Shown here: positions 1 to 41,961 of the stretch, piece after piece
Layout: every line of letters begins with the position of its first letter
Numbering within the stretch: position 1 is the first letter of the stretch
From: Actinomycetes bacterium
Lineage (GTDB): Bacteria > Actinomycetota > Actinomycetes > Jiangellales > Jiangellaceae
Direction of reading: 5' to 3'
Length of the DNA: 41,961 nt
Assembly (NCBI GenBank): GCA_021793295.1
Contig: JAJYTA010000016.1
Coordinates: 1 to 41,961 of the forward strand
Program-made: the position numbers and the translations under genes
Notes under the pieces: model-generated
Database searches by the model: none
The model's input: only the letters and a program-made list of their open reading frames with translations
What the model was told of the DNA's origin: nothing

Positions 1-99
1 GGCGTGGCGGTGAGTCCCATCGTCGTCTGCCGGCCTGGAGCCCGGTATGCCACCCCATGCGTGAGGCGGTCGCGCCGGTGTGCTGTCAGGAGCACGCGA

Positions 100-105
100 T
101 ACCGT
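100..105 (+). promoter_or_regulatory. -10 box (TACCGT) of a likely leaderless nfo transcript
   Basis: TACCGT fits the actinobacterial TANNNT -10 pattern. It ends seven bases before the ATG at 113, so transcription would begin at or next to the start codon. No Shine-Dalgarno sequence lies in front of that ATG, which agrees with leaderless translation. No clear -35 hexamer is visible. Confidence 0.45.
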
Positions 106-112
106 CAGATCC

Positions 113-901
113 ATGGTCGAGCAACGAATCGGTGCCCACGTCAAGCAGGGCGATCCCGTCACCGAGGCCCAGGCCCGCGGCGCGAACGCGGTACAGATCT
201 TCCTCGGTGACCCGCAAGGGTGGAAGGGGCCCACGGTCGACTTCCCCGGCGGCGCCGAGGCCTTGCGGGCCGCCACCGAGGCCGCCGACCTCGCTGTCTA
301 CGTACACGCGCCCTACGTCCTCAACGTCGCCACCACGAACAACCGCATCCGGATCCCGAGCCGGAAGTTGCTTCAGCAACAGGTCGATCTCGCCGCCCAG
401 GTCGGCGCGCGGGGTGTGATCGTCCATGGCGGACATGTCCTGAAGGACGACGATCCCGAGATCGGCTTCGACAACTGGCGCAAGTGTGCCGAGCGGCTCG
501 ACGCCAAGGTGCCTGTATTCGTCGAGAACACCGCCGGCGGTGACTACGCCATGGCGCGGCGGCTCGACCGCATCGCCCGGCTGTGGGACGCCATCGGCGA
601 CAGCGGCCTCGGGTTCTGCCTCGACACGTGTCACGCCTTCGCAGCGGGCATCGACCCCTCCGACGTGGTCGACCAGGTCATGGCGATCACCGGTCGCATC
701 GACCTGGTACATGCCAATGACAGCCGCGACCCATTCGACTCCGGCGCCGACCGGCACGCCAACCTCGGCTCCGGCACCATCGGCGCCGAGGCTGTGGCAG
801 CCGTCGTCCGTGCGGCTGGCGTCGACGCCATCGTCGAGACGCCGGCGGACGGGCAGACCGCCGACGTCAGTTACTTGAAGAAGTACGTCCACGGCGCCTG
901 A
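113..901 (+). CDS. nfo: Deoxyribonuclease IV (endonuclease IV, AP endonuclease)
   Basis: Cuts DNA 5' of abasic sites during base excision repair in the cytoplasm, using a TIM barrel with a trinuclear zinc centre. The 262-residue product opens with IGAHVKQ, continues with VYVHAPYVLNVA, VIVHGGHVL, VFVENTAGG and GFCLDTCHAFAAG, and has VHANDSRDPFDSGADRH and ETPAD near the end. These are the His, Glu and Asp metal-ligand blocks of the family in the right order. Length is slightly below the usual 280. I chose ATG 113 because family similarity begins immediately after it; an in-frame start at 80 would add eleven unrelated residues. It stands alone and converges on the marR gene. All family hallmarks are present, so I am confident. 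Confidence 0.93.
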   Translation: MVEQRIGAHVKQGDPVTEAQARGANAVQIFLGDPQGWKGPTVDFPGGAEALRAATEAADLAVYVHAPYVLNVATTNNRIRIPSRKLLQQQVDLAAQVGARGVIVHGGHVLKDDDPEIGFDNWRKCAERLDAKVPVFVENTAGGDYAMARRLDRIARLWDAIGDSGLGFCLDTCHAFAAGIDPSDVVDQVMAITGRIDLVHANDSRDPFDSGADRHANLGSGTIGAEAVAAVVRAAGVDAIVETPADGQTADVSYLKKYVHGA

Positions 902-929
902 CGAACGGTCTGCCAGGACTCACGCCTGC

Positions 930-1409
930 TCACGTGCCGGAGGTTTGCGCTCCGGCCACGGCATCGGGACGTACCGCGTCGCGCACGATTCGCAAGGCGT
1001 TGATGAGCTCGCTCAGTTGGTCCGGCGTCAACAATCCGGTGTACGACTTCTCGATGTCGGCGACGTGGTCGGTCACCGCCGCTGACACCGTGGTGGTTCC
1101 GGCACTGGTGATCGCTGCCCAGGTGCCTCGACGATCGCGGTCGCAGCTTTCACGATCGACAAGGCCGGCGCGTTCAAGCCGGTCGACCACACGGGTCACT
1201 CCGCTGGTCGTCAAGGTCGTCTGCGCGGCCAGGTCGGACATCCGCATTCGGCCGCTCGGGGTGCGGCCGAGCCGCAGCAAGATCTCGAACTCGTTGTCCG
1301 ACAGGCCGTGTGCGGCGAGGCTGGCCGCACATTTGTCGGACAGGCCCTGGTAGACCTCCCGGAGCAGGCCGAAGGCCGTGAGCCGGTCATCGTCGAGAGG
1401 CGACGTCAT
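930..1409 (-). CDS. MarR-family transcriptional regulator
   Basis: A 159-residue winged-helix repressor of the MarR type, acting as a dimer on DNA. The reading LSDNEFEILLRLGRTPSG, then RMRMSDLAAQTTLTTSGVTRVVDRLERAGLV, gives the recognition helix, and DRDRRGTWAAITSAG gives the wing with the family's DxRG-like core. ATG 1409 is chosen; a TTG at 1427 would add six residues but lies inside the palindrome that probably is the operator. The ligand and targets cannot be told from sequence. Neighbours (nfo, femX) give no clear pathway, so control of its own promoter is the only supported target. Its 3' end faces nfo with a gap of 28 bases. Confidence 0.85.
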   Translation of the reverse strand: MTSPLDDDRLTAFGLLREVYQGLSDKCAASLAAHGLSDNEFEILLRLGRTPSGRMRMSDLAAQTTLTTSGVTRVVDRLERAGLVDRESCDRDRRGTWAAITSAGTTTVSAAVTDHVADIEKSYTGLLTPDQLSELINALRIVRDAVRPDAVAGAQTSGT

Positions 1410-1413
1410 GGCC

Positions 1414-1428
1414 GTTGACCGTATCAAC
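1414..1428. promoter_or_regulatory. Inverted repeat over the marR -10 box, likely operator
   Basis: GTTGA (1414-1418) and TCAAC (1424-1428) are inverted around CCGTA. On the minus strand a TACGGT -10 box (1423-1418) lies inside the palindrome and ends eight bases before the marR ATG, so transcription would start close to the start codon. A dimeric regulator bound here would block its own promoter, which is common in MarR regulators. Confidence 0.5.
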
Positions 1429-1571
1429 TTTTGACGTCGGGAATGTTGACCGTGGTGGGGGCCCGGCGGAGCACCACGAGGTCTTCTGCTGCATCATGAG
1501 GCGTGGAAGGGTGGTGGAGTAGGGATTCGCATGCTGAACATGATCATTCTCAAACGGCGCGAGGGAACGGG

Positions 1572-1577
1572 TACCCT
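1572..1577 (+). promoter_or_regulatory. -10 box (TACCCT) of a likely leaderless femX transcript
   Basis: TACCCT ends six bases before the GTG at 1584, the spacing expected when transcription starts at the start codon. It lies within an inverted repeat, GCGAGGG (1559-1565) and CCCTCGC (1574-1580), which could be an operator or chance pairing. No ribosome binding site is seen. Confidence 0.45.
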
Positions 1578-1583
1578 CGCCGC

Positions 1584-2720
1584 GTGACGCACCCCCCAGC
1601 TCTCGTCGTACGAGAGATTTCACGCACCGAACACCTCGCAGCCATCGCGCAGCGCCCCGCCGTCAGCTTCCTGCAGACGCCGGCCTGGGGCGCGGTCAAG
1701 CGAGATTGGCGATCGCAATCGCTGGGGTGGTTCGACGGTGACACCCTGGTGGGCATCGGGCTCGTGCTCTACCGCAAGTTGCCGCGGATTCGGCGATCGC
1801 TGGCCTACCTTCCCGAGGGCCCGGCTATCGACTGGGACAGCGCGGCCAAAGCCGGTGACGTGAACCGCTGGCTCGACCCGCTCGTCGACCACGTGAAGGC
1901 ACAAGGCGCGTTCGGTGTCCGGATGGGGCCGCCAGTCATCGCGCGTCGCTGGAACAACGCCACCGTCAAGGCGGCTCTGGCCGATGCCGAGGTCGAGCGG
2001 TTGGACGACGTGCCGGCGGACGAGACCTTCGCGACCGCATCGTCCATCGCCGACCAGCTCACCGCGGCGGGATGGCGGCCTCCGGACACCGCCGACGGAT
2101 TCGGCGCCGGGCAGCCGCAGTACGTGTTCCAGCTGCCGCTGAACGGCTCGACCGACGACGTGCTCAAGGGCTTCAATCAGCTGTGGCGGCGCAACGTCAA
2201 GAAGGCCGACAAGGCCGGCGTCACCGTACGCCTGGGCACCGCGGACGACCTCGCGGCCTTTCACGAGCTGTACACCGAGACGGCGAAGCGGGACGGCTTC
2301 ACTCCTCGTCCGATCTCGTACTTCCACGGCATGTGGGAAGCGATGACGGCCGAAGCTCCGGAGCGGCTGCGTCTGTATCTCGCCGAGCACGAGGGCGACC
2401 TCGTGGCGGCCACGACGATGGTCCGCGTCGGCGAGCACGCGTGGTACTCCTACGGCGCATCGTCGACGGCCAAGCGCGAGGTCCGTGGCTCGAACGCGGT
2501 GCAATGGCGGATGATCCAGGACGCGATCGCCGACGGCTGCCGGATCTACGATCTGCGCGGCATCACCGACACCCTGAGTGAGAACGATCCGCACGTCGGG
2601 CTGATCCGGTTCAAACTCGGCACCGGCGGGCACGCCGTGGAGTACCTCGGGGAATGGGATCTGCCGATCTCGCGCGTGCTCTACTCCGCCTTCGACCTGT
2701 ACATGAAACGCCGGAGCTGA
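1584..2720 (+). CDS. femX: FemX-like aminoacyl-tRNA-dependent peptidoglycan bridge transferase
   Basis: Fem-family enzymes move an amino acid from aminoacyl-tRNA to the stem peptide of lipid II on the cytoplasmic face of the membrane; in Streptomyces FemX adds the glycine of the LL-diaminopimelate-Gly bridge. The 378-residue product has two GNAT-like halves. Family signs are SFLQTPAWGAVK near residue 25, PEGPAIDW, FQLPLNGSTDD, LWRRNVKKADKAGV, RDGFTPRPISYFHGMWEAM, WYSYGASS and the C-terminal FKLGTGGHAVEYLGEWDLP. GTG 1584 is chosen because it follows a suitable -10 box and avoids an unconserved extension back to 1503. The racemase-like gene begins three bases after its stop, so the two are probably one transcript. 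The family is certain; the exact amino acid is inferred. Confidence 0.88.
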   Translation: MTHPPALVVREISRTEHLAAIAQRPAVSFLQTPAWGAVKRDWRSQSLGWFDGDTLVGIGLVLYRKLPRIRRSLAYLPEGPAIDWDSAAKAGDVNRWLDPLVDHVKAQGAFGVRMGPPVIARRWNNATVKAALADAEVERLDDVPADETFATASSIADQLTAAGWRPPDTADGFGAGQPQYVFQLPLNGSTDDVLKGFNQLWRRNVKKADKAGVTVRLGTADDLAAFHELYTETAKRDGFTPRPISYFHGMWEAMTAEAPERLRLYLAEHEGDLVAATTMVRVGEHAWYSYGASSTAKREVRGSNAVQWRMIQDAIADGCRIYDLRGITDTLSENDPHVGLIRFKLGTGGHAVEYLGEWDLPISRVLYSAFDLYMKRRS

Positions 2721-2723
2721 GCC

Positions 2724-3779
2724 ATGCCGCTGACCCTGCACGTCGACGCCGCGCGCTGGCGTGATCACGTCCGGCGCTACGTCGACCAGTCCACCGGGAA
2801 CGACGGCGTCGTCGTCGTACCGGTGACGAAAGGGAACGGATACGGCTTCGGTAACGCCGTGCTCGCCACCGAGTCCCAGAAGCTCGGCGTGCCCACGCTG
2901 GCCGTGGGCACCTACAGCGAGGTCACCGACGTCGCGACGGCGTTCACCGGCGACATCCTCGTCCTGTCTCCATGGCGGCCGTGGTACGACGACGTAGACG
3001 GTGAGGCACGCATCGTCCATACGGTCTCCAGGCTCGACGACCTGCATGAGCTCGCCGCGGCCGGTTCGCCGCGCCCACGCGTCGTCGTCGAGATCCGCAC
3101 CAGTATCCGCCGACACGGGATCCCTCCGGCACAACTACAGGAAGCCGCCTCGGCCTTGGCGGACGTGCAGTTCGAAGGGTTCGCGCTGCACCTGCCGCTG
3201 GCCGGGGACCATCTCAGCGAGGCTCGCGACCTGGCCGCAGCCGCCTTCGACACTCGGCCCGACGACGACGGCCGGCAACTCTGGGTCAGTCACCTCGCAC
3301 CCACGGCCGCTTCCGCCCTGGCCACGGAGTTCTCCGCCGACGTCCGACTGCGCGTCGCGACTGCACTGTGGCTGGGCGAGCGGTCCGCCTTGCGCCCACG
3401 CGCCACGGTGCTCGACGTTCATCGGGTGCGCCGCGGCGAGACGTTCGGCTACCGGCAGCGGCGGGCACGGCGGGACGGGACGCTTCTCGTCATCGACGGT
3501 GGCACCGCGCATGGCATCGCTCTGGAGGCACCGACGCCGGCGACGACCGTCAGACAGCGGGCTGTCGCGCTGGCCAAGGGTGGGCTGGAGTCGGCGGGAC
3601 GAGCACTATCGCCGTTCCGCGTCGCAGGCCGCCAGCGCTGGTTCGCCGAGCCTCCGCACATGCAATGCTCCATGATCTGGCTGCCGGGTGACGTGGAGCC
3701 ACCTGCCATCGGTGCGGAGATCGATCTCGACGTGCGGCTGACGACCACGACATTCGACCGGATCCGCTGGGACGATTGA
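2724..3779 (+). CDS. Alanine-racemase-like PLP protein, probably not a true racemase
   Basis: The 351-residue product has a fold-type III PLP barrel start. VTKGNGYGFG at residues 34-43 matches the alanine racemase block with the PLP-binding Lys (K36) and the following Tyr. The C-terminal region (HMQCSMIWLPGD) resembles the racemase beta domain. However, the segment matching the GYADG motif, which supplies the second catalytic base (Tyr), reads IDGGTAHGIAL, and the Asp of the MDQ block is also changed. Substrate may differ, or the protein may only bind PLP. Start ATG 2724 sits three bases after femX, which points to peptidoglycan precursor supply or control. It converges on the mannosyltransferase with only four bases between the stops. 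Confidence 0.75.
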   Translation: MPLTLHVDAARWRDHVRRYVDQSTGNDGVVVVPVTKGNGYGFGNAVLATESQKLGVPTLAVGTYSEVTDVATAFTGDILVLSPWRPWYDDVDGEARIVHTVSRLDDLHELAAAGSPRPRVVVEIRTSIRRHGIPPAQLQEAASALADVQFEGFALHLPLAGDHLSEARDLAAAAFDTRPDDDGRQLWVSHLAPTAASALATEFSADVRLRVATALWLGERSALRPRATVLDVHRVRRGETFGYRQRRARRDGTLLVIDGGTAHGIALEAPTPATTVRQRAVALAKGGLESAGRALSPFRVAGRQRWFAEPPHMQCSMIWLPGDVEPPAIGAEIDLDVRLTTTTFDRIRWDD

Positions 3780-3783
3780 TACG

Positions 3784-4989
3784 TCAGCCGGCCCACCGGC
3801 CGGTGAGAAAGGCTGCGGCCCACACGCTCATCAACGGCACGCTCACGGCGAGGTAGGCCCACAGCAGCCAACGCCGTCGAGCCGCCAGAACCGCGATCCC
3901 CACCCACAGCGGCCACCACAGCAACGTGGCGCGCGGCACGGAGAAATACCACGTGGACGTCCCCAGGGCGACCACGTGCAACCCCACCCACGTCGCCTCG
4001 CCCCAGCGGCGCAACCGAAGCAGGACGACGGTCACCACGACTCCGACGAGCATCGCGACGATCTCGGCCCGGAACATCCACGCGAAACCCGGCGACTGCG
4101 TGCCGCCGAAGGCGGCCTGCCAGGTCCGGTCGAAGGCTTCCCACGGGACGGTGAACTCCCGGTCCCAGCCCTCCGATTGCGCGCTGAGCCACCTGAGCCA
4201 GTCACCAGTGCGCTGCTGCAGATACACCGACCACGCCAGCATCGGCAGCGCCGGCAGGAACAACCAGCCGAACCCGGCCCACCGCCACCCGTGGCCGCGC
4301 CGAGTCTCGGCCGCGCCATCTGCGGTGTCTGACGGGTCTGGTTCGAGCGGTTTCTGATCGTGCACCCCGCCGGTTCCTCGGGTCACGAGCCAGTGCACGC
4401 CGATCGCGACCGCGAGAAAGACGCCGTTCACCCGCACGGTACAGGCCAGTGCGGTGAGAACCCCAGCCGCCAGCCAGTGGCCCCGACGCGCGGACAGCCA
4501 GGCCGGGAACGCAAAAGCGAGGAACAGCGCTTCGGTGTACGGCGCTGCGAGAAAGACCGCCGGTGGAGCGGTCACCCAGGCGAGCACAGCCAGCCGGCCG
4601 ACTCGCGGACCACCGTCGAGTGCCCCGATCCGGCCGAGCGCCACCGCGGCGACGCCCCCGGCGACGAGCGACACCAGTAGCCCGGTCAGGACGTACCGCA
4701 GCCCGAAGACGTCACCGAGCCACAACAGCGCCGGGAAGCCGGGGAAGAACGCTTCGTTGGGAACACCGGTCGGCTCGCCGCCGTAGCCGTGCAGAGCGAT
4801 GCCCCAGTAGTGGTGGAAGTCCCATTGCCGCCACCGATCGAGGGCGGGAACGACGTTTTGACCCTGGGCCGCGAACATCCACCCGGTGGCGCCGGCGATC
4901 ACCCAGATCGACACTCGGCTGGCGAGCCAGACGCCGAGCGAAGCGCGGTCGACATCCCGCAGCCGGCCGACGAGCTCGGCTGCTCTCAC
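3784..4989 (-). CDS. PIG-V-like integral membrane mannosyltransferase
   Basis: A 401-residue polytopic membrane protein with about nine hydrophobic segments. Early blocks RWRQWDFHHYWGIALHGYG and NEAFFPGFPALLWL match the actinobacterial and eukaryotic PIG-V/GT76 layout, where an Asp in the first extracellular loop (here WDFHHY) is the likely catalytic residue. Such enzymes use polyprenyl-phosphate mannose outside the membrane to build lipoglycans or protein O-mannosyl groups. I chose GTG 4989 because it overlaps the stop of the upstream GT87 gene (GTGA); the open frame runs on to 5298 but that stretch is the antisense of GT87. It is the last gene of the PBP-GT87 operon. The acceptor is unknown. 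Confidence 0.78.
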   Translation of the reverse strand: MRAAELVGRLRDVDRASLGVWLASRVSIWVIAGATGWMFAAQGQNVVPALDRWRQWDFHHYWGIALHGYGGEPTGVPNEAFFPGFPALLWLGDVFGLRYVLTGLLVSLVAGGVAAVALGRIGALDGGPRVGRLAVLAWVTAPPAVFLAAPYTEALFLAFAFPAWLSARRGHWLAAGVLTALACTVRVNGVFLAVAIGVHWLVTRGTGGVHDQKPLEPDPSDTADGAAETRRGHGWRWAGFGWLFLPALPMLAWSVYLQQRTGDWLRWLSAQSEGWDREFTVPWEAFDRTWQAAFGGTQSPGFAWMFRAEIVAMLVGVVVTVVLLRLRRWGEATWVGLHVVALGTSTWYFSVPRATLLWWPLWVGIAVLAARRRWLLWAYLAVSVPLMSVWAAAFLTGRWAG

Positions 4990-6365
4990 GTCGCGACCTC
5001 GGGCACTGTCGGCACGCGCGGCGACACGAACGGGCGGACCGGATCGCCCTCGGGCCGGAACATGTCGCGGACGACCATGGCGGCGAACCAGAGGAGTGCG
5101 GCGACACGGACCACGGTCACCAGAGCGTACGTGCGGTCGGAGATGAGCGGGTCGTCGGGGGCGAACAGGCTGGCCAAGTACCACCACACGCCGACGAAGT
5201 ACACGACCTCCGCACCCTGCCAGATCGCCAGATCTCGAACGCGAGGCCGGGCCAGGACGGCCAACGGCAGCAGCCACAGCGCGTACTGCGGCGACCACAC
5301 CTTGTTGACCAGCAGGAACGAAGCGACAGCCAAGAACGCGAGCTGCGCCAGCCGAGGTTGTTCCGGCGCGGCGAGCGCCAGCCCCACGATGACCACCAGC
5401 GCGATCACCCCGCCCACCACGGCCAGCGTGTCCACCTTGCCAGCCACCAGGCCGGGCGACAGGAGGTCCAGGGCGTACCAGATGGAGCCGAAGTCAGCCG
5501 GTCGGTCAGCGTTGAAATCGAAGAACGCGCGCCAGCCGTCCGGAGCCCACCATGCCACGGGAAGGTTGATCGCGCCCCAGGTCAGCGCGGCGGTCGCCGC
5601 CGTGGCCGCGAACCGGCCGAGGGCGCCGCGACGATCCGGCGCGCGCAGCGCGACCAGGAACATCGGCCCCAGGAGCAGCACGGGATACAGTTTCGCGGCC
5701 GCTCCCAGGCCGACGAGCACGCCTGCGAGAATCGATCGTTCCCGCGTCCACGCCACGATGGCAGTGGCGGCGAGAGCCACGGCCAGCAGGTCCCAGTTGA
5801 TCGTCGCGCTCAACAACAGCAGGGGCGAGGCCGCGACCAGCATGGCGTCCCAGGGGCGACGCGGCACGGTCCGGGCGGTGGCCACGACGGTCACCAGGGC
5901 GCACAACGCCATCAGGATCGCCGTCACGTCGAAGAACCTGGTGCTCTGGGTGACCGGATCGGTGGCATCGTCGATCACCGAACCGACGGAACCTGCGGCG
6001 TACACCGTCGCCTGCATCACCGCGCCGGTGAGCACCGGGTACTCCAGGGCGTTGTCACGGTAGGCGATCTGGTCGTCGGCGAATCCGCGCTCGCGGTACA
6101 GGAAGGCGACGTCGCTGTAGCACATGGACGTCCACATCGAGCGGTCTGCTCGATCCGCCCATCCGTCGGACCGGCAGGGCTGATCAGCGATGAAGCCGAG
6201 CGCCAGGGTCAGGCTCGCGACCGCGAGAGCGATTCGCAGCGGCGTCCACCAGCGGCGTCGCACCATGCCCCGCCGACCGAACGGGCCTCCGATCCATTCA
6301 CTGGCCGCTTGTACGACGGGGTCCTCGCGGCTGGGCGCGGCGATCGGCTCGTTCACGCCGGACAT
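4986..6365 (-). CDS. GT87-family membrane glycosyltransferase (Rv0051-like)
   Basis: A 459-residue polytopic protein of the GT87/DUF2029 family, polyprenol-phosphate-mannose dependent transferases. After a charged N-terminus and a first helix near residues 44-62 come SMCYSDVAFLYRERGF and ALEYPVLTGA, the loop carrying conserved acidic residues. Later blocks are SATINWDLLAVAL, GLGAAAKLYPVLLL and NKVWSPQYALWLLPLA, all typical of the family. ATG 6365 lies 57 bases after the PBP stop and is the only start before the first helix. In Mycobacterium the same pair, ponA1 and a GT87 gene (Rv0051), also lie side by side. This links the enzyme to envelope polymer assembly; its exact acceptor is not visible. 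Confidence 0.85.
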   Translation of the reverse strand: MSGVNEPIAAPSREDPVVQAASEWIGGPFGRRGMVRRRWWTPLRIALAVASLTLALGFIADQPCRSDGWADRADRSMWTSMCYSDVAFLYRERGFADDQIAYRDNALEYPVLTGAVMQATVYAAGSVGSVIDDATDPVTQSTRFFDVTAILMALCALVTVVATARTVPRRPWDAMLVAASPLLLLSATINWDLLAVALAATAIVAWTRERSILAGVLVGLGAAAKLYPVLLLGPMFLVALRAPDRRGALGRFAATAATAALTWGAINLPVAWWAPDGWRAFFDFNADRPADFGSIWYALDLLSPGLVAGKVDTLAVVGGVIALVVIVGLALAAPEQPRLAQLAFLAVASFLLVNKVWSPQYALWLLPLAVLARPRVRDLAIWQGAEVVYFVGVWWYLASLFAPDDPLISDRTYALVTVVRVAALLWFAAMVVRDMFRPEGDPVRPFVSPRVPTVPEVAT

Positions 6366-6422
6366 CGTGCCTGATTCCGGTGCCCGGTCTTCGGGCGCCC
6401 AGCCCTCGGGTGCGAGCCGATG

Positions 6423-8939
6423 TCAGCCGGTTTCGGTTCCGGCCGCACCACCCCAGGCGCCGCCGCCGTCACCACCATCGTCGTCCCCGTCGTCACGGCC
6501 GGACTCGGATCCGTTCTCGTTTCCGCGGTCGTTTCCGCGGTCCGTGCCCCCGTCGCCGCCGCCTTCACCCCATTGGTCTCCGGTCTCGTCGCCGCCGGAG
6601 TCATCGCCGCCGGAGTCGTCCCCGCCGGACTCATCGCTCCCGGAGTCATCGCCGCCGGAGTCGTCCCCGCCGGACTCATCGCTCCCGGAGTCGTCCCCGC
6701 CGGACTCATCGCCGCCAGAGTCATCGCCGCCGGAGTCGTCCCCGCCAGACTCGTCCCCGCCGGACTCGTCCCCGTCATCGGGCTCCGTCGGCTCGTCCGT
6801 GGGGGTCGGCGTGGACGTCGGCGACGGGTTCACGGCTTCACCGACCTCGGCGGGCTCGGGGAACTCGAGAACGTCCGTGCCCTCCAGCGCCCCGGCCATG
6901 AAGGCCGTCCACGTGCGAGCGGGGTACCCACCACCGCTGAACGTGCTCATGCCGCCAACGCCGTCGAGCGAGACGGTCCCGCCCTTCTCACCATCGCCTC
7001 TGAAGTACACCACCGACGTCGCCAACTGAGGCGTGTAGCCGGAGTACCAGGCGGTGAGGTCTTCATGGGTTCCGGTCTTGCCTGCCGACGGCCGCCCGAG
7101 TGCTTGCGCGGCCTCACCGCTGCCGTTCTCGACGACTCTGGTCAGTGCGTAGGTCGTATCGGCCACCACGCTGGGATCGAAGACCGCTTGCGGCGACTGG
7201 TCCATCTCGTAGCGGACGTTGCCCCCGGGCTCGGTGACCGACTTGACGGTGTACCAGTCTGCGTGCCGTCCACCCGCGGCCAGGGTCGCGTAGGCCTCGG
7301 CCATCTCGACCGCAGGGGTCGGCGCGATGCCGATCGAGACTCGAGGGTTGTCCCTGAGATTGTCGCCGTCGCTTTCCGGTGGCGGCATCGGCAGGCCGGC
7401 GGCCTCCATCGCATCGACGACCTTGTCGGCGCCGATGGTCATGGTGAGGTCGACGTAGGCGGTGTTGATGGAGCTCTCCGTGGCCCTGATGAGGTCGACG
7501 GGCTCGCCGTAGTCCTTGTCGTTCTGGTTGTGGACCGGGGGGCCCAGACTCGGGTCGTCGAGCGTGTCGCCTGAGAACCGGCTCTCCAGCGAGATGCCTT
7601 CCTCCAGCGCTGCCACCAGGGCGAACGGTTTGACGTTGGAGCCGCCCTGCACGGCGCCGTCGACGGCGTCGTTGAACTGTTGCTTGACGTAATCGGGCCC
7701 GCCGTACAGCGCCCGGACGGCCCCGTCCCCAGGCTCGACGGCGGCGAGCGCCACTCGCACGTCCTCGGCGTTCTCAGTCGGGCGCTCGTTCTTGATGGCT
7801 TGCAGCGCCGCTCGCTGCGCCTTGCGATCGAACGTCGTGACGATTCGCAGGCCACCGGTGTCCAGGTCGTTCTCGGTGAATCCGTTGTCGAGGAGCTCGT
7901 CGCGGACCATCTTCAGCAGGTAGCCGTTGGGCCCGCCGTAGCGGTTGGTCGATTTCTCCGGCTGAACCGGCGGCGGCTTGACCTTGTTCGCCTCGGCCTC
8001 GTCGAGCGCGTCGATCGACACCATGCCGTCGACCACGTACCTGACCCGCTCGGCGAAGCGCTGTTCGTTCTCCGCCCCGAGGGTGGGGTCATAGCGGTGT
8101 GGAGACCGCAGGATCGAGGCCAGGCCCACGCATTCGGACAGGTTGAGTTCCGAGACCGGCTTGCCGAAGTACGACTTCGACGCGGTCTGGATGCCGTAAA
8201 GACCGCGGCCGAACCAGATGGTGTTCAGATACGACGCGAGGATGTCGTCCTTGTCGAGCTGCCGGTCGATCTTGACCGCGATGAACAGCTCCTTGACCTT
8301 GCGCGTCGCCGTCTGATCGTGCGTGAGGTAGTAGTTCTTGACGTACTGCTGGGTGATCGTCGAACCACCGCCGGCGGCGGTCGACCCGGAGTTGCGGATG
8401 TATCCCACACCGGCGCGCATGATGCCTACCGGGTCGAAGCCGCTGTTCTCGTAGAAGCTGCGGTCCTCGGCGGCGACGACGGCGTCCTGGCATGTCTGCG
8501 GGATGGCGGAGATGTCCACGCTCTCGCGGTTCTCCGCGCTGAACCGTCCCAACTCGGTCTTGCCGTCGTTCCAGTAGACGATGGTGGACTCCGACCGCGC
8601 GAAGTCGTTCGCCTCGGGGATGTCGGTCATGGCGTAGGCGATACCGATTCCGGCGACGACAGCGAGGACCATGCCGAGGAAGTACAGGCCGAACGCCTTC
8701 AGCGAGACGAACTTCCGCCAGCCGCGCTTGCGCCGCTTGGCGCCGTTGGGCCCCTGGCTGCCGGCGGCATACCGGCGACCGGACCGGCCTCCGGTCGACG
8801 CGGCAGCGCCGGCCTTGGTGCGCGACGACGACTGTCGTCCGGCCGCGCGGCCACCACGATCGCCACCCGCGCGGCGACGCCCTTGATTGGTCACAGAACT
8901 CTCGGTCGGGTCGGGGACATCGGTTCGGTCAGCGTGCAC
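6423..8939 (-). CDS. Bifunctional class A penicillin-binding protein (PBP1)
   Basis: Polymerises lipid II and cross-links peptidoglycan outside the membrane. The 838-residue protein has a basic cytoplasmic tail, one membrane segment around 83-103, a GT51 domain with catalytic Glu in AAEDRSFYENSGFD (E158) and GGGSTITQQYVKNYYL, and a transpeptidase with SNVKPF (active Ser about 434), SIN (about 489) and KTGT (about 621). It ends in a roughly 110-residue acidic tail of Gly-Asp-Ser/Glu repeats. GTG 8939 is the longest start; GTG 8894 is a credible alternative since residues 1-15 are not family-like and neither start has a strong ribosome site. It heads the operon with two mannosyltransferase-like genes and is divergent from padR, as ponA1 is in Mycobacterium. 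Confidence 0.93.
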   Translation of the reverse strand: MHADRTDVPDPTESSVTNQGRRRAGGDRGGRAAGRQSSSRTKAGAAASTGGRSGRRYAAGSQGPNGAKRRKRGWRKFVSLKAFGLYFLGMVLAVVAGIGIAYAMTDIPEANDFARSESTIVYWNDGKTELGRFSAENRESVDISAIPQTCQDAVVAAEDRSFYENSGFDPVGIMRAGVGYIRNSGSTAAGGGSTITQQYVKNYYLTHDQTATRKVKELFIAVKIDRQLDKDDILASYLNTIWFGRGLYGIQTASKSYFGKPVSELNLSECVGLASILRSPHRYDPTLGAENEQRFAERVRYVVDGMVSIDALDEAEANKVKPPPVQPEKSTNRYGGPNGYLLKMVRDELLDNGFTENDLDTGGLRIVTTFDRKAQRAALQAIKNERPTENAEDVRVALAAVEPGDGAVRALYGGPDYVKQQFNDAVDGAVQGGSNVKPFALVAALEEGISLESRFSGDTLDDPSLGPPVHNQNDKDYGEPVDLIRATESSINTAYVDLTMTIGADKVVDAMEAAGLPMPPPESDGDNLRDNPRVSIGIAPTPAVEMAEAYATLAAGGRHADWYTVKSVTEPGGNVRYEMDQSPQAVFDPSVVADTTYALTRVVENGSGEAAQALGRPSAGKTGTHEDLTAWYSGYTPQLATSVVYFRGDGEKGGTVSLDGVGGMSTFSGGGYPARTWTAFMAGALEGTDVLEFPEPAEVGEAVNPSPTSTPTPTDEPTEPDDGDESGGDESGGDDSGGDDSGGDESGGDDSGSDESGGDDSGGDDSGSDESGGDDSGGDDSGGDETGDQWGEGGGDGGTDRGNDRGNENGSESGRDDGDDDGGDGGGAWGGAAGTETG
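6582..6780 (-). repeat. In-frame 15-bp tandem repeats coding the acidic tail of PBP1
   Basis: About thirteen imperfect 15-base units, each coding five residues such as GGDDS or GGDES, alternate without breaking the frame. Such repeats can change copy number by slippage. The coded segment is outside the membrane and highly acidic and flexible. Confidence 0.85.
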
Positions 8940-9110
8940 GCACCGAGCGCGCCTGACAGACGCAGAGCCTACGACGCTCTCACGTGCGGCAGTTTCGATC
9001 CTGCTCCCACAGTGCGTGCTTCAAACCTCCGACACGATACGCCCACCTCATCGTGGAAGCCCAAGCTTCCGGCGCGAACGTCTGTCACTCTGTCGACGGT
9101 GACTATCTGC

Positions 9111-9135
9111 CCGATGTATCATTCCGATACATCGG
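9111..9135. promoter_or_regulatory. Perfect palindrome before padR, likely PadR operator over a -10 box
   Basis: CCGATGTATC (9111-9120) and GATACATCGG (9126-9135) are exact inverted copies around ATTCC. The inner ATGT and ACAT ends resemble the half-sites bound by PadR repressors. A TATCAT -10 box (9117-9122) lies inside, with a weak TCGACG -35 at 9093-9098. Binding would shut off padR-ino1 and, at 150-200 bases, might also touch the divergent PBP promoter. Confidence 0.7.
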
Positions 9136-9185
9136 ATCGAGAGGTTTCCGTCAAGTATTCCGCCGGGTACCGAGGAGTGTGCTGC

Positions 9186-9842
9186 GTGGGTCGACGTGCT
9201 GAGGCGCTGGAGCTGGCCGTGCTGGGCCTGCTTCACGACGCCCCGATGCACGGCTACGAGCTGCGTAAGCGGGTCAACTCGTTGCTCGGATGGGGGCGAG
9301 CGTTCTCCTACGGCACGTTGTATCCGGCGCTGAAGGAGATGGTCCGGCGGAACTATTTGGCCGAGGACGCGCCTGCCGATGCGACTGCTACGCAGCCAGC
9401 ACGCAGTGGCCGTCGCGGCAAGATCGTGTACAAGCTCACGCCCGAGGGCAAGGAACGGTTCGCCGACCTGATGGCTCAGACCGGGCCCTCGGCATGGGAC
9501 GACGAGCGCTTCGGCGTCCACTTCGCCTTCTTCGGGCGGGCGGACGCCGAGACTCGGATGCGGATCTTGCTCGGTCGGCGCAACCGGCTCCAAGAACGCC
9601 TCGACCAGTTCCGGTCGTCGCTCTCACGCACCAGAGAACGGCTGGACGCCTACACCCTCGAGCTCCAACGACACGGGCTCGAGTCGGTGGAACGCGAGGT
9701 CAAATGGCTTGACGACCTCATCAGTGCCGAGCAGGCATCGATCGGCACCACGACCGCACAGGCGCGCGCGACGAAGCCGCGCGCCACCGCCGGCGAGCCG
9801 CCGGCAGACCCCACTGAAAACGAAGGAGAGAACGGCCGATGA
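9186..9842 (+). CDS. PadR-family transcriptional regulator
   Basis: The 218-residue product has an N-terminal winged helix: [24 protein letters not shown] followed by [22 protein letters not shown] and [17 protein letters not shown], all hallmark PadR blocks. Residues 105-180 form a long helical Vir_C-type dimerisation arm with [16 protein letters not shown], followed by a short low-complexity end. GTG 9186 is chosen because GAGGA ends nine bases upstream; a GTG at 9177 would sit on top of that site. Its stop overlaps the ino1 start (ATGA), so the genes are translationally coupled. Linked padR-ino1 genes are known from Mycobacterium (Rv0047c-Rv0046c). The perfect palindrome upstream suggests autoregulation; the signal is unknown. 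Confidence 0.9.
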
Positions 9843-10918
9843 GCTCGGTTCGTGTAGGCATCGTCGGCGTGGGTAACTGCGCCGCGTCACTAGTGCAAGG
9901 CGTCCACTACTACAAGGACGCCGACCCGGCGACGAAGGTCCCTGGGCTGATGCACGTGCAGTTCGGCGATTACCACGTCGGCGACGTCGAGTTCGTCGCC
10001 GCGTTCGACGTCGACGCCAAGAAGGTGGGTCAGGATCTCTCCGCCGCCATCGCCGCGAGCGAGAACAACACCATCAAGATCTGCGACGTGCCGCCCACCG
10101 GGGTGACCGTCCAGCGCGGTCACACACTCGACGGCTTGGGCAAGTACTACCGCGAGACGATCACCGAGGACGACAGCGAGCCGGTCGACGTGGTCGCGGC
10201 ACTCAAGGCCGCCCAGGTCGACGTGCTCGTGTGCTACCTGCCGGTCGGCTCCGAGCAAGCCGCCAAGTTCTACGCCCAGTGCGCGATCGATGCCGGCGTG
10301 GCGTTCGTGAACGCGCTGCCGGTGTTCATCGCCGGCACCAAGGAGTGGGCGGACAAGTTCACCGCCGCCGGCGTGCCGATCGTCGGTGACGACATCAAGT
10401 CGCAGATCGGTGCCACCATCACGCACCGCGTGCTGGCGCGCCTGTTCGAGGACCGCGGGGTCACGGTCGACCGCACGTACCAGCTCAACGTCGGCGGCAA
10501 CATGGACTTCAAGAACATGCTCGAGCGCGACCGGCTCGAGTCGAAGAAGGTCTCGAAGACCCAGTCGGTGACGTCGCAGCTCGAAAACGGTCTGGATGAT
10601 CGCAACGTCCACATCGGCCCGTCGGACTACGTGGCTTGGCTCGACGACCGTAAGTGGGCGTTCATCCGCCTCGAGGGCCGGAACTTCGGCGATGCCCCGG
10701 TGAGCCTGGAGTACAAGCTCGAGGTCTGGGACTCCCCGAACTCCGCGGGAATCATCATCGACGCCATCCGGGCGGCGAAGATCGCCAAGGACCGTGGCAT
10801 CGGCGGCCCGATCCTGTCGGCGTCGTCGTACTTCATGAAGTCGCCGCCCGAGCAGTACTCCGACGATGTGTGCCGGGCGAAGGTGGAACAGTTCATCGCT
10901 GGAGAGATCGAGCGCTGA
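9839..10918 (+). CDS. ino1: Inositol-3-phosphate synthase (myo-inositol-1-phosphate synthase)
   Basis: Converts glucose 6-phosphate to inositol phosphate with NAD+, the first step to phosphatidylinositol, lipoglycans and mycothiol. The 359-residue product starts [19 protein letters not shown] (Rossmann NAD site), then [59 protein letters not shown], and [27 protein letters not shown] with the catalytic lysines. Length and motifs match the short actinobacterial form. It is the last gene of the padR transcript. The last 18 bases, coding GEIER and the stop, are also the start of a 94-bp tandem repeat, so the 3' end has been duplicated downstream. Confidence 0.96.
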
Positions 10919-11109
10919 GCGAGCGGAGGTAGCGGCGTCGCGGAGCAGCCGCTGCCGGAGCCGAGCGAAGCCGAGATCTCGACCCAGCGAGCCTGGAGAG
11001 ATCGAGCGCTGAGCGAGCGGAGGTAGCGGCGTCGCGGAGCAGCCGCTGCCGGAGCCGAGCGAAGCCGAGATCTCGACCCAGCGAGCCTGGAGAGATCGAG
11101 CGCTGAGCG
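10901..11109. repeat. 94-bp tandem repeat, two full copies plus a partial third
   Basis: Copies begin at 10901, 10995 and 11089; the spacing is exactly 94 bases and the copies match without visible difference until the third ends at about 11109. The unit starts GGAGAGATCGAGCGCTGAG, so copy one holds the last codons and stop of ino1. The rest is GC-rich with short inverted segments such as GAGATCTC and AGCGAAGC, similar to extragenic palindromic repeats. Confidence 0.95.
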
Positions 11110-11118
11110 CGTAGCCCA

Positions 11119-11190
11119 CCTCGTGTTCTGGAGGGTTGTCCACGCTTCGAGGCGTGTCGAGAGGTGGATGACCCTCCAGAAGTGACGAGG
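11119..11190 (+). terminator. Long interrupted stem-loop after ino1
   Basis: Three paired blocks nest: CCTCGT with ACGAGG, TTCTGGAGGGT with ACCCTCCAGAA, and TCCAC with GTGGA, around a 20-base loop at 11144-11163. There is no T-run, as usual in actinobacterial terminators. It could also stabilise the ino1 transcript. Confidence 0.6.
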
Positions 11191-11213
11191 GCGGGCACGC
11201 GTGCGACCCGCCC
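11189..11213 (+). terminator. Second GC-rich hairpin following the long stem-loop
   Basis: GGGCGGG (11189-11195) pairs exactly with CCCGCCC (11207-11213) across an 11-base loop. It follows directly on the larger stem-loop, so the two may act as a tandem terminator for padR-ino1. Confidence 0.5.
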
Positions 11214-11601
11214 GGTATCCACCATTTGGACAGCATCGGGTGCCCGAACGTCTACTCCTGGCTGGCGCATGTGCACCGTTTCGTCCGCTCTGAGCTGTTC
11301 AGACCTCCCGAGGCAGGCATTCTGGCGATCGTGATCATCGATCGCGCCGCCCAGTTGCCCGCCCGCGACCCTCGTCGTGCAGGCGGATTTGGAGGCCTCG
11401 TCTACCATTTCCGTCATGCTCGGATGGCTGGGGTGGCGAGATTCGGTGTTCCATCCATCGGTCGCCTATTGACAGAACGCACCTGGGAAGCAAGCGTCGT
11501 CTAGCGGCGCATGTGCGGCCCGGTGCACAACTGCGGCCACGAGGAGCCTGTGTCGCTCACCCGAGAGCGGCCACGGGGGACGACAGAGGAAGGATGCATC
11601 G
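11214..11601. other. Intergenic stretch before the conservon, no convincing gene
   Basis: The only plus-strand open frame (11226-11504) has no ribosome site and no family-like segment. A TTGACA hexamer is at 11469-11474, but no good -10 box lies 16-19 bases after it. The conservon promoter is probably here. AGAGGAAGG (11585-11593) is the ribosome site of cvnA. Confidence 0.5.
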
Positions 11602-14600
11602 ATGACGCGGACCGCGCGAGGACGCCGTGGCAACGACGGCGCCACGAAGCGGGCGCGCGCGAACGAGCGCCCCACCGACAAGCCCAGCCGGATGAAGGGG
11701 GTTTCGTCGGGACGGGAACGCTCCAAGTCGGCGTGGCATTCGTTCCTGCACGACCGAAGCGTGCGATCGCGGGTCGCGGCCCTTGTCTTGGTGCCCTTGC
11801 TGGGCACCCTTGTTTTGGGCACGCTGTTCTTCCGGGGCGCCTTGGACGACGCATCGTCGGCGTCTCGGGTGGAGAGCCTGGCCGAAGTCGGCTTGTCCGC
11901 CGTCGACGCCCTGAGCGCGGTTCAGAACGAGCGGGACGTCACCGGCCTGTTCGAGGGTGGGGGCACCGGCGCCGGCGCGGTCAGCGACGCCCGGGCGGCT
12001 ACCGACGAAGCCCTCGCCGATCTCAAGGAGCAGCTCGACGAGCGCCGCGACGACGACCTCGGCTCGTCGTTCGAGGGCGCCATCATTGCCTTCGATCGCG
12101 AGACCGAGCGCCTCGAGGGGTACCGTTCGCAGCGCGACGCGCAGAACCCGCCGTTCGACCAGGGCGGCACCAACGGCTACCACCGTTTCGCCGAGGCGCT
12201 GCAGCGCATCATCACCGCGTCCGGATCGGTGGCGGACGACCCGCTGCTCACCCGCCGCATCAATTCGCTGGCCGACATCGCCCAGGCCGTGGAGTCCGCG
12301 TCGATGGAGCGCGGCATCGTCGCGTTCTTCATCGAACCGGGCGAGCAGCCCACCCCCGCCAACCGCGACCAGGCCACCATCCTCCAAGGCGAGCAGGACT
12401 TGCTGCTCACGGGCCGGTTCATCAGCGGCTTCGGCTTCACCGACCAGGCCCGCATCTACTCCAACCAGATCTTCGTCGGCAACCGTGAGATCGCCACCGC
12501 GCGTAGCGACATCAGCAACGGGGTGGCGGCGCGCACGACCAAGGAAGAGTGGTATTCGGCGGCGACGAACCGCATCGACAGCCTGCGCGACATCGAGCAG
12601 GAGACCGCTGAGCGCGTTCTGACGCGTGCATCGTCCGAGACCGACAGTGCTCGCCTCACTGCGGGCCTCAGCGCACTCGCAGTGCTGCTGGTTCTCGGGT
12701 TGACGGTCTACCTGACCATCGTCGTGGCGAGGTCGATCATCGGCCCGCTGCGACGGCTGCGGGCCTCGGCGCTCGAGACCGCTCAGACGCACCTCCCGGC
12801 GCTGGTCGATCGCGTACAGCGCGACGGCCCGGCGGCCGCCCGCGACACCGAGCAGGCCGTGCGCGCCGAGGGCCGCGACGAGATCGGGCAGGTGGCCACG
12901 GCGTTCAACGACGTGCACTCCACCGCGGTCACCGTCGCGGCCGAGCAGGCCCTGCTGCGGCAGAACCTCGACACCATCGTGGTCAACCTGTCCCGCCGTA
13001 CACAGTCGCTGGTCGACCGGCAGCTCGGTGAGATCGAAGGTCTCGAACAGCGCGAGCGTGATCCCGACCAGCTGAGCACCCTGTTCCGGATCGACCACAT
13101 GGCCACCCGCGTCCGGCGGCACGCCGAGAGTCTGCTGGTTCTCGCCGGGGTCGAAGAGATGCGCAAGCACAGCGGCGCGGCCGGCGTCCTCGATGTCGTG
13201 CGTACCGCGGTCGGCGAGGTCGAGCAGTACCCGCGGGTGAAGTTCGGCGTCATGCCCACCGACCTGGTCGCAGCCGGTGCCGTGGACGACATCGCGCACT
13301 TGCTGGCCGAGCTCATCGACAACGCGACCGAGTTCTCCGCGCCGGCGACGCCGGTGCGGGTGACCAGCCAGCCGCTGCTCGGTGGCGGGCTGCGTCTGCA
13401 GGTCACCGACTCCGGGCTGGGGATCCCGGAGGCCCAGCTCGCCGAGCTCAACGAGCGGTTGCGCAACGCCGGAGACATCGACGTCGCGGCTTCTCGCACC
13501 CTGGGTCTCTACGTGGTGGCTCGCCTGGCGGCCAAGCACGGCGTCCAGGTACGACTGGAGGCCGTACCCGAGGGCGGTACCGCCGCTCAGGTCGACCTCC
13601 CGGCTCACTTGATCTTGTCGCCGTTGGACACGAACGAAGGCCTCGCGCCGGTGACCGCGGAAACCGAGGTCGACGACGCACCTTCGGCGGTCTCGACCGA
13701 TCACGGATTCGGCTCCCTGGATGGCGTCAATGGCGAAACGCCTGCGGTCTCGCCGCTGACGGCCACCGGACTGCCCCGTCGGGCGGCGCACGAGCGGCAG
13801 GACACCGACACGAGTTTCCCGGCCTACGACTCCGGTCAGCCCGGCGAAGGGGACCGGCCGACCTGGCCCGCGGTTCACCCGACGTCACCGGACTCCGCGC
13901 CTACGGGCCCACAGCCGGTGAACGCACGCAGCGACCAGCCACTCGCATCACCCAGCGAGTCCGTCCGGTCGATCTACGACGACGCTCCCGACCAGGCCAG
14001 CGAGCCCGCTCCCGCCGACCAGTCGACGTGGCGCTCGCCTGCGGCCTCACACCAGTCCGGCGACAACGGGCTGGCCGGTTCGGGCACCCGCCCGGAGGCC
14101 ACCCGTCCGCCGGCGGAACCAGCCGCTCGGCCGTCGTTGCGCGCGCCCGAGCCTGAGCTCCCCGAAAGCGACTCGCCGATCTTCGACTCGGTCGCGTCGG
14201 CGTGGTTCAGCAAGTCCACGACGGCACGCGACTGGTCGAGCCCGGCTGATGAAGGCTGGCGCAAGGCCGCTGAAGCCCTGCGCTCCGCCGAGGAGGCCGC
14301 GAGCGCTCGCCGCAGCCAGCGCGACACCGAGCCGATTCCGGACGCCACCCGCCCACCGGCCGCTCCCAGTCGACCCGAGGCGCCGCCGCGCGCTCCGGAG
14401 CCTGTCGCCGAGCAGTCGCAGCCGACCATCAACGCTTCCGGGTTGCCGGTGCGTCGCCGTGGCGCGTCGCTCGTGCCTGGTTCCATCGGCGCTCAGCCCG
14501 AGGCCGAGCAGCCCAAACGTCCGGCCGCGCAGTCCAAGGACGCTGAGACGGTCGCCTCCACGCTGTCGAGCCTGCAGCGAGGCGTCGGCCGCGGCCGTGA

Positions 14601-14658
14601 AGAGACCGGTGGCTGGGTTCCCAAGCGACCTGGCGACCCCGAGAGGAGCAATAAGTGA
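11602..14658 (+). CDS. cvnA: Conservon sensor histidine kinase-like protein CvnA
   Basis: Membrane sensor that heads a conservon and recruits the CvnB-CvnC-CvnD module. The 1018-residue protein has a basic N-terminus, a membrane helix near 57-78, a 270-residue extracellular nitrate/nitrite-type helical sensor domain, a second helix near 353-378, a HAMP-like linker, a helical region with FRIDHMATRVRRHAESLLVL (possible phosphoacceptor His near 499), and an HATPase domain with ELIDNATEFSAP (about 569) and DSGLGIP (about 603). From about 670 the tail is Pro/Ala/Ser-rich and disordered. ATG 11602 has AGAGGAAGG nine bases upstream. The stop overlaps the cvnB GTG. As in other conservons there is no response regulator next to it; ligand unknown. 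Confidence 0.9.
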   Translation: MTRTARGRRGNDGATKRARANERPTDKPSRMKGVSSGRERSKSAWHSFLHDRSVRSRVAALVLVPLLGTLVLGTLFFRGALDDASSASRVESLAEVGLSAVDALSAVQNERDVTGLFEGGGTGAGAVSDARAATDEALADLKEQLDERRDDDLGSSFEGAIIAFDRETERLEGYRSQRDAQNPPFDQGGTNGYHRFAEALQRIITASGSVADDPLLTRRINSLADIAQAVESASMERGIVAFFIEPGEQPTPANRDQATILQGEQDLLLTGRFISGFGFTDQARIYSNQIFVGNREIATARSDISNGVAARTTKEEWYSAATNRIDSLRDIEQETAERVLTRASSETDSARLTAGLSALAVLLVLGLTVYLTIVVARSIIGPLRRLRASALETAQTHLPALVDRVQRDGPAAARDTEQAVRAEGRDEIGQVATAFNDVHSTAVTVAAEQALLRQNLDTIVVNLSRRTQSLVDRQLGEIEGLEQRERDPDQLSTLFRIDHMATRVRRHAESLLVLAGVEEMRKHSGAAGVLDVVRTAVGEVEQYPRVKFGVMPTDLVAAGAVDDIAHLLAELIDNATEFSAPATPVRVTSQPLLGGGLRLQVTDSGLGIPEAQLAELNERLRNAGDIDVAASRTLGLYVVARLAAKHGVQVRLEAVPEGGTAAQVDLPAHLILSPLDTNEGLAPVTAETEVDDAPSAVSTDHGFGSLDGVNGETPAVSPLTATGLPRRAAHERQDTDTSFPAYDSGQPGEGDRPTWPAVHPTSPDSAPTGPQPVNARSDQPLASPSESVRSIYDDAPDQASEPAPADQSTWRSPAASHQSGDNGLAGSGTRPEATRPPAEPAARPSLRAPEPELPESDSPIFDSVASAWFSKSTTARDWSSPADEGWRKAAEALRSAEEAASARRSQRDTEPIPDATRPPAAPSRPEAPPRAPEPVAEQSQPTINASGLPVRRRGASLVPGSIGAQPEAEQPKRPAAQSKDAETVASTLSSLQRGVGRGREETGGWVPKRPGDPERSNK

Positions 14659-15050
14659 CCAACGCGTCCCATGACGAGCTCGGTTGGCTGTTGGACCGGT
14701 TCGTCGATCGCACGACCGGCGCGGCGCACGCCGTTGTCGTGTCAGCCGATGGTCTGCACCTGGCCGGGTCCACCGGCATGCCCCGCGAGCGTGGTGAGCA
14801 GCTCGCGGCCGTGGTCTCCGGGTTGGCGAGCTTGACCGTGGGGGCTTCGCTGATTCTCGGCGCTGGCGAGGTCCAGCAGACGTTGGTCGAGATGGCGAAC
14901 GGCTTCCTGCTGGTCATGGCCGTCGGCGACGGTGCGCACCTGGCGGTTCTGGCGGCAGCCGACGCCGATCTCGGCCAGGTCGGATACGAGATGGCGCTGC
15001 TCGTCGAGCGTGTCGGCGCAGCGCTGAACCCGGCCAGCCGCGTGGGGTGA
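14655..15050 (+). CDS. cvnB: Roadblock/LC7-domain protein CvnB
   Basis: A 131-residue single-domain roadblock/LC7 protein. LGWLLDRFVDRTTGAAHAVVVSADGLHLA, then ERGEQLAAVVSGLASLTVGAS and FLLVMAVGDGAHLAVLAAADADLGQVGYEMALLVERVG, give the alternating helix-sheet pattern of the fold. In conservons it binds the small GTPase CvnD, like MglB with MglA. The GTG start overlaps the cvnA stop and has GAGAGGAGC in front, so translation is coupled. No membrane segment, cytoplasmic. Confidence 0.93.
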   Translation: MTNASHDELGWLLDRFVDRTTGAAHAVVVSADGLHLAGSTGMPRERGEQLAAVVSGLASLTVGASLILGAGEVQQTLVEMANGFLLVMAVGDGAHLAVLAAADADLGQVGYEMALLVERVGAALNPASRVG

Positions 15051-15138
15051 TCGTGCCGTGCGCAGAGGCCGGATGTGGTGGGATCGGATCGAGACGACCG
15101 ACGATCTGACGATCCCTTCAGGGAGCTGGAGGTAAACG

Positions 15139-15501
15139 ATGGCTACACCCGACGGGCGGCGCGTGCGACCGTATCTCGCGACGCGCGGACGGACACGTCC
15201 GGTTCAGGACATCGCCATCGAGGCGCTCGTGTCGACAACCAGCACCGGCCGGAGCGCCGGGGCCGACCCGGAACCCGAGCGCGAGCGGATTCTGCGCCTG
15301 TGCCATTCTCCCCGTTCGGTCGCCGAGGTGGCGGCCATCGTGTCGATGCCTCTCGGAGTGGCCCGTGTGCTTGTTGCCGATCTCGAGACCGAGGGTCTTG
15401 TGCGGGTCGCTGACCCACACGCGGCCTACGCCGGTTCCTCTGAACCGGCCCGAAACCTCAGCGTGCTGGAAAGGGTGAGGGATGGGCTTCGTCGACTCTG
15501 A
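15139..15501 (+). CDS. cvnC: DUF742 protein CvnC
   Basis: A 120-residue DUF742 protein. RRVRPYLATRGRTRP, then ERERILRLCHSPRSVAEVAAIVSMPLGVARVLVADLETEGLV, is the family's winged-helix-like core. DUF742 proteins always lie between the roadblock and GTPase genes of conservons and belong to the membrane-bound signalling complex; their own activity is not settled. ATG 15139 has GGAGGT seven bases upstream. The last 20 bases overlap cvnD. The 88 bases after cvnB show no terminator, so one transcript is likely. Confidence 0.93.
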   Translation: MATPDGRRVRPYLATRGRTRPVQDIAIEALVSTTSTGRSAGADPEPERERILRLCHSPRSVAEVAAIVSMPLGVARVLVADLETEGLVRVADPHAAYAGSSEPARNLSVLERVRDGLRRL

Positions 15502-16078
15502 GGTGTCCGGCGGCACACACGCCGACCAGGACGCGCTCTCGGTCAAGATCGTCGTGGCCGGCGGCTTCGGCGTCGGCAAGACGACGTTCGTCGGTGCGGT
15601 GAGCGAGATCGAGCCGTTGCGCACCGAGGCACTCATGACCGAGGCGTCGACAAGCGTCGACGACTTGAGCATGTTGCCCGAGAAGCGGACGACGACCGTC
15701 GCCATGGACTTCGGCCGCATCACGTTGGCCGACGACCTCGTCCTCTACCTGTTCGGCACGCCGGGTCAGAACCGGTTCTGGTTCATGTGGGACGACATCA
15801 CGCGCGGGGCCATCGGCGCGGTCGTCCTGGTCGACACCCGCCGGCTGGCCGATTGCTTCGGGGCCATCGACTACGTCGAGCAGCGCGGTATCCCGTTCCT
15901 GGTCGCGCTCAACGCCTTCGACGGCGTTCAGGAGCACGACGCCGAAGACGTCCGCGACGCGCTCCAGGTCGGCCCCGAGGTCCCGTTCGTGGTGACCGAC
16001 GCTCGTGAGCGCGAGTCGGTGAAGACCGTTCTGGTCACTCTGGTCGAACACGCCATGTCGCTGATCCAGCAAGCCTGA
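15482..16078 (+). CDS. cvnD: Conservon GTP-binding protein CvnD
   Basis: A 198-residue Ras-like GTPase of the MglA/CvnD branch, the switch of the conservon. The P-loop is GGFGVGKTTFVGAV (residues 22-35), the switch II segment is LFGTPGQNRFWFMWDDI, and NAFD takes the place of the NKxD base-recognition motif. The replacement of the DxxGQ glutamine context by GTPGQ is usual here. ATG 15482 follows GAAAGGGTGAGGG, a good ribosome site within the end of cvnC. It closes the four-gene unit and is followed at once by a strong terminator hairpin. Confidence 0.94.
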   Translation: MGFVDSEVSGGTHADQDALSVKIVVAGGFGVGKTTFVGAVSEIEPLRTEALMTEASTSVDDLSMLPEKRTTTVAMDFGRITLADDLVLYLFGTPGQNRFWFMWDDITRGAIGAVVLVDTRRLADCFGAIDYVEQRGIPFLVALNAFDGVQEHDAEDVRDALQVGPEVPFVVTDARERESVKTVLVTLVEHAMSLIQQA

Positions 16079-16079
16079 A

Positions 16080-16110
16080 CGCGATGCTCTGCTGACAGCA
16101 GAGCATCGCG
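16080..16110. terminator. Strong bidirectional terminator between cvnD and the tRNA nucleotidyltransferase gene
   Basis: CGCGATGCTCTGCTG (16080-16094) and CAGCAGAGCATCGCG (16096-16110) are perfect inverted copies with one base between; a real loop would open a few central pairs. It lies between two converging genes (stops at 16078 and 16129) and can serve both. Confidence 0.9.
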
Positions 16111-16128
16111 GGACCGCTCAGCCGACGA

Positions 16129-17589
16129 TCACCGGCTCTCCGGTTGCTCGGCCCACCAACGCAGCAGTTCCTCGCGCGCCTCGTCTTCGTCGAGCGGGCC
16201 GCGGTCGAGGCGGATGTCGAGCATGTGCTTGCGGGCGCGCCCGACGACCGGCCCAGGTGGGATCCCGAGAATCTGCATGATCTGGTCGCCGTCGAGATCC
16301 GGGCGGATGGCCGCCAGTTCCTCTTCGGCCTGCAGCCGCTCGATGCGCTGCTCGAGGTCGTCGTAGGCCCGTTGCAGCGCCTGTGCCTTGCGCTTGTTGC
16401 GCGTGGTGCAGTCCGCCCGAGTCAGGATGTGCAGCCGTTCGAGCTCGTCACCGGCGTCGCGGACGTAGCGCCGCACCGCCGAATCGGTCCAATCGCCGCC
16501 ACCGTAGCCGTGAAAGCGCAGGTGAAGTGCGGTGAGTTCGGTCACGCTCTGCACCACCGACGAGGGATACCGCAAAGCGGTGAGACGCTTCTTCGCCATC
16601 TTCGCGCCGACGACATCGTGGTGGTAGAAGCTGACCCCGCCGCCCGGCTCGAACCTGCGCGTCTTGGGCTTGCCGATGTCATGCAACAGCGCCGCGAGCC
16701 TGATCACCAGGTCCGGGCCCCCGTCCGGGAGGCGATGCTCCAGGTCGATCGCCTGCTCGAGCACCGTCAGGGAGTGCTCGTAGACGTCCTTGTGCCGGTG
16801 GTGTTCGTCGATCTCCAAGCGCAGCGCCGGCAGTTCGGGCAGGACGTGGTCCGCCAGGCCGGTGTCGACCAGGAGGGTCAGCCCAGCCCGGGGTCGCGGC
16901 GAGAGCAGCAGCTTGGTCAGTTCGTCGCGGATCCGCTCCGCTGAGACGATGGTGATCCGGTCGGCCATGTCACTCATCGCCGTCACGACGTCCGGAGCCA
17001 CGTCGAAGTCGAGTTGGGCGGCGAAGCGCGCAGCGCGCATCATCCGCAGCGGGTCGTCGGAGAACGACTGCTGCGGGGTGCCCGGGGTCCGGATGGTTCG
17101 ACGGCTCAGGTCGCCCAATCCGCCGTAGGGGTCGATGAAGTCGTGCCCGGGCAGGGTCACGGCCATCGCATTGATGGTGAAGTCGCGCCGGATCAGGTCG
17201 TCGTGAATCGAGTCGCCGTACGACACTTCGGGTTTGCGGCTGTCGCGGTCGTAGATGTCCGAACGGTACGTCGTGATCTCGATCTGGAACTCACCTTTGC
17301 GCCCACCGATGGTGCCGAACGCGCGCCCGACGTCCCAGACGGCGTCGGCCCACCCGGACAGCAGGCGTTTCGTCTCGTCCGGGTGGGCTGACGTGGTGAA
17401 GTCGAGGTCATGACCGAGACGGTCGAGCAGCGCATCGCGCACCGAACCGCCGACGAGCGCGAGCTGGTGGCCCGCCGCTTCGAAGCGCCGGCCGAGCTCG
17501 TCGGCGACCGGAGAGATGCGTAACAGTTGGCGCACCGCCTGGCGTTGTGCCACGGACAGCTGCTGCGTCAGGTCGTTACGTTCGGTCAC
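16129..17589 (-). CDS. CCA tRNA nucleotidyltransferase (HD-domain type)
   Basis: Adds or repairs the 3' CCA end of tRNAs. The 486-residue enzyme has the class II nucleotidyltransferase head: LALVGGSVRDALLDRLGHDLDFTT with the G-S and D-x-D motifs, RRDFTINAMAV, DPYGGLGDL and DDPLRMMRAARFAAQL. A phosphohydrolase HD domain follows, with LAALLHDIGKPKTR and FYHHDVVGA. Actinobacterial members are often labelled PcnA; CCA addition is the expected role since no other candidate is seen here. ATG 17589 is the only start before the first conserved block. It stands divergent from the nudix gene at the left edge of the murJ block, the same order as in Mycobacterium and Streptomyces. Confidence 0.94.
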   Translation of the reverse strand: MTERNDLTQQLSVAQRQAVRQLLRISPVADELGRRFEAAGHQLALVGGSVRDALLDRLGHDLDFTTSAHPDETKRLLSGWADAVWDVGRAFGTIGGRKGEFQIEITTYRSDIYDRDSRKPEVSYGDSIHDDLIRRDFTINAMAVTLPGHDFIDPYGGLGDLSRRTIRTPGTPQQSFSDDPLRMMRAARFAAQLDFDVAPDVVTAMSDMADRITIVSAERIRDELTKLLLSPRPRAGLTLLVDTGLADHVLPELPALRLEIDEHHRHKDVYEHSLTVLEQAIDLEHRLPDGGPDLVIRLAALLHDIGKPKTRRFEPGGGVSFYHHDVVGAKMAKKRLTALRYPSSVVQSVTELTALHLRFHGYGGGDWTDSAVRRYVRDAGDELERLHILTRADCTTRNKRKAQALQRAYDDLEQRIERLQAEEELAAIRPDLDGDQIMQILGIPPGPVVGRARKHMLDIRLDRGPLDEDEAREELLRWWAEQPESR

Positions 17590-17698
17590 GACGCACCAGG
17601 GTACGAGGTGCAGATGAGCCGCCGTGGACGGGACGGCTCGTGGCCCGCGCGAGGCCGGCGGCGGCGCGCCGACCCGGATCGAGCAGGAGCAATACGGT

Positions 17699-17704
17699 TA
17701 GTCT
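17699..17704 (+). promoter_or_regulatory. -10 box (TAGTCT) of a likely leaderless nudix transcript
   Basis: TAGTCT ends six bases before the ATG at 17711 and no Shine-Dalgarno lies between, so the nudix-murJ transcript probably starts at or near that ATG. An overlapping TACGGT (17693-17698) is a second choice. Confidence 0.5.
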
Positions 17705-17710
17705 GGACGT

Positions 17711-18247
17711 ATGCCCGGCGAGCCGTCTCCTCCAGCCGACGGCTCGCACCACCGGCGACGCCGCGGCCAGAGGCGTCGCCGCGGGAACCGCCCGAGGCTT
17801 CGGACGGTCACCGAGACCTCCGCCGGAGGTCTCGTGGTCGACCGGGTCGAGTGCGCGTCGTGCGTCGTGCTCATCGGGCGGATCGATCGACGCGGTCGGC
17901 TGGAGTGGGTGCTGCCGAAAGGACACGTGGAGGACGGTGAAACTGCAGAGCAGGCTGCGGTTCGGGAGGTCTCGGAGGAGACTGGTCTGACATCGCGGGT
18001 CATCACCGCGGTGGGCGACATCGACTACTGGTTCGTGGCGGACGACCGGAGGATCCACAAGACGGTGCATCACTTTCTCCTCGAAGCCACGGGTGGGAGC
18101 CTGAGCACCGACGACGTGGAGGTGAGTGAAGTGGCCTGGGTGCCGCTGGGCGAGTTGGCCGGGCGGATGCGTTACGCGTCCGAGCGCCGGCTGGCCCGTA
18201 GGCTCCCCGACCTGCTGTCCACGTACTCGAGCAGGGACTGTCCATGA
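17711..18247 (+). CDS. Nudix hydrolase
   Basis: A 178-residue nucleoside-diphosphate-linked hydrolase of the MutT fold. The Nudix box is complete: [23 protein letters not shown] fits G-x5-E-x7-R-E-U-x-E-E-x-G-U. Residues 1-33 are Arg-rich and not part of the domain; a basic tail of this kind is seen in several actinobacterial homologues at this locus. A later GTG (VTETSAGG) could start the domain directly, but the -10 box placement favours ATG 17711. The stop overlaps the next ATG (ATGA). Substrate unknown; the fixed position beside the tRNA nucleotidyltransferase and murJ genes is conserved. Confidence 0.9.
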
Positions 18248-20397
18248 CGTGGCTCGGTCGCGTCCGGCGGGCGGTGTTGGCCACCGGACTCCTCAGTGCC
18301 ACGGTCCTTCCCGCGGCGGCCGGCTCGGCCGGTGCCGCAGATCCGGCTACCGGACCGCCCGGCCCGATGGTCGTCGCCGCACTGCACACCGTCGCGCCAA
18401 GCGCCTTGACGAGCACCGATGAGACTCTGGTGCTCAGCGGGACGGTGCAGAACGCCGGCGACGAAGCCATCCAGAACGCACAGGTGTTGCCCCGGTTCAG
18501 CCGGGTACCCGTCCAAGCGCGCGCCGACATCAGCCGTGTCGGCACCGACGACACTCTCAACTGGGGCGCACGGTACAGCGACGTCTACGACCCCATCGAC
18601 GACACCCTCGAACCAGGTGAGTCGCAGCCGTTCTCCCTCACCATCCCGACTGAGCTTCTCGACTTCGGCGACACCGGCGTGTATGTCGTCGGCGTCGACG
18701 TCATGGGCTCACCGCAGGACAGCGAAGACCGGCTGCGGTTGGACACGGCACGCACCGTCGTGCCCTGGCTACCTGACGACGACACACTGCCGCGCGTGCC
18801 GGTGAGCATGCTGTGGCCGCTGGCCGCCCGACCGGCGATGCTGCCCGACGCCACCCTGCTCGATAACTCTCTCGCGGCCCAGATCGGCGCCGGCGAGCCG
18901 CTGACCGAACTGGTGAAGGCGGCCGCCGACGCCCCGGTGACCTGGGCGATCGACCCCGACCTGCTCGACACCGCCGAGGTGATGGCCCAGGGTTACCAGG
19001 TCATGTCGGCATCCGGCCCGATCGAAGGGTCCCAAGCCGACAGCGACACCGCGCGCGACTGGCTGTCGGCGCTGCGCCAGGCGGCCTCCGGCCACCAGGT
19101 GGTGAACCTGCCGTATGCGGTTCCCGACATCGAAGCCCTAGCCGCCACCAACGCCGATCTGGCCGGTACGGTCATGCGCCGCTCGATCGCCGTATCGACC
19201 GCCCAGGGGCTGCGTCCCGGTTCATTGGCCACCACGAAAGCGCCGGTGGGGTGGCTCGACCGGAGCTCGGTCACCGGGCGGGCCCTCGGGGCGCTGGCCG
19301 TCGCCGGGGTGAACACCGTCATCGTGCCGGGGGACGCCGTGTCTCCACGGCCCGGACCCACCGCGGCCACGTTCAGCCTCGGTGAGGCGGCCCTCGACGC
19401 CGTGGTCACCGACGTCGGGCTCGATGACGCGATCAGCGACGCCGTGGCCGCCACTGACACTCAGGCCGGCGCTCTCGACGTACGGCAGCGGTGGTTCGCC
19501 GAGACCGCGTTCATCGCCATGTCCACCGACGACGACGCCAGTCCCGCCCCGGTCGTGGCTGCGCCTCCCCTGCGCTGGCGGCCGGAGGCCACCACCGCAC
19601 GGGCCGTCGTCCGCGCCTGGACGTCGATTCCGTGGGTGGAGCCGATGTCGCTCGACGACGCTGTCGCCGGTGCGAACGCCCGAGAGCCCCAGCCGGTCGA
19701 GCCGCAACCTGACGACAGCGCAAATCTGCTTCCCGCGACCAACGTCGACGCCGCAGCCGACGTTCACGAGCGGGCCGGCCAGTACGCCAGCCTGCTCGCC
19801 GATCCGGACGACGCACCCGACGGCCTGCCCTTGGCGCCGGTGCGCGCCACCTCGAGCGGGTGGCGCGACGACCCAGCCGCCGGCGAAGCCTACGCGCAGA
19901 CCATCGACGACGACCTCTCTCGTCATCTCGACGACGTGAGCGTCACCGTGCCGGAGTCCGTCACGCTCTCGAGCCGCAACGGGACTTTCCCGTTGACGGT
20001 CACCAACGACCTTCCGCAGGCGATCTCCGTCGGCCTCGACATCGACTCGGCCAACGTCGACCGCTTGCAGATCGACGATGTCGAGGTTCAGCAGATAGAG
20101 CCTGGCGCCCGCGAACTCGTCCAGGTGACCGCTCAGGCCGCCGCCAACGGCAAGGTCCCGATCAATGTCCAGCTGACCACCAGCGATGGTGTCGCCATCG
20201 GGCCGATGCGCCCGACCGTGGTGAACGCCACCGACTACGGCACCATCGGATGGGTCATCGTCGCCGGGGCCGGGGCGCTGTTCGCCGTGACGCTCGTCCG
20301 CCGTGCCGTGCGCAGCCGCCGAACGCCGGACGAACCCGATGCCGAGCACGACGCAGACACCCCTGCCGCCGATCCGGTTCAGGAGGCGAGCAGGTGA
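18244..20397 (+). CDS. DUF6049-family secreted, membrane-anchored protein
   Basis: A 717-residue protein with an N-terminal signal sequence (about 1-30, ending near AGSAGA), a long extracellular part, and a C-terminal membrane helix near 668-685 followed by a short basic and acidic tail. The first extracellular domain looks immunoglobulin-like ([20 protein letters not shown]), the middle resembles a polysaccharide-deacetylase-like barrel ([28 protein letters not shown]), and the end is again a beta domain ([22 protein letters not shown]). It corresponds by position and layout to Rv3909, upstream of murJ in Mycobacterium. Function is not established. It overlaps both neighbours by four bases, so it is made together with murJ. 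Confidence 0.85.
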
Positions 20398-23300
20398 CGT
20401 CGACCCAAGAGCCCCGCTCGCCGGGACTGCTCGGTTCGAGCGCCGTCATGGCCGCCGGAACCGTGGTCTCGCGGCTGACCGGCTTCGCCCGGGCTGCGGT
20501 CATCGCGGCCGCCATCGGCCTGACCGCCACCACGGCGGACGTGTTCAACGTGCCCAACGTCATCCCGAACATGATCTACATCCTGGTCGGCGGTGGCGTT
20601 CTCAACTCGGTGCTCGTCCCGGTCCTGGTTCGGGCGATCAAGAACGACGCGGACGGCGGCCAGGCGTTCTCTCAACGGCTGTTCAGCCTGGCGGTGACGG
20701 TCCTCGGGCTGGCGACGATCGCGGCCGTCCTGGCGGCGCCGTGGATCATGCAGGTGATCGTCGACGACCGCTATCTCGAACCCGAGATGCGCCCGTACTT
20801 CGACAACATGGTCGCCTTCGCGCGCTTCTGCCTGCCGCAGATCTTCTTCTACGGCCTGTACGTGCTGATCGGGCAGATGCTCAACGCCAAGGGTCGGTTC
20901 GGACCGATGATGTGGTCCCCGATCCTCAACAACGTCGTCGCCATCGCGGTGTTCGCCGCGTTCCTGGTCGTCTACGGGAAGCAGGGCTTCGAGCCGTTCA
21001 CGACGAATCAGACCCTGTTGCTCGGGCTGGGCTCCACGTTCGGGGTCGTGGCGCAGGCGCTGGTCCTCCTGCCGGTCCTGCGCAAGACCGGCTTCTCGTT
21101 ACGGTTCCGGACCGACTGGCGTGGCCAGGGGCTGGGCGAGCCGATCCGGCTGGGCCTGTGGACGTTCGGTTTCGTCGTGGCCAACCAGTTGGCGTACTTG
21201 GTGGTCGTCAACGTCGCCTCGGGTGCGAGCAGTGCAGCGGCCGGCGACGCCGGGGCCGGCTACTCCGTGTACGCCAACGCCATGCTGATCATGATGGTGC
21301 CGCATTCGGTCATCACGGTGTCGCTGGCCACGGCACTGCTCCCCCGGTTGTCGGACCTCGCCTCGGAGGGCCACCTCGACGACGTCCGCACCAAGCTCGT
21401 CTCCGCGATCCGGATGTGCCTGGCCATCATCATCCCGCTGGGTGCGCTGATGGCCGCCTTGGCCTTCCCGCTCACGGCGATGATCTTCGACCACGGCTCC
21501 GCGCAGGGGCAGACCGGCCGGCTCGCGCTCACTCTGATCCTGCTCATGCCGGGACTCGTCGGCTTCACCGTCCACTATCTCGCGTTGCGCGGGTTCTACG
21601 CGCTGCAGGACACCAAGACCCCGTTCTTCACCCAGATCTGGGTGTCGGCGGTGATGATCGCCGCGGCGGTGGGCATCGCGGTGGTCGCGCCGGCCGCCCA
21701 GTACGTCACCATGGCCCTGGCCGGCGGTTACAGCCTCGCGTACATCGTCGGATCGACCATCGGCGTCCTGCGTTTGCAACGACGGATCGGGACCCTGGGC
21801 GGCAGCCGGATCGTCCAGCACACGGTCCGGCTGACGATGCACTCGCTGATCGCCGCCGGGATCGCGTGGCTGGTGTGGCGCGGCTGGACCGGTCTCGGCG
21901 TGCTCAGCAGCGCGCCGACGCTGATCGTCCGCCTGATCGAACTGGTCATCGGCGGCCTCGTCGGCGTCACCGTGTTCATCGGCCTCGCCTACGCCTTCCG
22001 CGTCGACGAAGTGCGGCGCGCCATCGCGATGATCATGGCGAAGCTGCGCGGAGCCCCGCCCGTGGCCCCGGCGCAGGTCGACATCGGCGACCTGCTCGAG
22101 GACACCGCGGAATACCAGCTGCCAGCTGAAACCGGCACGCTGAGCATCTTCCGCCGACCGGTCGACCCCGGCATGACCTCGGAGTTCTTCCTCGACGAGA
22201 CCCTGCCCGGCGTCCCCAGCTTCTTCGACACCGCGGCCGGGGGCATCCGCACCGCGAGCACCCACCCCCCGGCTCCGCCGAGCCCGATCGTGCCGGCCGT
22301 GCCACCGGCCGACACCCAGCCGAACCGGTCCGGCGATGCTGGCTCGCTGCCCCCACCGGGCGGCACCGTCCAGCCTGGTCAACGCCGCACGCTGGCCGGA
22401 CGCTACCGGTTCGAACGACTTCTCGACGATTCCGACGGCGTGCACTCCTGGCAGGCGGTGGATGACGTCCTGCGCCGCGCCGTGTTCATTCAGTCCGTCG
22501 ACGCGAACGACCCGCGCGCGCTGGGATTCGTCACGGCGGCGCGTGTGTCGTCCACCGTCTCCGACCCGCGTTTTCTCCGCGTGCTCGATGTCGGGACGGA
22601 CGACGTCGCCTACGTGGTGCGCGAATGGACCCCTGGGCAGAGCCTCGCCATGCTGCTCGGCGCCGGCGCCTTCGCGCCGGACCAGGCCGCGGCCATCGGG
22701 CGCGAGGTCGCCGAAGCGCTGGCCACGGCCCATTCCCAGGGCATGTCGCACCGCCGCATCGACCCCACCCTGGTCTTCGTGACAGCCGACGGATCGATCA
22801 AGATCGCCGGCCTCGAGACTGAACATGCGCTGCGCGGACCGAGCCCGGTACCGAACCCGCCCAGCGACCCGGCGCATCCCGATCCCGCGGAGCTCGACGC
22901 GATCGGCATCGGCAGTGTGCTCTACGCCGGGCTGACGGCTCGCTGGCCGGCGGGCCCATGCGGCGGCTTGGCGCCGGCCCCGCATATCGACGGTCGTCTC
23001 TGCTCGGCCCGCCAGGTTCGGCCTGGAGTTCCGACGATGCTCGACGCCGTGACCGACCGGGCCATCGGGCACGCCCGGCGCCATCACGCCCCGCCGTTGG
23101 TGACGCCGTTGGCGGTCGCAGCGGAGTTGAGTTCCGGCTCGCGGGGCTGGCGGCCGATGGTGGCCGAGCCGAACGTGTACGCCGACGACCGACCCGCTGT
23201 TCTCGACGAGCCCGGCGCGGCCGGCACCGTCGGGCGGGTCGAACCGCGCCGCGAACGGCGCAAGTCCGGACGGGCGTCCCGGGTACTCGGCGTCATGGCC

Positions 23301-23897
23301 GCGACGCTGTTGCTCGTGGGCTCGACTCTCGTGGGTCTTCAGCTCTTGCTCGGCGCCATCGACGATGCGACCAACGACGATCCTGGGGCGGCTGACACGC
23401 CCTCGGCCGGCGACACCACGTCCGGCGAGGAGACACCCGCGGCCGATCCCACACCGCTCGAGGTGGCCGAGGCGAAGGACTTCGATCCCGACGGCAACGG
23501 CGAAGAGAACCCCAGCGACGTCGGCAACGTTCTCGACGGTGACGATGAGACCGCTTGGACCACCGTCAATTACTACGACCCGATGGAGGCGCAGAAGGCC
23601 GGCGTCGGGCTCTACCTCGACCTCGGTGAAGCCGTCGACGTACGAGAGATCCGCCTCGATCTGCTCAACGAGGGGTCGTCGCTCGAGCTTCGCGTGGCCG
23701 CCGAAGACGCCGACGACGCCCCTGACGATCTCGACGACTGGACCGTCATCGACGAGATCGAGGGAGCCGATCAAAATGTCGTGCACGGTCTGGACGAGGC
23801 CGTCACGACGCGCTACGTGCTCGTGTGGTTCACTGCGTTGCCACTGGACGGCGACAACTATCGTGGCGGCATCACGAATGCGGAGGTGCTGGGGTGA
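20394..23897 (+). CDS. murJ: MurJ lipid II flippase fused to a pseudokinase and discoidin-like domain (Rv3910-like)
   Basis: Moves lipid II across the membrane. Residues 1-560 are an MviN/MurJ core with about fourteen helices (SRLTGFARAAVIAAAIG, FNVPNVIPNMIYILVGGG, ALRGFYALQDTKTPFFTQ). A Thr/Pro-rich juxtamembrane linker follows, then a kinase-like domain (about 663-900) lacking catalysis: the HRD loop reads HRRIDPTLVFV, DFG is replaced by KIAGLE, and the VAxK lysine is absent. A helix near 965-987 leads to an extracellular discoidin-like domain (about 1025-1167; NVLDGDDETAWTT, YLDLGEAVDVREIRLDL). In Mycobacterium the same design recruits the FHA protein FhaA after phosphorylation by PknB. 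GTG 20394 overlaps the DUF6049 stop, and the end overlaps sigM. Confidence 0.93.
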   Translation: MTSTQEPRSPGLLGSSAVMAAGTVVSRLTGFARAAVIAAAIGLTATTADVFNVPNVIPNMIYILVGGGVLNSVLVPVLVRAIKNDADGGQAFSQRLFSLAVTVLGLATIAAVLAAPWIMQVIVDDRYLEPEMRPYFDNMVAFARFCLPQIFFYGLYVLIGQMLNAKGRFGPMMWSPILNNVVAIAVFAAFLVVYGKQGFEPFTTNQTLLLGLGSTFGVVAQALVLLPVLRKTGFSLRFRTDWRGQGLGEPIRLGLWTFGFVVANQLAYLVVVNVASGASSAAAGDAGAGYSVYANAMLIMMVPHSVITVSLATALLPRLSDLASEGHLDDVRTKLVSAIRMCLAIIIPLGALMAALAFPLTAMIFDHGSAQGQTGRLALTLILLMPGLVGFTVHYLALRGFYALQDTKTPFFTQIWVSAVMIAAAVGIAVVAPAAQYVTMALAGGYSLAYIVGSTIGVLRLQRRIGTLGGSRIVQHTVRLTMHSLIAAGIAWLVWRGWTGLGVLSSAPTLIVRLIELVIGGLVGVTVFIGLAYAFRVDEVRRAIAMIMAKLRGAPPVAPAQVDIGDLLEDTAEYQLPAETGTLSIFRRPVDPGMTSEFFLDETLPGVPSFFDTAAGGIRTASTHPPAPPSPIVPAVPPADTQPNRSGDAGSLPPPGGTVQPGQRRTLAGRYRFERLLDDSDGVHSWQAVDDVLRRAVFIQSVDANDPRALGFVTAARVSSTVSDPRFLRVLDVGTDDVAYVVREWTPGQSLAMLLGAGAFAPDQAAAIGREVAEALATAHSQGMSHRRIDPTLVFVTADGSIKIAGLETEHALRGPSPVPNPPSDPAHPDPAELDAIGIGSVLYAGLTARWPAGPCGGLAPAPHIDGRLCSARQVRPGVPTMLDAVTDRAIGHARRHHAPPLVTPLAVAAELSSGSRGWRPMVAEPNVYADDRPAVLDEPGAAGTVGRVEPRRERRKSGRASRVLGVMAATLLLVGSTLVGLQLLLGAIDDATNDDPGAADTPSAGDTTSGEETPAADPTPLEVAEAKDFDPDGNGEENPSDVGNVLDGDDETAWTTVNYYDPMEAQKAGVGLYLDLGEAVDVREIRLDLLNEGSSLELRVAAEDADDAPDDLDDWTVIDEIEGADQNVVHGLDEAVTTRYVLVWFTALPLDGDNYRGGITNAEVLG

Positions 23898-24547
23898 CAG
23901 GACCCTCGTCCGCGCCAGCGGCCAGTGACGCAGAGCTGCTTCGCAGGCACGTCGACGGCGATTCCGCAGCCTTCGGCGAGTTGGTCGGACGACATCAGGA
24001 TCGATTGTGGGCCGTGGCCCTGCGCACGTTGGGCGACCCCCATGAGGCCGCCGATGCACTCCAGGACGCCATGATCAACGCCTTCCGCCGCGCGGGCTCG
24101 TTCCGCTCGGAATCCGCGGTCACCACGTGGCTGCACCGCATCGTCGTCAACGCCTGCCTCGACCGGGTGCGGCACAACGCCGCTCGCCCGGCCGACCCCG
24201 TGGCCTTCGACGGCACCGAAGTCCCCGGCGCGATGCCGACGACGGCACCGCGGGCCGATCCTGCCGAGCAGACCGCGTTGCGACTCGATTTGGAGCAAGC
24301 GCTGGCCACACTGCCCGACGACCAACGAGTCCCGCTCGTGCTGGTCGATGTCGAGGGCTACCCGGTCGCCGAAGCCGCAGAACTGCTCGGACTGCCGGTC
24401 GGCACCATCAAGAGCCGCTGCGCACGGGCCCGAGCCAAACTGTTGCCGTTGCTTTCGCCCGGATGGTCCGCTCCCGAGGGGAACCAACCTTCCGGGGCCG
24501 ACGTCCCATCCTCGACCACGCATGGGCAAGGAGGTGAGCACCGATGA
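23894..24547 (+). CDS. sigM: ECF RNA polymerase sigma factor, SigM-like
   Basis: A 217-residue group IV sigma factor. Region 2 is DAELLRRHVDGDSAAFGELVGRHQDRLWAVALRTLGDPHEAADALQDAMINAFR with the core-binding and -10 recognition helices; region 4 is LPDDQRVPLVLVDVEGYPVAEAAELLGLPVGTIKSRCARARAKL. A short unstructured end follows. GTG 23894 overlaps the murJ stop; the open frame extends upstream only as the shadow of murJ. The anti-sigma gene overlaps its stop. The same murJ-sigM-anti-sigma-trxBA order occurs in Mycobacterium and Streptomyces, hence the name. Targets are not visible here. Confidence 0.92.
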   Translation: MTGPSSAPAASDAELLRRHVDGDSAAFGELVGRHQDRLWAVALRTLGDPHEAADALQDAMINAFRRAGSFRSESAVTTWLHRIVVNACLDRVRHNAARPADPVAFDGTEVPGAMPTTAPRADPAEQTALRLDLEQALATLPDDQRVPLVLVDVEGYPVAEAAELLGLPVGTIKSRCARARAKLLPLLSPGWSAPEGNQPSGADVPSSTTHGQGGEHR

Positions 24548-25344
24548 GTACGACTGGACCGCATCCGTCCTCCGAGGTGCTCGCCGAGTACGTCGAAGGC
24601 AGCCTGACTGACGACACCACGGCCGTCGCCGCCCACGTGGAGCGTTGCTCGGACTGCCAGGACGTGATGGAGCAGCTGAACGCCGTGCGCGTCGCACTGC
24701 GCGACCTTCCGGCAGAGCAGCCGGTCCCGGAGCACGTGTCGGCTCGGCTGTCCGCCGCCATCTCGGCCGAGGCAGCCGGTCGCGGCGAATCCTCCGGCGC
24801 GTCGGTCCCGGGCGGAGACGCCGACCCCGGCACCGTCGCGTGGTTCCGACGACGCGCCCCTCGCGCGCTGGCCTTGGCTGCGAGCGTGGCCGTCGTCGGT
24901 TTGGCCGGATACGTGGCCGTGACGTCGGACGACGGCGGCGGCGACATGACGTCCGCGGGGAGCTCGGGCCAGGCGGGCGAATCCAGCGAGCTCGAGTCCG
25001 GGCCGAAACAGCACAACCAGGCCCAGGACGAATCAGAAGTGCTGGACGACGATTCGGCGGAGCCCGATTCAGCGGGGTCCGGCGCAGCGGCTCCCGCGCC
25101 CGCTGATCTCCGCAGCGCGGTCAATGACGTGTGGGAGAACGACGCCGAGCTCGCGCCCGAGTGTGGCGCGGCGCTCGCTGCCGAACTCGGGCTGAGCCTG
25201 GTCGGGTCGACCGATTCCGGACCGGGTGTGCTCGTCGTGTTGGAGGACGAAGCAGCTGGTCAACTGCACGGTCACTTGGTCCCGACGTGTGGTTCGACCA
25301 CGACTGAGGAGCTTTCCGTGCCGGTCACGCTTCCCCGGCCGTAG
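24544..25344 (+). CDS. Zinc-binding anti-sigma factor of SigM
   Basis: A 266-residue membrane protein. The cytoplasmic N-terminus carries the ZAS zinc motif H-x3-C-x2-C (HVERCSDC, residues 31-38), followed by a helical sigma-binding segment, one membrane helix near 106-125 ([19 protein letters not shown]), a Ser/Glu/Asp-rich linker and a small extracellular domain with two cysteines ([21 protein letters not shown]) that may pair. ATG 24544 has AAGGAGG upstream and overlaps sigM (ATGA). Membrane anchoring suggests release by an envelope or thiol signal. The trxB promoter starts about 25 bases after its stop. Confidence 0.88.
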
Positions 25345-25367
25345 TGAGATCGAGCACGCCGCGCTCG

Positions 25368-25394
25368 GGGAATGTCGGCGGCCTAGGATCGGTT
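25368..25394 (+). promoter_or_regulatory. SigR/SigH-type thiol-stress promoter of trxBA
   Basis: GGGAAT (25368-25373) and GTT (25392-25394) are separated by exactly 18 bases, matching the Streptomyces SigR consensus. Streptomyces trxBA is a classic SigR target. Transcription would start near 25400, giving a leader of about 30 bases with GGAAGG before GTG 25431. A TAGGAT at 25384-25389 could be an overlapping vegetative -10 box. Confidence 0.75.
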
Positions 25395-25430
25395 GTGGCA
25401 GGTGACAGGCGAGTAACGGAAGGCGCCAGC

Positions 25431-26399
25431 GTGACGGACACGAGGAATCTCATCATCATCGGTTCCGGCCCGGCCGGGTATACCGCCGCCATCTACGCGG
25501 CACGAGCACGGCTCGATCCACTGGTCCTCGAAGGCGAGGTCACGTGGGGCGGTGCACTCATGAACACCACGGACGTCGAGAACTACCCCGGCTTCCGGGA
25601 CGGCATCATGGGCCCGGCGCTGATGGAAGAGATGCGCGCACAGGCCGAACGGTTCGGCGCCGAGATTCTCACCCGCGACGCCACCGAGGTCGACCTCACC
25701 GGCGACGTGAAGTCCGTCACCGACAGCAACGGTGACGTTCACCATGCCCGCGCCGTTATTCTCGCAACCGGCTCCGGCTATCGCGAGATCGGACTCGAGA
25801 ACGAGAAGCGGCTTTCCGGCCACGGCGTGTCCTGGTGTGCCACCTGTGACGGCTTCTTCTTCCGCGACCAGGACATCGCCGTCGTCGGCGGCGGTGACTC
25901 GGCCATGGAGGAGGCCACGTTCCTCACTCGGTTCGCGCGGAAGGTCTACGTCATTCACCGTCGCGACGAGTTGCGTGCCTCCAAGGTCATGCAGGAACGG
26001 GCCTTCGCGAACGAGAAGATCGAGTTCATCTGGAACACCGTCGTCACCGACATCATCGGTGACGACAGGGTGAACGGCTTGGTGCTGCGCGACACGGTCA
26101 CCGGCGAAGAGCGCACGCTCGACGTCACGGGACTGTTCGTCGCCATTGGCCACGATCCCCGGTCCGAGCTGTTCAAGGACCAGGTCAAGCTCGACGACGA
26201 GGGGTACGTGCTCGTCGACGCACCGTCCACGCGAACCAATCTCCCCGGGGTCTTCGCGGCAGGAGATCTCGTCGACCACACCTACCGGCAGGCGATCACC
26301 GCTGCGGGCACCGGTTGCCAGGCGGCACTCGATGCCGAGCGGTACCTCGCCGACATCGAGGTCGCGCAGAACGTCAAGGCCGAACTCGTCGTCTCGTGA
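25431..26399 (+). CDS. trxB: Thioredoxin reductase
   Basis: NADPH-dependent flavoenzyme that reduces thioredoxin. The 322-residue product has the FAD site [18 protein letters not shown], the redox pair [10 protein letters not shown] (C136 and C139), the NADPH site [25 protein letters not shown], and the second FAD block [26 protein letters not shown] 25431 is chosen since GGAAGG precedes it by seven bases and family similarity begins at once; earlier in-frame starts lie in the promoter. Operon with trxA, 28 bases apart. Confidence 0.97.
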
Positions 26400-26427
26400 C
26401 ACCTCGAGCCACATACAAGGAGTGAAT

Positions 26428-26751
26428 ATGGGAAACATCCAGCACGTCACCGATGCCGACTTCGACGAGAAAGTCCTGAAAAGCGACAAACCGGTACTTG
26501 TCGACTTCTGGGCCGAATGGTGCACACCCTGCCGAATGATTGCCCCGGTACTCGAAGAAATCGCAAGCAACCAGGACAAACTCGACATCGTCAAGCTCAA
26601 CACGGACGAGAACCCCGAGCTCGCGGCCAAATACGGCATCACGTCCATTCCCGCTTTGAAGGTCTTCGACCGCGGTGAGGTCGTCAAGGAGATCATCGGA
26701 GCCAAGCCCAAGGCGGCTCTGCTCAACGAGCTCGGTGACTACGTGAACTGA
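26428..26751 (+). CDS. trxA: Thioredoxin
   Basis: A 107-residue classical thioredoxin that reduces protein disulfides. Active site is WAEWCTPCRM (C32 and C35), followed by LDIVKLNTDENPELAAKYGITSIPALKVFDRGEVV with the cis-proline and family spacing. The usual glycine of WCGPC is threonine here, a variant seen in some thioredoxins that can shift redox potential slightly. ATG 26428 has AAGGAG five bases upstream. It ends the sigM-trx block and is followed by a terminator; the cwlM-parB-parA genes that normally come next in actinobacteria are absent. Confidence 0.97.
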   Translation: MGNIQHVTDADFDEKVLKSDKPVLVDFWAEWCTPCRMIAPVLEEIASNQDKLDIVKLNTDENPELAAKYGITSIPALKVFDRGEVVKEIIGAKPKAALLNELGDYVN

Positions 26752-26776
26752 TTTCGACGGACGTTCAATCTCTCGC

Positions 26777-26810
26777 ACGCCCGCCGAGGGCTCCAGCCTT
26801 CGGCGGGCGT
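26777..26810 (+). terminator. Terminator after trxA
   Basis: ACGCCCGCCGA (26777-26787) pairs perfectly with TCGGCGGGCGT (26800-26810), with extra GG/CC pairs near the loop. It lies 25 bases after the trxA stop and marks the end of the conserved core block. Confidence 0.88.
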
Positions 26811-26989
26811 CGCGCGTCGAGGGCCTGTGCAGTCGCGGTCAAATCGGGGTCATCTAGACAAAGCGACCAGCTTTCGTCGTAACTACATCGTCCAGACCTC
26901 TTGCTCATCACGCCGATCAGTCATTCAATGGCATATCCGCTCAAACAAGCCACTCCGTTTGCCGATGAACTCGTTGTACCGGATCATCT
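26811..26989. other. Gene-free spacer at the border of the accessory cluster
   Basis: No gene is supported in this stretch. It is visibly less GC-rich than its surroundings. A 36-codon frame (26928-27038) has no ribosome site and runs through the promoter element at 26990. This is the synteny break point after trxA. Confidence 0.5.
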
Positions 26990-27020
26990 CGTCACGGAAG
27001 TCCTTGCACGGACACCTACG
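26990..27020 (+). promoter_or_regulatory. Cluster element D: bipartite promoter-like motif
   Basis: CGTCACGGA (26990-26998), 14 bases, CACCTACG (27013-27020). It lies 50 bases before the ATG at 27070. Read as a promoter, GTCACG and ACCTAC are 17 bases apart. Same layout as the four other cluster elements. Confidence 0.75.
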
Positions 27021-27069
27021 TTGGCATCGGCTCGCTGAAACGCGTGATCGCCATCGCGAAGAGGTATGC

Positions 27070-27558
27070 ATGGAATACAGAGACGATTTCTCGAACGCAG
27101 AGAGCGCGGCCATCGAGGCTTACACCTCCATGGCCGTCCGGCACACGATGCTGCTGTTGCTGGGCATCACCACGATGATGGCCTCGATCGTGGCGATCGC
27201 GTTGGCCGCGACCGGCACTGTCCTCGACCTTCTCGGGGTAGCCGAATTGCACGACGGATTCGCACCCGTCGCCGCGGTCGGCCTCGGTTGCGGTGCCATC
27301 GACTTCATCGCCCGCCGCCGCGACAACGACTACGTCGCCGGCCTGGCGACGATCGCCGGGCAGGGTGCGCTGACCACGGCCGGCGTCGTGGCGCTGCTCG
27401 GCTGGTTCTCGTCTGGATGGTGGGTCGTCGCCGTGGCGCTCGCGGCCGGCGCCACCACCAGCTCGATCTTGTTCAAGTACCCCGAGTGGGAGATTCAGGC
27501 CCAGCAACTCGAACGCTTCGTTCGGGTCCCGCCGGACGGGGACGACGGGCCCCGCTGA
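27070..27558 (+). CDS. Small multi-spanning membrane protein of unknown function
   Basis: A 162-residue protein with a short acidic N-terminus (MEYRDDFSNAESAAIEAYTS), helices near 25-47 and 60-80 and a hydrophobic pair around 92-132 (YVAGLATIAGQGALTTAG, then WWVVAVALAAGATTSSIL), and a cytoplasmic end with WEIQAQQLERFVRVPP. I do not recognise a family. ATG 27070 has GAAGAGG before it. It carries its own copy of the cluster element and precedes the FtsK-type ATPase by 87 bases, which hold another copy. A membrane anchor or channel part for the machine is a reasonable guess only. Confidence 0.75.
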   Translation: MEYRDDFSNAESAAIEAYTSMAVRHTMLLLLGITTMMASIVAIALAATGTVLDLLGVAELHDGFAPVAAVGLGCGAIDFIARRRDNDYVAGLATIAGQGALTTAGVVALLGWFSSGWWVVAVALAAGATTSSILFKYPEWEIQAQQLERFVRVPPDGDDGPR

Positions 27559-27575
27559 ACCCGTGTGCTCACCTG

Positions 27576-27606
27576 CGTCACAGAACGTCGCTTCGACGCA
27601 CCTTCG
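27576..27606 (+). promoter_or_regulatory. Cluster element A: bipartite promoter-like motif
   Basis: CGTCACAGA (27576-27584), 14 bases, CACCTTCG (27599-27606), 40 bases before ATG 27646. An inverted CTGTGACG follows at 27623-27630, so a dimeric regulator might contact both half-sites. Confidence 0.8.
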
Positions 27607-27645
27607 TAGTCGACACGTACCGCTGTGACGGGAGGAAGAGCACAC

Positions 27646-30423
27646 ATGCGCGTTTCCGCCCCACGGATCGGGCAACTCAGCGCAGGCGACGCCGGCCCGC
27701 CCGCCCGACTGGCCCACGCGGTGCGCGCGGCCGAGGATGCCGCGCGAGCCCTCTACGATCTCGCCGAAGCCGCCGCCGACGGTGAAAACCGGCGCCACGA
27801 CGCGGACCGGCAAGCGCTGACGCGCGACTCCGAACGTCGCCGGACACACGCCAACGCCCTGCTGGATGCCGCGACCGATCGCGTACGCCTCGACATCTCC
27901 GACCTACTCGGCCGCAGTCCGCGCTACTCGCACGCCCCCTGGGACGCTCCTGTGTGGGACGAGCCGTACGACGAACCCGTCGAGACCCCACGTGTGGTCC
28001 AGGCGGCGACACTGGGCCTGGCGGCGCCGCACAGCATCGTCGAGCTGCCGTTCGTGCTGCCCACGCTCGGCGCCAACGTCGTCATCACTCACGCCACCGG
28101 CGGCCGGGCCCCAGCGCACAACCTCGCGCAGGCGTTCGTGACCCGGGCCTTGGCATCGGCGCTGCCCGGTTCGCTTCGGGTGCACCTGCTCGACGCCGGC
28201 GGTCTGGGCCAGAACCTCGGCATTCTCAGCCGCGTGCCCGAGCCGTTGGTCAGCGGTGGCGTCCGGGCGACCCACGAAGAGATCTCGGCCGAGCTGTCCG
28301 CGGTGCGCGACCATGTGCACCGGCTGAACAGCCGTGTTCTGCTCGGCGACGACGACTCCCTGGTGAAGCGTTGGCAAACCGGCACCGCTCAGGGCATCGC
28401 GTGCACGCTGGTCTTCGCCGCCGGTGTCGACACCGGGATGCACGCCGACGACGCAGCCCAACTGTGGGCACTGGCCCGCACCGGCAACCGGTGCGGCGTC
28501 GGCGTCGTCGCCGTCATCGACACCGGCCGCGATCTCCCGCCCGGCGTCGACCTCACCGATCTCACCGACGTCGCCGAACACATCCACGTCGACCACGAGG
28601 GTGGTGCGACGTGGGAGTCCTCGCCGCCCACCCTGCATCACAACGCCCGGCTCCGGTGCCCGAACCCACCCGGTTCAGCCCAGCATCGATTCCTGGCGAC
28701 CACGGTGGCTCCCGCGGCCCAGCGCGGCTCCAATCGCCCCGTCCACCTGGCCGACATCCTCGCCACCGAAGAACCCGGGACCGGACGCACCCTCACCTCC
28801 ATCTCGGCACCAGTCGGTGTGCGCGCCGACGGCACGACGATGGAACTCGGGGTGGGCGACGACGAGAGCGTGGCCATCGGCGGGATCATCGTCGGGCCGT
28901 CCGGGTCGGGGAAGACGACGCTCCTGCACGGCTTGATCCATGCGTTGGCGCACCGCTACTCGCCCGACGAGCTGGAGATGTACCTGCTGGACATGAAAGC
29001 AGGGGTCGAGTTCGCCGAGTACGCGACCCGGCCGGACCGACCGGCCATGCCGCACGTCCGGGTGGTCGGCATCGAAGCGGACGCGACGTTCGCCCTCGGT
29101 GTGCTCAAGGATCTCAGTGGTGTCGATGCCGAGCGCAAACAGCTGTTCAAGGAAGCGTCGCTGACCTATGGGCAGGAGATCAAGAACATCGCCGAGTACC
29201 GCGATGTCACCGGCCAGACACTGCCGCGGATCCTGTTCGTCGTCGACGAATTCCAGCTCATGCTCACCGGCCCCACAGAAGACGCCGCCTGGGACCTCCT
29301 GGACGTCCTGGCCAAACAAGGCCGCAGCCAGGGCATCCACCTGCTGCTGGCCACCCAGAGCCTCAACTCGGTCGGCACCGGCCGCGGACTGCAGAAGGCG
29401 TCGGTCTTCGACCAACTCGAGCTGCGCGTCGGGCTACGCTGCAAACCCGACGAACTGTCCAACCTGTTCGACCGCACCGTGCGGGAGCGGCTCGACACCG
29501 GGCGTCGCGGTTCCGGCGTCCTCAACCAGGCCCGCGGCGACAAAGACGCCGACCAACTTTTCCAGGCGGGGATGCTGGGGCCGGACGAGCGCCGGCGGAT
29601 TCGCACCGACGTTCTCGAGTTGTACGGCCCGGACTCGCGCATCCGTGTCAGCCGCGGCGCCGGCGCAGTCGACATCTGCGACGTCACCGACGTCCTGACT
29701 GCCACCGCCACGCCCACCATCCACCTGGGCGCACCGGTGGGGGTGAATCCGCCGTTGATCGGCGTGCCGGCGCTCGCCGGCGACGGGCGCGGGCTGCTGA
29801 TGTCGTGCCGCGACGAGCGCCATGCCATCGCAGCGATCAGCGCCATCATGGCCGGCCTCGCCATCCAGCCAGGCTGCCGCGATGCCGGGTTCGTCGTGGT
29901 CGATCTGCTTCCCGACGGCATACCGGCCCGTCGGGTCCTGGACCGTTTGGTCACGCAGCTCGGGAGCCGGATACGCACGGTGACCGAAGCCGACCTCGAC
30001 ACGTTGCCCGACGTCGCCACCCGCGCGGACGGCCCGACGTTCGTCGCGGTCCTCGGGATGCAGTACGCCACGACCGAGGTCCCCTATTACTCCACGGGCG
30101 ACGACGACGTGCATCCGTTGAGCTGGTTGTGCGGCACCGCGCCGTCCCAGTCGGTGTTCCCGCTGATCTGGCTGGACACGCCCGAACGGCAGCGCGCCCT
30201 GGGCCCGCACGGTGAACGGCTGCAGTTGCGGGCCGATGCCGGCTCGGATCTGATCGACACCGCGACGTTCCTGGGCCAGCGCCCGCCGTTCCCGGCCACT
30301 CGGGGCCGGATGTGGTTCCACGATCTGGCCGGTGACGGCGAACCGGTCCTCGTGGATCCGTTGACGATCGGTGCCGACATCCCGCTGCCGCGCACGCCGG
30401 TCGACTCGGAGCCGGCGCGATGA
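27646..30423 (+). CDS. FtsK/SpoIIIE-type ATPase with three modules, only the middle one intact
   Basis: A 925-residue soluble protein. An Arg/Ala-rich helical N-terminus (to about 85) is followed by three FtsK-like modules. Module 1 (about 115-330) keeps the fold outline (VHLLDAGGLGQNLGIL, ARTGNRCGVGVVAVID) but has no P-loop. Module 2 has Walker A GPSGSGKTT (417-425), MYLLDMKAGVEF, Walker B ILFVVDEFQLML (about 529-540) and LLLATQSLNS. Module 3 (about 690-900) again has only traces (GRGLLMSCRDERHAIAAI, FVVVDLLPDG). Tandem modules resemble EccC/EssC motors of type VII secretion, but there is no membrane segment and no FHA domain. ATG 27646 has GGAGGAAGAG upstream. Translationally coupled to the next gene (ATGA). 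Substrate, protein or DNA, is unknown. Confidence 0.88.
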   Translation: MRVSAPRIGQLSAGDAGPPARLAHAVRAAEDAARALYDLAEAAADGENRRHDADRQALTRDSERRRTHANALLDAATDRVRLDISDLLGRSPRYSHAPWDAPVWDEPYDEPVETPRVVQAATLGLAAPHSIVELPFVLPTLGANVVITHATGGRAPAHNLAQAFVTRALASALPGSLRVHLLDAGGLGQNLGILSRVPEPLVSGGVRATHEEISAELSAVRDHVHRLNSRVLLGDDDSLVKRWQTGTAQGIACTLVFAAGVDTGMHADDAAQLWALARTGNRCGVGVVAVIDTGRDLPPGVDLTDLTDVAEHIHVDHEGGATWESSPPTLHHNARLRCPNPPGSAQHRFLATTVAPAAQRGSNRPVHLADILATEEPGTGRTLTSISAPVGVRADGTTMELGVGDDESVAIGGIIVGPSGSGKTTLLHGLIHALAHRYSPDELEMYLLDMKAGVEFAEYATRPDRPAMPHVRVVGIEADATFALGVLKDLSGVDAERKQLFKEASLTYGQEIKNIAEYRDVTGQTLPRILFVVDEFQLMLTGPTEDAAWDLLDVLAKQGRSQGIHLLLATQSLNSVGTGRGLQKASVFDQLELRVGLRCKPDELSNLFDRTVRERLDTGRRGSGVLNQARGDKDADQLFQAGMLGPDERRRIRTDVLELYGPDSRIRVSRGAGAVDICDVTDVLTATATPTIHLGAPVGVNPPLIGVPALAGDGRGLLMSCRDERHAIAAISAIMAGLAIQPGCRDAGFVVVDLLPDGIPARRVLDRLVTQLGSRIRTVTEADLDTLPDVATRADGPTFVAVLGMQYATTEVPYYSTGDDDVHPLSWLCGTAPSQSVFPLIWLDTPERQRALGPHGERLQLRADAGSDLIDTATFLGQRPPFPATRGRMWFHDLAGDGEPVLVDPLTIGADIPLPRTPVDSEPAR

Positions 30424-31163
30424 CCGCCGACGCCGGGGTCGAATCGGCCAGCCGTGCCGACGCCGACCGGTACCGCGCGCCGCGGGCTGCCGCGATGCAG
30501 GAGTACTGTGCCACCCTGTCGCGGTTCACCTCGTCGGTCCACAGCACCGAGCTGATGCTGCGGCACGAGGAAGCGACCATCGCCGACGAGTCAGACCAGG
30601 TCGACCAGGCCGCGGCCGCCCGGCTGCGAGGCGTCGAGCGGGCCCGGGCCGAAGCGCAGGCGGGTCTGGAGCACACCGCCACGGTTCGCGAGGCCCACGG
30701 CGTCACCGGAGCCGACTCCAACGGCCCCACCGGCCGGCCTATCCGCCGGCGGGCCAGCAGCGGCGACCTCGGCATCGCGCTCACCTCGTTGGCTCGCCGT
30801 CGCGACGAACTCCGTGCCGCCGAGGCAGAGTTCGACACCTGGCTGCAGTCTCACGACCAGAAGGCGCAGCGTGTGGTGTTCGGCGCTGCGGGTGCGGCCG
30901 GCGTCCTCGGCGCCGTCGCCATGGTGATCGTCGGTGGCTCCGCTCCGCCGGTGTGGACGTTGTCGCTGTTGCTCGCCGGCGTCGTCGTGGTCACCGCCGC
31001 CGGACTGGCCACCGGAGTGCTCGTCCGCCTGCCCGCGCTGTGTGCCGGGCCGAGTTTGGTCCGTGAACCACAAGCCACGGCGGTGTCCCGGTTCGCCGCG
31101 GCGTTGGCCGGTGTGGCGGCCGCCGGATTCATCGGCATCGCCGTCGCCACCGGTGCGCTGTGA
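30420..31163 (+). CDS. Coiled-coil membrane protein coupled to the FtsK-type ATPase
   Basis: A 247-residue protein. Residues 1-145 are helical and charged (ATIADESDQVDQAAAARLRG, RRRDELRAAEAEFDTWL), probably coiled coil in the cytoplasm. Three hydrophobic helices follow near 150-170, 176-200 and 222-245. Its ATG overlaps the ATPase stop, so the two are made in a fixed ratio and likely bind each other; it could tether the soluble motor to the membrane. No family recognised. Confidence 0.8.
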   Translation: MTADAGVESASRADADRYRAPRAAAMQEYCATLSRFTSSVHSTELMLRHEEATIADESDQVDQAAAARLRGVERARAEAQAGLEHTATVREAHGVTGADSNGPTGRPIRRRASSGDLGIALTSLARRRDELRAAEAEFDTWLQSHDQKAQRVVFGAAGAAGVLGAVAMVIVGGSAPPVWTLSLLLAGVVVVTAAGLATGVLVRLPALCAGPSLVREPQATAVSRFAAALAGVAAAGFIGIAVATGAL

Positions 31164-31182
31164 GAACGACCTGCGCTGACGG

Positions 31183-31213
31183 CGTCACAGAAACACCGGA
31201 CCGGGCACCTACA
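31183..31213 (+). promoter_or_regulatory. Cluster element B: bipartite promoter-like motif
   Basis: CGTCACAGA (31183-31191), 14 bases, CACCTACA (31206-31213). It is 80 bases before ATG 31293 and 41 before an in-frame ATG at 31254; the second distance matches the other elements but has no ribosome site. Confidence 0.8.
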
Positions 31214-31292
31214 TCACCGAGAAGCACCACCGAGGAATGGCGTCCATGCAGCCATGGACGGAGTGAATCGACCTGGGAAGGACGGGCGACGA

Positions 31293-31898
31293 ATGCCGAG
31301 CATCAAGGAGTCCGGTGAGATCCTCATCGGCGTCTCGAACGACCTCGTCCGTGGCGGTGACGAGACGTCCCGCGGTCTCGCGGAGTTGCAACGCAAGGCC
31401 GACGCGGCGGTCGAGGCGCTCAACGGGCTACAGGCGCCGGCCGAGGAGGCCAAGGCCGCCGCGGCTCGACTGAAGGCGAAGGCCACCGAGGTGCGGGCCA
31501 CGTTCGACGACCTGCTTCGCTCCGCATCCACGGCCGAGGAGGCGGCGAAAGTCCTGAACACGGCCTGCAGCAACCTGCAACGTGGAGACGCCGACCTGGC
31601 CGCGACGTTCGAGCCACGCATCCGGCCGATTGCCGCGCAGGTCACCACGTTCACCGACAGCCTGCGCGAGACCGCGGTCAAGCTGCAACAGGCCGTCGAC
31701 GGTCTGATCGACGGCGCCGACCACATCGGCAGCAACACCGAGCAGCTCCAGGCCGGCGGCCAGCAGGTCGGCAAGAGCGCCACCCAGGTCAGCTCCGGGC
31801 TGGGACAGGCCCGCAAACAGCTGGGCCAGGTGATCCCCACCGCGGCCAAGACCGTCGGCGACCGGGGCCGCGAGGTCGTCCACGCCGCACGGCGGTAA
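31293..31898 (+). CDS. Helical coiled-coil protein of the cluster
   Basis: A 201-residue, almost entirely helical protein without membrane segment or signal peptide: long runs such as RGLAELQRKADAAVEALNGL and AARLKAKATEVRATFDDLL, and a C-terminal SNTEQLQAGGQQVGKSATQV like the signalling domains of chemoreceptors. ATG 31293 is preferred because GGGAAGGAC lies ten bases upstream; ATG 31254 would give 214 residues. It could be a scaffold, an adaptor or a secreted helical substrate. No cysteine-based or enzymatic motif. Followed after 42 bases by a second helical protein. Confidence 0.75.
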   Translation: MPSIKESGEILIGVSNDLVRGGDETSRGLAELQRKADAAVEALNGLQAPAEEAKAAAARLKAKATEVRATFDDLLRSASTAEEAAKVLNTACSNLQRGDADLAATFEPRIRPIAAQVTTFTDSLRETAVKLQQAVDGLIDGADHIGSNTEQLQAGGQQVGKSATQVSSGLGQARKQLGQVIPTAAKTVGDRGREVVHAARR

Positions 31899-31940
31899 TG
31901 CCACCTCGCAGCTCGCGCCATTGAAGGGAGGTGAGCGACG

Positions 31941-32321
31941 GTGTCCGTGGCTCCGCACCGCCGGCTCCAGCTGGTCCAGACCGAAGTACGCGAACTCGAG
32001 CGGGCTTGCCAGTCACTCGAACGGAGCGTCTCTCAGGCCGGCCAGGCGACCGAGCGCAGCGCCGAGCACCTCGCGGCCACCCGCAAACGGATCGTCGCCG
32101 CCACCGAGCAATGCGTGCCCTCGGCCGACGATGCCGCCATCGCTCGGCGGATCACCGACGCGGTCACGACGGCTTTCACCGCTGCGGACAAGTCGTTACG
32201 TGAGCACTGGCAGCAGATCCGCGACATCTTGCTCCGAGCCCTGAAGCGCGTCACGGCCGAACTACACGAAAAGCGTCGTGTACTGCGACAACTCGAACTG
32301 GAGCTGAGCCGGCGGCGATAG
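31941..32321 (+). CDS. Small helical protein of the cluster
   Basis: A 126-residue protein predicted to be all helix: a heptad-like N-terminal part (QLVQTEVRELERACQSLERS), a middle, and KSLREHWQQIRDILLRALKR, then an Arg/Glu-rich end. Size and helix content recall WXG100 proteins but the WxG turn is missing. GTG 31941 has GGGAGGTGAG eight bases before it. Its last bases overlap the -10 box of the HD/LuxR gene. Possible partner of the preceding coiled-coil protein. Confidence 0.7.
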   Translation: MSVAPHRRLQLVQTEVRELERACQSLERSVSQAGQATERSAEHLAATRKRIVAATEQCVPSADDAAIARRITDAVTTAFTAADKSLREHWQQIRDILLRALKRVTAELHEKRRVLRQLELELSRRR

Positions 32322-32324
32322 GAT
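32319..32324 (+). promoter_or_regulatory. -10 box (TAGGAT) of a likely leaderless HD/LuxR regulator
   Basis: TAGGAT lies on the stop codon of the preceding gene and ends seven bases before the ATG at 32332. No ribosome site is present. The regulator thus probably has its own promoter, separate from the cluster elements. Confidence 0.5.
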
Positions 32325-32331
32325 CACCGGC

Positions 32332-33900
32332 ATGGCTCAGTCCGTGCCGAGCGGGGTCCGGCTGTGCGAGCTGGTAGGAACCCTGTCGTTGGCCGTCGAC
32401 CTCGGCCTCGGACAACCCATGGGACACGTCGCCCGGTCGTGTGTCGTCGCAGGCCGGCTCGGGGACCGGCTGAATCTGGACCAAGCCGAACGCTCGTCGT
32501 TGTTCTACATCACACTGCTGGGCTGGGTCGGATGTATCGCAGACTCCTACGAGGCCGCAGCGTGGTTCGGTGACGACATCGACTATCGGGCCGGCGTGTA
32601 CGACGTCGACCTGAAGCCGCTGCCGTTCCTGGGATATCTCCTGCACCGTGCGGGGTCCGGAGAGGCGGTGCCGCGGCGCCTCGCCAAGCGCGGTGCCGTG
32701 CTCGCCACGGGTGCACGCGGGGTTCAGGACGCGCTGCGCGCGCACTGCCAGGTCACCACCAACGTGGCCCGGCGGCTCGGGCTGGGGCCCAGTGTGTGGC
32801 AGCCCCTTCAGCACATCTTCACCCGCTGGGACGGCAAGGGCCTGCCGAAGGGTTTCGGCGGTACCGACATCGCGTTCCCGGTCCGGCTGTGGCACGTATG
32901 TGACGTCGCCGAGGTGCATTTTCGTCGTAGTGGCGTCGCGGCAGCGATCGCGGTGACGCGAGAGCGGAGCGGAACGCAGTTCGACGCCGACGTCGTCGAT
33001 GCCTTCGTCACGCACGCCCACGATCTCTTCGATGGATTGACTGACGACACCGGCTGGGACGACATGATCGCCAGCGAGCCGGCGCTGCGCCCACCGCTGG
33101 CCGAGGACGAGCTCGATGCCGCACTCGAGACCGTCGCCGACTGGGTGGACATCAAGTCGCCGTACTTCGGTGGCCATTCGCGCGGCGTCGCCGACCTGGC
33201 AGCTGCCGCGGCCCATCGCGTCGGGATGACCGAAGACGAGCAGCGGCTCGTGCGCCGGGCTGGACTGGTGCACGACCTCGGACGTACCGGCGTGCCGAAC
33301 TCGATCTGGGACAAGCCCGGCCCGTTGACCTCAGGCGAAGCCGAGCGCGTTCGGCTGCACTCGTACTACACCGAGCGCATGCTGGCCCGACCCGAGGCGC
33401 TCGCCGAGATCGGCCAGATCGCTGGGCTGGCGCACGAGAGGTTGGACGGGTCGGGCTACCACCGTGGTCTCGCGGGATCCAGCATCCCGTTCGGCGCGCG
33501 GATTCTCGGCGCGGCGGAGCGCTACCACACCAAGTTGGAGGCGCGTCCACATCGCCAGGCGCTGCAGCCGCAACAGGCCGAGCGGGTTCTGCAAGAGGAC
33601 GCCAGAGCGGGCCGGCTCGACCCGGTGGCCGTCGACGCAGTGCTCACCGCCGCGGGCCGCCCCCGGCGACGGCGAGTGGCCGGCCCCGCCGGACTCACCG
33701 CACGTGAGTTGGAGGTGCTGATGCTTCTGGCTCGGGGCGCCTCCAACCGCCACATCGCTCGAGCTCTCGGGATCGCCCCGAAAACCGTCGGCAACCACGT
33801 CGAACGGATCTACGTCAAGGCGGGCGTCACCACTCGGTCGGCGGCGACGTTGTTCGCGATGGAGCACGGTCTGCTGACCACGCTCACACCCATCGAATGA
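32332..33900 (+). CDS. HD-GYP-like phosphohydrolase with LuxR DNA-binding domain
   Basis: A 522-residue regulator. An N-terminal HD-like region (about 20-230; SRCVVAGRL-like helix, FTRWDGKGLPKGFGG) is followed by an HD-GYP-like domain with VHDLGRTGVPNSIWDKPGPLT and AHERLDGSGYHRGL, where the GYP proline is histidine, and a LuxR helix-turn-helix at about 455-510 (LTARELEVLMLLARGASNRHIARALGIAPKTVGNHV). HD-GYP proteins usually cut cyclic di-GMP; with the altered motif, nucleotide sensing is as likely as cleavage. It lies inside the FtsK cluster and, unlike it, uses a leaderless-type promoter. It may control the cluster or only the DUF4242 and cupin genes next to it; such pairs occur elsewhere in actinobacteria as far as I recall. 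Confidence 0.88.
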   Translation: MAQSVPSGVRLCELVGTLSLAVDLGLGQPMGHVARSCVVAGRLGDRLNLDQAERSSLFYITLLGWVGCIADSYEAAAWFGDDIDYRAGVYDVDLKPLPFLGYLLHRAGSGEAVPRRLAKRGAVLATGARGVQDALRAHCQVTTNVARRLGLGPSVWQPLQHIFTRWDGKGLPKGFGGTDIAFPVRLWHVCDVAEVHFRRSGVAAAIAVTRERSGTQFDADVVDAFVTHAHDLFDGLTDDTGWDDMIASEPALRPPLAEDELDAALETVADWVDIKSPYFGGHSRGVADLAAAAAHRVGMTEDEQRLVRRAGLVHDLGRTGVPNSIWDKPGPLTSGEAERVRLHSYYTERMLARPEALAEIGQIAGLAHERLDGSGYHRGLAGSSIPFGARILGAAERYHTKLEARPHRQALQPQQAERVLQEDARAGRLDPVAVDAVLTAAGRPRRRRVAGPAGLTARELEVLMLLARGASNRHIARALGIAPKTVGNHVERIYVKAGVTTRSAATLFAMEHGLLTTLTPIE

Positions 33901-34010
33901 CGGACTCGAAATCTGAGGTGAATGCCTCATGACGGCGAACATCGCGACTGGGCATGGTCGGGGCAACGCGCACATCGCGGTCGCAGGACCGCCCGAATCG
34001 AGGAGGCACC

Positions 34011-34154
34011 ATGCCGAAGTTCGTGATCGAACGAGAGTTACCCGGCGTGGGCGGGATGTCCGCTGCGGAACTGGAGAGCATCTCGGCCAAGTCCAACGCC
34101 GTCATCGACGAGCTGGGCCCCGGACTCCACGACCCGGTCACCGGAGGACTGTGA
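34011..34154 (+). pseudogene. Truncated DUF4242 gene
   Basis: The 47-residue frame opens with MPKFVIERELPGVGGMSAAELES and ISAKSNAVIDELGP, the N-terminal half of DUF4242 (small nickel-binding-like ferredoxin-fold) proteins. These normally run to about 85-95 residues; here the text goes straight to LHDPVTGGL and a stop. The end looks like a family C-terminus, so an internal deletion is more likely than a frameshift. GAGGAGG before the ATG is intact, so a short peptide may still be made. Its stop overlaps the cupin ATG. Confidence 0.65.
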
Positions 34155-34522
34155 TGACCATGACGCTGGCGGCGAAGTCACACGACCAGCCGGACGATGT
34201 CAGACGGTTCGACCACGGTTCCGTCGCCGTCGTGAACGTCGCCGGGGTGAGCGTGGGCCGGGTGGTCTTCGAACCCGGATGGCGCTGGTCGGAGCATGTA
34301 CGTCCGTTGGCCGGGACCGCGTCATGCGAGGTGGCCCATACCGGATACGTCCTGTCCGGCAGGTTGGCCATTCGGATGGACGACGGGCGCGAGGCGGTGG
34401 CCGGTCCTGGCGACATCTTCGTGGTGTCGCCGGGCCACGACGGCTGGGTGGTCGGTGCCGAACCCTGTGTTCTGCTTGATTGGGCCGGTGGGGCGGAGTA
34501 CGCCCGCCGTGAGCCGCAGTGA
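34154..34522 (+). CDS. Cupin-domain protein
   Basis: A 122-residue single cupin. GWRWSEHVRPLAGTASCEVAHTGYVLSGRLAIRMDDGREAVAGPGDIFVVSPGHDGWVVG gives both cupin motifs, with His and Cys in the positions of metal ligands and PGDIF as the turn between them. ATG 34154 has GGAGGA five bases upstream; a GTG at 34151 is possible. Ligand unknown. It is coupled to the truncated DUF4242 gene and probably belongs with the HD/LuxR regulator rather than with the FtsK machine. Confidence 0.82.
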   Translation: MTMTLAAKSHDQPDDVRRFDHGSVAVVNVAGVSVGRVVFEPGWRWSEHVRPLAGTASCEVAHTGYVLSGRLAIRMDDGREAVAGPGDIFVVSPGHDGWVVGAEPCVLLDWAGGAEYARREPQ

Positions 34523-34525
34523 TGT

Positions 34526-34834
34526 TCAGTCGCTACCCCAGCCTTCGGTGTTGATCTGCCGCTCGCGCTGGTGGCGACTGATCACCGACCCGATGACCAG
34601 GATCAACACCACGAGGCAGACGAGCAGCACCACGTGAGCGCTGCCGATCCCGGCGCCGTCCCACCCGGGAACCGACCAGGTGGCGTCGTCGGCCGAGGCG
34701 ATGAAGCCTCGTTCGATCATCCACTCCCGGCCTTCGTCCCACGCTCCGAAACCCAGTGGGGCGAGGATCGGCAGCGCGAGTGGCACGGCCAGCAACATGA
34801 TGAACGCGTCGTTGTCGGACATCGAGTCGGCCAC
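34526..34834 (-). CDS. Small two-helix membrane protein of the cluster
   Basis: A 102-residue protein with helices near 11-30 (FIMLLAVPLALPILAPLGF) and 66-86 (AHVVLLVCLVVLILVIGSVI), joined by an acidic and aromatic loop with DEGREWMIERGF. GTG 34834 has AGGTGA eight bases upstream; ATG 34822 is too far from it. It lies 22 bases after the degenerate FtsK gene and shares its transcript, driven by element E. No family recognised. Confidence 0.75.
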   Translation of the reverse strand: MADSMSDNDAFIMLLAVPLALPILAPLGFGAWDEGREWMIERGFIASADDATWSVPGWDGAGIGSAHVVLLVCLVVLILVIGSVISRHQRERQINTEGWGSD

Positions 34835-34856
34835 GGTTCACTTCACCTGCCCATCG

Positions 34857-36737
34857 TCAGTAGACCCCGTCGTTCATGTGCCGGATGCGTACCGTCCGGG
34901 TCCGTGAAACGACGAGCGATCCGGCTCCGTCCGTTCCGCGCCATCCGATCGAGACCTTGGTGCCGTCGTTCTCGACGGCCTCGACCTGCTCGACGACGAC
35001 CCAGCCGGTCTCGTCGTCGAGACGGGCCAGATGGCCGGGTTCGAGCTGCGACACCATCACGACCTCGGACCAGCCTTCGACGTCCTTGCCGCGCGTCCCG
35101 GACGGTCCTGCCGACCCGGACGCTCCTGCCGACCCGGATGAGCGCGCCCGGCTCCAGTCCACCAGCCCGCTCGCCCCGTGGGAGAACCCTTCGGCGAGGT
35201 CGGCCTCCATGAGCGACTTCCACGCAGCGGCCGGGGTGTCGTTCCACACCCGCGGGCGCTGCACGTGCAACACCGGGTGGGTCACGACGTGTGGGCGGAA
35301 CGCCTCGACGAGCGTGGCGTCGTCGGCATCGCCGGAGCGACGGGCCTCGCGGGGGTCGGGCGTCCAGTAACACTGCAGCGTCACGGGAGGCGCGTCGCCG
35401 AGGCGCAGCTTGGCCCGCCCGGGGACCGCTTCGGTGCCGTCTTCGTCGTCATCGGCTGAGGATCGCAGTGCGGGCGTCGAGTGCGCATCCATGCGTCCCA
35501 GGGCCACGACCGCGCCGAGGTCGTCGGCGTACTCGTCGCGCAGCAGAGGGTCGTCGGAGCGCTGGACGCTGAGCACGATGATCATGTTGACGCGCCGACC
35601 GTGCCGGAGCAGGTCGGCGACCCGGTCGGCCGCGGTGGGGGCACCGGCGGAAGCCTGTCCGGCACGGGCGGCGGCCTCGGCGGCGGCCGTCGCGAACTCG
35701 CGGAAGTGATGGATGACGACCATCATCGGCTCCAGTTCGGACCGGTCGGCGCCGGACTCGACGAGCGCGACTCGGCCCTCCATCTCGCGCCACGCCTGAT
35801 TGAGCACGACGATCTGGTCGTCCAATGTGGACGCGACGATCTGCACGTTGGGCCAGTCGCGCACGCCGAGCAGGTCGACTCGACGATGGTCGATGACCCA
35901 GACCGGCCAGCCACGCGCGGCGGCCTCGAGGATCAGCCCGGTCAGCAGAACCCGCTTGCCGGACCCGGACCGGCCCAGCGCGAGCAGATGCCCCTGCGGC
36001 GCAAGCGGATCCCACGCGACGCGAGTCCCGGACGAGTCGACGCCCAGCGGGATCACCTGCCCCGCGAGGTCGTCAGCTGAGGGCGCCGTCCGACTGACGT
36101 GGTCAGGCAGGCGGCGGGCGGCAGCGGCTCGGCGCGAAGACACCGGGCCCGATTCCGGGCTCAACTGCCCCGGCGAGCGCGTGGGGTCGCGAAGCGTCAA
36201 ACGACGGTCGCGGACATTGTGCCGGGCGACGACGTACTGCTCGCCCAACTCAGCGTGGACCGCCGTAGCCACCTGCTCGGCCCAATCGGCGGACGAGTCG
36301 TCCACCGCAGCCGGATACCTCACATTGAGAAGATGTGGCACGCCGACCCAGCCGCCGCGCCACTGCCGGGTGTCGATCTCGAGGTACTCCGCACCAGGAA
36401 CCTGAAGGTGGCCGGCCAGCGCATCGGCCAGCGCCTGGACCACGGCGTCACGCAACCGGCGCCGAACCGACAGCACGTACAGCCCGATCGCTGCGGCCAC
36501 CACCGGCAGGGCGAGGACCAAGCCCACGGCCGGCTGATCGAGCACGGCGAGGATGGCCCAGATCGCTGCGCCGAGCAGGGCGATGGCCATGGCGCTGCGA
36601 GCCAGCCCGGCTGCGCTGAAACCGTTGTGCGTGGGGGCGGCCGGTTTCGCGGCGTCGAATCGACGGTCGTGCGCGCCGGCCTCGTCAGGTTCGTGCTCGG
36701 TTGCGGTCGACGCTTCCGCCGGTTCGTGTCGGGCCAC
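34857..36737 (-). CDS. Membrane-anchored FtsK/SpoIIIE-like protein with degenerate Walker motifs
   Basis: A 626-residue protein. Two helices (about 47-65 and 70-90) anchor it; a small domain follows (about 95-200), then one FtsK-like module: GHLLALGRSGSGKRVLLTGLI, VWVIDHRRVDLLGV, PMMVVIHHFREF, RRVNMIIVLSVQRSDDPLL. Walker A keeps K261 but the next residue, normally Ser/Thr for Mg, is Arg262; Walker B has His343-His344 instead of Asp-Glu. ATP hydrolysis is therefore doubtful. A Ser/Gly linker and a basic beta C-terminus follow. GTG 36737 has AGGAGGTG six bases before it. It may be the membrane docking half of a split motor, as EccCa is to EccCb in ESX systems, with the intact soluble ATPase at 27646 as partner. 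Confidence 0.85.
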   Translation of the reverse strand: MARHEPAEASTATEHEPDEAGAHDRRFDAAKPAAPTHNGFSAAGLARSAMAIALLGAAIWAILAVLDQPAVGLVLALPVVAAAIGLYVLSVRRRLRDAVVQALADALAGHLQVPGAEYLEIDTRQWRGGWVGVPHLLNVRYPAAVDDSSADWAEQVATAVHAELGEQYVVARHNVRDRRLTLRDPTRSPGQLSPESGPVSSRRAAAARRLPDHVSRTAPSADDLAGQVIPLGVDSSGTRVAWDPLAPQGHLLALGRSGSGKRVLLTGLILEAAARGWPVWVIDHRRVDLLGVRDWPNVQIVASTLDDQIVVLNQAWREMEGRVALVESGADRSELEPMMVVIHHFREFATAAAEAAARAGQASAGAPTAADRVADLLRHGRRVNMIIVLSVQRSDDPLLRDEYADDLGAVVALGRMDAHSTPALRSSADDDEDGTEAVPGRAKLRLGDAPPVTLQCYWTPDPREARRSGDADDATLVEAFRPHVVTHPVLHVQRPRVWNDTPAAAWKSLMEADLAEGFSHGASGLVDWSRARSSGSAGASGSAGPSGTRGKDVEGWSEVVMVSQLEPGHLARLDDETGWVVVEQVEAVENDGTKVSIGWRGTDGAGSLVVSRTRTVRIRHMNDGVY

Positions 36738-36786
36738 GGCACACCTCCTCCGCTCCTTCGGCCTCGGCTACTTCGGCCTCACCGTC

Positions 36787-36817
36787 TGAAAGTCCCGTAA
36801 GGGGGCGCGCTGTGACA
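36787..36817 (-). promoter_or_regulatory. Cluster element E: bipartite promoter-like motif (minus strand)
   Basis: On the minus strand: TGTCACAGC (36817-36809), 14 bases, GACTTTCA (36794-36787), 50 bases before GTG 36737. It is the most divergent copy, but its spacing is identical. It is back-to-back with element C, 29 bases apart. Confidence 0.65.
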
Positions 36818-36846
36818 GGTCGGCCGGGAGTTCATCACCCCCCAGA

Positions 36847-36877
36847 CGTCACAGACCGGACGTTGCGCGCACTTACA
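36847..36877 (+). promoter_or_regulatory. Cluster element C: bipartite promoter-like motif
   Basis: CGTCACAGA (36847-36855), 14 bases, CACTTACA (36870-36877), 51 bases before ATG 36928. With element E it forms a divergent promoter pair. Confidence 0.8.
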
Positions 36878-36927
36878 CCAGCAGACACGAGGACAAGTCC
36901 GCCCTCGACCCGAGCGAGGTAGCCGCC

Positions 36928-38304
36928 ATGTGGAAGAAGGTCGCCATCGGTGGCGGACTCCTCATGCTGGTGGCACCGATGGTGCTGTTCGCCGCCGCGC
37001 TCGGCATCGTCTCGGCGGCCGCGTGCGAAGCCATGGACGACATACCGTTCGTCGAATGCGAGTTCCTGCTCGAGGGAGGCCTGGACGGAGATCAGTGCGG
37101 TGAGGTGCCCGTGGAGGTCTCCGGCAACATCCCGGACGAGTGGCGAGAAATTTTCGCTGAAGCCGCCGACAAGTTCCACGTCAACCCGAACTTCCTCGCA
37201 GCGATCTACCTGACGGAGAACGGCAACACGTGGCGGCCCCTCGACTCGAACTGGGCCAGCTCACCTGCCGGTGCCACCGGGCCGATGCAGTTCATGCCTG
37301 GGACGTGGAGCGATTACGGCATCGACGGCGACGGTGACGGCACCGCGGACATCTCCGACCCCACCGACGCCGTCCACACCGCGGCCAGCCTGTTCTCGGC
37401 TTCGCCCCACAAAGGCCCGCCGATCTACGGCTCCACGTCCCCGGACATGGCGACCGGGTCGATCGGCAAGCCGTGGCTGCCAGGCACGTTGCTCTACGCC
37501 GCGGCGAGCTACAACGCCGGTCCTGGCACCATCACGAAGTACACCAGTGCTGACGACGGCCTCGACGATCCGCAGTGGACCCGGGTGTGGGAGGTCCGCC
37601 GCTATCTGCACAACATCCACGCCTTGCTGGATTCCAACCTGACCAAAAGTGGTGTCACCAGCGAGAACGGCTACACCGGGTTGTCCGGAGGCCGCACCGA
37701 TCACGTCGGCCATTACCTCCGCGAGTGGAGCGATCCGCATGGCCTGGGCGTCGGCGGTACCGACGGTGACGACGGCGAGGACGGTGGCTCCGGGGACGAC
37801 TGTGACGTACCGGACGGCGATCTCAACGCTGTCGTCGAGGTGGCCCGTCGGGAGTTCGAGCGCGGTGCCCGGGAAGAACCCGGGTGTGGTTTCGTCTGCG
37901 ACGAGTACATCGACGACGGCGACGAAGCCTGGTGCGCGGACTTCGTCAGCTGGGTCTTCCGCGAGGCCGGCGTGCCGTTCAAACCGACGCCGATGACGCG
38001 GATGTACTTCTGGCGCCACGACTGGCAGATCCCCGCCGTCATCGGGATGCAACGGTGGTTCCGCCTCGGCTCGCACGGCAGCGAGTTCTTCACCCCCGAC
38101 CAGAAGGATCCCCGCCCGGGCGACGTCGCGATCTACACGGGTCACGTCAACATCGTGGTGGCCGTGGACCCATCGCGGGACATGCTCGTCACCATCGGCG
38201 GTAACGAGTCCGACACCGTTCAGCAGACCAGTGGAACGTTCTCGGCAGGCACGAGTTCCGGACTCGTAGGATACGGCCGCATCAACGCCGAGCCGGCCGA
38301 CTAG
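36928..38304 (+). CDS. Secreted cell-wall hydrolase: lytic transglycosylase plus CHAP domain
   Basis: A 458-residue protein with an N-terminal membrane anchor or signal (about 3-30). The GH23 transglycosylase part has catalytic Glu97 in AIYLTENGN, then GATGPMQFMPGTWSDYG and LYAAASYNAGPGTI. An acidic Gly/Asp linker (about 272-296) leads to a CHAP amidase/peptidase domain with Cys336 in EAWCADFVSWVFREAG and His406 in PGDVAIYTGHVNIVVAV. This pairing of glycan and peptide cutting is the hallmark of hydrolases in Gram-positive conjugation systems (CwlT, Tn916 Orf14), which open the wall for a transport apparatus. Driven by element C and first in an operon with the next gene. Confidence 0.9.
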   Translation: MWKKVAIGGGLLMLVAPMVLFAAALGIVSAAACEAMDDIPFVECEFLLEGGLDGDQCGEVPVEVSGNIPDEWREIFAEAADKFHVNPNFLAAIYLTENGNTWRPLDSNWASSPAGATGPMQFMPGTWSDYGIDGDGDGTADISDPTDAVHTAASLFSASPHKGPPIYGSTSPDMATGSIGKPWLPGTLLYAAASYNAGPGTITKYTSADDGLDDPQWTRVWEVRRYLHNIHALLDSNLTKSGVTSENGYTGLSGGRTDHVGHYLREWSDPHGLGVGGTDGDDGEDGGSGDDCDVPDGDLNAVVEVARREFERGAREEPGCGFVCDEYIDDGDEAWCADFVSWVFREAGVPFKPTPMTRMYFWRHDWQIPAVIGMQRWFRLGSHGSEFFTPDQKDPRPGDVAIYTGHVNIVVAVDPSRDMLVTIGGNESDTVQQTSGTFSAGTSSGLVGYGRINAEPAD

Positions 38305-38315
38305 GAGTAACGGCG

Positions 38316-39158
38316 ATGCCTGACGAGGCGCCCCAGCGTGAGAAGTTCACCGTCGCGCAACTGGTGCTCGCAGCCGCGGCGCTCGCCGTCGTCGGGCTGG
38401 TCCTCATCTTCGGGTTCGGTGGCGACGACTCGGACGAGCCCGGCACGTCACAGCCCGCGAGCCAGGCCGACGGTGACGATGCGGATGGCGCTGACGATGA
38501 CGGCGGTGACGGCGATGATGCCAACAGTGCTCCCGACGTCACGTCATCTCCCGAACCGTCGACGACCGCCGACGACGAAACCTCCCCGCCTCCGCTGCCA
38601 CCTGGTATGGAACGCCCCGGGCCGACGGAAGCGCCCGATCCGGCCACCGTCGACCACCAGTCGCCGTCGCAGATCGCACTCGCGGCCTTGACGGCGGCCT
38701 ACTCGATGGACACGACCACCGACGAGTCACCGGCCGACGCCATGCAGCGCGTGGAGCCGTGGCTGGCCGACACCTGGAAATCGCGCGAGTACGACCTCAA
38801 GGACCTCGAAGACGAAGTCGAAGACGACTGGAACGACTGGGCCGATCACGACGGCTATGCCTCGATCAACGTGATCCAGGACGTCATCTCCAATGACGCC
38901 GTGTCTCCGCAGGAACGCGGCGACACCGAGACGACGGCGATGCGCAAGATCGCCGTCAGCTTCACCCCCTTGGGCCGCGACGGCTGGAACGGTCAGCTCG
39001 AGGACGCGACATGGTACGTGCACATGGAGCGCCCGTCGGCGTCGGACCCGTGGACGATCGTCGAGATGCGCCGCCCCGTCTTCGACCCCACCACCCGCCC
39101 ACTGCCCACCGGTTCACCGAATTCCTGGAGTTCAACGCATGACCCCGGCAATAGATGA
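38316..39158 (+). CDS. Bitopic envelope protein with VirB8/TcpC-like layout
   Basis: A 280-residue protein: short cytoplasmic part (1-15), one helix near 16-36 (LVLAAAALAVVGLVLIFGF), an acidic Asp/Gly/Ser/Pro linker to about 110, and a compact extracellular domain (about 115-260; AALTAAYSMDTTTDESPADAMQRVEPWLADTW, TAMRKIAVSFTPLG, WYVHMERPSASDPWTIVEMR) that reads like an NTF2-like fold. VirB8 and TcpC channel proteins of conjugation systems share this layout; the match is by architecture, not by proven homology. It starts eleven bases after the wall hydrolase and overlaps the next gene. Confidence 0.75.
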   Translation: MPDEAPQREKFTVAQLVLAAAALAVVGLVLIFGFGGDDSDEPGTSQPASQADGDDADGADDDGGDGDDANSAPDVTSSPEPSTTADDETSPPPLPPGMERPGPTEAPDPATVDHQSPSQIALAALTAAYSMDTTTDESPADAMQRVEPWLADTWKSREYDLKDLEDEVEDDWNDWADHDGYASINVIQDVISNDAVSPQERGDTETTAMRKIAVSFTPLGRDGWNGQLEDATWYVHMERPSASDPWTIVEMRRPVFDPTTRPLPTGSPNSWSSTHDPGNR

Positions 39159-40371
39159 CACCATGACCGTCGTGAAAAACCTGACTCTTGGCAAGCGACT
39201 TATCCGCAAAGCATCGGCTTTCACAGTGTTGTCGTTGGCAACGTCATTGGCAGCCTGTGGATCGACTGACGAACAAGTCGCGGAGGACGGCCCAACCGCT
39301 GACAGCACAATCGGTAGCACTGACTTTCACACGGAGACCCCGACGGATGAACCCACGCCGGATCAGCCAACCGCGAGCTTCGACGGAATCATTTCCCTCT
39401 ACCTAAACTCGGATGTCCAGAAATTGAAAATCGAGGACGAAGATTCACTAGGGGATCACGAAACCGAGGACACAACGGTTTCATTGCCCGATAACACGAG
39501 CCACAAAAAGATCACACGATCATCGTTCTCCGGCGACTGGATGTTCATCGCATACGGCGAGGAAAACATCCAGATCGATCAGTTCGATGAAGCGACCAAT
39601 GAATATGTCGACTTCATCGCACTAAGCCCGGAAGAAGGAGGGTACTCCGAAGTCGGCTACTCTTTGGAGAACCCTAGGTTTGCTCCTGATACCTCCACCT
39701 TGTGGGTCGAGAAAGTCAGCGATGGGACGAGTCGCCTCGCATCAATCGACATCACATCCGAGACCGACCCGAGTGAACTGACCGACAGCGAGTTAACTTT
39801 CGAAAAGGACTACGCTGGCAAGAATCAATGGACGTTCGACACAGCGGGCGAGCCGATGCTGTTCAAGGACAGCGAGAGGATCGTCAGCAGCAGCTGGGAG
39901 GACGGTGAACCAGGAGCAGGGGACTATAGGTTCGGTTACCGACCTGATGAAGTTGGCGGCGTCGTCTTGCCCTCCTTGGCGACTTTCAACGCCGATGGCA
40001 GGGGTAATGAATACGATGTGATCAAGAGGGTCAGCAAGACTGAATTCATCATGGCTGCCATCGGTGATATGGCGGCTGAGCATGGCCAGGGTGCGCAAGA
40101 AACGGGTGCAGTACTGCGGATGACAATCGACCCCACCAAGAAATCCGTGGATCTTGAACCATTGGTGCCGTTGGCCGCAGATAAGAATCTTCCCAGCTGG
40201 GTGATTGTGTCACCAGATTTCGAGACTCTCCTTTTCTGCCACGGGCAAGGTGACCCGATGAAGAGAGAAAACGTATACAAGGGTTACGAGGTGTCGCTGG
40301 GCAGCGATACAGGAGAACCCGAAGAATATGGCACATGCTCTCGGGACAAGGTAATTCTTGAGTGGCGCTAG
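39139..40371 (+). CDS. Low-GC lipoprotein of unknown function
   Basis: A 410-residue lipoprotein: basic start, hydrophobic stretch and lipobox SLATSLAACGS. A Thr/Pro/Glu linker follows, then a beta-rich domain with repeated DxW/F-like turns (FSGDWMFIAYGEENIQIDQF, PRFAPDTSTLWVEK, KNQWTFDTAGEPM) that suggests a beta-propeller. ATG 39139 has TGGAG eight bases upstream and overlaps the previous stop; ATG 39163 is an equally good start for the signal peptide. Base use differs sharply from all neighbours (for example, 27 G or C in the 60 bases from 39421), with codons such as AAA, ATT and TTG that are rare elsewhere in the window. This points to recent transfer. Confidence 0.78.
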   Translation: MTPAIDDTMTVVKNLTLGKRLIRKASAFTVLSLATSLAACGSTDEQVAEDGPTADSTIGSTDFHTETPTDEPTPDQPTASFDGIISLYLNSDVQKLKIEDEDSLGDHETEDTTVSLPDNTSHKKITRSSFSGDWMFIAYGEENIQIDQFDEATNEYVDFIALSPEEGGYSEVGYSLENPRFAPDTSTLWVEKVSDGTSRLASIDITSETDPSELTDSELTFEKDYAGKNQWTFDTAGEPMLFKDSERIVSSSWEDGEPGAGDYRFGYRPDEVGGVVLPSLATFNADGRGNEYDVIKRVSKTEFIMAAIGDMAAEHGQGAQETGAVLRMTIDPTKKSVDLEPLVPLAADKNLPSWVIVSPDFETLLFCHGQGDPMKRENVYKGYEVSLGSDTGEPEEYGTCSRDKVILEWR

Positions 40372-40479
40372 CCTGCCGTCGACCAAAAGAACGGCGTCAT
40401 GCGCTGAGATCAACGCCGCTCATCGCTGCCCGGTCCCGGGTGAGCATAGTTTGAGAACTGACTTTCCACGGAGGTGGAA
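40372..40479. promoter_or_regulatory. Intergenic stretch with possible promoter of the glycosidase gene
   Basis: A TAGTTT -10-like box at 40447-40452 would start transcription about 20 bases before the ATG, and GGAGGTGG is the ribosome site. No cluster-type element is present, so this gene is probably not part of the FtsK regulon. Confidence 0.4.
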
Positions 40480-41961
40480 ATGAAACGACTCACACCCGCC
40501 CTGCTCGGCGTGGCTCTGGTCTTCGCGGCCGGATCCGCCGGGGCCGGGCCGGCTCCAGCGGACGATCCTCCCGAGGCGGCGAAGCTCGAGCAGGCCACGG
40601 TCCAGGTTAATCCGCGGCAGGTCGTCGACCGGATCGACTCACGGCTCAGCGGGGTACACGTGCCCGCTTGGAACGAGATCGCCTTCACCGATGGCGGAAT
40701 CGATCCGCGGCTGCAGCGCAACCTCGAACGCTCCGGGTCGTCGTTCCTGGTGTTCCCCGGCGGCGCCTTCGGGCTGGACTGGGTCTGGAACGACCCGAAC
40801 TCCGAGAACGAGATGACCACCGAGCAGTTCCTGCAGATCGTCGATTCGCTGGACGCCACCGCGAAGATCTCGGTGAATCCGAACGAGTCGCCCACCCTCG
40901 CGGCCGACTGGATCCGCCACGTCAACGGCAAACTCGGCGCCGACGTGCGGTACTGGGAGGTCGTGGACGAGCCGTACCTGCACATGAGCGCCGACGATTT
41001 CATCGCCACGATGCGCGAGTTCGTTCCGGTGATGAAGCAAGCCGACCCCAGCATCAAGATCGTCACCAACATCTCCGCGGTCAACCCTGACTGGAGCCAT
41101 CAGGTCATCGAGGCCGTCGGTGACCTCACCGACGTGTGGTCCATTCATTTCCTGCCACTGCCGCCATCGCAGGCCATCAATCCGTCGTCGCCGTACAGCC
41201 CGGACGACAAGGAAGCGTTCTACGCAGACCTGCTGAACACCCCCGACGACATGGCTGCCCAATTCGCCGACGTGCGCGGCTGGGTGGATGAGCGGCATCC
41301 TGGCGGAACCTACGAGTACCACCTGGGGTCGTGGGCGCCAGTGTGGTCCGGGCCCGAGGACTGGACGGTGAACGCGCTCCCCGCCGGGCTGTGGGCGGCC
41401 GACATGTACGGCACCATGGCCACCGCCGGTGTGGACGCCGCGGCGAGCTGGGCGATGATGAACCCCTACCCGCCCGGTCGTGGTGACTACGGCTTGTTCA
41501 GTCCGGAGATGAAGCCTTACGTGATCGGCGAGGCCGCGGCGCTGTGGGCGAACCACTTCGGCGAGAACCTGATCGAGTCCTCCTCCAGCACCGACGAGCT
41601 GTCCACGTACGCCAGCCTGTCGAAGGATCGCCGGACGATGTACGTCCTGCTGGTGAACAAGCGCCGCGACGCCGACCTGACCGTCGACTTCGACCTCGGG
41701 CGCTTCCGGCCGCGCGGCGATGCTGCGGCATGGCTTCTGGACGGTGCCGTCGAGCCGAACCACCTCAGTGACTACGGCTTGCGCCGGCAGCTGTTGGACG
41801 ACGTGTCCGGTGAGTTCACCTGGACCGTGCCGTCGTACTCGGCGGTGGCGCTGGAGATCCCCGTCGCCGGCAGCCAGGCCGAGCTGGCGCCCGCGCCGAA
41901 CCTGGCCATCGACCAGCGCGCCTACGCCTCGTCGGAAGCTTTCGCCACCGAGGAAGATCGG
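40480..41961 (+). CDS. Secreted glycoside-hydrolase-like protein, 3' end beyond the window
   Basis: The frame stays open for 494 codons to the window edge. A signal peptide (MKRLTPALLGVALVFAAGSAGA) is followed by a TIM-barrel-like domain (FLVFPGGAFGLDWVW, VRYWEVVDEPYLHMSADDF, VWSIHFLP, YEYHLGSWAP, AASWAMMNPYP) and a beta domain (MYVLLVNKRRDADLTVDFDL). The whole recalls GH39/GH51-type clan A glycosidases; WEVVDEP would hold the acid/base Glu, where NEP is usual. The last residues (NLAIDQRAYASSEAFATEE) look like the start of a discoidin-type carbohydrate-binding domain. ATG 40480 has GGAGGTGG upstream. Substrate not determinable. Confidence 0.75.
   Translation, partial: MKRLTPALLGVALVFAAGSAGAGPAPADDPPEAAKLEQATVQVNPRQVVDRIDSRLSGVHVPAWNEIAFTDGGIDPRLQRNLERSGSSFLVFPGGAFGLDWVWNDPNSENEMTTEQFLQIVDSLDATAKISVNPNESPTLAADWIRHVNGKLGADVRYWEVVDEPYLHMSADDFIATMREFVPVMKQADPSIKIVTNISAVNPDWSHQVIEAVGDLTDVWSIHFLPLPPSQAINPSSPYSPDDKEAFYADLLNTPDDMAAQFADVRGWVDERHPGGTYEYHLGSWAPVWSGPEDWTVNALPAGLWAADMYGTMATAGVDAAASWAMMNPYPPGRGDYGLFSPEMKPYVIGEAAALWANHFGENLIESSSSTDELSTYASLSKDRRTMYVLLVNKRRDADLTVDFDLGRFRPRGDAAAWLLDGAVEPNHLSDYGLRRQLLDDVSGEFTWTVPSYSAVALEIPVAGSQAELAPAPNLAIDQRAYASSEAFATEEDR

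Follow-up and report, generated by a model that had tools for sequence, protein, structure and literature searches.

What an FtsK-like protein may be doing when the residues on which ATP hydrolysis depends have been replaced is the question raised by a gene on a Jiangellaceae contig (JAJYTA010000016.1, assembly GCA_021793295.1), analysed here as a stretch of 41,961 nucleotides, hereafter the window. The gene (34857..36737, (-) strand, GTG start) encodes 626 aa, and its GC content by codon position (0.77/0.52/0.85) is coding-like. The product consists of two transmembrane helices, an alpha/beta linker domain, a RecA-like core (residues ~225-495) and a C-terminal beta domain (~560-626). The two membrane helices reported in a preliminary description are indeed present as N-terminal hydrophobic helices, at residues ~42-65 and 69-91+ judging by sequence and at 42-65 and 69-111 when sequence and model are combined. 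The Pfam family FtsK_SpoIIIE is matched with 24.2 bits against a cut-off of 24 (E=2.7e-5), which is a bare pass.

An FtsK-like protein with altered Walker motifs

The Thr or Ser of Walker A normally holds Mg, and the Asp-Glu pair of Walker B holds Mg and activates water. Re-reading of the ORF bore out the unusual residues and the coordinates first given: the P-loop G255-RSGSG-K261 is followed by Arg262 in place of Thr/Ser (GRSGSGK-R, residues 255-262, 35952..35975, (-) strand), and in Walker B (VVIHH, residues 340-344) the Asp-Glu pair is replaced by His343-His344 (35706..35711, (-) strand). With all of these residues lost, hydrolysis should be gone, as far as sequence can tell. The P-loop glycines and Lys261 are kept and could still bind phosphate, so that a possibly nucleotide-binding, non-hydrolysing protein is a reasonable description. 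Three further changes had escaped the preliminary description: DHRR (residues 283-286, 35880..35891, (-) strand) replaces DPK/DGK at a place where canonical proteins have D[PGA]K, RHGR (residues 378-381, 35595..35606, (-) strand) replaces (K)GR with a fixed His379 for the usual Lys, and a conserved WYxxxKxxGxPxK segment has lost its Tyr/Lys positions.

The altered residues are fixed and under purifying selection

Lost Walker residues alone would look the same in a useless gene undergoing simple decay, and orthologues with canonical GKT and DE had been named as the sign of it. Among 99 relatives searched, full-length orthologues (62-64% identity) were found in G001, a genome of the window's genus, and in 12/12 Jiangella genomes, with none in the family's other four genera; a scan of GTDB contigs gave matches solely in Jiangella species, on which the naming of that genus as Jiangella rests, and scans of viral contigs gave no viral relatives. 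Alignment of these orthologues, the check proposed at the outset, showed GKR and HH to be exact in all 14 carrier genomes (12 Jiangella and two of the window's genus), with GKT/DE in none of them. The orthologues are ~62% identical overall to the window protein, yet GKR/HH are unchanged, and a stretch reading RGWPVW..DHRRVDLLGVRDWPNVQIVASTLDDQIVVL is near-invariant. Since Thr262, Asp343 and Glu344 are in turn invariant in 14/14 canonical relatives (described below), the substitutions cannot be put down to chance. At Arg262, His343, His344 and His379 the codons have changed synonymously while the residue stayed constant (CGG/CGC/AGG for Arg262 and CAT/CAC for His343 and His344).

Rates of change, obtained as Nei-Gojobori counts, point the same way. 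In five Jiangella pairs dN/dS was 0.01-0.08 for the core (residues 240-415), compared to 0.20-0.34 for the N-terminal and 0.09-0.27 for the C-terminal part of the same pairs. A second set of three Jiangella genomes gave 0.12-0.14 for the core and 0.09-0.13 for VirB4, the ATPase encoded nearby (see below). Values against G001 were higher (0.24-0.26 for the core, 0.14-0.17 for VirB4), and these between-genus figures are rough as synonymous sites are near saturation. Within Jiangella the altered core therefore changes as slowly as the active VirB4 and is not decaying: it is under strong purifying selection. Because the replacements are fixed in 14 genomes, their codons change synonymously and the core has a low dN/dS, we rejected simple decay, which we regard as scarcely credible.

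A core related to the TcpA coupling protein

A single-sequence search of the PDB with the degenerate protein returned nothing useful. A profile built from the degenerate proteins alone had one match in the PDB, TcpA of pCW3 (E=0.001, residues 248-461), in which GRSGAGKR is aligned with GETGSGKS and VVVHHFRE with VVIDELAE; a mixed profile matched TcpA with E=6e-10. The likeness to TcpA (PDB 6o1w-6o1z) thus extends over ~215 aligned residues including both Walker motifs, and over the N-terminal transmembrane helices, the difference being Arg for the Walker A Thr/Ser and HH for DE. AlphaFold2 models were weak (mean pLDDT 47.6 and 58.8), with a better core (blocks at 60-88), and Foldseek searches with them placed TcpA, EssC/EccC and FtsK together at the top, TcpA and EssC/EccC being not clearly separated; the best fold matches of the core model include TcpA. 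The features of TcpA/FtsK-type proteins found here are a TcpA-homologous core, N-terminal helices and a context of VirB4, VirB8/TcpC, VirB6 and a cell-wall hydrolase, while the Walker A G-x4-GK-[ST] and Walker B hhhDE of TcpA-type coupling proteins are missing. The curated EccC model TIGR03925 scored 22.5 bits against a cut-off of 346.55, which sets the protein apart from EccC/EccCb. We conclude that its identity as a TcpA-type coupling protein is well supported; its function we infer in what follows. An FtsK/SpoIIIE chromosome translocase was considered and rejected, given the absence of a Pfam match to the KOPS-reading gamma-domain, the altered Walker motifs and the presence of a separate FtsK on contig C1.

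The same substitutions could be read as a rebuilt active site, in which His343/His344, together with His284, His379 and Arg262, would bind a metal or other ligand and serve a chemical activity or the sensing of another nucleotide. Several new His and Arg residues have been fixed at or near the active site, rather than the old ones merely lost, and purifying selection is strong. However, His284 of DHRR is Gln in one orthologue (G015), and the models are too weak for active-site geometry. To our knowledge no FtsK-like protein with such a His/Arg site has been described, and we consider this reading unlikely.

The gene occupies the coupling-protein slot of a type IV secretion locus

Downstream of the degenerate gene, after a gap of 22 bp, lies a gene for a small membrane protein of 102 aa (34526..34834, (-) strand), which is 64-85% identical in every relative locus and has homologues placed alike beside canonical relatives (L064, L065 and a Rhodococcus qingshengii plasmid). 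On the other side are genes for a membrane-anchored lytic transglycosylase with a CHAP domain (36928..38304, (+) strand; PF13406, PF01464, PF05257), the VirB1-like cell-wall hydrolase of this locus, and for a single-TM extracytoplasmic protein outside all Pfam families (38316..39158, (+) strand), both conserved in the relatives. The latter has the same place as the ~200-aa "hypothetical" protein beside the plasmid lysin, a likeness by position alone.

The window's contig ends inside the cluster, and in this fragmented genome the cluster is spread over two contigs, C26 and C62, with the VirB6-VirB4-TcpC-Tad part on C62; their join is inferred from the relatives. In those with long contigs the degenerate gene adjoins trxB-trx, close to the genes for DUF6049, murJ and a sigma factor. 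Beyond it follow the transglycosylase/CHAP protein, the small membrane-anchored protein, a multi-TM protein and VirB4 (AAA_10), then a small membrane protein in the place of VirB3/PrgI, a pilin-like one that is also small, and TcpC (PF12642), and finally SAF, CpaE-like, CpaF and other Tad genes. VirB4, for which TcpF is the best NCBIfam model, has kept its Walker motifs (GELGAGKS and VDEAHH) in all Jiangellaceae loci read. The transfer regions of pAP13, the R. qingshengii plasmid and pAL1 show the same order (TcpC, pilin-like, PrgI-like, VirB4, VirB6, lysin, small protein, FtsK-like, small protein), which puts the degenerate protein in the slot of the coupling protein of a type IV secretion system (T4SS). 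Its company of TcpC/VirB8, VirB4, VirB6 and cell-wall hydrolase is that of the TcpA family in MPF_FA systems (PMC12857230); unlike those systems, the Jiangellaceae locus is chromosomal, vertically inherited and has no relaxase of the families searched nearby. That the protein descends from a coupling protein, belongs to a T4SS locus and is now a fixed pseudo-ATPase is, in our judgement, very probable.

Two other features of these clusters were noted. CpaF/SAF genes stand beside the T4SS genes on pAP13 as well, and Tad-type genes (SAF, CpaE-like, CpaF, TadB) adjoin T4SS genes both on this Brevibacterium plasmid (L077, 1-4253) and on Jiangellaceae chromosomes (L057), which suggests that the two modules travel together and perhaps work together. 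In Jiangellaceae (L060, 9810-10589; L063 of G007, 21833-23516 of the joined stretch; the L056/L057 junction of G001) one or two DnaJ-domain membrane proteins separate the VirB6-like gene from that of the lysin, and none do so in the plasmids read.

Canonical relatives and a single burst of change

Relatives of the protein of G030, a canonical homologue, are found on 307 PLSDB plasmids, mostly actinobacterial. A canonical set of 14 was made up of 12 PLSDB plasmid proteins, the G030 protein and the one encoded by a second system of Jiangella G009; GKT and DE are present in all 14 of these distant relatives, which come from plasmids and mobile elements of actinobacteria. Transfer proteins with an FtsK/SpoIIIE domain, encoded on Brevibacterium pAP13, on Rhodococcus plasmids, on Arthrobacter pAL1 and by the paralogous element of G009, share the surrounding gene order; the closest of them also share the C-terminal beta domain, and several have a similar small membrane protein downstream. 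They differ in keeping GKT, DE and WYxxxKxxGxPxK, the last of which, we suggest, might contact DNA. With conserved positions defined as those shared by at least 13/14 canonical proteins within residues 200-499 (n=65), 27 are kept in Jiangellaceae, including the P-loop glycines, Lys261, Asp283, Gln392 and Arg393, and 26 are lost, including Thr262, Asp343 and Glu344 as well as Tyr/Lys in WYxxxKxxGxPxK.

The timing of this loss can be read from trees of the same ten loci, where the stem branch to Jiangellaceae measures 1.07 substitutions/site for the coupling-protein core and 0.26 for VirB4. Identity to G030 is likewise 37-44% for the Jiangellaceae coupling protein and 61-63% for VirB4, whereas in canonical pairs the relation is often reversed, with the coupling protein more alike than VirB4 (e.g. 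60% and 45%). The long stem followed by low dN/dS means that the coupling protein changed fast once and slowly ever since.

The genome of Jiangella G009 (L064, contig C223) carries its canonical T4SS, with a GKT/DE coupling protein, besides the degenerate chromosomal locus, and the VirB4 proteins of the two are 64% identical. That related canonical systems reach the same hosts would suit a role in immunity to conjugation, with the dead coupling protein acting as a poison to the motors of incoming conjugative plasmids that have a related T4SS. However, this would leave unexplained why the whole T4SS, VirB4 included, is kept under purifying selection, and the identity between the coupling proteins (~30%) is low for mixed hexamers; we hold such interference to be very improbable.

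An EccC-like ATPase in the neighbourhood

The preliminary description had proposed a partnership of the EccCa/EccCb kind with an intact ATPase 4.4 kb away, and that ATPase does lie at a distance of 4434 bp on the (+) strand (27625..30423). It is EccC-like (932 aa, canonical GPSGSGKT/VDEF; PDB 4nh0 at E=5e-26, TIGR03924 at E=1e-29). Together they would form a mixed motor with the degenerate protein as its non-hydrolysing partner, and the neighbourhood is what speaks for it: the two genes are 4.4-6 kb apart in every Jiangellaceae genome having either, and both are missing from the family's other genera. The partnership itself found no further backing. The proteins belong to different families, one EccC-like and the other in the TcpA-like slot of a T4SS; relatives of the EccC-like ATPase (~30-40% identity) are found in ~40 genomes of the class that gave no match to the profile of the degenerate protein (two best candidates scored per genome in these class-wide scans); canonical plasmid and ICE relatives of the degenerate protein have no EccC-like neighbour; and the genes lie on opposite strands in separate gene sets. 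A single ancestor may account for their being present or absent together. The idea is supported by neighbourhood alone, and we take a mixed motor to be improbable.

The EccC-like ATPase, which has no obvious membrane helix, is followed by three coiled-coil proteins (30420-31163, 31254-31898 and 31941-32321, all (+) strand), and the stretch 27625-32321 has the look of a type VII-like gene set in its own right, so far uncharacterised. The gene for the ATPase in the Jiangella genome G011 (L039, C143:6150-8903) contains a single in-frame TGA.

A locus that has probably ceased to be conjugative

In all carriers with enough flank examined, the locus lies beside trxB-trx, neither patchy nor in a mobile location. 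A PF03432 relaxase was absent from 11/11 genomes searched, a TrwC relaxase was found in none of G000, G003 and the closed genome G013, and neither family occurs near the locus; MOBT, MOBV or novel relaxases could exist beside these two. Where TrwC is on the same contig, it is ~0.35 Mb (G021), 0.74 Mb (G015), 1.7 Mb (G007) or 2.4 Mb (G018) off. The constant place and the lack of a nearby PF03432/TrwC relaxase led us to reject a self-transmissible element (ICE or plasmid). VirD4-type coupling proteins are absent altogether from G000, G003, G007 and G013, and some genomes have ICEs with TrwC and VirD4 elsewhere, away from the locus.

The locus might still transfer DNA if another motor supplied hydrolysis in trans, be it a VirD4 from an ICE in the same genome, FtsK or the EccC-like ATPase, with the dead subunit as a docking part. 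The rest of the transfer module, VirB4 included, is intact, and some genomes have the ICEs just mentioned. However, G000, G003 and G013 keep the locus with neither VirD4, TrwC nor PF03432, and we find continued transfer of this kind improbable. Coupling proteins mutated in Walker A are unable to support conjugation (PMC7434980). A T4SS locus that is domesticated and no longer conjugative appears the probable state.

What the pseudo-ATPase may do

Other secretion systems offer points of comparison. In type VII secretion, EccC/EssC have the same FtsK-type ATPase fold with degenerate elements kept: the DUF domain of EccC5 retains degenerate cis/trans elements for secretion and has a proposed role in pore opening and closing (PMC11154593). 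There the dead domain is fused to an active ATPase domain, whereas in Jiangellaceae it is a separate protein and the active motor is VirB4. Several Gram-negative T4SSs (Ptl, Brucella VirB, ComB, Bartonella Trw) have no VirD4 coupling protein (PMC12857230) and thus likewise work without a coupling ATPase; they have no coupling-protein gene, which in the Gram-positive Jiangellaceae is kept, conserved and catalytically altered. Streptomyces SffA (SCO1416), described with SmeA (PMC4255298), is a chromosomal, "weakly FtsK-like" protein with an N-terminal membrane region and a small membrane partner gene, and its Walker residues are altered too (GSGTTT, LDRP). The replacements differ from GKR/HH, the sequence is very distant, and the gene lies near rbpA, outside a T4SS, with the partner gene upstream.

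A Streptomyces FtsK-like protein from our scans (L066:10485-12134, (-) strand; L021, L022, L074, L075) matches SffA by neighbourhood, with a 64-aa SmeA-like membrane protein just upstream and rbpA nearby. Walker A Lys (GSGTTT/GSGTST/GGGTST) and Walker B Glu (LLDRP) are lost in 4/4 loci of this kind, so that this appears to be a further FtsK-type pseudo-ATPase that is fixed and has a small membrane protein as its partner. L021 and L022 were tried as distant orthologues of the Jiangellaceae protein and rejected, since their gene neighbourhood matches that of SffA and they are too far removed to be placed.

We suggest that a complete T4SS cluster of the actinobacterial-plasmid kind settled beside trxB-trx and has since been inherited vertically, and that its TcpA-like coupling protein would have turned into a pseudo-ATPase in the ancestor that Jiangella shares with the window's genus. 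The protein may form a membrane ring with its small membrane partner, the kept P-loop perhaps binding a nucleotide or other anion, with neither ATP hydrolysis nor DNA pumping. It would then sit where a VirB4-driven channel or pilus has its base and serve there as gate, receptor or scaffold, a role resembling that thought for the degenerate ATPase domains of EccC. Such a non-hydrolysing role is favoured by the residue loss, by the EccC precedent and by the Gram-negative T4SSs that lack a coupling ATPase. Taken as a whole, the account we think probable, on the strength of sequence comparison, is that of a T4SS which has been domesticated and is inherited vertically, and in which the coupling protein, of TcpA type, persists as a fixed pseudo-ATPase with the role of a non-hydrolysing gate or receptor. 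The gate or receptor role, judged by itself, is plausible but falls short of being probable. More tentative still is the fuller picture of a domesticated chromosomal Gram-positive T4SS without DNA transfer, in which the former coupling ATPase, as gate or receptor, would perhaps have a His/Arg ligand site, and VirB4 and the adjacent Tad-type module would power a pilus or protein export.

We found no description of the Jiangellaceae locus or of an ATPase-dead coupling protein in the open-access literature, outside which most subscription journals lie. Nearly all known Gram-positive T4SSs move DNA alone, and whether they have other jobs has been called a long-standing question (PMC12857230). Jiangellaceae, in which a whole plasmid-type T4SS has been handed down by descent, with a coupling motor that was altered at its catalytic residues and afterwards held constant by selection, offer a natural test case for it, and the locus separates the structure of a coupling protein from hydrolysis in harmless, culturable soil bacteria. 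Taken with this protein, EccC and perhaps SffA point to a repeated turn of FtsK-type motors into conserved pseudo-ATPases in actinobacteria. In Jiangellaceae, the strong conservation of a motor that lacks its hydrolysing residues suggests that the machine has been recruited to a job other than ordinary DNA transfer.
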